Source of the DNA: a virus
IMG/VR virus record: IMGVR_UViG_3300025469_000012
Span: 1 to 38,272 of that record
Length of the DNA stretch: 38,272 nucleotides
Reading direction: 5' to 3' (one strand)
A program made the position numbers and the translations under genes. Positions 1 to 38,272 of the stretch are shown piece by piece; the first letter of the stretch is position 1; each line of letters begins with the position of its first letter. The notes beneath the pieces are model-generated. The model did no database searches. It saw only the letters and a program-made list of their open reading frames with translations, and had not been told where the DNA came from.

Positions 1-58
1 GCGCGTGCGGGCATTTGAATTTGCCCGGACTCAAGTTCTAATTGACGCGGAGAAATAA
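1..58 (+). CDS. 3' end of a pentapeptide-repeat protein gene (partial)
   Basis: The reading frame is open from the window edge and ends with TAA at 56-58. The last 18 residues it encodes are identical to the C-terminus of the complete pentapeptide-repeat protein encoded downstream (107-640), so this is the tail of a neighbouring paralogue whose 5' part lies outside the window. The right window edge carries the 5' part of such a gene, and the two fragments may be one gene if the molecule is circular or terminally repetitive. Confidence 0.75.
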   Translation, partial: RVRAFEFARTQVLIDAEK

Positions 59-101
59 AAGAGAATCCATTTGAAGTTTAGCGCGGTCGCGCAGAGAGAG
101 G
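1..101 (+). repeat. 101-bp direct repeat, copy A
   Basis: Positions 1-101 are identical to 583-683. The unit covers the last codons and stop of a pentapeptide gene, a short spacer, and the ribosome binding site of the next gene, up to six bases before its start codon. It behaves as a junction module between cassettes: after copy A comes a pentapeptide gene, after copy B comes an Xre-type gene. Confidence 0.9.
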
Positions 102-106
102 GGACT

Positions 107-640
107 ATGAAAAAAGAAGAATTAAAGCGGATTCTTGATTTACACGCAGAGTGGCTACGTAATAGCAACCAGGAAAGCCGTGCTGACCTGAGCGGTGCTG
201 ACCTGAGCCGTGCTGACCTGCGCGGTGCTGACCTGCGCGATGCTGTCCTGAGCGGTGCTGACCTGCGCGGTGCTGACCTAAGCGGTGCTGACCTGCGCGG
301 TGCTGTCCTGAGCCGTGCTGACCTGAGCGGTGCTGACCTGAGCCGTGCTGACCTGAGCGGTGCTGACCTGAGCGGTGCTGACCTGCGCGGTGTAAAAATC
401 AAAAGTTTGCGCGTCTATACAGGATTGTATCCTTATGAGATATGGTCCTGCGTCAGTATTGACAATGTTCCATACATACGTATGGGTTGTTTATATAAAA
501 CAGTCGAGGAGTGGGACAGAATTACCATTCGCTCTAGTAATCTATCTGAATTTCCTAATAACGGCTCAGAAAAAAGCGAGGAGCGCGTGCGGGCATTTGA
601 ATTTGCCCGGACTCAAGTTCTAATTGACGCGGAGAAATAA
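107..640 (+). CDS. Pentapeptide-repeat protein
   Basis: A 177-residue protein. The start at ATG 107 is chosen for its strong ribosome site (GAGAGGGGACT then ATG); an in-frame TTG at 71 lies in the conserved junction module and is less likely. Residues 1-24 form a charged helix-like leader. Residues 25-94 are 14 consecutive pentapeptides of the form A(D/V)L(S/R)(G/R/D), the signature of a right-handed quadrilateral beta-helix. Residues 95-177 are a unique C-terminal region. Family knowledge: some pentapeptide proteins (Qnr, MfpA) mimic DNA and bind gyrase, but most have no known role, and nothing here fixes a function. A paralogue begins at 38037. Between them the leader is almost unchanged while the repeats differ. 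Confidence 0.9.
179..388 (+). repeat. 15-bp tandem repeat array (14 units) coding pentapeptides
   Basis: Fourteen head-to-tail 15-bp units with consensus GGTGCTGACCTGAGC and no indels. Variation is nearly confined to three codon positions: GAC or GTC (Asp/Val), AGC or CGC (Ser/Arg), and GGT, CGT or GAT (Gly/Arg/Asp). GCT and CTG are invariant except one CTA. The DNA is therefore a coding minisatellite, prone to slippage and unequal recombination. Confidence 0.95.
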
Positions 641-683
641 AAGAGAATCCATTTGAAGTTTAGCGCGGTCGCGCAGAGAGAGG
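583..683 (+). repeat. 101-bp direct repeat, copy B
   Basis: Identical to 1-101. It includes the last codons of the 107-640 gene and the leader and ribosome site of the Xre-like gene at 689. Sequence identity stops abruptly at 684, just before the start codon, as expected if homologous exchange has swapped whatever gene lies downstream. Confidence 0.9.
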
Positions 684-688
684 AAATT

Positions 689-901
689 ATGAAAAAAGGC
701 AAGAGTAGAGAAGTTATCCAAAAGACGAACTTAACAAATGTCTTAAAGTGTTGGCGTTTATCGGAGAGTTACACAGCGCAAAATGCCGCATTTGAAATCG
801 GCATCAAAGCGGCAGCATTGAATCGCATCGAACTTGGCCACAAAATCGACGCTGACACACTCGTACAAATCGTAAATTGGTTGATGGATATCCCGTTCTA
901 A
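689..901 (+). CDS. Small Xre/Cro-type helix-turn-helix protein
   Basis: 70 residues, starting at ATG 689 behind GAGAGAGGAAATT. Residues about 16-66 fit the lambda-Cro/C1 type DNA-binding domain: a first helix, then the recognition-type turn with the pattern AAFEIGIKAAALNRIELG, then a closing helix. The likely role is a phage repressor or Cro-like regulator. The neighbours fit: pentapeptide gene upstream, structured RNA and early operon downstream. It has no dimerisation or protease domain, so it is at the short end of the family. It shares the leader of the pentapeptide genes and so may be co-expressed with them. Confidence 0.75.
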   Translation: MKKGKSREVIQKTNLTNVLKCWRLSESYTAQNAAFEIGIKAAALNRIELGHKIDADTLVQIVNWLMDIPF

Positions 902-913
902 GAAAATTTTGGC

Positions 914-1092
914 TTCCCAGCAGTACGGGAAAGGATGTGCGGCGGCGTGGAGGGACACGCTAGCCAGCGTAGGGGCGGAACGGGACGCTGGAATCCTGCG
1001 TGCGGGGATAATCGGCACGCGGTATCTCTCAGCTGAGAGGGTAAACCTGATAGCACCGACCCAAGCCGGTATCAAGCCCGGCCCGCACATCG
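914..1092 (+). ncRNA. Candidate structured RNA with multibranched fold
   Basis: No convincing gene lies between 902 and 1191. Instead there are many perfect Watson-Crick stems in order. P0: 914-918 with 927-931. P1, the closing stem, 9 bp: 934-942 with 1083-1091. P2: 945-949 with 956-960. P3: 964-970 with 985-991. P4: 998-1003 with 1015-1020, extended by 995-996 with 1021-1022. P5: 1026-1030 with 1035-1039. P6: 1055-1058 with 1067-1070, extended by 1049-1051 with 1071-1073. P1 encloses P2-P6 as one junction. GGGT at 1039-1042 could also pair with ACCC in the P6 loop (1059-1062). Plus strand is inferred because the early operon follows. It could be a leader, ribozyme or riboswitch-like element; I do not recognise the family. 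Confidence 0.6.
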
Positions 1093-1124
1093 TAAGAAGT
1101 TGCTAAGAAGACTTTCGTAATCGA

Positions 1125-1153
1125 GCGCCTGGGCATTACGAGTACCCAAGCGC
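1125..1153 (+). promoter_or_regulatory. Hairpin in the leader before the early operon
   Basis: GCGC (1125-1128) pairs with GCGC (1150-1153) and GGG (1131-1133) with CCC (1145-1147), separated by a two-by-two internal loop. It lies between the structured RNA and the ribosome site AAGGAGG of the gene at 1192. There is no U-run, so it is not a classical terminator. A leader-RNA stabilising or regulatory stem is the likely reading. Confidence 0.45.
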
Positions 1154-1191
1154 CCGCGAAGCAACACAATCGACCTATAAGGAGGCCGCCT

Positions 1192-1434
1192 ATGTCGCAA
1201 ACCAGTTTAGCAGTTTTTTCCTCCCCGGAATTTCCCTGGGCCGTCGAGCGCAAGATCGCTCAACTCGACCGCCTCGTGATCCGAGTTTTAGCCAAAACGG
1301 AACTCGGTTCTTGCGCCTACAAGCCTTCCGATTCGCGTTGGGATTTTCCCTGCCGCGCTCGGGCGACGGTGCATCACCTGGCCAACAACCAGGAACTCTG
1401 TCTCGAACATTTTCAGGCGGTGCAACATGAGTGA
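1192..1434 (+). CDS. Hypothetical early protein
   Basis: 80 residues with a strong ribosome site (TAAGGAGGCCGCCT then ATG), the best in the early region, marking it as first gene of the plus-strand operon. I do not recognise a family. Cys41, Cys54 and Cys70 with His61, His62 and His73 leave room for a metal site, but spacing matches no standard finger. Its last codons overlap the next start by eight bases (ATGAGTGA), so translation is probably coupled. Confidence 0.7.
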   Translation: MSQTSLAVFSSPEFPWAVERKIAQLDRLVIRVLAKTELGSCAYKPSDSRWDFPCRARATVHHLANNQELCLEHFQAVQHE

Positions 1435-1801
1435 CCTCACCCGACGTTGCGGCAATTGCGGACAGCCGGAAGGCGCCCACTCCATGGCCGGAGATTTCTG
1501 CCCCGAAGCCGATTGGTACAGCACGAGCTCCGTTTTCGTCGAACCTCACGCCGACGCCACCGAAGAATTTTCCCGGCTTCTCGAACGCCGCGATCTGACC
1601 GCCTACCGCGCCGTGGCCGCCATCGAATTGGCGCTTCTGTTTTGGGAAGCCGAAGACTACCAATCGGCCTTCACGCGCCTGTCCCAAGCCCACGAAGAAT
1701 TTCAGCAAGCCGACGCACGCATCCACGCATTTCGTAAAACTTCCCAGGGTGAACAAAGAATCACCAACCTCGACTTCACTTCCAATGGAGGAGCGCAATG
1801 A
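1427..1801 (+). CDS. Hypothetical early protein with N-terminal Cys cluster
   Basis: 124 residues. Cys8 and Cys11 form a CxxC knuckle, followed by His18 and Cys25, suggesting a small zinc site at the N-terminus. Residues about 45-110 look helical and charged, resembling a TPR-like pair of helices, but no family is recognised. Overlap with the upstream gene and an ATGA overlap with the downstream gene (1798-1801) place it firmly in the operon that ends in the exonuclease. Confidence 0.7.
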   Translation: MSDLTRRCGNCGQPEGAHSMAGDFCPEADWYSTSSVFVEPHADATEEFSRLLERRDLTAYRAVAAIELALLFWEAEDYQSAFTRLSQAHEEFQQADARIHAFRKTSQGEQRITNLDFTSNGGAQ

Positions 1802-2328
1802 ACGGCAACGGTAACCATCCATCTCCCATCACTCCCGCGATTTCCATGCCCTTCAGCCTCACGGCGAAACCCGGATCGCGGCAGGCGCTTATCGTGCAAG
1901 CCCAGCGGGCCATTCAAGCCCTCTGCGAAATGTTGGAAGACTTGCAAGCGCAACCCCAGCCACAACCCGGGCCGGAGATTGCACGGGCCAAAGCGGAACT
2001 CGATCCCGACTTGAACGTCCCCTCGTGTCCTCAATGCGGTGACACTATGAAACAACGGGCCTCGAAATTCGGACCATTCTGGGGGTGCATCAACTATCCG
2101 ACGTGCGACGGTATCGTCAAAATACGAAAACCGTCCCGCACCACCCATGCACCCATCCCTTCGCCCCGCGTGCTGGAATTCACCAACCGCATGAAGCGCG
2201 CTAGCAACCGGGCGCAACTGCAACAGATTTATATCGAAGCCTATAAAGAAGCCCGCGACGCCGGGGACGAAAACGCCCAAGCCGCCTACATCCGCGTGAA
2301 GGATGCAAGAAAGCGAGAATTGCAATGA
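1798..2328 (+). CDS. Protein with topoisomerase-type C4 zinc finger
   Basis: 176 residues. Residues 77-103 hold a four-cysteine finger, C77-x2-C80-x16-C97-x5-C103, with the FWGC.NYP.C pattern typical of the C-terminal zinc ribbons of bacterial topoisomerase I (zf-C4_Topoisom), which bind single-stranded DNA or nucleic acid. Upstream is a Gln/Pro-rich linker (51-60) and a helical N-terminus; downstream is a basic helical tail. There is no topoisomerase catalytic domain. Next to the exonuclease gene (ATGA overlap at 2325), a role as DNA-binding accessory in recombination is a reasonable inference. Confidence 0.75.
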   Translation: MNGNGNHPSPITPAISMPFSLTAKPGSRQALIVQAQRAIQALCEMLEDLQAQPQPQPGPEIARAKAELDPDLNVPSCPQCGDTMKQRASKFGPFWGCINYPTCDGIVKIRKPSRTTHAPIPSPRVLEFTNRMKRASNRAQLQQIYIEAYKEARDAGDENAQAAYIRVKDARKRELQ

Positions 2329-3212
2329 CCTTGAATTTCATCGACTGCGAACAAGGAAGCGAAACCTGGGCCGCCGAACGCTGCGGCAAAGTCACGGCCT
2401 CGCGTTGCGCCGACGTTCTCGCGAAAATCAAGAAGGGCGAAGCTTCGGACCGGCGCAAATATCGCGAAGAAATTCTCGCCGAGATTCTCACCGGCCAGCC
2501 CGCGTCCCATTACGTGAGCCCGGAAATGCAATGGGGACGCGAGCAAGAGCCGTTCGCCCGCGCGGCGTACGAAATTCAGTGCAACGCGACGGTCGAAACC
2601 TACGGATTCGTTCTTCACCCGAGCCTTCCCCGTTTCGGCGCTTCCCCCGACGGCCTGGTCGGGAACGACGGCATGATCCAAATCAAATGCCCCAACACTT
2701 CGACGCACCTCAACTCGATCCTCGCCAACGCCATCCCCCCCGAACACATCCCGCAAATGCTCGCCGAAATGGCATGCGCCGGACGCCAATGGAACGACTT
2801 CGTCAGCTTCGATCCCCGGCTCCCGCAACACCTGCAGCTATTCATCAAGCGTCTCCCGCGGGACGATAAACTCATCGCCGAACTCGAAGCGGAAGTGATG
2901 AAGTTCACCGCGGAAATCGACGAAACCCTCGCCCGGTTGCCGCAGTCCGGCAGGCCGCAACCCATCGTGGAACTCCTCGACAACGCGCCCGAAGTCGAGA
3001 CCCCTCCAGTTCTTTCTTCCATCCCATTCATTCTCGAATCCAAACCCACTCTTCACTCCAAACCGAAAATCGACGAGCTCGATCCAAAAACGGGAAAAAT
3101 GAAATACGCGAACTATGAAGAGTACGCCGACGCCAAGGACCAATGGCTACAACAAGACACTTTGCGGCTATTTTTAGAAATGATCTACAACGGGAAAGGA
3201 CCGACGCGATGA
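2325..3212 (+). CDS. YqaJ/lambda-type viral exonuclease with altered catalytic motif
   Basis: 295 residues. Residues 1-175 match the YqaJ viral recombinase / lambda exonuclease fold: WAAERCGKVTAS near 15-26, GREQEPFARAAYE at 71-83 (Glu75 candidate metal ligand), SPDG at 107-110 (Asp109), then IQIKCP at 118-123 and the helix around Gln144. These enzymes degrade the 5' strand of duplex DNA to make single-stranded tails for annealing. The usual ExK triad residue Glu is Gln119 here, with Lys121 kept, so activity may be reduced or rely on another acid. Residues 246-277 form a C-terminal module also found in the scaffold protein (27117-28226). No RecT/Red-beta partner was recognised nearby. Confidence 0.85.
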   Translation: MTLNFIDCEQGSETWAAERCGKVTASRCADVLAKIKKGEASDRRKYREEILAEILTGQPASHYVSPEMQWGREQEPFARAAYEIQCNATVETYGFVLHPSLPRFGASPDGLVGNDGMIQIKCPNTSTHLNSILANAIPPEHIPQMLAEMACAGRQWNDFVSFDPRLPQHLQLFIKRLPRDDKLIAELEAEVMKFTAEIDETLARLPQSGRPQPIVELLDNAPEVETPPVLSSIPFILESKPTLHSKPKIDELDPKTGKMKYANYEEYADAKDQWLQQDTLRLFLEMIYNGKGPTR

Positions 3213-3364
3213 TGCGCCGCCGCCCCGTGGCCCTATTGAATGCCACATTCGAGCACCAGCGGCGCCGAGGCATGGGCGCCGCTTGGCGCGACGACCGAAT
3301 CACGAAGGACGGGCAGGATTGGAATGGAGCGGCGCATTGGGTGTGCAACCCGGAAAAGGGTTAA
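3209..3364 (+). CDS. Small hypothetical protein, last gene of the early operon
   Basis: 51 residues. The start is placed at ATG 3209, which overlaps the exonuclease stop as ATGA, the pattern used throughout this operon; an upstream in-frame ATG at 3143 lies deep in the exonuclease gene. The protein is Arg-rich with several Trp residues and no recognisable domain. It may be a real coupled gene or a run-on frame. Its end abuts the convergent minus-strand gene at 3366. Confidence 0.5.
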   Translation: MMRRRPVALLNATFEHQRRRGMGAAWRDDRITKDGQDWNGAAHWVCNPEKG

Positions 3365-3365
3365 A

Positions 3366-3572
3366 TCACAATGGCGTCCAGAATGGATTTCCTTTATTAA
3401 GACTATTTGCAAGCTCCAACCATCTCCTTGCATCTTTACTGCATTCTGTTAATGTAAAACACTGCGTGATTCCCAAAGCAACCATGATAAGTATCCAATC
3501 GTTCTGATTCATCGTGACAGTTATTACATCACCCGATTTCGAGTAGCCCATTCTTACTTTTCCTCCGAGCAT
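3366..3572 (-). CDS. Small hypothetical protein
   Basis: 68 residues. The start at 3572 follows an AAAGGAGGGTTTCG ribosome site. The N-terminus is polar, the centre (about 26-37) hydrophobic but short for a membrane span, and the C-terminus helical. No family recognised. It is the last gene of the minus-strand early block and faces the plus-strand operon tail to tail, with one base between. Base composition is more AT-rich than in its neighbours. Confidence 0.65.
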   Translation of the reverse strand: MLGGKVRMGYSKSGDVITVTMNQNDWILIMVALGITQCFTLTECSKDARRWLELANSLNKGNPFWTPL

Positions 3573-3634
3573 CGAAACCCTCCTTTCCAATTATTTAACC
3601 GCCGACATAATTCCTTGAAACGCTCCTAACGATA

Positions 3635-4141
3635 TTAAGAACGCCCTCCCAACCTTTGCAGTTGAAGATTTTCTAGGGCGGCCTCCGCTTCGTCCGCCGT
3701 AAGCGGCAAGCCGGCTTTGTCTGGCATACCCCCATTACGAGGATCAACCCGAATCATGATTTCAGTTTGTCCACGATGTTTGTACCACGTCATCGCTATG
3801 AACCCACCTCCTCGGAACGGCCCGAATCGCTCCCCATCCGGCGCGTCTTCAGGATGCGGAGGAATCCAGATCGCCGCATAACTTTGGTCATTGCGCCGCA
3901 CAAAGAACGATTCGGCATCTCTCTTATCGTCCCAGCCTTCGCCCGCAAAGGCGCGGAGTTCGCCCGCAGTGACACAGTTCCAATTATCCGATGTGAAAAT
4001 TCCTTCACTATCAAAGGCGCACTTACGAGGACTGCCGAAATTACTAAGAACAGGCGTCTCTTGACAGCGCTTACAATTGGCGGTTGCCGCACCCACTGGA
4101 AGTTTTCTATTCTCATCGCTCATCGTTAACTCTTTACTCAC
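3635..4141 (-). CDS. Hypothetical protein with CxxC motif
   Basis: 168 residues from GTG 4141, chosen because that GTG overlaps the stop of the preceding gene as GTGA. An ATG at 4123 is the alternative start. Cys23 and Cys26 form a CxxC pair; the central part is rich in Trp, Asp and Gly and looks globular. The C-terminal 25 residues form a predicted helix (ADEAEAALENLQLQ). Not recognised. It is coupled to a zinc-ribbon gene, as is common in this block. Confidence 0.65.
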   Translation of the reverse strand: MSKELTMSDENRKLPVGAATANCKRCQETPVLSNFGSPRKCAFDSEGIFTSDNWNCVTAGELRAFAGEGWDDKRDAESFFVRRNDQSYAAIWIPPHPEDAPDGERFGPFRGGGFIAMTWYKHRGQTEIMIRVDPRNGGMPDKAGLPLTADEAEAALENLQLQRLGGRS

Positions 4142-4320
4142 GCCGCTTCCGAATTCACCCGGCTGTACGGCACCAGACTTTCATCCCCACACCCCAGACA
4201 ACAACCAACCAATCCATATTCGTTGCTCCAACTGGCAACGAATATTTGCTCCGAACCGCACTTCTCGCAAAAACGCATGAACTGGACTTGCGTTAGCAGT
4301 GGAGTCGGTTGCGAGTGCAT
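4138..4320 (-). CDS. Small zinc-ribbon protein
   Basis: 60 residues. The start at 4320 has a clear GAAAGGGAATTT ribosome site; a longer frame to 4353 would begin inside a terminator hairpin. Cys18-x2-Cys21 and Cys41-x2-Cys44 make a four-cysteine zinc ribbon. Such minimal ribbons occur in phage regulatory or nucleic-acid-binding proteins; the exact role is unknown. It is the first gene after the terminator at 4333-4378, so it relies on read-through or its own promoter. Confidence 0.7.
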   Translation of the reverse strand: MHSQPTPLLTQVQFMRFCEKCGSEQIFVASWSNEYGLVGCCLGCGDESLVPYSRVNSEAA

Positions 4321-4332
4321 AAATTCCCTTTC

Positions 4333-4378
4333 AAAAACCGAGGGCGGCCCCATCCCACTTCCTCGCCGCCCTCGTTTT
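4333..4378 (-). terminator. Rho-independent terminator (possibly bidirectional)
   Basis: A perfect 10-bp inverted repeat, CGAGGGCGGC (4339-4348) with GCCGCCCTCG (4365-4374). On the minus strand it is followed by a T5 run (4337-4333), on the plus strand by T4 (4375-4378). It lies between the genes at 4420 and 4320 and would end the transcript of the initiator operon. Confidence 0.8.
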
Positions 4379-4419
4379 GCAAGTCCACTCTACGAGGAAC
4401 AATCATCGACCGGCAAAAA

Positions 4420-4764
4420 TCAAGCGGCCTTCAGGTGCTCATAACCCGGTTCGGAATTTTTTCCGACCATCACCTTGAAAACCTTCATGGCGCTCTGATC
4501 TTGTTTCTGGAAAGAAGCATCCTCGCGCTCGTAGCAAATATCCAACCAATGTCCAAGGTGGGCCGGTTGGATTTTCTTGTTGAGATCGTTGGTCCCCAGA
4601 CACGTCATCCGGGTGCCGTTTTCCGGTTGCTCGAACATGTATTCGAGCGCCTGCTTTCCCTTGACCGTCACCGGCTCGATGGAAACCAGAACTCCACTCA
4701 AAACCTGACCGGGCTTCGTAAACTGAAAAAGTTCCGGCGCTTTCACTTCCTGCATTTGACGCAT
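4420..4764 (-). CDS. Hypothetical early protein, possible OB-like fold
   Basis: 114 residues from ATG 4764, behind an AAAAGGAG ribosome site. The pattern of short strands with conserved Gly, Val and Lys, and a C-terminal basic segment, would fit a small beta-barrel such as a single-strand-binding protein. That is only an impression from composition; no motif proves it. It lies directly downstream of the initiator operon and before a terminator, a location where phages often place DNA-binding accessory proteins. Confidence 0.65.
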   Translation of the reverse strand: MRQMQEVKAPELFQFTKPGQVLSGVLVSIEPVTVKGKQALEYMFEQPENGTRMTCLGTNDLNKKIQPAHLGHWLDICYEREDASFQKQDQSAMKVFKVMVGKNSEPGYEHLKAA

Positions 4765-4814
4765 AGTGTTGCTCCTTTTAAGCGGCTAGTTGCCGCGAAA
4801 ACTTTTCAGGCCGT

Positions 4815-5165
4815 TTACCCTAAATCAAACAACCAAACTCCATACCCCGAATTTTCCACGTCTTCACAGAGCGGCGGTAAACCATTAAAACTCATCGCCA
4901 CAGGCTCCGGCAGATCGCCTTTTCTATCGGGAGACGATTTTCGATTGGGCTGCTCAAGCGTCGCCACACCCCAGAAATAATCCAATCCCGGCGAACATCG
5001 CGCATCCCACAGCATCCCGCAATTCACGCAAACCGAACGCTTCCACGTCTCTTCCCCTACTTCCCCCGAAAGCCTTAACACAAAAGGTTCGAGCGCATGA
5101 TGACGATCCACCGCCACCTTTTTTAACCACGCTTCCGCCGCCGCCATCAAAGATTCCATCTTCAT
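4815..5165 (-). CDS. Hypothetical protein with CxxC motif
   Basis: 116 residues. The start at 5165 overlaps the initiator stop as ATGA, so the two are translated together; the longer open frame upstream lies inside the initiator gene. Cys46-x2-Cys49 with Cys57 suggests half of a zinc site. The N-terminal 20 residues are helical, the rest mixed and Trp-containing. No family recognised. Tight coupling to the initiator suggests a helper role in replication, by context only. Confidence 0.65.
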   Translation of the reverse strand: MKMESLMAAAEAWLKKVAVDRHHALEPFVLRLSGEVGEETWKRSVCVNCGMLWDARCSPGLDYFWGVATLEQPNRKSSPDRKGDLPEPVAMSFNGLPPLCEDVENSGYGVWLFDLG

Positions 5166-6316
5166 GCCGCCAATTGCCGCGAAACCGAATCGCGATAACG
5201 CTCGTACAGTTCCGGCTCGGAAATTCCCGGCGAACCGCCATCTTCCACGGGAAGAAACTCCGCGAGCTTCTTCAAATACAATTTGCCGTTTCGGTCGCGA
5301 TTCAGCATGGCCCGCATTTGCGCGACACCCAACACCTTCCAGTTGTCGCGAACGTACATATAGGCCATCCATTCCAAAACGCGAAACCGATATTTCTCGC
5401 CTCCCCACTTACACGGAACCGTATCGAAAAGCCCCGGCGGGATTCTCTGGCCGTCGAGCAATCGCATCCGGTCGAACGGATTGAAATCGAGAACGTTCTT
5501 CCGCATCTCGCCTAGGGTTTGCAGCGTGTCGGGAACACGCCCGCCAAATTGGTTCTCGACGCGCGTCACCACCGGAAACCGTATAGAAGCCTCTTGCGCC
5601 TGCGCCGCATCCGGCAAAAGATGAATCCCGGAATTCGCCGGCCTGAAATCCTGTTTCACGTGAGGCAACTCTTCCCCCAGCCATTCCCACACGCTGGGAA
5701 ATTGCGGCCACTGGAACAGATCGCGATCTCCCGCTTTCAACGTTTTCAGGTACTCGGCATACTCAACCTTCGCCGAACGATTGACGCGCCGCTTCATCAA
5801 TTCCAAATGCGATACGCGCTCCGCCACTTTGTCGTAGATTCGGATACAGGAAGGCCGCTTGCCAAAGTAGAGCGTCTGATAGATTTTCTTCCCCATCTCC
5901 GTCTGTTCATTTTCGACCACCTTGGCGTGCGCGCAAATAAATTGCTTGTATTGCACATAGGTGTGATTCCGAAACCAGGAAAGCGAGACGTCGCGAATGT
6001 CGGCGGCAAGATCGACCCGACCCAGGCGAAGTTTCGACGGATTGCAATCGACAATACGTTCCACCGTATCCTGGATCTCGGCCATCCCCTTCTTTCCCGT
6101 TTCAAAAAACTCGATTTTGTGCGAGCCGTAGCGTTTTTGTTCGTAATGCAGCATGGCGTCGAAGCCTATTGGGCGAAGATCGGCCACGGCGCGGTAGTAC
6201 TTTGAGGGTCGAATGGTCGAACAAAAAGCATCGTCTCGCGAGTCCCAGTCGATTGCGCGAAGCATCCCCCGCAAGGGGGTGTTCGGTTCGACCATCGCCT
6301 CAATTTTGTCGATCAT
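5162..6316 (-). CDS. Rolling-circle-type replication initiator (Rep_trans/CRI-like)
   Basis: 384 residues from ATG 6316; a TTG at 6322 is better spaced from AAGAGG and could be the true start. Features of the Rep_trans / phage CRI initiator families are visible: RVDLAAD at 100-106, RIYDK at 159-163 with the candidate nicking Tyr161, and RVENQ at 252-256. These proteins nick one strand at an origin hairpin and stay covalently attached to prime rolling-circle synthesis. The C-terminal 110 residues are helical, Arg-rich and probably DNA-binding. A stem-loop lies about 80 bases upstream of the gene (6397-6432). Such an initiator is unusual in a P22-like phage, which normally carries helicase and loader genes; none were seen. 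Assignment rests on motifs only. Confidence 0.7.
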   Translation of the reverse strand: MIDKIEAMVEPNTPLRGMLRAIDWDSRDDAFCSTIRPSKYYRAVADLRPIGFDAMLHYEQKRYGSHKIEFFETGKKGMAEIQDTVERIVDCNPSKLRLGRVDLAADIRDVSLSWFRNHTYVQYKQFICAHAKVVENEQTEMGKKIYQTLYFGKRPSCIRIYDKVAERVSHLELMKRRVNRSAKVEYAEYLKTLKAGDRDLFQWPQFPSVWEWLGEELPHVKQDFRPANSGIHLLPDAAQAQEASIRFPVVTRVENQFGGRVPDTLQTLGEMRKNVLDFNPFDRMRLLDGQRIPPGLFDTVPCKWGGEKYRFRVLEWMAYMYVRDNWKVLGVAQMRAMLNRDRNGKLYLKKLAEFLPVEDGGSPGISEPELYERYRDSVSRQLAA

Positions 6317-6360
6317 TTTCAAATACAAAACCTCTTAGGCACACGTCAAACGTTCGCTCA

Positions 6361-6400
6361 GAAGGCGGTTCCGCCGCTCCTTCCTGCGTACAGGTACGCA
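6361..6400 (-). promoter_or_regulatory. Leader hairpins of the initiator gene
   Basis: Two hairpins lie between the promoter and the initiator start. GAAGG (6361-6365) pairs with CCTTC (6379-6383) around a GGCGG/CCGCC core, and TGCGTA (6385-6390) pairs with TACGCA (6395-6400) across a CAGG loop. The second overlaps the left arm of the 11-bp inverted repeat, so the two cannot form together. This suggests a switchable leader or origin structure. Confidence 0.5.
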
Positions 6401-6432
6401 ACTTTCCGGGTATTACACTAAGGAAAGTTGCG
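6397..6432. promoter_or_regulatory. 11-bp perfect inverted repeat with 14-base loop (operator or origin)
   Basis: CGCAACTTTCC (6397-6407) and GGAAAGTTGCG (6422-6432) flank the loop GGGTATTACACTAA. It lies upstream of the rolling-circle-type initiator. The loop contains GTATTAC, which matches seven of nine bases of the conserved nonanucleotide nicked in circular Rep-encoding DNA viruses. The same bases on the minus strand are the -10 box of the predicted initiator promoter, so an operator for autorepression explains it equally well. Confidence 0.6.
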
Positions 6433-6440
6433 AACTGCAA
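6412..6440 (-). promoter_or_regulatory. Sigma70-like promoter of the initiator operon
   Basis: Reading the minus strand: TTGCAG (6440-6435), 17-base spacer, TGTAAT (6417-6412), five of six matches to the -10 consensus. Upstream (6441-6470) the minus strand is a series of T-tracts (A-tracts every five to six bases on the plus strand), like an UP element or bent DNA. The promoter overlaps the 11-bp inverted repeat. Confidence 0.55.
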
Positions 6441-6477
6441 AAACAAAAGCAAAATCAAAACCAAAAACAACGGCCTT

Positions 6478-6502
6478 AAAAAGCGACGATAAAACTATCG
6501 TC
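6478..6502 (-). terminator. Rho-independent terminator
   Basis: GACGATA (6485-6491) and TATCGTC (6496-6502) form a perfect 7-bp stem with a four-base loop. On the minus strand it is followed by GC and T5 (6482-6478). It ends the transcript of the gene block 7862-6538 just ahead of the initiator promoter. Confidence 0.8.
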
Positions 6503-6537
6503 CAAAGGCTCCCTCGGCCCTCACTTTCCCCGGTTTC

Positions 6538-6930
6538 TTACCTCCGAATCTGGCAGGTCCGAAGCCGGGGAGCACCGCCCGGACATGCCGACGCTCCCGC
6601 CGGGGCTCCCACCCGGCCCTGGGTCAAACGACTCGGTCTGACTTTTGCGGTTTGGTATGTTTCGGGACCGGGGTTGAGTGCCGCCAACGTGCCGTCATCG
6701 TCGCGGGTCGCAGAAACCGGGTAGAAACGGCGTTGCCCGCTCTCGGAGATTGCGTCGGCGACACTCAACTCCATTCCCGCCCGCTTGGCGAGGCCGGACT
6801 CGACGTAGTACAAAAACCTGCGCTTCACTTCCTTGGGCTCCATCTTGCAGACATGGTACTCGGCCAGTTCGGGCGTGATGCGGTGGATGCGCACCATTTG
6901 CTCGGCCACGGTTGCGCGAAGGGAATTCAT
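6538..6930 (-). CDS. Hypothetical early protein
   Basis: 130 residues. The start at 6930 overlaps the upstream stop as ATGA. Residues 1-55 look like a three-helix bundle (AEQMVRIHRITPELAEYHVC), residues about 56-90 are mixed, and the last 35 are Pro/Gly/Ala/Arg-rich and probably disordered. No family recognised. It is the last gene before the terminator at 6478-6502 in a block of four coupled regulatory-looking genes. Confidence 0.65.
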   Translation of the reverse strand: MNSLRATVAEQMVRIHRITPELAEYHVCKMEPKEVKRRFLYYVESGLAKRAGMELSVADAISESGQRRFYPVSATRDDDGTLAALNPGPETYQTAKVRPSRLTQGRVGAPAGASACPGGAPRLRTCQIRR

Positions 6931-7277
6931 GCACGGTCTCCCGCCGCGGCCGATTTGAAATCCTGAGTCGCGTCCGCCGGTTGAGATTTTGGTTGGCGGC
7001 ACACACACGCCTGGAATACATTCGACCTGTCGGGAACCATGACAAATCCATCGCCGTGGCATTGGGAGCACGGCGGAACCGGATTGACGATCTTGCGTTG
7101 GTTCAAGGGCCGGTTGCGACGGGCGGCTTTGCGAATTTGATCCTGAATTACTTGGTGGTATTGCAATAGCAGATCGACGCCGGTTTCGCACACCCTCGGC
7201 CCGTCCGATCCGCACTGGGCACAGACGCGGCGATGGGCCATGAATTCGCAATTGATCGAGGTAAGTGTAGGGATCAT
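6927..7277 (-). CDS. Double zinc-finger protein with DnaJ-like CxxCxGxG knuckle
   Basis: 116 residues from ATG 7277 (ATGA overlap with the upstream stop). The N-terminal finger has Cys19-x2-Cys22 and Cys30. A second site begins with CSQCHGDGF (Cys70, Cys73), the knuckle typical of the DnaJ central zinc domain, and is completed by Cys91 and Cys93. Between them is a basic helix (RKAARRNR) suited to nucleic acid. Role unknown; phage proteins of this kind are often regulators or anti-host factors, but nothing here proves that. Confidence 0.7.
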   Translation of the reverse strand: MIPTLTSINCEFMAHRRVCAQCGSDGPRVCETGVDLLLQYHQVIQDQIRKAARRNRPLNQRKIVNPVPPCSQCHGDGFVMVPDRSNVFQACVCRQPKSQPADATQDFKSAAAGDRA

Positions 7278-7516
7278 GCGGCCCTCCGTCGCTGTAGACG
7301 ATGGCGAATCTCGTTCACATATTGGCGCGTGGTGTGGAACTGTTGGGCGATCGCGCCGTCGGAGATTTTGTCCAGCCAAAAGAGAATGCCCCGGACTCGC
7401 TCGTCGCGCTCGTCGCGCTCGTTGAGTTCGTAGGCTAATTTCGGGGGATGATACCACGCCCACGAACTTTGCGAGTCGCGTTCGTAGAGGACACGGCGAA
7501 GAGTCTCTTTAGGCAT
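7274..7516 (-). CDS. Small helix-turn-helix protein
   Basis: 80 residues. Residues 52-73 (SDGAIAQQFHTTRQYVNEIRHR) form a helix-turn-helix of the type found in sigma-like and MarR-like regulators, with a basic C-terminal tail. Residues 33-40 contain a DNA-level tandem repeat coding ERDERDER. The start at ATG 7516 lies eight bases inside the preceding gene, which implies coupling. Likely a DNA-binding regulator of the early region; target unknown. Confidence 0.7.
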   Translation of the reverse strand: MPKETLRRVLYERDSQSSWAWYHPPKLAYELNERDERDERVRGILFWLDKISDGAIAQQFHTTRQYVNEIRHRLQRRRAA

Positions 7517-7862
7517 CGGCGGCTTCGGCTTTCACATTCCCATCGAAAAGGGGAAGATTTTTAATCTTTCGTCCGCCTCGATGCGCGGCGTTCCACTGGC
7601 GTATTTGTTCCAGTTGAACGCGAAGGGCGCACTTCATCGAACAGTATTTACTGCGTAAAGTCTTGGCCGGTAAAGAATTTGCGCAACCGGGCGCTTGGCA
7701 GATTGAATTTTTCGGAAGTCGATGCTTCAAGTACCAGCGGTAGGCCGCCTCTTTATGCATACAGCGACGGGAACAAAATTTTTGAGTGTACTGACGCGGA
7801 ACGAAATAATTTGGACATGAACGAGCGGCGCATGGGGTTGAGTGTTTTCGTTTTTCGTCCAT
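7509..7862 (-). CDS. Tandem treble-clef-like zinc-finger protein
   Basis: 117 residues. Two copies of the same finger are visible: Cys11-x4-Cys16-x13-Cys30-x3-Cys34 and Cys55-x4-Cys60-x13-Cys74-x3-Cys78. The pattern resembles the zinc half of HNH or FCS-type proteins, without the HNH catalytic residues. The rest is basic. It is the first gene of the divergent early block; ATG 7862 has no Shine-Dalgarno and lies two bases from the predicted transcription start, suggesting a leaderless message. Likely a nucleic-acid-binding regulator. Confidence 0.75.
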   Translation of the reverse strand: MDEKRKHSTPCAARSCPNYFVPRQYTQKFCSRRCMHKEAAYRWYLKHRLPKNSICQAPGCANSLPAKTLRSKYCSMKCALRVQLEQIRQWNAAHRGGRKIKNLPLFDGNVKAEAADA

Positions 7863-7870
7863 GAGGTGAA

Positions 7871-7899
7871 ACGCTACTTGAAAAACTTTAATGCGTCAA
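7871..7899 (-). promoter_or_regulatory. Promoter of the minus-strand early block
   Basis: Minus strand: TTGACG (7899-7894), 17-base spacer, TAGCGT (7876-7871). The start site would fall near 7864, two bases before ATG 7862. The -10 is weak (three of six), so confidence is moderate. Confidence 0.45.
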
Positions 7900-7910
7900 G
7901 CTATTTCTTA

Positions 7911-7940
7911 CATCCCCCCCAATTAAATCGGGGGGGGATG
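7911..7940. promoter_or_regulatory. GC-run inverted repeat in divergent region (operator candidate)
   Basis: CATCCCCCCC (7911-7920) and GGGGGGGATG (7931-7940) are perfect 10-bp arms around AATTAAATCG. The runs of seven C and eight G flanking an AT core stand out from everything else here. It sits between the divergent genes 7862 (minus) and 8059 (plus), just upstream of the minus promoter, where a regulator would control both. Confidence 0.6.
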
Positions 7941-8058
7941 GCTCTGGCGATTCTCCGCGATCCTCCTTTTCCGAACTTTAGATTGAACACCGCCTCCATC
8001 CTAACCCAACTTACATCTTTTTTTTCTATCACTTGCTGCGTACACTCCAAGCAGAACC

Positions 8059-8307
8059 ATGGGACTTATGCAAACCATCCGAGATGCCGCCTACCGTCTC
8101 ACCGACCAAATGCAATGCGTTATCGGACACCTCGAATTGGAACGTCCAAAAGACGCGCTGCAAGCCGCGGAAGGCGCAATTCAGACACTTCATCTTCTCT
8201 ACACCGCCATCGCCGCCAAAACCGCCGAATTCGACGCCCTGGCGGGAGAACTGCGGCAACGCACGCTCGAGCTCGCTACAACTCCGCGTTCCCGGAAACG
8301 GAAGTAA
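8059..8307 (+). CDS. Small helical hypothetical protein
   Basis: 82 residues, almost all predicted helix, with Leu/Ala heptad-like spacing from about 20 to 72 and a basic tail. ATG 8059 and ATG 8068 are both possible starts; neither has a strong ribosome site. No family recognised. It is the first plus-strand gene right of the divergent regulatory region. Confidence 0.55.
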   Translation: MGLMQTIRDAAYRLTDQMQCVIGHLELERPKDALQAAEGAIQTLHLLYTAIAAKTAEFDALAGELRQRTLELATTPRSRKRK

Positions 8308-8308
8308 C

Positions 8309-8566
8309 TTGTTCTTTTTGCGGCATTCGCACGATCTTGAAGTGGTGTTCAACCGCGAATATCAGCGTCGGGCCACCCGCCAGGCCATGCGCAGCCGCGC
8401 GGCGCGCGAATTGTTCCAGCGGCCGGCGCGAATCTCCCGCGAACCGTTTCAACCGTCCGCACCCATCCAACTCAATTTGAAATTCCACGAGGATGACGTG
8501 GGCGCCCGCTTCGCTTCCGACAAAGATTGCCCCTTGAAAGACGTTTTCCCGGAAGCTTACGAATGA
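8309..8566 (+). CDS. Small basic hypothetical protein
   Basis: 85 residues if it begins at TTG 8309, one base after the stop of the previous gene and behind GGAAG. A larger open frame continues upstream to 8033 but overlaps the previous gene and looks like noise. The sequence is Arg-rich in the first half and acidic at the end. No domain recognised. It ends shortly before the hairpin terminator at 8589-8618. Confidence 0.5.
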   Translation: MFFLRHSHDLEVVFNREYQRRATRQAMRSRAARELFQRPARISREPFQPSAPIQLNLKFHEDDVGARFASDKDCPLKDVFPEAYE

Positions 8567-8588
8567 ATGCTTGAGCGTTCAGGCAAAG

Positions 8589-8618
8589 AAAAAGGCCCGC
8601 GCTAGCGAGGCGCGGGCC
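8589..8618 (-). terminator. Rho-independent terminator at the end of the late region
   Basis: GGCCCGCGC (8594-8602) and GCGCGGGCC (8610-8618) form a perfect 9-bp stem with a seven-base loop. On the minus strand it is followed by T5 (8593-8589). It ends the long late transcript and separates it from the convergent plus-strand genes. Confidence 0.85.
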
Positions 8619-8644
8619 GGAGTGCGACACGGGGGAGGGGAAGC

Positions 8645-8920
8645 CTACTCGGCTTCGATGGTGCGGAGCTTCAATTTGTAGCGGTGGGCGAATCCCGGCG
8701 CGAACGCCTTGGTCGCGCCCCGGAATTGATCTTCGATTTCAAGCGTGTGTTTTTCGTCGATCTTCGCCTGCCGATCTTTCTTCCAGGCGCGGACCAACTT
8801 TTTCAGCACGCCATCGGCTTTCTCGTACAAGACTTTCCCTTGCTCGCGAAGTTCTTCATGAAGCCGATAGAGTTCGGCGACGGACTTGGGGGATTTGGCG
8901 CTCATGCCTACGATCTTCAT
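8645..8920 (-). CDS. Helical, charged hypothetical protein
   Basis: 91 residues with long charged helices from about 12 to 65 (coiled-coil-like) and a basic C-terminus. The start is ambiguous: ATG 8920 or ATG 8905, neither with a clear ribosome site. Not recognised. It is the last gene of the late region before the terminator at 8589-8618. Confidence 0.6.
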   Translation of the reverse strand: MKIVGMSAKSPKSVAELYRLHEELREQGKVLYEKADGVLKKLVRAWKKDRQAKIDEKHTLEIEDQFRGATKAFAPGFAHRYKLKLRTIEAE

Positions 8921-8973
8921 CCCTTGCCGAGATTTTCAGCAAGCGAAAAGCCCAATGGGGAGTGACGAAAGTA

Positions 8974-9291
8974 CTAGATTTTTTCGATGGCCGCGATCAG
9001 GGCTTTCACCGCCGCGATGGTCGCCTGGTCCAGCGAGATGGTCAGCCCATTGGGAAGGGCCGCGGCGCTGGCGCTTTTGACGGCATTGATAGCCAGATTG
9101 GTCAGGGTCAGTCCGGTGGCCGCCACACTGGCCGCTTGCGGTCCCGCGAGACTGGCAAGGGCGGTCACTTCCGTGGAGTTCTTCTGCACCCAATCGGCAA
9201 GCTTGACGGCGTCTTCGCCGGCGTCTTCGATTCCGGCTTTGATTTTCTTGGCGATGTTCACGACTTCGGTTTCGAGCTTGACGATTCCCAT
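8974..9291 (-). CDS. Hypothetical Ala-rich helical protein
   Basis: 105 residues from ATG 9291 behind AGGAGAACCATC. It is Ala/Val/Ile-rich with alternating charged helices (residues 1-40) and weakly hydrophobic stretches (45-100) too polar for sure membrane spans. No family recognised. Its place in the lysis and accessory end of the late region leaves open a role at the membrane, but this is not shown. Confidence 0.7.
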   Translation of the reverse strand: MGIVKLETEVVNIAKKIKAGIEDAGEDAVKLADWVQKNSTEVTALASLAGPQAASVAATGLTLTNLAINAVKSASAAALPNGLTISLDQATIAAVKALIAAIEKI

Positions 9292-9301
9292 GATGGTTCT
9301 C

Positions 9302-9613
9302 CTATTTGGATTGAAATTCGGTTTGAAAACGGCTGAGGTTGTCCGCGCCGAGCAACTCCTTCGGTACGGTAAGCGAGAGAAAACCTTTTTTTTCGAGCGT
9401 CGCAAGCGAGAGATACATCGCCGTGGCTGCGTCTTTCATGGCTTGGCCCTCGCCCGTCCACTGCGCCCACTTCGCGCCGCCCGAGCGCCACATGGCCGAG
9501 ATCCAGGCGCTGTAGGCGGCACTCACCAGGGAATTCACGACTTCGCGTTCGAGTTTCGCGTTGGCCGCGCCCTCGAACATGGCCACGGGATCGGGAAAAT
9601 CGAGGAGGCCCAT
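9302..9613 (-). CDS. Hypothetical protein just downstream of an insertion element
   Basis: 103 residues. ATG 9613 lies immediately next to the 8-bp target duplication (9615-9622) of the mobile element, and no Shine-Dalgarno is present. Before the insertion the ATG was four bases from the stop of the holin-like gene (10921-11097) and was probably translated by coupling. The insertion has removed that coupling, so expression may now depend on read-through from the element. Product helical and Ala-rich; not recognised. Confidence 0.7.
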   Translation of the reverse strand: MGLLDFPDPVAMFEGAANAKLEREVVNSLVSAAYSAWISAMWRSGGAKWAQWTGEGQAMKDAATAMYLSLATLEKKGFLSLTVPKELLGADNLSRFQTEFQSK

Positions 9614-9614
9614 G

Positions 9615-9622
9615 ATTTATTT
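9615..9622. repeat. 8-bp target-site duplication, left copy
   Basis: ATTTATTT, directly abutting the left inverted repeat at 9623. The identical octamer abuts the right inverted repeat at 10919-10926. Eight base pairs is the usual duplication length for the IS1595 family. Confidence 0.92.
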
Positions 9623-9645
9623 GGGAACTATATACATAACTCCCT
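9623..9645. repeat. Left terminal inverted repeat of the IS1595-like element
   Basis: 23 bp starting GGGAACTATATACATAAC. It matches the reverse complement of 10896-10918 at 20 positions, with the first 12 identical. Confidence 0.9.
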
Positions 9646-9730
9646 AAGTCCTACGATTTCAGATTCTTCGCAAAATCGGCGTCTTTGTAGCGCCGAGAAA
9701 ACCGGACGATGATGGAGCATTGCTCACAAG

Positions 9731-10390
9731 TTATTTTCGGGTTGTCTGGCTAACCCTCGTGTACTCATCCGCGATGAATTTGGCGTAGGCAGGTGGAACG
9801 GCCTGTGTCAGTTCCGTCTTCGTCATCCAGTCAATACCCATCGCATCAGCCCAGTCTTGGTACTTGTAAGACTTCGATTCCGCTCCGTGTCCAGCAACGG
9901 TGTACGCTTCGCCGCGTGCAATGGCTCCGGAGCACTTGGGATGGTCAGGAACTTCATACCCAGACCAGTTCACCTCGAACAAGCGATGCCGGATGACTTT
10001 CAATCCGAACATCAGCCCACACAGACGAAACGGGAGATGGAGCGGAGCGCCTACGACGTTTTCGATTACGTAGGGCATGTCCCAGCGCAAATCAGTCGTT
10101 TTCTCAAACAGGTTACGGATGAAGTCGATCTGACACGCCCACGCTTTTCCCCATCTTCGGGCAGACCACGAATGCTTCTGACACATAGGACTTGCCCAGC
10201 CAAAGTCAAAATCCAGAAGATCATCAAGGGTGAGGGTAGTAACATCTCGCCGTATAAACTCAAACGGATAGTTGGGTTGAGGTTCAATGTCCATTCCCAC
10301 GATGTGAGCTTCTGGCCAGGCTTGGTGCAGTCCCATCGCCGCCCCACCAGCCCCACAGCAAAGGTCAAGCACGCGCTTAGGAACGGGCAC
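9731..10390 (-). CDS. DNA (cytosine-5)-methyltransferase-like protein, IS passenger
   Basis: 219 residues from GTG 10390. The SAM-binding motif I is LDLCCGAGGAAMGL (8-21); motif IV is SPMC with candidate catalytic Cys70; the motif VI equivalent is IENV (109-112); RHRLFE at 134-139 resembles the QxRxR region. This is the core of a C5-type methyltransferase, much shorter than the usual 300-400 residues and with little room for a target-recognition domain. SPMC replaces the usual PC dipeptide, so activity needs testing. It overlaps the small ORF upstream by 14 bases. It may protect DNA from host restriction or simply be cargo. Confidence 0.8.
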   Translation of the reverse strand: MPVPKRVLDLCCGAGGAAMGLHQAWPEAHIVGMDIEPQPNYPFEFIRRDVTTLTLDDLLDFDFGWASPMCQKHSWSARRWGKAWACQIDFIRNLFEKTTDLRWDMPYVIENVVGAPLHLPFRLCGLMFGLKVIRHRLFEVNWSGYEVPDHPKCSGAIARGEAYTVAGHGAESKSYKYQDWADAMGIDWMTKTELTQAVPPAYAKFIADEYTRVSQTTRK

Positions 10391-10490
10391 GCTTCGCCTT
10401 CTTTCTCTTCCGGGGTTTGGGCTGCTTCGACTTCGGGCGGTAACTCAAAACAACGTCTGCAATCTGTTCGAGGGCTTTGGGCGGTTTCAT
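10377..10490 (-). CDS. Small basic ORF within the insertion element
   Basis: 37 residues. ATG 10490 overlaps the transposase stop as ATGA, and its end overlaps the methyltransferase start, so it bridges two coupled genes. The first 17 residues are helical (KALEQIADVVLSYRP), the rest Lys/Arg/Pro-rich. It may be a real nucleic-acid-binding peptide or a remnant of the lost transposase sequence; I cannot tell which. Confidence 0.5.
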   Translation of the reverse strand: MKPPKALEQIADVVLSYRPKSKQPKPRKRKKAKRARS

Positions 10491-10861
10491 GCCGTCAACC
10501 CCGCGTAGGTCAGCCTGTGCAGCATGAACCATGCCGACTTCTGAGTCACACCAATCTCTTTCGCCAGTTGCAGCGAAGAGATGCCTTTCCGAGCCGTCAC
10601 AAGCAGATACATGGCATAGAGCCATTTGTGCAGGGGAATGTGGCTGCGCTCGAAGATCGTGCCAGTACGGATCGTGAAATCAAGCTGGCATGGGTTGCAG
10701 CGGTAGAAGCCGCCCTTGCGCGTGGTGATGTTCTCTTTGGCCTTGCAGGACGGGCAGGTAACGCCGTCCGACCAGATGCGGGATTCCAGAAAAAGCCGAG
10801 CAGATTCCGCGTCAGGGAACATCTCGAAAAGCTGGAAGGTGCTGATTGTGCTTTTGCTCAT
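10487..10861 (-). CDS. Truncated IS1595-family transposase (zinc ribbon and HTH only)
   Basis: 124 residues. Cys36-x2-Cys39 and Cys55-x2-Cys58 form the N-terminal zinc ribbon typical of IS1595 transposases. KWLYAMYLLVTARKGISS and the HTH-like LAKEIGVTQKSAWFMLHRL (99-117) follow, as in the family. The DDE catalytic domain that should come next is absent; the frame stops after seven more residues. The product could bind the element's ends but not cut, so it may act as a regulator or be inactive. The predicted promoter puts the transcription start at the ATG, suggesting a leaderless message. Confidence 0.85.
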   Translation of the reverse strand: MSKSTISTFQLFEMFPDAESARLFLESRIWSDGVTCPSCKAKENITTRKGGFYRCNPCQLDFTIRTGTIFERSHIPLHKWLYAMYLLVTARKGISSLQLAKEIGVTQKSAWFMLHRLTYAGLTA

Positions 10862-10867
10862 GGCTTA

Positions 10868-10896
10868 AATGTACTTGACTCCCGCACGTTTGTCAA
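10868..10896 (-). promoter_or_regulatory. Promoter of the truncated transposase
   Basis: Minus strand: perfect TTGACA (10896-10891), 17-base spacer, TACATT (10873-10868). The expected start site coincides with ATG 10861. The -35 touches the inner edge of the right inverted repeat, so end binding by the transposase would repress its own promoter. Confidence 0.7.
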
Positions 10897-10918
10897 GGGA
10901 ATTAACTATATAGTTCCC
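10896..10918. repeat. Right terminal inverted repeat of the IS1595-like element
   Basis: 23 bp whose reverse complement starts GGGAACTATATAGTTAAT, matching the left end at 20 of 23 positions. It is followed directly by the duplicated ATTTATTT. Confidence 0.9.
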
Positions 10919-10926
10919 ATTTATTT
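10919..10926. repeat. 8-bp target-site duplication, right copy
   Basis: ATTTATTT, identical to 9615-9622. It overlaps the stop codon (10921-10923) of the holin-like gene, which is regenerated unchanged by the duplication. Confidence 0.92.
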
Positions 10927-11097
10927 CGGCGGCTGCTGGTAGTGCGCTATTGTTCCCATTCCCCACTGCGCGAACGACACGCAGATCATCACGATAGGCT
11001 GATATTTCGCCGGGACTATGCCCGAAACGAAATTGGCCACCTGCACAAAGGTTGCCGCCGCCTGCGCGACGGTATGCCAGTTTAGAAAACTTTTCAT
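10921..11097 (-). CDS. Putative holin (small membrane protein)
   Basis: 58 residues. ATG 11097 overlaps the endolysin stop as ATGA. Two hydrophobic stretches, about 10-28 and 34-50, separated by a short polar turn (VPAKYQP), fit a two-span membrane protein. Size, topology and direct coupling to the endolysin make a holin the most likely role: it would open the inner membrane to release the glucosaminidase. No conserved holin family signature was recognised. The insertion element lies immediately after its stop codon. Confidence 0.65.
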   Translation of the reverse strand: MKSFLNWHTVAQAAATFVQVANFVSGIVPAKYQPIVMICVSFAQWGMGTIAHYQQPPK

Positions 11098-11555
11098 AGT
11101 GCGCTCCAATCTCCCGCCACATCGTTGTAAATCTTGAGAACTTTTTCCGCGCGTTCGGGATCGGTTGACCAAGTCCGGGAAACTTCATGGATATACGTCG
11201 TTGCCGAGGCCGCGCCCAAGGCATTCTTGTAATGCGGATAAAACGACGCCAAGCGCTTCAAGGTCGCCATGCGGTCGGCAAACGAAGCTTCCCAATCGGG
11301 ATAGACGATCCAAGTCGAATTGAGCGTCACCCACTTGCCGTCGAGAACTTCCTTGGTCGGCAAAACGTGCGATCCGTAGACCGGATGCACGTGCTGCTTG
11401 CAACCGAAGAGGTTGTTGTAGAGCGCGGCCAGGTCGCTCCGTCCGTAACCCGACTCGAGCGCGGCCTCGCAGGCCGCCATCTCGGGGAAAATATGATTGG
11501 CTTTTACGGCGGCGGCGTGGGCGCGGTTCAGAAAATCGTGCTGTTGGGGGGTCAT
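11094..11555 (-). CDS. Endolysin, FlgJ/LytD-type glucosaminidase
   Basis: 153 residues covering a single Glucosaminidase domain. The core AACEAALESGYGRSDLA (27-43) contains the catalytic Glu34, followed by NNLFGCK (47-53) and a WxxYPDWEASF strand, all typical of N-acetylglucosaminidases that cleave peptidoglycan glycan strands. There is no signal peptide or cell-wall-binding domain, so export depends on the adjacent holin-like protein. No strong ribosome site precedes ATG 11555. Confidence 0.88.
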   Translation of the reverse strand: MTPQQHDFLNRAHAAAVKANHIFPEMAACEAALESGYGRSDLAALYNNLFGCKQHVHPVYGSHVLPTKEVLDGKWVTLNSTWIVYPDWEASFADRMATLKRLASFYPHYKNALGAASATTYIHEVSRTWSTDPERAEKVLKIYNDVAGDWSAL

Positions 11556-11563
11556 GGGGAAAT

Positions 11564-12406
11564 TCAGTTCTTCGCGCAGAAAATCACTTTCGTAAATTGC
11601 GGACGCGGGTCGATGGCATTGCCGGTGAATATCGGCTGACTCACCGTCCCCGACGCCGTGACCGTATGCGTATGCGTCGGAAGCGCGGAGCCGGTGAACG
11701 TTTCCGCCGGGACGGTGGCCGCCGTACCCGTAAAAGTTTCCGCCGGAACTGTGCCCGTCGCACCCGTGAATGTCTCCGCCGGGACCGTGCCCGCTGTACC
11801 CGTAAAAGTTTCCGCCGGAACGGTATGCGTGTGGGAAGGATGTGTGTGAGTGTTATTCGCGACGTTATTTCCAGTTCCCGTCGAGACCACAATGGCCGCC
11901 GTTGCCGTAGAAGAAATGGCCGTGCCACCCGTGGTTGTCGAGCCATTCGTGCCCGCCGGAGTAAAGCTCACCGTGCTATTCGTTCCGGCGGGAATAAAGT
12001 TAACGGTGCCATTCGTACCGGCGGGAGTGAAACTTACCGTTCCATTGCTGCCGCTTGGCGTGCCCGCGCTCACCGCCGAAGTCGTTACCGATCCACCCAC
12101 GAATGTCGGCTGACTCACCGTCCCCGATGGTGTGACCGTCGCGTTACCGCCGGTCGTGCCCACATCGCCATTCGCGGCCAAAGTGCCCTGTAGAAATTGT
12201 CCGTTCAAGGCCGTCACCTGCGTAAAACCCGAAGGACACGCGGCATTCAAGGTCATCACGATGATGCCCGAGGGCGTTGGCGCCAACCCCGCATTAGTGA
12301 TCCACGAGTCAGACACCAACCCATGCTGTTGCGCCGACGCGGAAACGGCGCACAAAAAACTCAAGGCCAAAAACCGGCAAGCCTTAATTAACAATCTGAT
12401 ATTCAA
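11564..12406 (-). CDS. Secreted tail-collar/fibre-like protein with repeats
   Basis: 280 residues from TTG 12406, behind GGAG at six bases; no better start exists before the hydrophobic N-terminus. Residues 1-26 look like a signal peptide ending ASA|QQ. Residues 47-90 resemble the phage tail-collar domain (CPSGFTQVTALNGQFLQG). Residues 121-153 hold about three GTVSFTPAGTN repeats, 196-239 four VPAETFTGTAGT repeats, and HTHTHPSHTHT at 187-195 resembles the HxH metal-binding segments of trimeric fibres. The C-terminal PQFTKVIFCAKN is typical of collar proteins. A fibre or adhesin role is likely; export by Sec is unusual for a virion part. Confidence 0.75.
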   Translation of the reverse strand: MNIRLLIKACRFLALSFLCAVSASAQQHGLVSDSWITNAGLAPTPSGIIVMTLNAACPSGFTQVTALNGQFLQGTLAANGDVGTTGGNATVTPSGTVSQPTFVGGSVTTSAVSAGTPSGSNGTVSFTPAGTNGTVNFIPAGTNSTVSFTPAGTNGSTTTGGTAISSTATAAIVVSTGTGNNVANNTHTHPSHTHTVPAETFTGTAGTVPAETFTGATGTVPAETFTGTAATVPAETFTGSALPTHTHTVTASGTVSQPIFTGNAIDPRPQFTKVIFCAKN

Positions 12407-14540
12407 AACAGACTCCGTTGACGGTGACCGTGGGCATATTGATGGTGAAACTGACGCCGGAAGATTTTGACGATAAAACCGAAAAGGGAACCACGGTTGG
12501 TAAAGTATTGCAGGTTTTTGAAAGCAGCGTTCCATCGGCCCCATTTGGAGTAATGAAAATTTCGCTGGCCGATGTGACCGCCGTCGTATCCACGACGCAA
12601 GTTCCCGCCGACGCCGCCGCGTCGCAATAAATCGCGCCCGCCGAGGCCGAGCCGCAGGAAACCACGCTGGTGGCGGCCGCCGTGCCCACCGCCGCGCAAT
12701 TTGTGAGCGTCGTAAGTTTCTGTGTATTCAAGGCTCCCGTGGTGTTGGGAGTTGTGGGCAAAGTCCTGCTGTCGCCTGCCAGTCCCGTATCGTGAAAGTA
12801 ACAAAATTTCGCTGTGCCCGTCGTAGAAAGACTTGTAATAAGATTGCCGATAAGACCGGTCGAACTTGGGGTACCCCCGGAAGCCGTGCGATAGATGTTG
12901 TAACTTGCCACTCCCGGTTCACACGTGAACTCCACTAACTCAAAATTGCTCGAATTCAATACGGCGTTGCCGTCGGTAAAAGTCACAACTGGACTCGCCA
13001 CACTCGATCCGCCGTTTCCATCCAAAGCTACAATCGCGTAACTGTAATGCGTGGAGCCGGTTGTCCCATAACTTCCTCCTATTGGCGTACTCGGATTGGC
13101 GACTTGCGACATGGAAAGCGAGGTCATTCCCGTCACGGCCGCGCCAAACGGCACCGCTCCCCCGTACGGCGCGAGACCGTTCAAGATCCACGTTCCCGCC
13201 GTAACCGAAGGAATATTGGCGTTGGCATTCATGAAGGCAAACGCGGTGGAATCGGTGGGCCAATAGTCATCGACAACATAGGCCGCATTGAGACTCGTAA
13301 ATTCGCCGTCGGGACGTTCCGCGTACACGGCAATTCCCGTGGAACTATGACCCTGGCCTCCAGAGGCGTGAAATAATCCACCCACAAAAAAACCGCCCAT
13401 GTCCGGGAACGATCCCGGAGGCGAATCGTCGGCAGCATACCCTTCCGCGCCGATGATGGTCGGATAACCGGCTGTCGTTGCCCCCGCGGTCCGTTCGGCG
13501 AAACCGAAAAGACCGCGAAAGGGCACATTTTGAATGACACCCGTAGCCGTTTGCAAACTGGCCGTGCCGTGCAACGCGCTGACTCCATAGTCAATCCCCG
13601 TAATCGTGGGATTGCCGGAAACGTCGAATTCGGAATACAACCCCCACCAACCTCCGGTATAAGTATCGGTATCCGTGCTTAAATCATCCGACAGAATGAA
13701 CATGCCCGCCGGATCGCCTGTAGGACTGGGCCGGTTGTAAATTCCCACGGCGCCCCCATACGAGAAATTTTGAGACCCCGTGGTCGATGGATTTAGTCCA
13801 GTCGTGTTGAAAAGCACGGGCCGCGTAAACGACAGAATTCCGGCTGGACTCGCGTTGCCATTGAATTGATGCCAAATCACGTTGGTATCGACGCACGCCT
13901 GCTCCTGCCAAGTGGAGGCCGTATCCAGCAACCATTCCACGGGATTCAATCCGCTGCTGCAATTCGACGCGCTTCCCGGCGAAGGAGGCGAGACAACACC
14001 GCCCGCCGGACTATACCAATCGGTCGAAGCCGTAGTTTGTCCGGTACCCGTCGGCGTCAGACTCGCGCCCGTTCCAACCTGCATCGCCGCTTGCGTGTTG
14101 TCGCCGGACGTTAGGGTATCGAAATTCGTCGCGCCGCCGCCTCCCAAAAGATTTGCCGCCACGACCGTCGAAGCATTCAGCCACACCGTGGCCGTGCCCG
14201 AAGTCCACGCGCTCACGCAAAGCAGAAACGTGTCTCCGGCGGCCACCGCCGAGGTGAACGAACCGGCCGCCGTGATGGTCGATTGCGAGGTTTGCGAGCC
14301 GTAGGGCGTGACGCTGGTGTTGTCCGGCGTCTGGCCTTGGATGGAGATTTCCGGCTGCAAGGTCATAGTGAACGTGCCTTTGACCTTGATGCCGATGGTC
14401 GCTTGCGCCGTGGTTTCAATGACGGCGCAGGGCGAAGACGCGCTCGATAAAACGAACGGCCCCGCCTTCGACTGCGCCCAAACCGGCGGACTCAAGGCGA
14501 GAGAGAGAAACAGCACATAGATGCAGCGGCGCAGGTTCAT
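12384..14540 (-). CDS. Large secreted fibre-like protein
   Basis: 718 residues from ATG 14540 behind GAAAGGATTTTTCT. Residues 1-22 are a clear signal peptide (basic RR, hydrophobic core, cleavage motif VWA|Q). The rest is Ser/Thr/Gly-rich, beta-strand-like and has more cysteines than a cytoplasmic protein would, as in extracellular adhesins. Residues about 500-600 look like a fibronectin-type module (STHYSYAIVALDGNGGSSVASP, YNIYRTA). It overlaps the collar gene by 23 bases. By position and composition it is a tail fibre or receptor-binding protein, but no enzymatic domain was recognised. Confidence 0.75.
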   Translation of the reverse strand: MNLRRCIYVLFLSLALSPPVWAQSKAGPFVLSSASSPCAVIETTAQATIGIKVKGTFTMTLQPEISIQGQTPDNTSVTPYGSQTSQSTITAAGSFTSAVAAGDTFLLCVSAWTSGTATVWLNASTVVAANLLGGGGATNFDTLTSGDNTQAAMQVGTGASLTPTGTGQTTASTDWYSPAGGVVSPPSPGSASNCSSGLNPVEWLLDTASTWQEQACVDTNVIWHQFNGNASPAGILSFTRPVLFNTTGLNPSTTGSQNFSYGGAVGIYNRPSPTGDPAGMFILSDDLSTDTDTYTGGWWGLYSEFDVSGNPTITGIDYGVSALHGTASLQTATGVIQNVPFRGLFGFAERTAGATTAGYPTIIGAEGYAADDSPPGSFPDMGGFFVGGLFHASGGQGHSSTGIAVYAERPDGEFTSLNAAYVVDDYWPTDSTAFAFMNANANIPSVTAGTWILNGLAPYGGAVPFGAAVTGMTSLSMSQVANPSTPIGGSYGTTGSTHYSYAIVALDGNGGSSVASPVVTFTDGNAVLNSSNFELVEFTCEPGVASYNIYRTASGGTPSSTGLIGNLITSLSTTGTAKFCYFHDTGLAGDSRTLPTTPNTTGALNTQKLTTLTNCAAVGTAAATSVVSCGSASAGAIYCDAAASAGTCVVDTTAVTSASEIFITPNGADGTLLSKTCNTLPTVVPFSVLSSKSSGVSFTINMPTVTVNGVCFEYQIVN

Positions 14541-14563
14541 AGAAAAATCCTTTCGGAGAAAAA

Positions 14564-16045
14564 TCACTGGCTGGTAAAAATCGCGACGTTCAACCATGAA
14601 TTTTGCGAACTGAATTGCGAAGCGGCCTTCACGGTGATCGCCTGCTCGGATTCCACGACGAGAGAAAATGTGGCCGTCCCTCCATTGGAATAGGTGACCG
14701 GCGAATAACTGGCCGCCGTGGCGTGAAATTCGGTAGTCGGGCCTACCGATCCGGTCGTGTTCGTGCCACCCGTCGCATAAACGTTCGAACCATCGCTCAC
14801 CCAATATTCCACGCCGCCGGCGTTCGACGTTGTAGCTCCCACTAAGTAACTGACGAATGCACGGCATGGACATCCCGCGCTCGGCATGGTCACGCTCGTC
14901 GTCATGACCGTGGTCGGACTGCCCGCTGAAATGGAAGCGTCATTGGCGAGCGTCGTAATTGAATTGGCTTGTATCGCCACATCCACCGTGCAAGTCAGCG
15001 GCAACGTTCCACTGAAAAACAGGTGCGATCCAGCCGCGCATGTTGGAATGGTCGAAGCCGTGGGATCGGCGCTGGTTTGCCCCACTGCGATTTGATTGTT
15101 CCCCAGCGCGAGGCCGGTTATGGCGCTGCCGTTGCCTTCGTTCAACGAGATCGAATGCGTTGCCGCGCCGGAGTTTGCATCCCCCGAACCTCCCGGAACA
15201 ATGGTTTGCCCGTTGACCGTGATATTGAGAACGGAGCTGCAACTCGATCCCGAAACCAAACCGGAATTTGAATCGGTACAAACCGGAGAATTCACCGCCA
15301 GTCCGTGATCGACGATGTTCCCCACGGAAATTTCCGGGCCGGGACTCGTCACACAGGGACCAATAGCCAACGCCGTCGTACCGTTCCAGACAAACATCTG
15401 GGTGCTGATTTGATTGGCAACCGCTCCAATTGTGCATCCTCCCATGGAATTCGACGGCCATGAAAATGTATGGCCTCCCGAAGCATCCTGCGCGATTTCA
15501 AACGTGATATATCCCGGCGGCGTCACTCCTACGGCCGTGAGCGGCTGCGCGCTGGCGTTGCCCGTGAGCTGCATTTCAAAAAGTTGGTTTTGCGAAGAAA
15601 CGGTGAAAACCGGCGTCGCTGAGTACGCGACCACCGTGGTCAACGTCGTGCTTCCGCCGCCGATGCCATTCACCGTGTAGAGTGTCGATCCAGTTGAACA
15701 GTTTGTGCCACCCTGACTCATGACTTTGTAGGTATAGGCTTGACCGGCCGCAAGCCAGATATTCGCCGTCCCACCCGCCGAGAGGATCACTGGATTCTGA
15801 TTTAAGGTTGTCCCGGTGTAGTCCGTGTAAGTGCCCAGCGGCGAAGTCGAATTCACCTGGTAAGTGAAGACGCAGCCAAAGGCGTTCGGCTGGCCATCCT
15901 GGGTATAAGAGACGAATTGGGGCCACGGGGAGATCACCACGGCGGTTTGGGCGGCGCAGAAAGTGACAAAAAGTGTCAGTAACAGGCCGGTAATAGCCAG
16001 TAAGTGCCGTAGACGAAGCGAGTTAGATGCGGGAAGATGGGACAT
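14564..16045 (-). CDS. Secreted tail-spike/fibre-like protein
   Basis: 493 residues from ATG 16045. Residues 12-32 are a hydrophobic signal sequence ending CAA|Q. Residues about 39-110 (PWPQFVSYTQDG through TANIWLAAGQAYTYKV) resemble the N-terminal virion-attachment domain of many tail fibres, with the pattern G.P..G.vftY and NPVILsaGG. The rest is Ser/Thr/Gly-rich. So a domain that normally docks to the virion is preceded by an export signal. The start lies within the ribosome site of the divergent gene at 16057, and no ribosome site of its own is evident. Confidence 0.75.
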   Translation of the reverse strand: MSHLPASNSLRLRHLLAITGLLLTLFVTFCAAQTAVVISPWPQFVSYTQDGQPNAFGCVFTYQVNSTSPLGTYTDYTGTTLNQNPVILSAGGTANIWLAAGQAYTYKVMSQGGTNCSTGSTLYTVNGIGGGSTTLTTVVAYSATPVFTVSSQNQLFEMQLTGNASAQPLTAVGVTPPGYITFEIAQDASGGHTFSWPSNSMGGCTIGAVANQISTQMFVWNGTTALAIGPCVTSPGPEISVGNIVDHGLAVNSPVCTDSNSGLVSGSSCSSVLNITVNGQTIVPGGSGDANSGAATHSISLNEGNGSAITGLALGNNQIAVGQTSADPTASTIPTCAAGSHLFFSGTLPLTCTVDVAIQANSITTLANDASISAGSPTTVMTTSVTMPSAGCPCRAFVSYLVGATTSNAGGVEYWVSDGSNVYATGGTNTTGSVGPTTEFHATAASYSPVTYSNGGTATFSLVVESEQAITVKAASQFSSQNSWLNVAIFTSQ

Positions 16046-16056
16046 CGGAGGAACCT

Positions 16057-16338
16057 ATGAAAAAGATTTCGATTTCTGCTGCGTTGATCGGTTTACTCTT
16101 CTACGCGACGTTTCTTGCGGCATCGACTTACTACAAATTGGAGTGGGTTAAGCGAGTCGATCAAGACTTATACTCCGCCAAAAGCGGAACGGCCAAAGTG
16201 TTGATCGAAACAAAGTTTTGTTACGAGATCGCCATCGGCGACGATGCTACGCTGAAATACGACGCCTACTCCTACGACAATAAGATCATCTTCAACAACG
16301 ATCAGAGTTGTGATGTGCAAAAAGTCATCGTCCAATGA
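16057..16338 (+). CDS. Small secreted or membrane-anchored protein on the opposite strand
   Basis: 93 residues from ATG 16057 behind CGGAGGAACCT. Residues 1-24 (MKKISISAALIGLLFYATF...) are a signal peptide or single membrane anchor; the rest is polar with two cysteines (about 52 and 86) that could form a disulphide. No family recognised. It runs against the late operon between fibre and ejection genes, the typical position of a moron. A superinfection-exclusion or host-envelope role is plausible from topology and context only. Confidence 0.7.
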   Translation: MKKISISAALIGLLFYATFLAASTYYKLEWVKRVDQDLYSAKSGTAKVLIETKFCYEIAIGDDATLKYDAYSYDNKIIFNNDQSCDVQKVIVQ

Positions 16339-16550
16339 CTGATTCCATCGGCTACGAACTTATTACCGAAATCCAGCGCGAGGTCTGGAAGTGCCAGGGC
16401 GCGTGCGGGAAATTCCGCCATCGCACCGTTCGTCCCGGCATTTTGCCCGCCATTTGTTGCGGCGTTCCGGCTCGGCTTTGGGACCGCTACCTCTATCCTG
16501 AAATCGTGAACATCGAGGAACCGGTTGTTTCCCGTTCCGCTACTGAGTAA
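16335..16550 (+). CDS. Small cysteine-containing protein, second gene of a plus-strand pair
   Basis: 71 residues. The start overlaps the previous stop as ATGA, so the pair is one unit. Cys20 and Cys24, then Cys41 and Cys42, could bind a metal. No hydrophobic segment and no family recognised. Its 3' end overlaps the 3' end of the ejection-protein gene (16540-18225) by 11 bases in convergent orientation. Confidence 0.6.
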   Translation: MTDSIGYELITEIQREVWKCQGACGKFRHRTVRPGILPAICCGVPARLWDRYLYPEIVNIEEPVVSRSATE

Positions 16551-18225
16551 CTTTCGCCGGAGCCATTCTTCGCACCATGATCGGAATTCGTTTGACTCCC
16601 GCACGCTCGGCGGCAATGGCGCGGGCGCGGCCATCCACCTCCACGATGTTGTTCTCGGCGTCTCGGGTTTCCAGTACCGGTTCAACCGGCTGACCGTTCT
16701 TGTAAGACTCAGTAAGCTTTTGAACATATTGCTCAGTTTGTTCGGGACTCATGCCGCGCGTTTGCTCACGTCCCGAAACCAAGCTCTTGGTATCCACGCC
16801 CCAGCGTTGCGTCAGTTCCGCCGGATCGGCAGTGGTCATCACGCCGCCTTTCGGAACTTCAAGATTGGTAAATGAAGATTGTGGAGCTACGCTCGCCGCT
16901 TGCGCGCCCGCTTGGGCTTTCGGAATAATCGCGCCCTCCGCGTTTTGCATGGTGCCAGCGATGACCGGTTTCCCGTTTTTTGCGACCAGCACGGTACCCG
17001 CGCCTTGCTTGATATTTTTCGTCCAGGCCGCGCCCTGCGAGTCCGCTTTCTCGAAGGCATCGACTTGTTCCGGCGTAACTTCGCCGTGCGTGTAACTTTG
17101 CCCGTTTTTCAGGACTGCCGTAAATTCCTGCGCTTCGGGATCGTACTTGTATCCCTTGAGCAGCGAAGAATCGACGGGCGTGAAGCCTTCCGGCAACTTT
17201 CCCGACGCCACGGCTTGCGCCGCCGGCTGGTTTCGCAAGGAAACGCCGCGCACCAGCGGCTGTCCGCCGGTCGCTTGATTTAATACCTCTTCAAGTTTTG
17301 CGGGCGTGACCGGCGCGGCGGGCGCGGCTTGCGGTTGTCTCGCAGCCAGCACATCGGAAAATTCCGGGCGACCCGTGGCGGGGTCGGTGACCACGGTACG
17401 GGTCGCCGGTGGCGCTTCTTCGCCCGCATAGGGAACATTCGCTTCGGTCGCATCGAATGGCTGCGCTTTGGCGGCCGCTTCCGTGCCCGCTTTGTAAACG
17501 TCGGCTGCAACATCTCCCACGTAGGGAATGCGCCGAATGGCCGCTACCGGCAACTTTTTTGCCGCGGCCGTGACGCCCGCTTGCAACGATGGATTTTTCG
17601 CTATATTGGAAACGCCTTCCGGTAACGCCTGCGCCAATTTTGCCGAAAGATTCAGGGCTTCTCCGCCCGCGGCCATTCCCGCGCCTTTCGCCAGCGCGCC
17701 GCCAACGTCTCCCGTCCCCGCTTGTTCTCCGAGCTGCGCGGCCGCCGGACCGACTAAGGGAACCGCCGCCGCAAGGCCGTGCCCCACGGCTTCGGTATAG
17801 CGTCCTTGGTTCCATAAATTTTTCGCTTTGTCCGCTTCCGCGTCGGCCGGTTTGAAAACAAACTTATTGAGCGTCGAGTCCGGCCCTTGCACCCAGTTGG
17901 GATTGTTGACGATATCGCTTCCCAGGGCGGCGGCCCCTTTGACAACGCTCTTCGCGCCTTCCCATGCGTTCGAGGCCAGATTGCCGAGAGTGAATCCATA
18001 GGCCGTTGGAAGATGCCCTTCGTCGGATTCAAGCGGCTGGATTTGACCGCCGTTTTCAGCCGCCTCTTTCAATCGCGTGACCGGCACCATGCGAACCGTG
18101 CCATCCGGCGCTTTCACGGGATGCGCCGGGACGCCTCCATTCGACACCGCATCTTTCAATGCGGAAAAAGGCACATCGCGAAGCGTGCCTTGCGGATCGT
18201 ACATCGGAACTGGAGAAGCGGACAT
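16540..18225 (-). CDS. Ejection/internal virion protein with C-terminal ParB-like segment
   Basis: 561 residues. The N-terminus holds two related repeats, DPQGTLRDVPFSALKDAVSNGG and APDGTVRMVPVTRLKEAAENGG, as found at the start of many podovirus ejection proteins. The middle is Ala-rich and helical with hydrophobic glycine-rich stretches suited to membrane passage. The last 50 residues (EPVLETRDAENNIVEVDGRARAIAAE split as VLETR, VDGRARAIAAERAG and IPIMVRR) resemble the ParB/Srx N-terminal domain. Its start directly abuts the stop of the preceding ejection gene (TAAATG). Likely injected with the DNA; the ParB-like part might bind DNA or nucleotide. Confidence 0.75.
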   Translation of the reverse strand: MSASPVPMYDPQGTLRDVPFSALKDAVSNGGVPAHPVKAPDGTVRMVPVTRLKEAAENGGQIQPLESDEGHLPTAYGFTLGNLASNAWEGAKSVVKGAAALGSDIVNNPNWVQGPDSTLNKFVFKPADAEADKAKNLWNQGRYTEAVGHGLAAAVPLVGPAAAQLGEQAGTGDVGGALAKGAGMAAGGEALNLSAKLAQALPEGVSNIAKNPSLQAGVTAAAKKLPVAAIRRIPYVGDVAADVYKAGTEAAAKAQPFDATEANVPYAGEEAPPATRTVVTDPATGRPEFSDVLAARQPQAAPAAPVTPAKLEEVLNQATGGQPLVRGVSLRNQPAAQAVASGKLPEGFTPVDSSLLKGYKYDPEAQEFTAVLKNGQSYTHGEVTPEQVDAFEKADSQGAAWTKNIKQGAGTVLVAKNGKPVIAGTMQNAEGAIIPKAQAGAQAASVAPQSSFTNLEVPKGGVMTTADPAELTQRWGVDTKSLVSGREQTRGMSPEQTEQYVQKLTESYKNGQPVEPVLETRDAENNIVEVDGRARAIAAERAGVKRIPIMVRRMAPAKVTQ

Positions 18226-19797
18226 TTATTTGTGCTCGGAAAAGTTCGACCAATTGAAACCGCTCGGGTTGGCTCCGGCGTTCCCATTTTGAGCGCCCGC
18301 ACCTTGATTCGCACCACCACTCAAACGTTTTTTGATGGCGGCAATATCTTGCAGATAGGACTGGTGGCGGTTCGCCATATCCTGTTTAAGCGTGTCGACC
18401 ACGGCCATCGTTGCCGACATGGGCAAATTGCCGTCCGCCACGTCCTGCGCTTCTTTTTTTTGCGAATCGCTTAAGACTCCCGATCCAGTCGCCGATCCCA
18501 ACACTTTGGCCACTTCCGCGGTGGCAGCTTGCCGCGCGGCATTCAGCGCAGCCATGTTGTCGGTTCCAATCATCTTGGCGGTTATCAGGCGCAGCGGCAC
18601 ATTCGCAAAACGCGCGCCAAGGTCGTAAATCTTCTTCGCCGTTTGCGCGTACAAATCGAGGTTGCGCAAGGCCGTGCCCTCGAAAGCGTCCATGGCATCG
18701 AATTGCTGTTGCAGCTTTTTCAGCGAACCAGTGTCGGCCTGATACGTGGCTTTGTTTGAGGCGATATTTTGTTCAGGCGCGATCTGCGCGGCGCGATTGA
18801 CGATGGCCGAAGTTGTACCCGGAGAACGGGAAAATCCGGCCGGCAGCGACCCATCGGTCAAATAACGCTGGGCCGCTTGGTCCACCGCCGCCCCTTGCAA
18901 CTGGTTTCCCATGACCACGGCCATCGGGCTCTGTTTTGCTTTCCAAGAAACAAAACTGGCGGGCGTGCGTTGCTCGGGGGGAAGCGTTTCGCCCGGAACT
19001 TTGGCGGCAGTGAGATAGGAATTCATTTCCTGTTGGTCCACCGGGCCAACACCCTGAACGCGCTTTCCGAATTGCGGCGATTGTGGATTGACGTTGACGA
19101 GAGTTCCGCCACCGCCTTCTTTCCAATCGCCAGCCTGCGCTTTTTGCCGCTCAACTGCCTTCGCTTGCTGCGCAGGCGAATTCGCCACCCATTGATCTGC
19201 CAACGATTGAATCATGGCCGGATTCTGCGCGATGGCTTGCTGCATCTGCGCGATTTGCTGTTTCTGTTGCGGGGCCAAACTGGGGTCGTTCAGTTCATCG
19301 GCGAGCAACGTATGCGCGAGCTGCGAATCGTACTTCGCTTGCTGCAAGGCGTAGCCGAGATTGCCGAGCGCATCGCGCCCTCCCGTCTGAATTTTTTGTT
19401 GTTGTTCTTGCAGGTTGGCGACGGAAGTTTTGTACTCGGTAATACCTTTCATCACCTGGGGAATCGCCGCCCCATGGCCGCCTTGCGCGAGCGATTGCTG
19501 CAACGCATCGGTGTCGAGCGACAGATTGCCCTGGGCGTCCGGCTTAAACGCTCCCTGGTAGGCGCGGTTCATGGCGTCCACTTGGGCATTCTGCATCTGC
19601 GCGGCCTTCACTTGCTCGGCCTGCATCTGCTGCTGGCCGGGAGCCATAGCTTGCGCTTGTTGCGTCTGTTGTTGCTGCGCTGCCGTTTGCGATTTGAGCG
19701 CGGCCACGCGGGCATATTCCGCCACTTGGTTCATCGGCGCTTGCGCGATTTGGCCGCCGAGTTCGGCGATGTTAGGAGAAACTGGAATTGCGCTCAT
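18226..19797 (-). CDS. DNA ejection/transfer protein, Gln-rich
   Basis: 523 residues, Gln- and Ala-rich with long helices (about 30-75 and 150-250) and a Gly/Asn-rich C-terminus. Composition, length and position between two other ejection genes match the middle internal virion proteins of P22-like phages, which leave the head with DNA and form a channel across the envelope. No enzymatic motif was seen. Its stop is followed at once by the next ATG. Confidence 0.75.
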   Translation of the reverse strand: MSAIPVSPNIAELGGQIAQAPMNQVAEYARVAALKSQTAAQQQQTQQAQAMAPGQQQMQAEQVKAAQMQNAQVDAMNRAYQGAFKPDAQGNLSLDTDALQQSLAQGGHGAAIPQVMKGITEYKTSVANLQEQQQKIQTGGRDALGNLGYALQQAKYDSQLAHTLLADELNDPSLAPQQKQQIAQMQQAIAQNPAMIQSLADQWVANSPAQQAKAVERQKAQAGDWKEGGGGTLVNVNPQSPQFGKRVQGVGPVDQQEMNSYLTAAKVPGETLPPEQRTPASFVSWKAKQSPMAVVMGNQLQGAAVDQAAQRYLTDGSLPAGFSRSPGTTSAIVNRAAQIAPEQNIASNKATYQADTGSLKKLQQQFDAMDAFEGTALRNLDLYAQTAKKIYDLGARFANVPLRLITAKMIGTDNMAALNAARQAATAEVAKVLGSATGSGVLSDSQKKEAQDVADGNLPMSATMAVVDTLKQDMANRHQSYLQDIAAIKKRLSGGANQGAGAQNGNAGANPSGFNWSNFSEHK

Positions 19798-19803
19798 GGA
19801 ATT

Positions 19804-20547
19804 TTAGGACCCAAAAAAGTTTCCTACTTGTTCCCCAAGACTGGAACTGCCGGTGGTATCGAGATTGCCGAGGCCCGACGTGAGACCCGACGCCATGCCG
19901 CCGGCGGCGTTCGACCAGGCGTTCGCCGATCCCATGATTCCCGCCGCCCGCGCCGCCGCTGCGTTGTTGATCTGACCCGCTTGTTGCGCCCCGCCCGTAA
20001 GATCGACATTCGCCAGATTCTGCGCCCCGGCCTGCCCGAGTTGCCCCATGGTGGCCGTGGAAGACAATCCCGCGCCCGTGCCTCCCATGAGTGATTGGTA
20101 ATTCGCCATGTAAGAGTTCAGCGCATTTTGGTAAGTCTGTTGATAGGCCGTCTGTCCGAGATTCTGGCCATATTGTTGGAGGGCTTTGCCGGTGTTACCC
20201 GACATGAGCGTACCATTGGCCGCGGCGTTTTCATTGATCGCATTCGTTCCTTGTTGTAACTGAAATTGATAACCGGGCGTCTGCTCGGCCTGGGCCAGTG
20301 TGGGAGCCTGAAAACCGTTCGAGAGCAGAGTATTGAGACCACCCGCGGCCGTCTGGCCGAGCTGCTGGTAGGGCTGTTCGGCGGCAACATTGGCGGCCGT
20401 GGCCGACGCTTGCGAGCCTTGCGCCGCCTGCTGGTTTTGCAATTCGAGCTGTTGCGCTTTTTGCGCGGCTTGCGACTGGACATTCGCCGCGCTATTGGCC
20501 GCACCCGAGCCTAAAATCCCACCCACCAACGATCCAACGACGCTCAT
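19804..20547 (-). CDS. DNA transfer protein (P22 gp7-like)
   Basis: 247 residues. It begins with a hydrophobic glycine-rich stretch (SLVGGILGSGAANSAA), then Gln/Ala-rich helices, and contains EQTPGYQFQL, GTNAINENAAANG and GKALQQYGQNLG around 90-130, a segment I associate with annotated phage DNA transfer proteins. Such proteins are packaged inside the head and ejected first. It is the first of three consecutive ejection genes read toward lower coordinates. Confidence 0.8.
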   Translation of the reverse strand: MSVVGSLVGGILGSGAANSAANVQSQAAQKAQQLELQNQQAAQGSQASATAANVAAEQPYQQLGQTAAGGLNTLLSNGFQAPTLAQAEQTPGYQFQLQQGTNAINENAAANGTLMSGNTGKALQQYGQNLGQTAYQQTYQNALNSYMANYQSLMGGTGAGLSSTATMGQLGQAGAQNLANVDLTGGAQQAGQINNAAAARAAGIMGSANAWSNAAGGMASGLTSGLGNLDTTGSSSLGEQVGNFFGS

Positions 20548-20551
20548 AAAA

Positions 20552-21025
20552 TTATTCCGGTTTGGAAATTCCTAGACATACCTGGTCGCGCAAAACACCA
20601 TCTCGAAGTCGGCTTCGTCGGTTGACGCCATAGACCACGCATCCCGCGCGCATGGCAAACCGAATAGCCCGGCGGTTTTCCTCGCAAATTTCGCCGACAA
20701 TCCGCGCCGCCTCCGTGTTCGTCCACATCCACCCCAGCATCCGCCGGAAACCCGATTGGGCTCGTTCTCCGTAACTGCGCGGCAAGAACCCGAAATGGGC
20801 CTTCCAGCACACCCAGGTGTCGGGGATGAAGATGCCGAAACCGAAAGGCCCTTTTTCGTCCCGCGCAATGAGATAGCGAACAAGTTCGCTTTCGATGGGC
20901 CGCCATTGCCTCGGATCGCGATGGAAATCGTCATAGATATGCGGAAAAATCGAAGGATCGGTGGCAAGTTTTTGAATGAGCGCCCAATCGCGGGTACGTT
21001 CGATGACAATCAGCCCGTCTTCCAC
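20552..21025 (-). CDS. GNAT-like phage protein
   Basis: About 157 residues if it starts at GTG 21025, inside the end of the upstream gene; the start is uncertain and the longer open frame to 21157 is probably not used. The order of strands and helices, with FGFGIFIPDTWVCWKAHFG and then RRMLGWMWTNTEAARIVGEICEENRRAIRFAMRAG, is that of the GNAT acetyltransferase fold (acetyl-CoA-binding helix, then the second conserved helix). Similar proteins sit among tail and ejection genes of P22-like phages. Substrate unknown. Confidence 0.7.
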   Translation of the reverse strand: MEDGLIVIERTRDWALIQKLATDPSIFPHIYDDFHRDPRQWRPIESELVRYLIARDEKGPFGFGIFIPDTWVCWKAHFGFLPRSYGERAQSGFRRMLGWMWTNTEAARIVGEICEENRRAIRFAMRAGCVVYGVNRRSRLRDGVLRDQVCLGISKPE

Positions 21026-21342
21026 CAGTTCGTCCCGTCGCTTTTGATCTTCAAATAACTGCGGGCGGCCGTGAGCGTCAGCGCTCCGCCTTGCACGCCG
21101 TTCAACGTGAAAGTATTGCCGTCCGCGGAAGTCTTCACATAGGTGATTTCTTTGCACTGCCCCGATTGGCCGGAAGTGTTCACGCCAGCCGGTGGCACGG
21201 TTTCCGCGTAGCTACCTTTCGAGCTATCGACTTCATAGAGCGGCTGAAGCCCCTGCACTAAAAGCAGCCACTGATGGTCGGTCTGCGAAACGTTCGACCC
21301 TTGCGTCGTCGGCGGCGGCGGAAGATAGAGAGTGGTGGGCAT
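21010..21342 (-). CDS. Hypothetical virion-region protein
   Basis: 110 residues, beginning with a proline run (PPPPTT) and followed by short strands rich in Thr, Gly and Asn. The C-terminal 40 residues (NTFTLNGVQGGALTLTAARSYLKIKSDG) look like a repeated beta unit, as in fibre or head-decoration parts. No family recognised. It lies between the gp10-like gene and the GNAT-like gene. Confidence 0.65.
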   Translation of the reverse strand: MPTTLYLPPPPTTQGSNVSQTDHQWLLLVQGLQPLYEVDSSKGSYAETVPPAGVNTSGQSGQCKEITYVKTSADGNTFTLNGVQGGALTLTAARSYLKIKSDGTNWWKTG

Positions 21343-21357
21343 CGCCGTTCGCTAAGA

Positions 21358-23100
21358 TCAGGCCGCCAACTCCAACTCAAGGTATGCATCCGCGATTCGC
21401 AGCGGAACCGGGTCGGTCCAAATTACTTCCCACACTCGTTTGCGTCCTCTGCCGAGCATCCGCTTGATGACTCGCTTGTTGTACTTCCCGATGTCTCCCA
21501 AACTCAACGTGTAGGTATTCGACCAAGTTTTTCCGGCGTCGTTTGACCAGCGCAGCATGAGTTCGGCTGGCCGCGCGTTGCCATCGCCATCGATCAGCGG
21601 CGGCTTGCCATAAACTGCGGTCCACATGGCAATGTCCGCCGCCGAAACTCCAAGGCCAACTTCGGCGTCGATTTCCAGTTGCTTGAAGTACACCCACTTG
21701 TTGTCTTTGGCGGTAGTCGGCGAGCGGCGATAGCCGCGAATCATGTTGCCGAAGTCGGTGCAGAACTGAGAGGACAACTGGTACACCGTGCCCGACGCCC
21801 AGTCCCCGACTAAGTGAATCCCAAAATTTAAGGTGTGGCAGACCGCCCGGTCCATCAAGTACGTGCCGTTGATTGCCTGCCAGAAGCCGCGCTTGTGCCA
21901 GTAGCTGGTCAAAATGTCGTAGGCCCAGCTCGCGCCCGCCGACGGGAAATCGAAGATGATGAAGGTGTGGCCGTACTCCTGATAGGTCCAGGCAACGGCG
22001 TCGGAAGTCTTTGCGTAGGTTTGCCACGCCAGTTCGACGGCATGAGTCGAAATTCTTTGGCCGCCGAAACTGCCACTCGAAAGCATGGCGACGAGCGATC
22101 CACGTTCGTCTTGAGAGAGCCAGGCCACCGCGTTTTCGGCAACCTGGGCAATCGCATAGGTGGCGCAAGAGCCGGTTTCAAAGAATGCGCCGGAAATGGG
22201 AATGAAAACCGGGAAGCCCGCCCCGCCGTTGTAGTACCACACCGTCTTTTTCGCCGACGAGAACTGAATGGTGCGGGCGTTCACTTTCATGCTGACGATG
22301 TTGTCGGGGAAGTAAGAAAGGGTGGCGATGTTCAGTCCGTTCCACACGGTTGCATCTTCCAAGTTCGATTGCTGAAAGGTGTGGGAGTTCTGAATGGTCG
22401 CGATCACGTAGCCGTCGCAGAAATCGATTTGCGCAATCGGCCCGTTGAACTGCGACATGACCACCGGGTAGAGGACGTTATTCCCCACCGCCGAAATATC
22501 CACTTGGAAATTGCCGTCACCCGATCCGGTCGAAACCGCGGTAGCGATGCCGGCGGAAACGACGTTTCCCGAGCCTGGCGTGAAGGCGAAAGTCGCAACC
22601 GCGCCGCCGACGCCGATGGTCAGCACTTCATAAGTCGAGCCGGTGCCATCGATCAGGCCGAGATCTCCCGGCGCGTAGCCTAAGCCCGCCGCGCCCGCGT
22701 GGATGTTCATGGCGGTGATCGCGCCCTGGAAGGTCAGCACGAAGAGATTCCCATTATTCAGGATGACAAGCTGCGATTCGTTCGCCGTCATCATGGTCGG
22801 AGTCACTGGGGCGCCACCGAGCGAGCCGTAGTTGGCGATCACGGCGCCCGACGCCGAGAGTTCGTAGAGATTCGAGCAGGCGGCGAAGGTTCTGCCGTTG
22901 ACGCTGAAGAGCCCGGGCACGGAGGTTTCCCCGGCGAGCTGGGCGAAGACTCTCCGGCCAGGCGTGTGCAGTAAGGCAATCGGAGTTTTCGCGCCGGAGG
23001 AGCCCGACTGCTCGCAGTATGCGTTCATGCAATCTTCATCGTCGATGTTCGGCGATTGCGATGTGTAAGTGGGACCGCAGAAGCCCCAGTTGCCAGGCAT
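21358..23100 (-). CDS. Packaged-DNA stabilisation protein, P22 gp10-like
   Basis: 580 residues. The C-terminal part has the hallmark pattern of the P22 gp10 family: LRWSNDAGKTWS, SLGDIGKYNKRV, RMLGRGRKRVWEVIWTDPVPLRIADAYLELE (read in short pieces), and the centre is made of beta-propeller-like strands. In P22, gp10 binds below gp4 and closes the portal channel after packaging. Its position next to the gp4-like gene supports the call. The start at ATG 23100 has GAGG ten bases upstream and is divergent from the small plus-strand gene at 23115. Confidence 0.85.
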   Translation of the reverse strand: MPGNWGFCGPTYTSQSPNIDDEDCMNAYCEQSGSSGAKTPIALLHTPGRRVFAQLAGETSVPGLFSVNGRTFAACSNLYELSASGAVIANYGSLGGAPVTPTMMTANESQLVILNNGNLFVLTFQGAITAMNIHAGAAGLGYAPGDLGLIDGTGSTYEVLTIGVGGAVATFAFTPGSGNVVSAGIATAVSTGSGDGNFQVDISAVGNNVLYPVVMSQFNGPIAQIDFCDGYVIATIQNSHTFQQSNLEDATVWNGLNIATLSYFPDNIVSMKVNARTIQFSSAKKTVWYYNGGAGFPVFIPISGAFFETGSCATYAIAQVAENAVAWLSQDERGSLVAMLSSGSFGGQRISTHAVELAWQTYAKTSDAVAWTYQEYGHTFIIFDFPSAGASWAYDILTSYWHKRGFWQAINGTYLMDRAVCHTLNFGIHLVGDWASGTVYQLSSQFCTDFGNMIRGYRRSPTTAKDNKWVYFKQLEIDAEVGLGVSAADIAMWTAVYGKPPLIDGDGNARPAELMLRWSNDAGKTWSNTYTLSLGDIGKYNKRVIKRMLGRGRKRVWEVIWTDPVPLRIADAYLELELAA

Positions 23101-23102
23101 AC

Positions 23103-23108
23103 TATAAT
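23103..23108 (+). promoter_or_regulatory. -10 box of a plus-strand moron promoter
   Basis: A perfect TATAAT whose expected start site coincides with ATG 23115. No good -35 is seen at the right distance. The gene lacks a Shine-Dalgarno, so a leaderless transcript is likely. The box lies in the start region of the minus-strand gp10-like gene. Confidence 0.5.
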
Positions 23109-23114
23109 GGCCTC

Positions 23115-23516
23115 ATGAAAATCTGGAACCAATGGAAACCGGCGGCCACTCTTTGGGGAATTAACATGTTGGGAATTTTCCGAACCGAACATTCCTACGG
23201 TTTTTGTTTACTTGGATTCGTTTTTGAATGGATGCGCCCGGATTACGCAAATAAGGATTTCCCTATGTTTGAACCGAAAACGCCGCCACCCCCGCCCAAG
23301 TGCGATTGGGTTTTTGTTTTAGAAATGAATGGACCCTCGGCACTACAGGAACGAGTCGTTACCGAGCTCAGCGAAGAAGATTTACGACTGAACTCTCAAG
23401 AATTTCTCGATAAATTTGGGCCGCCGATGATCCGGCGATTGCAAGCGCAACTGTATACACAACGGATGAAAGCTACTGCGGACGCCCGCCCGGATAGTTT
23501 CCATACGCCCAATTGA
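23115..23516 (+). CDS. Small plus-strand moron-like protein
   Basis: 133 residues from ATG 23115. The frame is open further upstream, but that part overlaps the gp10-like gene. The sequence includes a moderately hydrophobic stretch (11-35), a proline run (PPPPP near 58-62) and a charged helical second half (ERVVTELSEEDLRLNS). Base composition is more AT-rich than the flanking late genes. It overlaps the 3' end of the gp4-like gene by 44 bases in convergent orientation. No family recognised. Its own promoter and orientation suggest expression independent of the late operon. Confidence 0.65.
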   Translation: MKIWNQWKPAATLWGINMLGIFRTEHSYGFCLLGFVFEWMRPDYANKDFPMFEPKTPPPPPKCDWVFVLEMNGPSALQERVVTELSEEDLRLNSQEFLDKFGPPMIRRLQAQLYTQRMKATADARPDSFHTPN

Positions 23517-24303
23517 AATCCTGCTTCTGCCCGCTCGGCTTCGCTTGCGGCATTCCAAAATCCTGCGTATTCATGCGCGGACTTTTCGCGTTGTTGCCAA
23601 ACACCGCTGCCCGCGCCTGCAACGCCTTCGCATTGAGCGCCGGATTTTCCGGGCGGTTGGAGCCGGGAAGAATGTCCTCGGCCAAGGTGAGCATTAAGGC
23701 ATTGCGGTATCCCGGCGGCAACGTCCCCGGCCCCCCCGGCCCACCCAAGGGATCTTGGATGGAGACGAATTGCGAGACCGTCTGCCAAAACTGCAACCGC
23801 ACCTGCCGCGCGATGTTGCACACCGGCCAAAAATAGAGCGATCCGTCGGGATTCGTGGGGTCGTAGTAAAGATCGGTGGGAACGTTCGTTTGAATGTTTT
23901 TGACTTGCTGCGCCGCCCACCATTGCCGGTCGCGAATATTGATCGGCAGATCGACCAAACTGGGCGACGCCGTATTTTGCAAAAGCAACGCCGCCGATTC
24001 GACGCGCACCGGGCGCGGCTGGCCGTTGGTCGAAAACGTCGCTAGGCCGCTCGGCCCGATGGTATGCGGACTCAAATTCGGCACCAAGTCGTAGACGTTG
24101 AAGGCGTACGACCACACGTAGGCTTGCTTGGCCTGCCAGGTGTCCACCAGGTTGTTGAATTTGCGGAAGGCCCACTGCGCTTCGTCGGGGCCGGGGTTTT
24201 CTCCGGGCGCGACCGCGCCGATCTCGATCAAGGCATCGCGAACGATGTCGTAGACCTTGTAGGTCAACGGAGCCGGAGGATTCACTGGTGGAGAGATGGG
24301 CAT
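23473..24303 (-). CDS. Head-tail connector, P22 gp4-like tail accessory factor
   Basis: 276 residues. The N-terminal segment (VRDALIEIGAVAPGENPGPDEAQWAF then KFNNLVDTWQAKQAYVW, quoted in parts) is characteristic of the P22 gp4 family, which binds under the portal ring and begins tail assembly. Strand-rich middle, flexible Pro/Gly/Gln-rich C-terminus. In P22, gp4 also has muralytic activity; no motif for that is visible here. It lies next to the gp10-like gene, as expected. Confidence 0.8.
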   Translation of the reverse strand: MPISPPVNPPAPLTYKVYDIVRDALIEIGAVAPGENPGPDEAQWAFRKFNNLVDTWQAKQAYVWSYAFNVYDLVPNLSPHTIGPSGLATFSTNGQPRPVRVESAALLLQNTASPSLVDLPINIRDRQWWAAQQVKNIQTNVPTDLYYDPTNPDGSLYFWPVCNIARQVRLQFWQTVSQFVSIQDPLGGPGGPGTLPPGYRNALMLTLAEDILPGSNRPENPALNAKALQARAAVFGNNAKSPRMNTQDFGMPQAKPSGQKQDFNWAYGNYPGGRPQ

Positions 24304-24311
24304 GGGGTTAG

Positions 24312-24803
24312 TTAACCTGCATCCACTTCGTCGAGCGCGGCCAATTCTTCCGCCGACATCTGCTCTTCGCGCTTCGGTTCCGCGCCGACGGGAGCCGCTA
24401 TGCCCGCCCGGTTGACTTTCGAGTAATCGTGGCCCGGCGAAGGCTTTAATTTGAATTCCCGCTTGAGCGCCGCTTTTTCTTCTTTCTGATTGTTTACCTG
24501 TAACACGCGCCCGGTCTCATGGTGATAGAGCATTTTCGGATATTCATTCTGCGGATCGTGCGGATTGTAGTTGCGGCGCGGCGGATTGTTAATGTCGGTG
24601 ATTTCCACCGTGGGCTTATCGACGGTGAAACTGTTGCGAGTGGGAGTGACGGTGGACATAGGTTCCTCGGAAAAGTTTTCGAGACTGGATTGTTGTTCTA
24701 GAAGCTGCGCGCGAGTGGCGGCGTCGCGCGGCACACCTTCCAAATCAAAGGCGAGCGGCCAGCGCTCGCGGCGCGGTTTCGCGGTCGATTCATTGAGCGG
24801 CAT
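24312..24803 (-). CDS. Hypothetical virion-region protein
   Basis: 163 residues from ATG 24803, which follows directly on the T-run of a terminator and has no ribosome site. A shorter form of 115 residues from ATG 24659 has a strong GAGGAACCT site, the same sequence used by other genes here, and may be the true product. The protein is Pro/Asn/Lys-rich and charged, with short predicted helices; no family recognised. Confidence 0.6.
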   Translation of the reverse strand: MPLNESTAKPRRERWPLAFDLEGVPRDAATRAQLLEQQSSLENFSEEPMSTVTPTRNSFTVDKPTVEITDINNPPRRNYNPHDPQNEYPKMLYHHETGRVLQVNNQKEEKAALKREFKLKPSPGHDYSKVNRAGIAAPVGAEPKREEQMSAEELAALDEVDAG

Positions 24804-24805
24804 CT

Positions 24806-24843
24806 AAAAAAACGGGAGCCGGGCCAAGTTCGACCGGGCTCCC
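24806..24843 (-). terminator. Rho-independent terminator after the secreted decoration-like gene
   Basis: GGGAGCC (24814-24820) pairs with GGCTCCC (24837-24843), extended by two more pairs after one mismatch, and the minus strand continues with T7 (24812-24806). It would reduce transcription from the coat-protein segment into the tail genes. Confidence 0.8.
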
Positions 24844-24851
24844 ATCTCCAC

Positions 24852-25799
24852 TCAATAAAATGCAGCGTACGGCCCTTGCCCCGTGGTATAGGCGACGGAG
24901 GGCGTAATCGTCGATGGAATGGTACCGAACGTCTGTCCCGTGTAAATCTGGGTCAGAAGTCCCGCATTGCCGTCGGCGGTGACGATCAAGTTCAGGGTGT
25001 CGGAACTGTTCGACGCCTGCGAACACGCCCAGTACCGCGCCGGTCCCACGGCAAAATATTTTGCCGTGAAAGCATAGGGCGCGTACTGGCTTTCGTTGCC
25101 GGACGACGTCGCGGTGCTGGCACTATGGGCCAACAAATTCCCCGACGCATCGTAAAGAATGGCGTTGCGATTGCCATTGCCCGCCACCGTACCTTGCAAA
25201 AGCTCCAGCCCGGTCAACAGTTTGTTGAAGGGCAAATCGGCTTCCACGCAGTACATGCTGGTGTTGGTGGTGGCCGTCGAAGTCCCGACCCCGGTCAGCA
25301 CACTGCCCCCCGGCGAAGGCGCGAAAACCACCGTCGGAGAAAGCGGCGCGTTGACGCCGTTGACCCACACGCCACCCAAACAATCCGAAATTACCGAATT
25401 GTCGATGTCGATATAGGGCAACACGCTCGACTGCGTGCGAGTGCAACTTCCATTGGGGTATCCCACGGGATTCTGAAAATAAAAATACGAGGGGGGCCCA
25501 TACCAAACCACGGCGCCGTTGGCGTGCGTGCTGACCCGCGACGTGGGCTGGCCGCGCGTCACGGAAACTGTAGTGGAAGTCACGGCATTCACAAAGTCCG
25601 CTTCGCCGTCGATATAGAGCATCGTGCTGTTGGCGGTGATGCCCGAAGTCGATGCCAGACGAAAAACATTCGATTGCGAGTTGGTGGACGTGATGGCCGC
25701 CGTAAGCGTGGTGAAAGGGATGATGGTTTGCCCGAAGGACAGGGACGCCACAAGGAGCAAACCGCAGAGAATCAGTGAAAGTTTCAGAGTGTTTTTCAT
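24852..25799 (-). CDS. Secreted protein next to the coat gene, possible decoration or adhesin
   Basis: 315 residues from ATG 25799 behind CGGAGACACC. Residues 1-23 are a textbook signal peptide (KxxxK, long Leu core, SFG|Q). Residues 24-100 form a beta module (SNVFRLASTSGI, STMLYIDGEADFV, TVSVTRGQPTSR) of a kind I associate with phage structural proteins; the rest is Ser/Thr/Gly/Asn-rich with three or more cysteines. Directly downstream of the coat gene one expects a head-decoration protein, yet the export signal argues for a periplasmic or extracellular product. Function unresolved. Confidence 0.7.
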   Translation of the reverse strand: MKNTLKLSLILCGLLLVASLSFGQTIIPFTTLTAAITSTNSQSNVFRLASTSGITANSTMLYIDGEADFVNAVTSTTVSVTRGQPTSRVSTHANGAVVWYGPPSYFYFQNPVGYPNGSCTRTQSSVLPYIDIDNSVISDCLGGVWVNGVNAPLSPTVVFAPSPGGSVLTGVGTSTATTNTSMYCVEADLPFNKLLTGLELLQGTVAGNGNRNAILYDASGNLLAHSASTATSSGNESQYAPYAFTAKYFAVGPARYWACSQASNSSDTLNLIVTADGNAGLLTQIYTGQTFGTIPSTITPSVAYTTGQGPYAAFY

Positions 25800-25850
25800 G
25801 ATGGTGTCTCCGGGATATCTCAAAATTGAGATACTAAGCCGGAATCTCCT

Positions 25851-27113
25851 TTAAGCTCCCAGCAACCCTACAACGGCGTTGTCCTGATACAGGTTGCCGA
25901 ATCCGCCCACGGTATCGAAGCGGTTGATCTGCAATGAGCGGTAAGCATCCCATGCCTTGACGAAGCGCACCGGAATGCCCGTTTCCTTGTCTTCCGCCTG
26001 GGAACGGGCTTCCACGGCCTTCGGCAAGTAGAAACGCATACCGACAATGGCGAAAGCGAACGGCGTAAGAGCCAAACCTACCGTCCCAATTGCGCCGTTG
26101 GGATTGGCCGTACCGGGCCAAAGCGTGAGGGCCGCGCCGTTCACCGGCAAAGCGTCCACGTTTTGGTATTGGCTGTGTCCATCGGAACTGTTGGCATCCG
26201 GCCCATAAATCGCGGGCAGGATAGTGATGGTGTCGGCCCCGCCGGTCAACGTGAAGTCCTGCGTCACGGTGAACGTCTGCGGAGTGAGAGGGCCGGGAGG
26301 ACGCCGGGAACGCGGGTTGACGAAATTCACGTTGGCGATAGAAAACTTGTCGCCCTGTTTGAGAGTGTCGCCATTGGTACCAGTGACGATCAATGAAGTT
26401 CCGCTTTGTCCGGCTCCGGTGACGGTGACCGCATTCTGCCAGGTTCCGGCGGTGTGAGAGTAGAGGTTCTGCTCTTCAAACACGTCGAACGTTTTCAGTT
26501 TTCCCATCGACCCTTCCTTGAAGGCTTCCGTGATCGCATCCGAAGGCTGGAAGAGTGAAGTCACGGGAGTATTGATGGAATTAGTCTGCATGGAAGACGA
26601 AATCAGGGCCGCGCGTTTCTTCGACAGGTACGAACCGGCCTTTTGCAGCAAGCGGGCGCGCGCCTGGTCGAGAAACACGATGGACGTTGGATCGGTACCG
26701 AGCGAACCGACGATCTGGCTGCAATTGTTCTTAGCGAACAAGGCGGCCCGAGAGTCCCATTCGTTCGCCAACTGCACACCGGCTGGAGCTAGGTACTGTT
26801 CGCGAATTTCCTCTTCCGAGCGTTCGGCTTTGACGGCCGCTTCGTAATCGTCCCACTGGAAGTCGATGCCGAAAGGCTCGTCCAGGGAAATCGTGGTCGA
26901 AATGCGATTGATGCCTTGCGGGTTGTATCCGAGTGCGTTGCGGATGGTGAACTGTTGCGGAAATTTGACTTGGATCGTGGTACCGACCGTCCACGCCTTT
27001 TGGTAGTCTTTTTCCCAATCGTGATTGAAATATTCGGCAATCTTCAAGGCGTTCTTGAGATTGCGTAACACCTCCATGGAAATCCATGAAGTGTTTAGAA
27101 ATAAGTTGGCCAC
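25851..27113 (-). CDS. Major capsid (coat) protein, P22-type
   Basis: 420 residues from GTG 27113, with AAAGGA seven bases upstream inside the end of the scaffold gene. The N-terminus (ANLFLNTSWISMEVLRNLKNAL and the Asp/Trp-rich segment after it, quoted in parts) and strands with FGIDFQWDDYE match the P22 coat-protein family (HK97 fold with an extra inserted domain). About 220-300 corresponds to the insertion region. P22 coat is 430 residues, so the length fits. It directly follows the scaffold gene, as in P22. Confidence 0.88.
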   Translation of the reverse strand: MANLFLNTSWISMEVLRNLKNALKIAEYFNHDWEKDYQKAWTVGTTIQVKFPQQFTIRNALGYNPQGINRISTTISLDEPFGIDFQWDDYEAAVKAERSEEEIREQYLAPAGVQLANEWDSRAALFAKNNCSQIVGSLGTDPTSIVFLDQARARLLQKAGSYLSKKRAALISSSMQTNSINTPVTSLFQPSDAITEAFKEGSMGKLKTFDVFEEQNLYSHTAGTWQNAVTVTGAGQSGTSLIVTGTNGDTLKQGDKFSIANVNFVNPRSRRPPGPLTPQTFTVTQDFTLTGGADTITILPAIYGPDANSSDGHSQYQNVDALPVNGAALTLWPGTANPNGAIGTVGLALTPFAFAIVGMRFYLPKAVEARSQAEDKETGIPVRFVKAWDAYRSLQINRFDTVGGFGNLYQDNAVVGLLGA

Positions 27114-27116
27114 GGG

Positions 27117-28226
27117 TTATTTTCCTTTGAGGCGCGCGAGTTGCCTTGCGTTTTCCACCCGCATATAGGTCTCGGTGTCGCCGTCTTCTATGGCTTGAGC
27201 CACCGTATCTTTCGATACCGCACCGGTCCCGGAGAGCTGGTGCGGAGGGCGGGAAGCCTGGGTGACGGGTTTTGCAGAAGAAGAAACGGAAGCGCCCGAG
27301 GAAGCGCCCAGCGTATGGGCAATCACGGCAAGACGCGACACTTGCTCGATAGGATTGAGCAAATAATTTTGGCGCGCGTCGCGCGCGAAAATTTCGCGGA
27401 TAGCCGGATCGCCGATATTTTTGGCGACGTGATACAGCACTTCGTGGCCTTTCGGCGAATTCAAAATAAAGCCGTCAATGGGCGACTTCGCGGCGAAGAA
27501 AAGCACATCTTGCCCGTGTTCGTCTTTTTCGGCGATGGCCGAATTGACCACTTCGTCGTAATCGGGAAAAGATTTGCGCACCTGCGCGATTCTTTCATTG
27601 ACCACTTGCTGAATTTGCCGGTCGGCCTGCGATTGCTGCTGTTCACGCTGGGCTGCGACCAGCGATTCCTGCGCACGACGCGCCCCCTCTTCCAACAGCC
27701 ATTGGTCCCGCGCCTCTTCATAGTCGGCGTAGGACTTGTATTTCGGTTGGTTGGTTTTGGGGTCGACGTCGTCGATCTTCGGTTTGGCTACGGTTTTCGG
27801 CTTCGGTTCCGTTGCGGGTGGCGAGACCCGCTCACTTTCACGCTGCGGTTGCTCGGTTTGCCGGATCGAAGTCTGCCGCGCCAATTTTTCGCGCAGTTCG
27901 CGGTTTTCTCGGGTGATTTTCTGCCAGCGGCTTTCGCTGGAGGCAGGCGTTTTCTTCTGCGGTTTGGCGGGTTCCGAGCCCGCGGCGGTTTCGGATTCAC
28001 CGGGCGCGGCCGACTCGCCCTCTTTCACTGGCGGAACTTCCGGTTCTTGCGGTTTTTCTTTGATTTTCGCCGATTTTCGCCGATTTTCCTCGCGAATCTG
28101 GCGGGGATCCGGCGTGGAAGCGGAAGGCATCTCCCCCGTCAGACGATACTTTTCGTCCGTGGGAAGAAAATTCGACTGCGATTCGGAAACGGCCGGGGTT
28201 TCCTCGGTAACGGCTGGATAAGGCAT
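27117..28226 (-). CDS. Scaffolding protein
   Basis: 369 residues from ATG 28226 behind AAGGACAATCTC. The first 145 residues are Pro/Glu/Lys-rich and disordered, 95-120 and 165-225 are charged helices, and the C-terminus is Ser/Gln-rich and ends in a basic helix, typical of phage scaffolds that bind coat and portal and then leave the procapsid. Residues 148-178 (DPKT, YADYEEARDQW) share 18 of about 33 positions with the C-terminus of the exonuclease at 2325-3212. It sits between portal and coat genes, the standard place. Confidence 0.82.
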   Translation of the reverse strand: MPYPAVTEETPAVSESQSNFLPTDEKYRLTGEMPSASTPDPRQIREENRRKSAKIKEKPQEPEVPPVKEGESAAPGESETAAGSEPAKPQKKTPASSESRWQKITRENRELREKLARQTSIRQTEQPQRESERVSPPATEPKPKTVAKPKIDDVDPKTNQPKYKSYADYEEARDQWLLEEGARRAQESLVAAQREQQQSQADRQIQQVVNERIAQVRKSFPDYDEVVNSAIAEKDEHGQDVLFFAAKSPIDGFILNSPKGHEVLYHVAKNIGDPAIREIFARDARQNYLLNPIEQVSRLAVIAHTLGASSGASVSSSAKPVTQASRPPHQLSGTGAVSKDTVAQAIEDGDTETYMRVENARQLARLKGK

Positions 28227-28271
28227 GAGATTGTCCTTGTTTTTTTTGCGCTTAACGCCGCGCGGGCGAAA

Positions 28272-30473
28272 CTAAACTTGTTGAGGCTGAGACGGTTGAG
28301 ATATTGGAGATGGCTGCTGGTTTTCCGCTTGCTGGGCCGCTAACGTCTGCATCTGTTGCGCTTGTTGCGCCTCATGCTGATGTTCCATAGCCTGCAAGGC
28401 AACATCGTGAGCGCTCGAATGATTCTCTTGCCAAAATTCCTTATACATCTGCACCCGTTCGCTGTCGCTTTGCGCCTTGGCGGAAATTTCGGCGAGCAGC
28501 ACTTTGATGTCGTTGGCGAGCTGGGCACGCTGATTGTCGCCGTCTTCCTTCATCTGTTGGAGCAGGAGTTTGGTTTGCTGTTCGAGAATCTTGCCCGCGT
28601 GCTCCATATGCAGCGCCGCCGCTTCCTGTTGCGCTTGCTGCAATTGCGCCTGTAGGGCTTGCATGGCGGCCTGCGCTTGCGGCGGCAGGGCGGCTTGATC
28701 GACGGGCGGCGGATCGAACACGTCGGCGATCTGCTTGCCGATGGGGCCGAGCGTGGGACGCATCCGAATGGCCAAGGCTAGCACTTTGGCCGCGGGCGTT
28801 CCAGGCTGGGGAAGATTGGCGATGTTCTCGGTCAGGGAATCGACAAATTCATCCTGTTCTTCCCGTTCCGATTGATAACTCGGCCCGGTCGAGATCGTCA
28901 CGTCGAATTCGCCTTTGCCGGTGTGGAGATGGTTCGCGTCCAATCCTTGTACTTCATAGCTGCCATCTTCGCCCAGAGGATGCGAGGTGTTGCCCACGAG
29001 CTGCATCGTGGAACGCTTGCCGTCCGGCTGTGAAATGGGCATTTCGCGCTGGGTGTCGAGGATCGGGGTAATCAGTTCATTGATCTGCCAGCCCATATTG
29101 TGCAGAAAGCCGTTCTCGTAGCGGTCCACGAAATGAAAGCTGCCCAGCGACTCCATATCGTCGATTTTTTCGAGAGCCACGCCGGATTTCTGGTTTCTGC
29201 GCTGGGCGGCGTCCGGCAACGGCGTGATTCCCATGCCCGCTTGAATGGCGCGGGCGGCGGCGTCTTTGGCGATTTCCCAGATTTGAAAATTCGGAGCCCA
29301 CTGCGGACGCTGGGGCGGTGGCAGAACGTTCTGCCCCGTGGCGTCGATTACCGGATCGTATTGCAGGTAAGCGTGAGGAACTTTTGTGACTTCATCCCAC
29401 GCTTCCTTGTCGGACTCAAACTGGCCTTTCGCGCCGACAAACGGACTTTTCGGAATCTGGCCCGCTTCTTCACATTCACCGGACGCCAGGTAATCGAGCA
29501 GCATCTGCGGATCGCGAGCAAAGCGCACCATGGAAAGCAGTTGCCGTTTGGCCGTGCCCCCTTCGGTTGTCCAGCGTTCCGGGCCTAGACATGAAATTAT
29601 TGGGACCCGGCTTCCATCCCACGGAACCTTGTCGAGAATTTCCAGGCCGTTCGTCATGTACTGGAAAACTTTTGGGAGCTCGACTTTGCGTTCCCGCTTA
29701 ATCTCGCCGCGCGCGCCTTTTTCCTTCGCCAGCTTCCAATCTTCTTCGCTGAAAATCTGCGGGCCTTGCGCGGTTCCGATCAAGAACAGCGTCTTGAAAC
29801 TCGACTGGATTTTCCAGTACTCCGCCCGCTGCACATACTTTTCCTTAATCCAGTCGGTGATGGTCGTGTCGCTCAAGTCCTGGTCGCCAAAATCGGTGAT
29901 TCGCGCGCCGGGGTATTCGAGCTTGAATTGCGCCTTCGGCATGAGATCGAGGAAAAAAGCGTCGGGAATGTCGCTGGCGTTCGGCTGTTTGTAATAGGGC
30001 GAGAGCAAGACGCTATCGGGATTCGCCACCGGCTTAATGAGAATCTCCATGTCGAAACTGGAATCGTCTTTGTAGTCGGTGCGAATCAGCGCAAAACCGT
30101 AACTGCGTTCTGTCATCGACTGGAACGCCGACAAATAAATGGGTTGCGCTTGCGAACGCTCTTCGATCCCCATGATGGCCGCCGAACGCTTTTCGGCATC
30201 GGCGTCGTTCGCGCCGTTGCCTTTGGGAATGGCGGTGATGGCCCGCTTCGATTTGCGGACGTTGCCGTTGATTTGGGCGAGAAACTGATTCAATTGATCG
30301 AGATGGATACAAGGACGGCCCGAGCCTTTGCGGGCGTCGCGATCTTCGTCCGTCCACGGGCCTTCGGTCGAAATGGCCCGCATGTCACTAGCTCCCTCAT
30401 CCCTGATTTCACGCCAGGCGTCGCGATAATCCTTGTAGGCTTCGCGAATTTCTTTGGGAGTTGGATCGGACAT
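28272..30473 (-). CDS. Portal protein, P22-type
   Basis: 733 residues, close to the 725 of P22 gp1. The N-terminal part (KDYRDAWREIRDEG, GRPCIHLDQLNQFLAQING, NGNVRKSKRAITAIP) matches the P22-portal family, and the long C-terminal part (about 600-733) is Gln/Ala-rich helix, corresponding to the barrel of P22. Twelve copies form the ring through which DNA enters and leaves. It starts immediately after the previous stop (TAAATG). Confidence 0.9.
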   Translation of the reverse strand: MSDPTPKEIREAYKDYRDAWREIRDEGASDMRAISTEGPWTDEDRDARKGSGRPCIHLDQLNQFLAQINGNVRKSKRAITAIPKGNGANDADAEKRSAAIMGIEERSQAQPIYLSAFQSMTERSYGFALIRTDYKDDSSFDMEILIKPVANPDSVLLSPYYKQPNASDIPDAFFLDLMPKAQFKLEYPGARITDFGDQDLSDTTITDWIKEKYVQRAEYWKIQSSFKTLFLIGTAQGPQIFSEEDWKLAKEKGARGEIKRERKVELPKVFQYMTNGLEILDKVPWDGSRVPIISCLGPERWTTEGGTAKRQLLSMVRFARDPQMLLDYLASGECEEAGQIPKSPFVGAKGQFESDKEAWDEVTKVPHAYLQYDPVIDATGQNVLPPPQRPQWAPNFQIWEIAKDAAARAIQAGMGITPLPDAAQRRNQKSGVALEKIDDMESLGSFHFVDRYENGFLHNMGWQINELITPILDTQREMPISQPDGKRSTMQLVGNTSHPLGEDGSYEVQGLDANHLHTGKGEFDVTISTGPSYQSEREEQDEFVDSLTENIANLPQPGTPAAKVLALAIRMRPTLGPIGKQIADVFDPPPVDQAALPPQAQAAMQALQAQLQQAQQEAAALHMEHAGKILEQQTKLLLQQMKEDGDNQRAQLANDIKVLLAEISAKAQSDSERVQMYKEFWQENHSSAHDVALQAMEHQHEAQQAQQMQTLAAQQAENQQPSPISQPSQPQQV

Positions 30474-31184
30474 TTACTGAACCAAGACGCCCTTCATCGC
30501 ACAGCGCGGACACTTCGCCGCTTCCTCGATAACCCAGCCCGCCAGACGGGCCGCCGCATAACCATCTTGTTCATCCCAGACGCGGAACAGTTCTTTCCGG
30601 GGGCACTCGGCGCATTGCAATCGTATGGATGCCCGCCCCGGCACATGGTCGGGGCAATACGTGCGCGTCACGCCATTCCGTTCTTCCCAGCGCCAACCCG
30701 CTTGATGCGCCATCTTCTGCGCCTGCGGACGTTTAGCGGCAGGAAACTTTGCGGTCAGCGTACATTTCGTGCAAATCAGTTCCAACACGCCGCCCGCTTT
30801 TTCGTGCTCCTTGGCTTCGATGGCCTCGGAAGCCAACCGCGCCAATTTGTATTCCTCGGTTTCCACTTCACCGACCTTGAAAGGCTGCGGGAAATGAGGA
30901 TTTTTGGGATCGATCACATCCCATTGCTCGCGCTCGGCTTTTTCCTTGATTTCCCGCTCGTACACATCGAGCGGTTTGGCCACAAAGCCGAGATGCGGCT
31001 TTAAGGCTTCGTAGGCGATGCGGCGCTGCTCGGGCTTGGTGGACATGAGCAGGCCGCGAAAAGAATCGTGCGTGCGATAGAGCGTCGCAATCTGGGCGAA
31101 AAGAAGCGCGTCGTGGATGCCGCCGAAACCGAGTTTCTTTAGCTCGTGATTGATCTTCTGGCGTTCGTCGAGAGAAATGGACAT
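30474..31184 (-). CDS. Hypothetical protein with several CxxC knuckles
   Basis: 236 residues. The N-terminal half is helical and charged; the C-terminal half holds CTKC (about 138), CPDH (about 177), CAEC (about 191) and CPRC (about 225), enough for two zinc sites. Position between terminase and portal genes resembles small packaging accessory proteins, but no family was recognised. The frame is abutted on both sides (TAAATG), so it is co-translated with the portal. Confidence 0.65.
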   Translation of the reverse strand: MSISLDERQKINHELKKLGFGGIHDALLFAQIATLYRTHDSFRGLLMSTKPEQRRIAYEALKPHLGFVAKPLDVYEREIKEKAEREQWDVIDPKNPHFPQPFKVGEVETEEYKLARLASEAIEAKEHEKAGGVLELICTKCTLTAKFPAAKRPQAQKMAHQAGWRWEERNGVTRTYCPDHVPGRASIRLQCAECPRKELFRVWDEQDGYAAARLAGWVIEEAAKCPRCAMKGVLVQ

Positions 31185-31622
31185 TTACTCGGTTTCTTCC
31201 TCTTCCGGCTCTTCGTTCTCTTCCCGCGCTACGTCCTTCGCGGCGTGGCCCAGAATCCCCAGGTGCTCGCCGATGTGCTCCATCATATTGCCATGGGTGG
31301 AACTTTCACCGTGGGCATCGAACGGAAACGCATGGTGCGTCTGTTCCTGAAACGCGCCCGAGGGCGAGTTTTTGGCGGCGCTCGGCATCATGTGGTGGTG
31401 AACGGTGTGGCCGGTGACTTCATTTTTTGGACCGCGATGGATTTCAATTTCCATGCGATGGATCTTGTGCGGAGCGGCTTGTTTCATGGCGGCGGAACCT
31501 TTCTTCATGCGCCCGAGGGCGGGATTTTCGTGCAATTCGGAATTCATTTTGTCCTTTTGCGCGGCGGTGAGCGGCGAGCCGGACGATTCGAGGTAGTGGA
31601 CTTGACGGGGGGTCCAGGGCAT
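31185..31622 (-). CDS. His-rich protein with acidic tail
   Basis: 145 residues. Residues about 50-115 are rich in His and Met (GHTVHHHMMP, THHAFPFD, THGNMMEHIGEHLG), a pattern that could bind metal. The last 15 residues are almost all Glu. No family recognised. Its start overlaps the stop of the secreted Ig-like protein gene as TGATG, and its own stop is followed at once by the next ATG. Confidence 0.6.
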   Translation of the reverse strand: MPWTPRQVHYLESSGSPLTAAQKDKMNSELHENPALGRMKKGSAAMKQAAPHKIHRMEIEIHRGPKNEVTGHTVHHHMMPSAAKNSPSGAFQEQTHHAFPFDAHGESSTHGNMMEHIGEHLGILGHAAKDVAREENEEPEEEETE

Positions 31623-32323
31623 CAGCTTGGCCCCATTCCGCCGGTGACCGTCACCACGGCCACGGCAACAATCCCAACATCTCCACTGACAACGAAAACA
31701 TAGTAGACGTTCGCGCTTCCCGGCGCGGTATAGACGCCAGTCGATTGATTAATCGTGCCAGCCGTACACGCCCACGTCACGTTTTGAGTTGGAGTGCCGG
31801 TCAAGCTGAAGGTAAAAGTCTGGGTCGCGCTTGTGCTGATGGAAGCAGTTGCGGGGCTGATGACAATCGCCGGAGTGACGGCGGAATTGCCTAAAGTGAT
31901 TGTGTACGGCCCAAAACAAGTGACCGTATTCTGAATGCAGACGGTGTAATCGTATTTTCCCGGCACCGCCCAAAATCCGATATTTCCCTGCGCATCTCCC
32001 GTTCCCTGGCAGCCCGACGGTTGCGGATCGGGCGTATCCTGCGCGCCGTTGGGACAAGCCACGGCGCTCGAGGTATAGGTTGTCGCGTAGTTCGTGCAAG
32101 GCACCTGGTTCGCGGGAGAATTGCAAACGGCGAGAATTGGAGCGTTCGGCGGAACGTTGGCGACCAAAAACGGCGTGGCGTATGCGGACGAAACGGAGGG
32201 AAAAGGCGCGGAATAACGCACAATCTGCGCGACCGTGGGACTGGCGTGGACGAAGCTGCAGGCGAAAAGCAACAAGCCGAGCGTCAAAACGGCAACCGTA
32301 GGATGGGCCAAAAAGCGTTTCAT
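31622..32323 (-). CDS. Secreted protein with C-terminal Ig-like domain
   Basis: 233 residues from ATG 32323. Residues 1-27 are a signal peptide (MKRFLAHPTVAVLTLGLLLFACSF, cleavage near VHA|S); LFAC could be a weak lipobox. Residues about 150-230 (ISPATASISTSATQTF, VTWACTAGTINQSTGVYTAP) form a bacterial Ig-like (BIG2-type) domain common in surface proteins of Acidobacteriota. The middle holds at least five cysteines. It lies among head genes. Probable surface-exposed or virion-attached adhesin; the export signal is unusual for a phage head neighbour. Confidence 0.7.
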   Translation of the reverse strand: MKRFLAHPTVAVLTLGLLLFACSFVHASPTVAQIVRYSAPFPSVSSAYATPFLVANVPPNAPILAVCNSPANQVPCTNYATTYTSSAVACPNGAQDTPDPQPSGCQGTGDAQGNIGFWAVPGKYDYTVCIQNTVTCFGPYTITLGNSAVTPAIVISPATASISTSATQTFTFSLTGTPTQNVTWACTAGTINQSTGVYTAPGSANVYYVFVVSGDVGIVAVAVVTVTGGMGPS

Positions 32324-32511
32324 GATTTTTTCTCGAACTTCACGCACCAGCCAGTCAGATAAATGGGATCGGCGACATGCTGGCAGCGCGTACCCTTCAT
32401 CGCTTCGATCACATACTCGCAGTTGGCACAAGCCTGGCCGACATGCTCACTCACGCGCTCGTACTTCACTTCTTTGTGCGAGAGTTTTTCGTCTTGAGGC
32501 AATTCGGCCAT
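32320..32511 (-). CDS. Small HiPIP-like four-cysteine protein
   Basis: 63 residues; its stop overlaps the next start as ATGA. Cys28-x2-Cys31-x11-Cys43-x12-Cys56 with a final GWC (54-56) resembles the cluster-binding pattern of high-potential iron-sulphur proteins (CxxC, C, GWC), though the loops are shorter than usual and zinc binding is an equal possibility. There is no signal peptide. Its direct coupling to a secreted protein gene is notable. No annotated phage family recognised. Confidence 0.6.
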   Translation of the reverse strand: MAELPQDEKLSHKEVKYERVSEHVGQACANCEYVIEAMKGTRCQHVADPIYLTGWCVKFEKKS

Positions 32512-32523
32512 ATTGCAATCTTG

Positions 32524-32564
32524 CCGGGGCTCCCGTAAAGGAGGCAGGAAAACGGAAGCCCCGG
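32524..32564. promoter_or_regulatory. Hairpin between beta-helix gene and HiPIP-like gene
   Basis: CCGGGGCT (32524-32531) pairs with AGCCCCGG (32557-32564), and the stem can extend to 13 positions with one mismatch around a 15-base loop. On the minus strand no T-run follows, so this is more likely an attenuator, processing site or transcript-stabilising stem than a full terminator. Confidence 0.5.
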
Positions 32565-32606
32565 TTCAGCGCCATTGGAGATCGTCATGTGTGCGCTGAG
32601 ATATGT

Positions 32607-33611
32607 TTAGGTGGCGACGATGCCTTTCACGCCGTCAGTGGCGGTGCCACCGCTGACCCAAGTCTGGGCCTTGGTGGTCGCATCGCCAATCGCAGTGACA
32701 TTGAACACACCGCAGGTTGAATCCAAACAAAGCAGTCCGCCGGCATTCGCCACAGCGTGCAGAATCGCGCCGATGGTCGTGCCCACGCCCGCGATGAAAT
32801 TACAGCCCTTGAAAAACACGAAGCGGTCGAACGATAGAGCGGTTGCCGCCAACAGACCGTACGCATTGCCGTCGCTCGACCAAAAAGGAAACGTGCAATT
32901 CTCGAAGATTGTCCGGGCCGCGCCATTTTGCACTTCCACCGAAGCATTCGCCCCAGTGCGCTCGACGGTATCGAGACCGATGTTGCAATGGTTAAAGTAG
33001 TTTTCGTCAGCGGTAATCAGAATGCTGCGCGAAGCGGCGCTGGTCGCGCTGATGGCGTCGCCCATACCTTCCCCATCGCAATTGACGAAGGCGTTGCGTG
33101 CGCCTGAAACCGTCAGACAGATCGAAGCCGCAACGCCAGCGGTGAAACCCTGAAACCAGCTCAGATTTTGGAACAAGCAGCCGTTGCCGGATATAACGAA
33201 GAAATTGGCGAAAGCGGCCTGCGCTGCGCCCGCATAAGGAGCAATGCGCGCGCGCTGCGATATCGCCGAAGGAGCGCAGACACCAAGCAGGTGCGCGGCA
33301 TTCTTGGCCCAGGTAAAAGTATTCGACAACCGCGCCGAGCCTGTCGATGCACCGTTACCAATCAGAACCAGCACGTCGTTGAAGCCGCTGCGAAGTAGGT
33401 TGTAGCCCGCGCCGAGCGTTTGCACCGGGCCATGGCCACCCGGCGTGGTCGCGGGAGTCTGGCCGTCGTTGGTATCGAGTCCATTGACCGGGTCGCAATA
33501 GAAAACGTTGCCGGTGGTGGCCGCAAGGCCCGCTTGCGCGAGGGCCGCATTGATGGCATTGATGGTTTGGTTGGTAAAAGCTCCGAGAGGGATAGAAGTT
33601 GAGAGTGGCAT
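32607..33611 (-). CDS. Beta-helix (pectate-lyase-like) virion protein
   Basis: 334 residues from ATG 33611 with AAGGAA upstream. The segment YCDPVNGLDTNDGQTPATTPGG (quoted in part) is the typical start of a right-handed parallel beta-helix domain, followed by repeated strand triplets (NGCLFQNLSWFQG, ARNAFVNCDGEG, ARTIFENCTFPF) with inward Phe/Cys/Asn ladders. No catalytic residues recognised. Such proteins serve as tail spikes or head fibres. There is no signal peptide, in contrast to the other adhesin-like genes here. Confidence 0.75.
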   Translation of the reverse strand: MPLSTSIPLGAFTNQTINAINAALAQAGLAATTGNVFYCDPVNGLDTNDGQTPATTPGGHGPVQTLGAGYNLLRSGFNDVLVLIGNGASTGSARLSNTFTWAKNAAHLLGVCAPSAISQRARIAPYAGAAQAAFANFFVISGNGCLFQNLSWFQGFTAGVAASICLTVSGARNAFVNCDGEGMGDAISATSAASRSILITADENYFNHCNIGLDTVERTGANASVEVQNGAARTIFENCTFPFWSSDGNAYGLLAATALSFDRFVFFKGCNFIAGVGTTIGAILHAVANAGGLLCLDSTCGVFNVTAIGDATTKAQTWVSGGTATDGVKGIVAT

Positions 33612-33686
33612 GGCCGTTGTTCCTTGAGTTGCGCGGGCTCTGGGGGCGTCACGGTAGATTCCGGTTCGCCGAGTCCATTAAGTCCG

Positions 33687-33890
33687 TTACTTCGAGAGAA
33701 TCCTATTCGCTTTGGCGCGAATTTTCGATGCCGAACTAGATGACAGCTTGCCGCGTTTGACCATCTGGGTGGCGCGTGCTTTGGCGTTCGCGGCATGAGC
33801 CTTATCTTGAACCGGATACTTGCGCGATCCCGGCAAGCCGAAGGCCCGGTCGGGCAGCGCATTGCGAGTTTTCGCTTTCAATTCAGACAT
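33687..33890 (-). CDS. Small basic virion-region protein
   Basis: 67 residues, strongly basic. The core LPDRAFGLPGSRKYPVQDKAHAANAKARATQM (in short form FGLPGSRKYPVQDKAHA) is shared by many small phage proteins of unknown function that sit near packaging and head genes. The C-terminus is a basic helix. It starts directly after the previous stop (TAAATG). Confidence 0.7.
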   Translation of the reverse strand: MSELKAKTRNALPDRAFGLPGSRKYPVQDKAHAANAKARATQMVKRGKLSSSSASKIRAKANRILSK

Positions 33891-34217
33891 TTACATTGTC
33901 CCCATCATTCTCTGCCGAAGAAAATTTTGGTTCCCCATTTGCGGCGTGGCCCGCATCTGATTTTGGACGCCCATCTGCGGCGTCTGTAAATTCGACTGCA
34001 TATTTGGCTGCATATTTGGCTGCATCCCTGGCGCTCCCATGGCGTTGCCGGGTGAGGTATTCATCATCCCCGGTGCCATCGCGCCGCCAGCCTGCGCTGG
34101 AACGTTAGCAACCGGCATTCTAGGTTGAGATCGCATTAAAGTGTTGCGCGGATCGCCGCCAAAGGCCCGGAGACCGGCAACGTTGTTCTGTGGAAGCGCT
34201 AACGGCATGGCAGACAT
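33891..34217 (-). CDS. Low-complexity Met/Gln/Pro-rich protein
   Basis: 108 residues, rich in Met, Gln, Pro, Asn and Gly, with repeated NMQPNMQ units near 68-80. No fold is expected and no family recognised. It lies immediately after the large terminase gene with a four-base gap and abuts the next gene. It could be a flexible virion or packaging component. Confidence 0.55.
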   Translation of the reverse strand: MSAMPLALPQNNVAGLRAFGGDPRNTLMRSQPRMPVANVPAQAGGAMAPGMMNTSPGNAMGAPGMQPNMQPNMQSNLQTPQMGVQNQMRATPQMGNQNFLRQRMMGTM

Positions 34218-34221
34218 AGAT

Positions 34222-35742
34222 TTAACCCCAGGCGGAATGGCGAACCGAACGCGAAGCGGATGGTTGAGACTTCCGCTTGGGCGCGACCGGCATCGCGAAG
34301 GTCAACGCCAAGGCATCGCCATCGTCCGGCGAACTGGAATCGGCGGCCCCCAATTTCTTCAGACGTTTTTCCATCAACTCTTTCGATTCCAGTTTCACGC
34401 GCTGCTTCAAATCCGAGACCAGCATCGGCTTGGCGAGATCGGCGGAAAGTCCAGGGTCTTTGTCGATGGCCCCGCCATCGAGAAGCCACTGCCGCATGTT
34501 GCCCCACATTTCATCCCGGCGGTACACGTACTTCGGATTGATGGCATCCTGACCAAAATTGATTTCCATCACGTTCTGGTGGCCCAGGGCGCGCAAGCGG
34601 GCGGCAATCGGTCCCGCGATCCCGGCGGAGTCGATGAACATCATGGTCACTTTCTCGCCGCCGTAGGTTGTCGCGAGAACATTGGCCAGTTTGGCGATCA
34701 TCACCTGCGGGTTGCGGGTGAATTCGCCTTTGACTTTGATCGGGGGAATGGAACGTGCGTCGTTGCCGCGGCGAAACCGGATTACGTTGTCGTCCGAGCC
34801 GCCCCATGCCAAATCGACGCCGACAACAAGCGGATCGTCCGGCAAAAGATGAATCGGCACCACCTGCGCGCGAGAGATCGTATCGAGATCGATGAATTGG
34901 CCGGCCGAACCTTTCGGATAGAGACCGCGGGCGCGAACGCGGAAATAGTCGGAGTCTTCATTGCCTTCGCATTCGGCGAGCCAGGACTGAATCTCTTCCA
35001 GGTCGCAACCTTCCACGTCCCGCGAGTCGATAATGCGCTGGGTCCAGCGTCCGCGCTGGTTGCCGAACACGGACTCGTAAAACGGCCCGGTGTTCAGCGT
35101 GGGGTTGCCGATGGCGAAAAAAATCTTCTCGGTGTTGGCGTCGGTCAAGGCGCCGTTCGTCACGCGATAGATTTCTCCGGGAATTTCGCTCGCTTCCTCG
35201 AAACCGAAGAACATCCGGCGTCCCGAATTGTGCTTTCCGGCGAACGCCTGCGCGTTTTCCATCGACCACGGAACGAAGTCGAGCCGCCAGAAATCGTCGT
35301 GCACCGGATCGACGGCCTTGATCGTCTGCGCGTTGACTTGAAACCAGTGGGTATTAATGGCCAGGCGAAACCAGCGCGCGAATTCCGGCTGCGTCGTGCC
35401 CGTGAGCTGGCGTTCGGTGTTGGCCGTGATGCGCGTCATCGCGTCGAGATACGTGGATTGCGCCCACCAGGAAAGAAAGGCGAGAAGCGTGGTTTTACCG
35501 GGGCCGTGGCCGGAGCTGATGGCCCGGCGGTAGGTGGTATATCGCGTTTCCGGATTTTGCAGATGCGCGCCGAGCAAATCCAGTTCTTCGCATTGCCACA
35601 CCCGCGGCCCCTTGAAGTTCGACAGTTCATTCTCGCCCCATGGAAAGCCGTACATCACGGCTCCCAGCGGGTCCCAGCGAAATTCCGCCAGGCGCTCGCG
35701 AAGCTCCTGTTCGCAGTCGAGACTATTTGCCAGCGCGGACAC
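34222..35742 (-). CDS. Terminase large subunit
   Basis: 506 residues from GTG 35742 behind GGAGG. Walker A is SGHGPGKTT (77-85), Walker B region MFFGFEEA (177-184), and the RNase-H-like nuclease has Asp310 (VGVDLAWGG) and Asp371 (FIDSAG), with a DDGD motif near 472. The ATPase drives DNA into the head and the nuclease cuts the concatemer. The start lies 20 bases inside the small-subunit gene. With a P22-like head this suggests headful packaging. Confidence 0.9.
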   Translation of the reverse strand: MSALANSLDCEQELRERLAEFRWDPLGAVMYGFPWGENELSNFKGPRVWQCEELDLLGAHLQNPETRYTTYRRAISSGHGPGKTTLLAFLSWWAQSTYLDAMTRITANTERQLTGTTQPEFARWFRLAINTHWFQVNAQTIKAVDPVHDDFWRLDFVPWSMENAQAFAGKHNSGRRMFFGFEEASEIPGEIYRVTNGALTDANTEKIFFAIGNPTLNTGPFYESVFGNQRGRWTQRIIDSRDVEGCDLEEIQSWLAECEGNEDSDYFRVRARGLYPKGSAGQFIDLDTISRAQVVPIHLLPDDPLVVGVDLAWGGSDDNVIRFRRGNDARSIPPIKVKGEFTRNPQVMIAKLANVLATTYGGEKVTMMFIDSAGIAGPIAARLRALGHQNVMEINFGQDAINPKYVYRRDEMWGNMRQWLLDGGAIDKDPGLSADLAKPMLVSDLKQRVKLESKELMEKRLKKLGAADSSSPDDGDALALTFAMPVAPKRKSQPSASRSVRHSAWG

Positions 35743-36058
35743 GCGCCTCCGCTTTCTGCATGGCCAGTTTCATGCCTTCGCCGAGAGTCAAGGTGGCGTT
35801 CACTTGTAGAGGTTGATCGTGGAGATGGTTCACGGTATCGACGGGGCGGCCGAGATCGCGATCATCCAGATATTCGAGGGCCTGCCGGAGATCGGAAGTG
35901 TGGCCAAATTTTTCCGCCTTCTCCATCGCGATTTCAATCAATCGCACCCACTTCTCTTCCGCCTTGACCTTCGCCTTGATTTTGCGGGCGACATTGGCAT
36001 CGACAGGACGTTCCGTTTTGCGCCGTCCCGCATTTTCTCGTTTTCCGCCTCGGGGCAT
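35723..36058 (-). CDS. Terminase small subunit
   Basis: 111 residues. The N-terminus MPRGGKRENAGRRK is the typical basic start of many small terminases, followed by helices (40-75) and a C-terminal helix-rich segment. It would recognise the pac site and regulate the large subunit, whose gene overlaps its 3' end. No clear ribosome site before ATG 36058. A helix-turn-helix is not obvious, so the call rests on position and N-terminal motif. Confidence 0.78.
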   Translation of the reverse strand: MPRGGKRENAGRRKTERPVDANVARKIKAKVKAEEKWVRLIEIAMEKAEKFGHTSDLRQALEYLDDRDLGRPVDTVNHLHDQPLQVNATLTLGEGMKLAMQKAEARVRAGK

Positions 36059-36095
36059 CGGTATAGGGAAAATTAATTCAAAGAATCAAACCTAA

Positions 36096-36656
36096 TCAAA
36101 GCCCAACTCCCACCGCTACCAGCTCATCAACCTGCTCTTCGCGCAGCTTCGCGTATATCAAAGTGTTGGCGCCATTGACATGGCCCGCGCGCCGCTGCAC
36201 CGCGTTAAAGGGAAGAGTTTCAATGAGATGCGTACAGATGGAGTGTTTCAGGATGGTGGTTTTCGCTTTGTGGCGGGGGAGTCCGGCGGCGAGAGCGAGG
36301 CGAACGAGATGGCGCCAATAGGTCCATCGCGATCGCGGATAGAGTCTTTGATTTGGAGAAAGATTCAAAACCACTTTTTCAAGAACCTGGTGCTCATTGA
36401 AGAGTGGATCTTCGTGCTTGACAAAACGCTGCACACAGGGCTCCGATCCCTTACCACGGGAGTAGCGCACAAAACCGTCGGCGAGGTTATTCCCTGTGAG
36501 ATGAACCATTTCGGAGTTGCGGCCAGCGTGCCAGTACTGAATCAGCATGAGCACATACACGGGAAAATCCGCGTCCCGCGCATGCGTAAAAAGCGTGCGC
36601 AATTCTTCGCGCGTGAGTGAAATCGGCTGCGCCGCGCCTTTTGATTTTCGCTTCAT
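36096..36656 (-). CDS. Tyrosine recombinase, catalytic domain only
   Basis: 186 residues. The boxes of a phage integrase are visible: HAGRNSEMVHLT with Arg46, Lys near 69, a degenerate H-x-x-R box (Thr134-x-x-Lys137 in TTILKHSICTHLIE), AGH with His159, and the nucleophile Tyr168 in NTLIYAKL. The usual N-terminal core-binding and arm-binding domains are missing, so it is half the normal length. It may be a minimal recombinase, a truncated integrase or a plasmid-type resolvase. It lies next to the small terminase gene, before accessory genes. Confidence 0.8.
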   Translation of the reverse strand: MKRKSKGAAQPISLTREELRTLFTHARDADFPVYVLMLIQYWHAGRNSEMVHLTGNNLADGFVRYSRGKGSEPCVQRFVKHEDPLFNEHQVLEKVVLNLSPNQRLYPRSRWTYWRHLVRLALAAGLPRHKAKTTILKHSICTHLIETLPFNAVQRRAGHVNGANTLIYAKLREEQVDELVAVGVGL

Positions 36657-36677
36657 TATTCAAAAAGAATCAATTTT

Positions 36678-36702
36678 TGCACCCGAACAACGTCTTGGTG
36701 CA
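36678..36702. repeat. Short inverted repeat upstream of the recombinase
   Basis: TGCACC (36678-36683) and GGTGCA (36697-36702) face each other across 13 bases, about 20 bases upstream of the recombinase start. It could be a recombinase binding site or a chance hairpin. No duplicated core was seen, so no attachment site is claimed. Confidence 0.3.
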
Positions 36703-36712
36703 GGCCGCGCGA

Positions 36713-36976
36713 CTAGATCACGCGCGTAAAACGATGCCGCGTCACGGCATCGCAGCCATCGCAATACAGCGCCGGCCGCAATTGAGAATCCCACGGTTGT
36801 CCCGTTCCCCAAGCGCGCAACGTTTTACAGTCGATGCAGCTCCAAATTTGCTGGTCGCGCTGGGGTAATTGCTTTTGTAAATTGGCCCCACAATGTTCGC
36901 AAATTTGAAAATTGAAGCTGGTCACAAAACTCACGCGAGAGTCGAGTTGTTCAATCGGATTAGCGGCGGCGCTCAT
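36713..36976 (-). CDS. Small zinc-ribbon protein
   Basis: 87 residues from ATG 36976. Three CxxC knuckles, Cys26/Cys29, Cys47/Cys50 and Cys72/Cys75, make at least one complete four-cysteine zinc ribbon. Short basic ends suggest nucleic-acid binding. No family recognised. It lies between the recombinase and a membrane-anchored protein in the accessory block. Confidence 0.65.
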   Translation of the reverse strand: MSAAANPIEQLDSRVSFVTSFNFQICEHCGANLQKQLPQRDQQIWSCIDCKTLRAWGTGQPWDSQLRPALYCDGCDAVTRHRFTRVI

Positions 36977-36981
36977 GATTT

Positions 36982-37272
36982 TTACGGAAACAGATAACTG
37001 AAAAGAACTTTTACACCTTCCCAAGCCAGCCCAGTCAAGATCGAAGTCAGGGCAATGTTGACGATCCGATACCGGCTCAGCTGCGTTTTTAGTTGACCGA
37101 GAACGATGTCTTTGTGGCGGAGTTCCTGTTCGCAATGATGGATCTTCGTCCACGCCTGATTGATGGCCGCTTTCAATTTTTCGGGATCGTCGAGAGGATA
37201 CTGCTTCGAGCGATCCAGGACGTTCATCGTACCCAACAGATGCGCCCGCTGAATCGGAGTGAGGTCGCTCAC
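36982..37272 (-). CDS. Tail-anchored membrane protein with coiled coil
   Basis: 96 residues from GTG 37272, which overlaps the previous stop as GTGA and follows GGAG at six bases. Residues about 35-65 are a charged coiled-coil-like helix, and the last 25 (IVNIALTSILTGLAWEGVKVLF) a membrane span near the C-terminus. The topology, cytoplasmic helix and C-terminal anchor, is that of some holins, anti-host or exclusion proteins; which one is unknown. Confidence 0.65.
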   Translation of the reverse strand: MSDLTPIQRAHLLGTMNVLDRSKQYPLDDPEKLKAAINQAWTKIHHCEQELRHKDIVLGQLKTQLSRYRIVNIALTSILTGLAWEGVKVLFSYLFP

Positions 37273-37607
37273 CGCTCGCTCCAAACATACTCGCCCAGCA
37301 ACACCACAATTTCCCGGCGACGCACGCGACGCAACTGCGCCGGATTGGGATGCTGAAATTTAAGGCCAGAAATTTCCGCAGGCTCCAATTTTGCCGCTTT
37401 TCCCTCACCGTAATGAGGTTGCGGAAAATTCATCTTCACCGGATAAATCGAATCCGGCGCAAGCAGGCGATACAGGCGGCGCGAAAGTTTCTCGGCGCAC
37501 AGGCGGCGCGCAAGTTCACGGCACACTTCCACGTCCACAAGAGTTTCATGAGGAGAGTCGAGAGATTCGTAGTGGGCTAAAAGTCGGGCTTGAGACACAA
37601 AGGGCAA
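37269..37607 (-). CDS. Hypothetical accessory protein
   Basis: 112 residues from TTG 37607 or 109 from GTG 37598; neither has a ribosome site. The first 55 residues are helical and Arg/Leu-rich ([21 protein letters not shown]), the rest mixed. No family recognised. It is coupled to the membrane protein downstream. Confidence 0.55.
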
Positions 37608-37689
37608 CGAGAAAAACGGGATCAGAGCGCCTGGCGCGCCGGTGCCTGGATGGGCTCTACCCTATCGCCCAAAGAGAAGAAGAAGCAAG

Positions 37690-37845
37690 TTACGAAAGAG
37701 ATGGAGCTTTCGGGGATTGTTTGGCCCAGCGGGCTTGACTCGCACGGCGACAGGCTTCACTGCGCTCTTGCGGAGTGCGATTTTTGGCCGTGGCTTTCCC
37801 GCCTTTTCGGCCCAACGCCACGGCAGCGGGGTTTTTGCGCGTCAT
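37690..37845 (-). CDS. Small basic KGG-type protein
   Basis: 51 residues from ATG 37845; ATG 37878 would add 11 residues and cannot be excluded. The core [22 protein letters not shown] and the end [12 protein letters not shown] are typical of small KGG-motif basic proteins spread over many bacteria, which probably bind nucleic acid. Codon and base use are more AT-rich upstream. It is the first gene of the accessory block, divergent from the right-end pentapeptide gene. Confidence 0.6.
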
Positions 37846-37915
37846 TACAACTGTTTTACCATACAATTCCAAAATCATTGCACACCGCTTTGCATTTTAA
37901 TGAAAACAAAGACAA

Positions 37916-37952
37916 TATAATCCTTGACAAACATCCGCAGCGGTGCGAAGAT
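37916..37952 (+). promoter_or_regulatory. Promoter region of the right-end pentapeptide gene
   Basis: A perfect TATAAT (37916-37921) is followed at once by a perfect TTGACA (37924-37929) that has GAAGAT at 17 bases (37947-37952). Either two overlapping promoters or one with a weak -10 is possible. The AT-rich intergenic stretch 37846-37985 contains no gene and separates the divergent KGG and pentapeptide genes. Confidence 0.5.
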
Positions 37953-38036
37953 GAATTCAGTTCAGGAGAGAGAAGAAAATACAAAATGGCATCCTATCGT
38001 AAAGGAATTAATTACATCGCGCAGAGAAAGGGGACT

Positions 38037-38272
38037 ATGAAAAAAGAAGAATTAAAGCGGATTCTTGATTTACACGCAGAGTGGCTACGTAATAGCAACC
38101 AGGGAAGCCGTGCTGTCCTGCGCGGTGCTGACCTGCGCGGTGCTGTCCTGCGCGGTGCTGACCTGCGCGGTGCTGTCCTGAGCGGTGCTGTCCTGCGCGA
38201 TGCTGACCTGCGCGATGCTGTCCTGAGCGGTGCTGACCTGCGCGGTGCTGACCTGCGCGATGCTGTCCTGAG
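38037..38272 (+). CDS. 5' part of a pentapeptide-repeat protein gene (partial)
   Basis: 78 codons and then the window edge. ATG 38037 follows GAAAGGGGACT; an in-frame ATG at 37986 would add 17 residues. Residues 1-24 differ from the protein at 107-640 by one residue (Glu23 to Gly). From residue 25 more than ten A(D/V)L(S/R)(G/D) units follow, with far more Val and Arg than in the other copy. The missing 3' part may be, or resemble, the fragment at 1-58. Confidence 0.85.
38109..38272 (+). repeat. 15-bp tandem repeat array running off the right edge
   Basis: At least ten full 15-bp units of the same consensus as at 179-388, cut by the window end. Units alternate GTC and GAC, and CGC and AGC, in an order different from the left array, while the 72 bases of coding sequence before the array differ at a single base. 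Confidence 0.95.

Follow-up and report, generated by a model that had tools for sequence, protein, structure and literature searches.

What kind of RNA, if any, is encoded at positions 914–1153 of this viral DNA, and what might it do for the phage? The window, by which we mean the whole stretch of 38,272 nucleotides analysed (IMG/VR record IMGVR_UViG_3300025469_000012), comes from a phage that encodes a terminase, a portal protein, an integrase and a YqaJ exonuclease. The sequence-only reading had described a dense multibranched structure in this region, placed it in the leader of an early operon and suggested, among other options, a new ligand-sensing RNA.

Megablast of window positions 1–25000 against phage records gave zero matches. 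A blastn search with a word size of 11 against phage records returned only a match of 24–27 bases, located where the last hairpin (P3) meets the 3′ strand of the closing helix (P1′). This match occurs in four phages with unrelated hosts, each time in unannotated DNA. The four phages also share a 5′ hairpin (GCGGCGGCGTGGATGGACACGC), while the sequence between the two ends is unrelated. Scanning with the 3′ word identified at least 119 viral contigs, along with 42 contigs of bacterial genomes, the bacterial carriers being Acetobacteraceae, sphingomonads, other Alphaproteobacteria, Burkholderiales, Chromobacterium and single Acidobacteria and Ignavibacteria MAGs. A scan with the 5′ word yielded at least 120 viral matches. 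The pattern CGGCGCTGAWGGAAGCGC was rejected as a probe, many of its matches resembling coding sequence. The collection amounts to 216 distinct members, drawn from viral contigs, from four named phages (Caulobacter DMCA, Komagataeibacter phiKX1 and phiKX2, and Pseudanabaena Pan3) and from the 42 bacterial genome contigs.

The members share a core composed, in order, of P1, a CG or CA linker, P2, a hypervariable domain, a single A, P3 and P1′. P2 and P3 have 5 bp each; P1 varies from 6 bp to at least 12 bp. The P2 loop has the consensus GAWGGA, and its GG and A are invariant among members that were collected using that loop as a search word. The P3 loop is mostly UAUCAAGC, with the consensus UNUCRARY; among 177 loops, position 1 is U in 164, position 3 is U in 174, position 4 is C in 174, position 5 is a purine in 175 and position 6 is A in 176. 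This motif is absent from some members (L292, L344 and L357). In the window, the conserved RNA unit that represents this widespread phage family spans 934–1091 on the plus strand and is composed of the following parts:

934–942 (+): 5′ strand of P1 (GATGTGCGG), the acceptor-like closing helix; 9 of 9 pairs with 1083–1091 are Watson–Crick, and P1 covaries family-wide
943–944 (+): conserved linker CG between P1 and P2; among 205 members, CG in 190 and CA in 14
945–960 (+): P2 hairpin GCGTG-GAGGGA-CACGC, stem 945–949/956–960; family loop consensus GA(A/T)GGA
961–1063 (+): hypervariable domain, 103 nt in the window copy, from direct reading and folding
964–970/985–991, 998–1003/1015–1020 and 1027–1030/1035–1038 (+): hairpins within the variable domain, from direct reading and folding
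1039–1042 (+): 5′ strand GGGT of the putative pseudoknot helix Pb, complementary to 1059–1062
1059–1062 (+): 3′ strand ACCC of the putative helix Pb, directly preceding the A and P3 and matching the Pb′ position of short members
1064 (+): conserved unpaired A ahead of P3, in 202 of 205 members
1065–1082 (+): T-arm-like P3 hairpin GCCGG-TATCAAGC-CCGGC, stem 1065–1069/1078–1082, abutting P1′; loop consensus UNUCRARY
1083–1091 (+): 3′ strand of P1 (CCGCACATC), pairing with 934–942

The 9-bp stem that had been proposed to close the structure is a perfect helix and coincides exactly with the family P1, and the hairpins it was said to enclose, together with the possible GGGT/ACCC pairing, are all present in the window sequence. 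Of the region described as structured, 914–1153, the part at 934–1091 stands, whereas the flanks (the hairpin at 914–931 and the segment at about 1092–1153) are not conserved and lie outside the RNA unit.

To evaluate the pairing, we used two sets of members chosen by fixed words, without use of pairing: set A was picked by the 3′ word and tested for P1 and P2, and set B was picked by the 5′ word and tested for P1 and P3. In set A, the P2 pairs form in 98–100% of members, as compared to 68–97% after shuffling, and P1 pairs 2–4 form in 90–99%, as compared to 42–55%. In set B, P1 pairs 2–7 form in 92–99%, and the P3 pairs in 100%, against 73–98% for the shuffled controls. The outermost P1 pair is lower in this anchored test (74–77%), and many different base pairs are found per position. 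A 70-sequence alignment, whose members were partly chosen by pairing, so that the anchored test is the cleaner of the two, has 98.3% of its cells paired (78% when shuffled) and double changes in 17 of 18 pairs; its covariation score is 0.511, as compared to 0.112 for shuffled alignments, and none of 500 shuffles reached the observed value. The covarying pairs among homologues that the earlier proposal called for are thus present in P1, P2 and P3 of unrelated phages, and we regard an independent, covarying RNA family as virtually certain.

The folding energy of the window region is better than that of shuffled sequence, but only moderately so: the z-score is −2.37 for 914–1153, a value equalled by 1 of 200 shuffles, and −2.84 for 930–1095, equalled by 2 of 200. 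We accept the structure as real on account of the homologues, in which all three helices covary although the phages are unrelated. The view that the region holds no convincing gene was also borne out. The TTG-initiated open reading frame at 909–1106 is unsupported, the middle of the element is hypervariable, and the member lengths are evenly spread modulo 3 (76, 71 and 69).

A covariance model, R1, was made from the 70-sequence alignment, and it matches the window copy at 935–1090 with 75.6 bits. According to R1, a phage record carries one copy as a rule, and some records have two close together or in tandem. When 385 alphaproteobacterial genomes were searched with R1, four matches were obtained, two of them in known carriers. 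Given that so few of these genomes carry the RNA, it is an accessory of phages, and presumably of prophages, rather than a host housekeeping gene. In one subgroup (L015, L023, L038, L047, L084 and relatives), P1 reaches about 17 bp, with similar hairpins on either side, which suggests a larger RNA in these members.

The placement of the window copy, 101 nt ahead of an ATG at 1192, raises the question of whether the RNA acts in cis, as a leader element or riboswitch of the downstream operon. The strong ribosome site noted there is real for the window, and a ribosome site with a start codon closely follows a number of other members too, but the family as a whole does not share this placement. 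The orientation relative to the flanking genes is random (50, 49, 45 and 36 members in the four combinations), which largely refutes the leader reading. No neighbour gene, downstream or otherwise, is common to the family; the recurring neighbours look like ordinary phage genes. A shared expression platform or terminator was not found either. Furthermore, a TANNNT motif peaks 19 nt ahead of the inner end of P1, in 23 of 201 members against a background of about 2 per position, and is often an extended −10 element. Since this element stands at a fixed distance from P1, transcription in those members probably starts at P1, from a promoter of their own. The proposal of an early-operon leader or ligand sensor is therefore not supported for the family, given the random orientation, the lack of a shared neighbour and the many members with a conserved start at P1. 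A cis-acting leader is, in our estimate, very improbable as the general explanation; the next gene lies on the same strand in about half of the members, so that a cis role is possible in some. We think it likely that the RNA acts in trans. A ribozyme or a nuclease-blocking transcript, the other suggestions made for this region, is conceivable.

Terminase genes, their families judged from sequence, often lie within 4 kb downstream on the same strand, and the Pan3 copy is near its terS, which would suit a DNA-packaging RNA, or an element of the packaging site, similar in role to the phi29 pRNA. Several unrelated terminase families are involved, though, and other members, such as the window and DMCA copies, are located away from the terminase, so that we consider a packaging function extremely improbable.

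The core resembles tRNA in the order of its elements. P3, an arm of 5 bp, sits directly on P1′, as the T-arm sits on the acceptor stem; its loop, UNUCRARY, is T-loop-like, but at 8 nt it is one nucleotide longer than the T-loop consensus UUCRANY (7 nt). P2 begins two nucleotides after the 5′ strand of P1, like a D-arm; its loop, likewise D-arm-like, has only six nucleotides and contains GG. In place of the anticodon arm, the family core has the hypervariable folded domain. On the other hand, tRNA models (ARAGORN and RF00005) applied to the window and 18 loci did not match the RNA itself, and detected only tRNAs nested within it (L002 and L031) and neighbouring tRNAs. A 7-bp acceptor stem with a 3′ CCA is not the rule either: P1 varies in length as described above, and 16 of 216 members show a CCA close to their end, with no consensus. 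No statistical signal of coupling between the P2 and P3 loops was detectable, the GG and UC being nearly invariant and the GG being part of the search pattern. Judged from the layout of the core, a tRNA-like fold seems on balance probable, and an elbow contact between the GG of the P2 loop and the UC of the P3 loop is plausible.

The genomic setting adds to this resemblance, as the family gene often lies beside tRNA genes: 27 of 216 members have a tRNA gene within 250 nt, as compared to 6.8 expected, and 25 of these 27 members are on the same strand as the tRNA gene. In one phage array (L192:701–1591), two family members are dispersed among five tRNA genes. L192, L129 and L208 lie between two tRNA genes, and in these loci, as in L353, the tRNAs are only a few nucleotides away, as would be expected of a processing signal or spacer of tRNA arrays, at which cleavage by RNase P or other tRNases releases the adjoining tRNAs or mRNAs. 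Such a spacer would not require a variable domain that is folded and reaches 208 nt, and the 27 members with a nearby tRNA are a small part of the 216; this explanation is quite improbable. Directly downstream of one member on a Sphingomonas contig (L166:7007–7094, minus strand) lies a DUF3800-VII RNA (Rfam RF02967). A link to DUF3800 genes, considered because of this locus, was rejected, such a gene being found in only 1 of 17 phages.

The variable domain ranges from 31 to 208 nt, with a median of 83, and at about 72% identity 189 of 205 domains are still distinct. Short domains, of at most 60 nt, occur in 47 members, and here the a-b-a′-b′ order of an H-type pseudoknot scores 21.5 on average, as compared to 11.9 for shuffled sequence. 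Nested and sequential arrangements show no excess in the same members. The enrichment was measured in these 47; an independent set yielded just 2 short members. In the pseudoknot, b′ directly precedes the conserved A, and the GGGT and ACCC of the window take the places of b and b′; the pseudoknot suspected there thus fits the pattern of the short members. In longer members, above about 110 nt, the pseudoknot is hardly separable from shuffled sequence, and the subfamilies of L038, L109 and L172 look nested rather than pseudoknotted. Alignments of near relatives (L003/L139/L159, L141/L151, L172/L256 and L101/L126) reveal compensatory changes in this domain, which point to selection on a folded structure, though not on one universal fold. 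Some domains contain a nested tRNA-like sequence, at L031:3788–3858 (minus strand, 47.2 bits), at L002:1929–1994 (plus strand, 34.9 bits) and, judged by its T-arm, in L158. Those of L031 and L002 exceed the Rfam tRNA threshold, and the anticodon loops of L031 and L158 are short or otherwise abnormal.

A very variable domain within a conserved frame, the members' own promoters and the compensatory changes just described would also suit an independent regulatory small RNA, in which the tRNA-like frame is a stability scaffold and the variable domain base-pairs with, or binds protein on, phage-specific targets. We consider this rather unlikely, in that the variable domain is mostly folded and not single-stranded, and the association with tRNA genes would be left unexplained.

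No Rfam 15 family scored above its gathering threshold on the element itself, and a scan at permissive thresholds was also without a match, in agreement with the suggestion of a new structured RNA. The letters CUGAGA...ACCUGAU in the variable domain of the window recall a TPP riboswitch; this candidate was rejected, as there is no Rfam hit and the letters belong to an unconserved part. Bacterial Y RNAs (YrlA) are small RNAs carrying a tRNA-mimicking module, and tmRNA combines tRNA-like ends, where a T-arm sits on the closing stem, with pseudoknots in between. The first were rejected because there was no Rfam match and no TROVE/Ro60 gene in the 17 phage records tested; the second because ARAGORN found no tmRNA in the window and 20 loci, Rfam gave no match, and the family RNA is much shorter. 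The small stable RNAs of the T4 tRNA cluster, species 1 RNA (rnaC) and species 2 RNA (rnaD), are annotated without a function. T4 rnaC (L279:1409–1547, minus strand) ends in a canonical T-arm (CCGGGTTCGAATCCCGG) with a 7-nt T-loop, but unlike the family, neither rnaC nor rnaD has a P2 with GAWGGA. Homology was rejected, as R1 has no match to L279 at E ≤ 1; rnaC is the nearest analogue in setting and is not homologous by the model. GOLLD and ROOL are large ornate bacterial RNAs, partly phage-carried, of unknown role, whose structures have been determined (PMC12286853). They are far larger than the family RNA, and no member scanned had an Rfam match. Given that no known family contains it, the RNA represents a new class, which by its possible way of working may be closest to tRNA-like RNAs. 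The literature searched, which included few subscription journals, contained no description of it, and the family is apparently undescribed, although it is carried by hundreds of unrelated bacterial viruses.

As the best explanation of the whole, we lean towards a small phage RNA of about 90–230 nt that stands alone, acts in trans, mimics tRNA in its architecture and carries a replaceable domain. In this mechanism, docking of the P2-loop GG onto the P3-loop UC would create an elbow like that of tRNA. The elbow-bearing molecule would be stable and could be recognised by factors that handle tRNA, either enzymes of maturation or nucleases with which defence systems attack tRNA; a specific, fast-evolving activity would reside in the exchangeable domain. 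The mimicry might then serve the phage, for instance by luring away or inhibiting a host factor that binds tRNA. Such a decoy or counter-defence role is speculative and only a modest possibility, yet it is the most likely single use, and we put it first because phage tRNAs rescue phages from tRNA-cutting defences (PMC11555353). We offer tentatively the broader idea that widespread phage RNAs copy the tRNA elbow, replace the anticodon arm with a fast-evolving domain and counter tRNA-binding or tRNA-cutting systems of the host, as decoys or inhibitors. If this were true, a non-decoding, tRNA-mimicking phage RNA would be a natural further countermeasure beside the phage tRNAs (PMC11555353).

The combination of a conserved tRNA-like frame and an exchangeable domain is an unusual design, and it is found here in a covarying RNA family, seemingly unannotated so far, of hundreds of phages or prophages whose hosts include Alphaproteobacteria, Betaproteobacteria, cyanobacteria and probably Acidobacteria and Ignavibacteria. 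The family provides a tractable system for an old question, the role of stable RNAs other than tRNA in phage tRNA clusters.

Apart from the RNA unit, a segment of about 100 nt (GCGCGTGCGGGCATTTGAATTTGCCCGG...GCGCAGAGAGAGG) is near-perfectly duplicated at 1–106 and 583–688 of the window, ahead of two different small genes, which encode a pentapeptide-repeat protein and an HTH-like protein.
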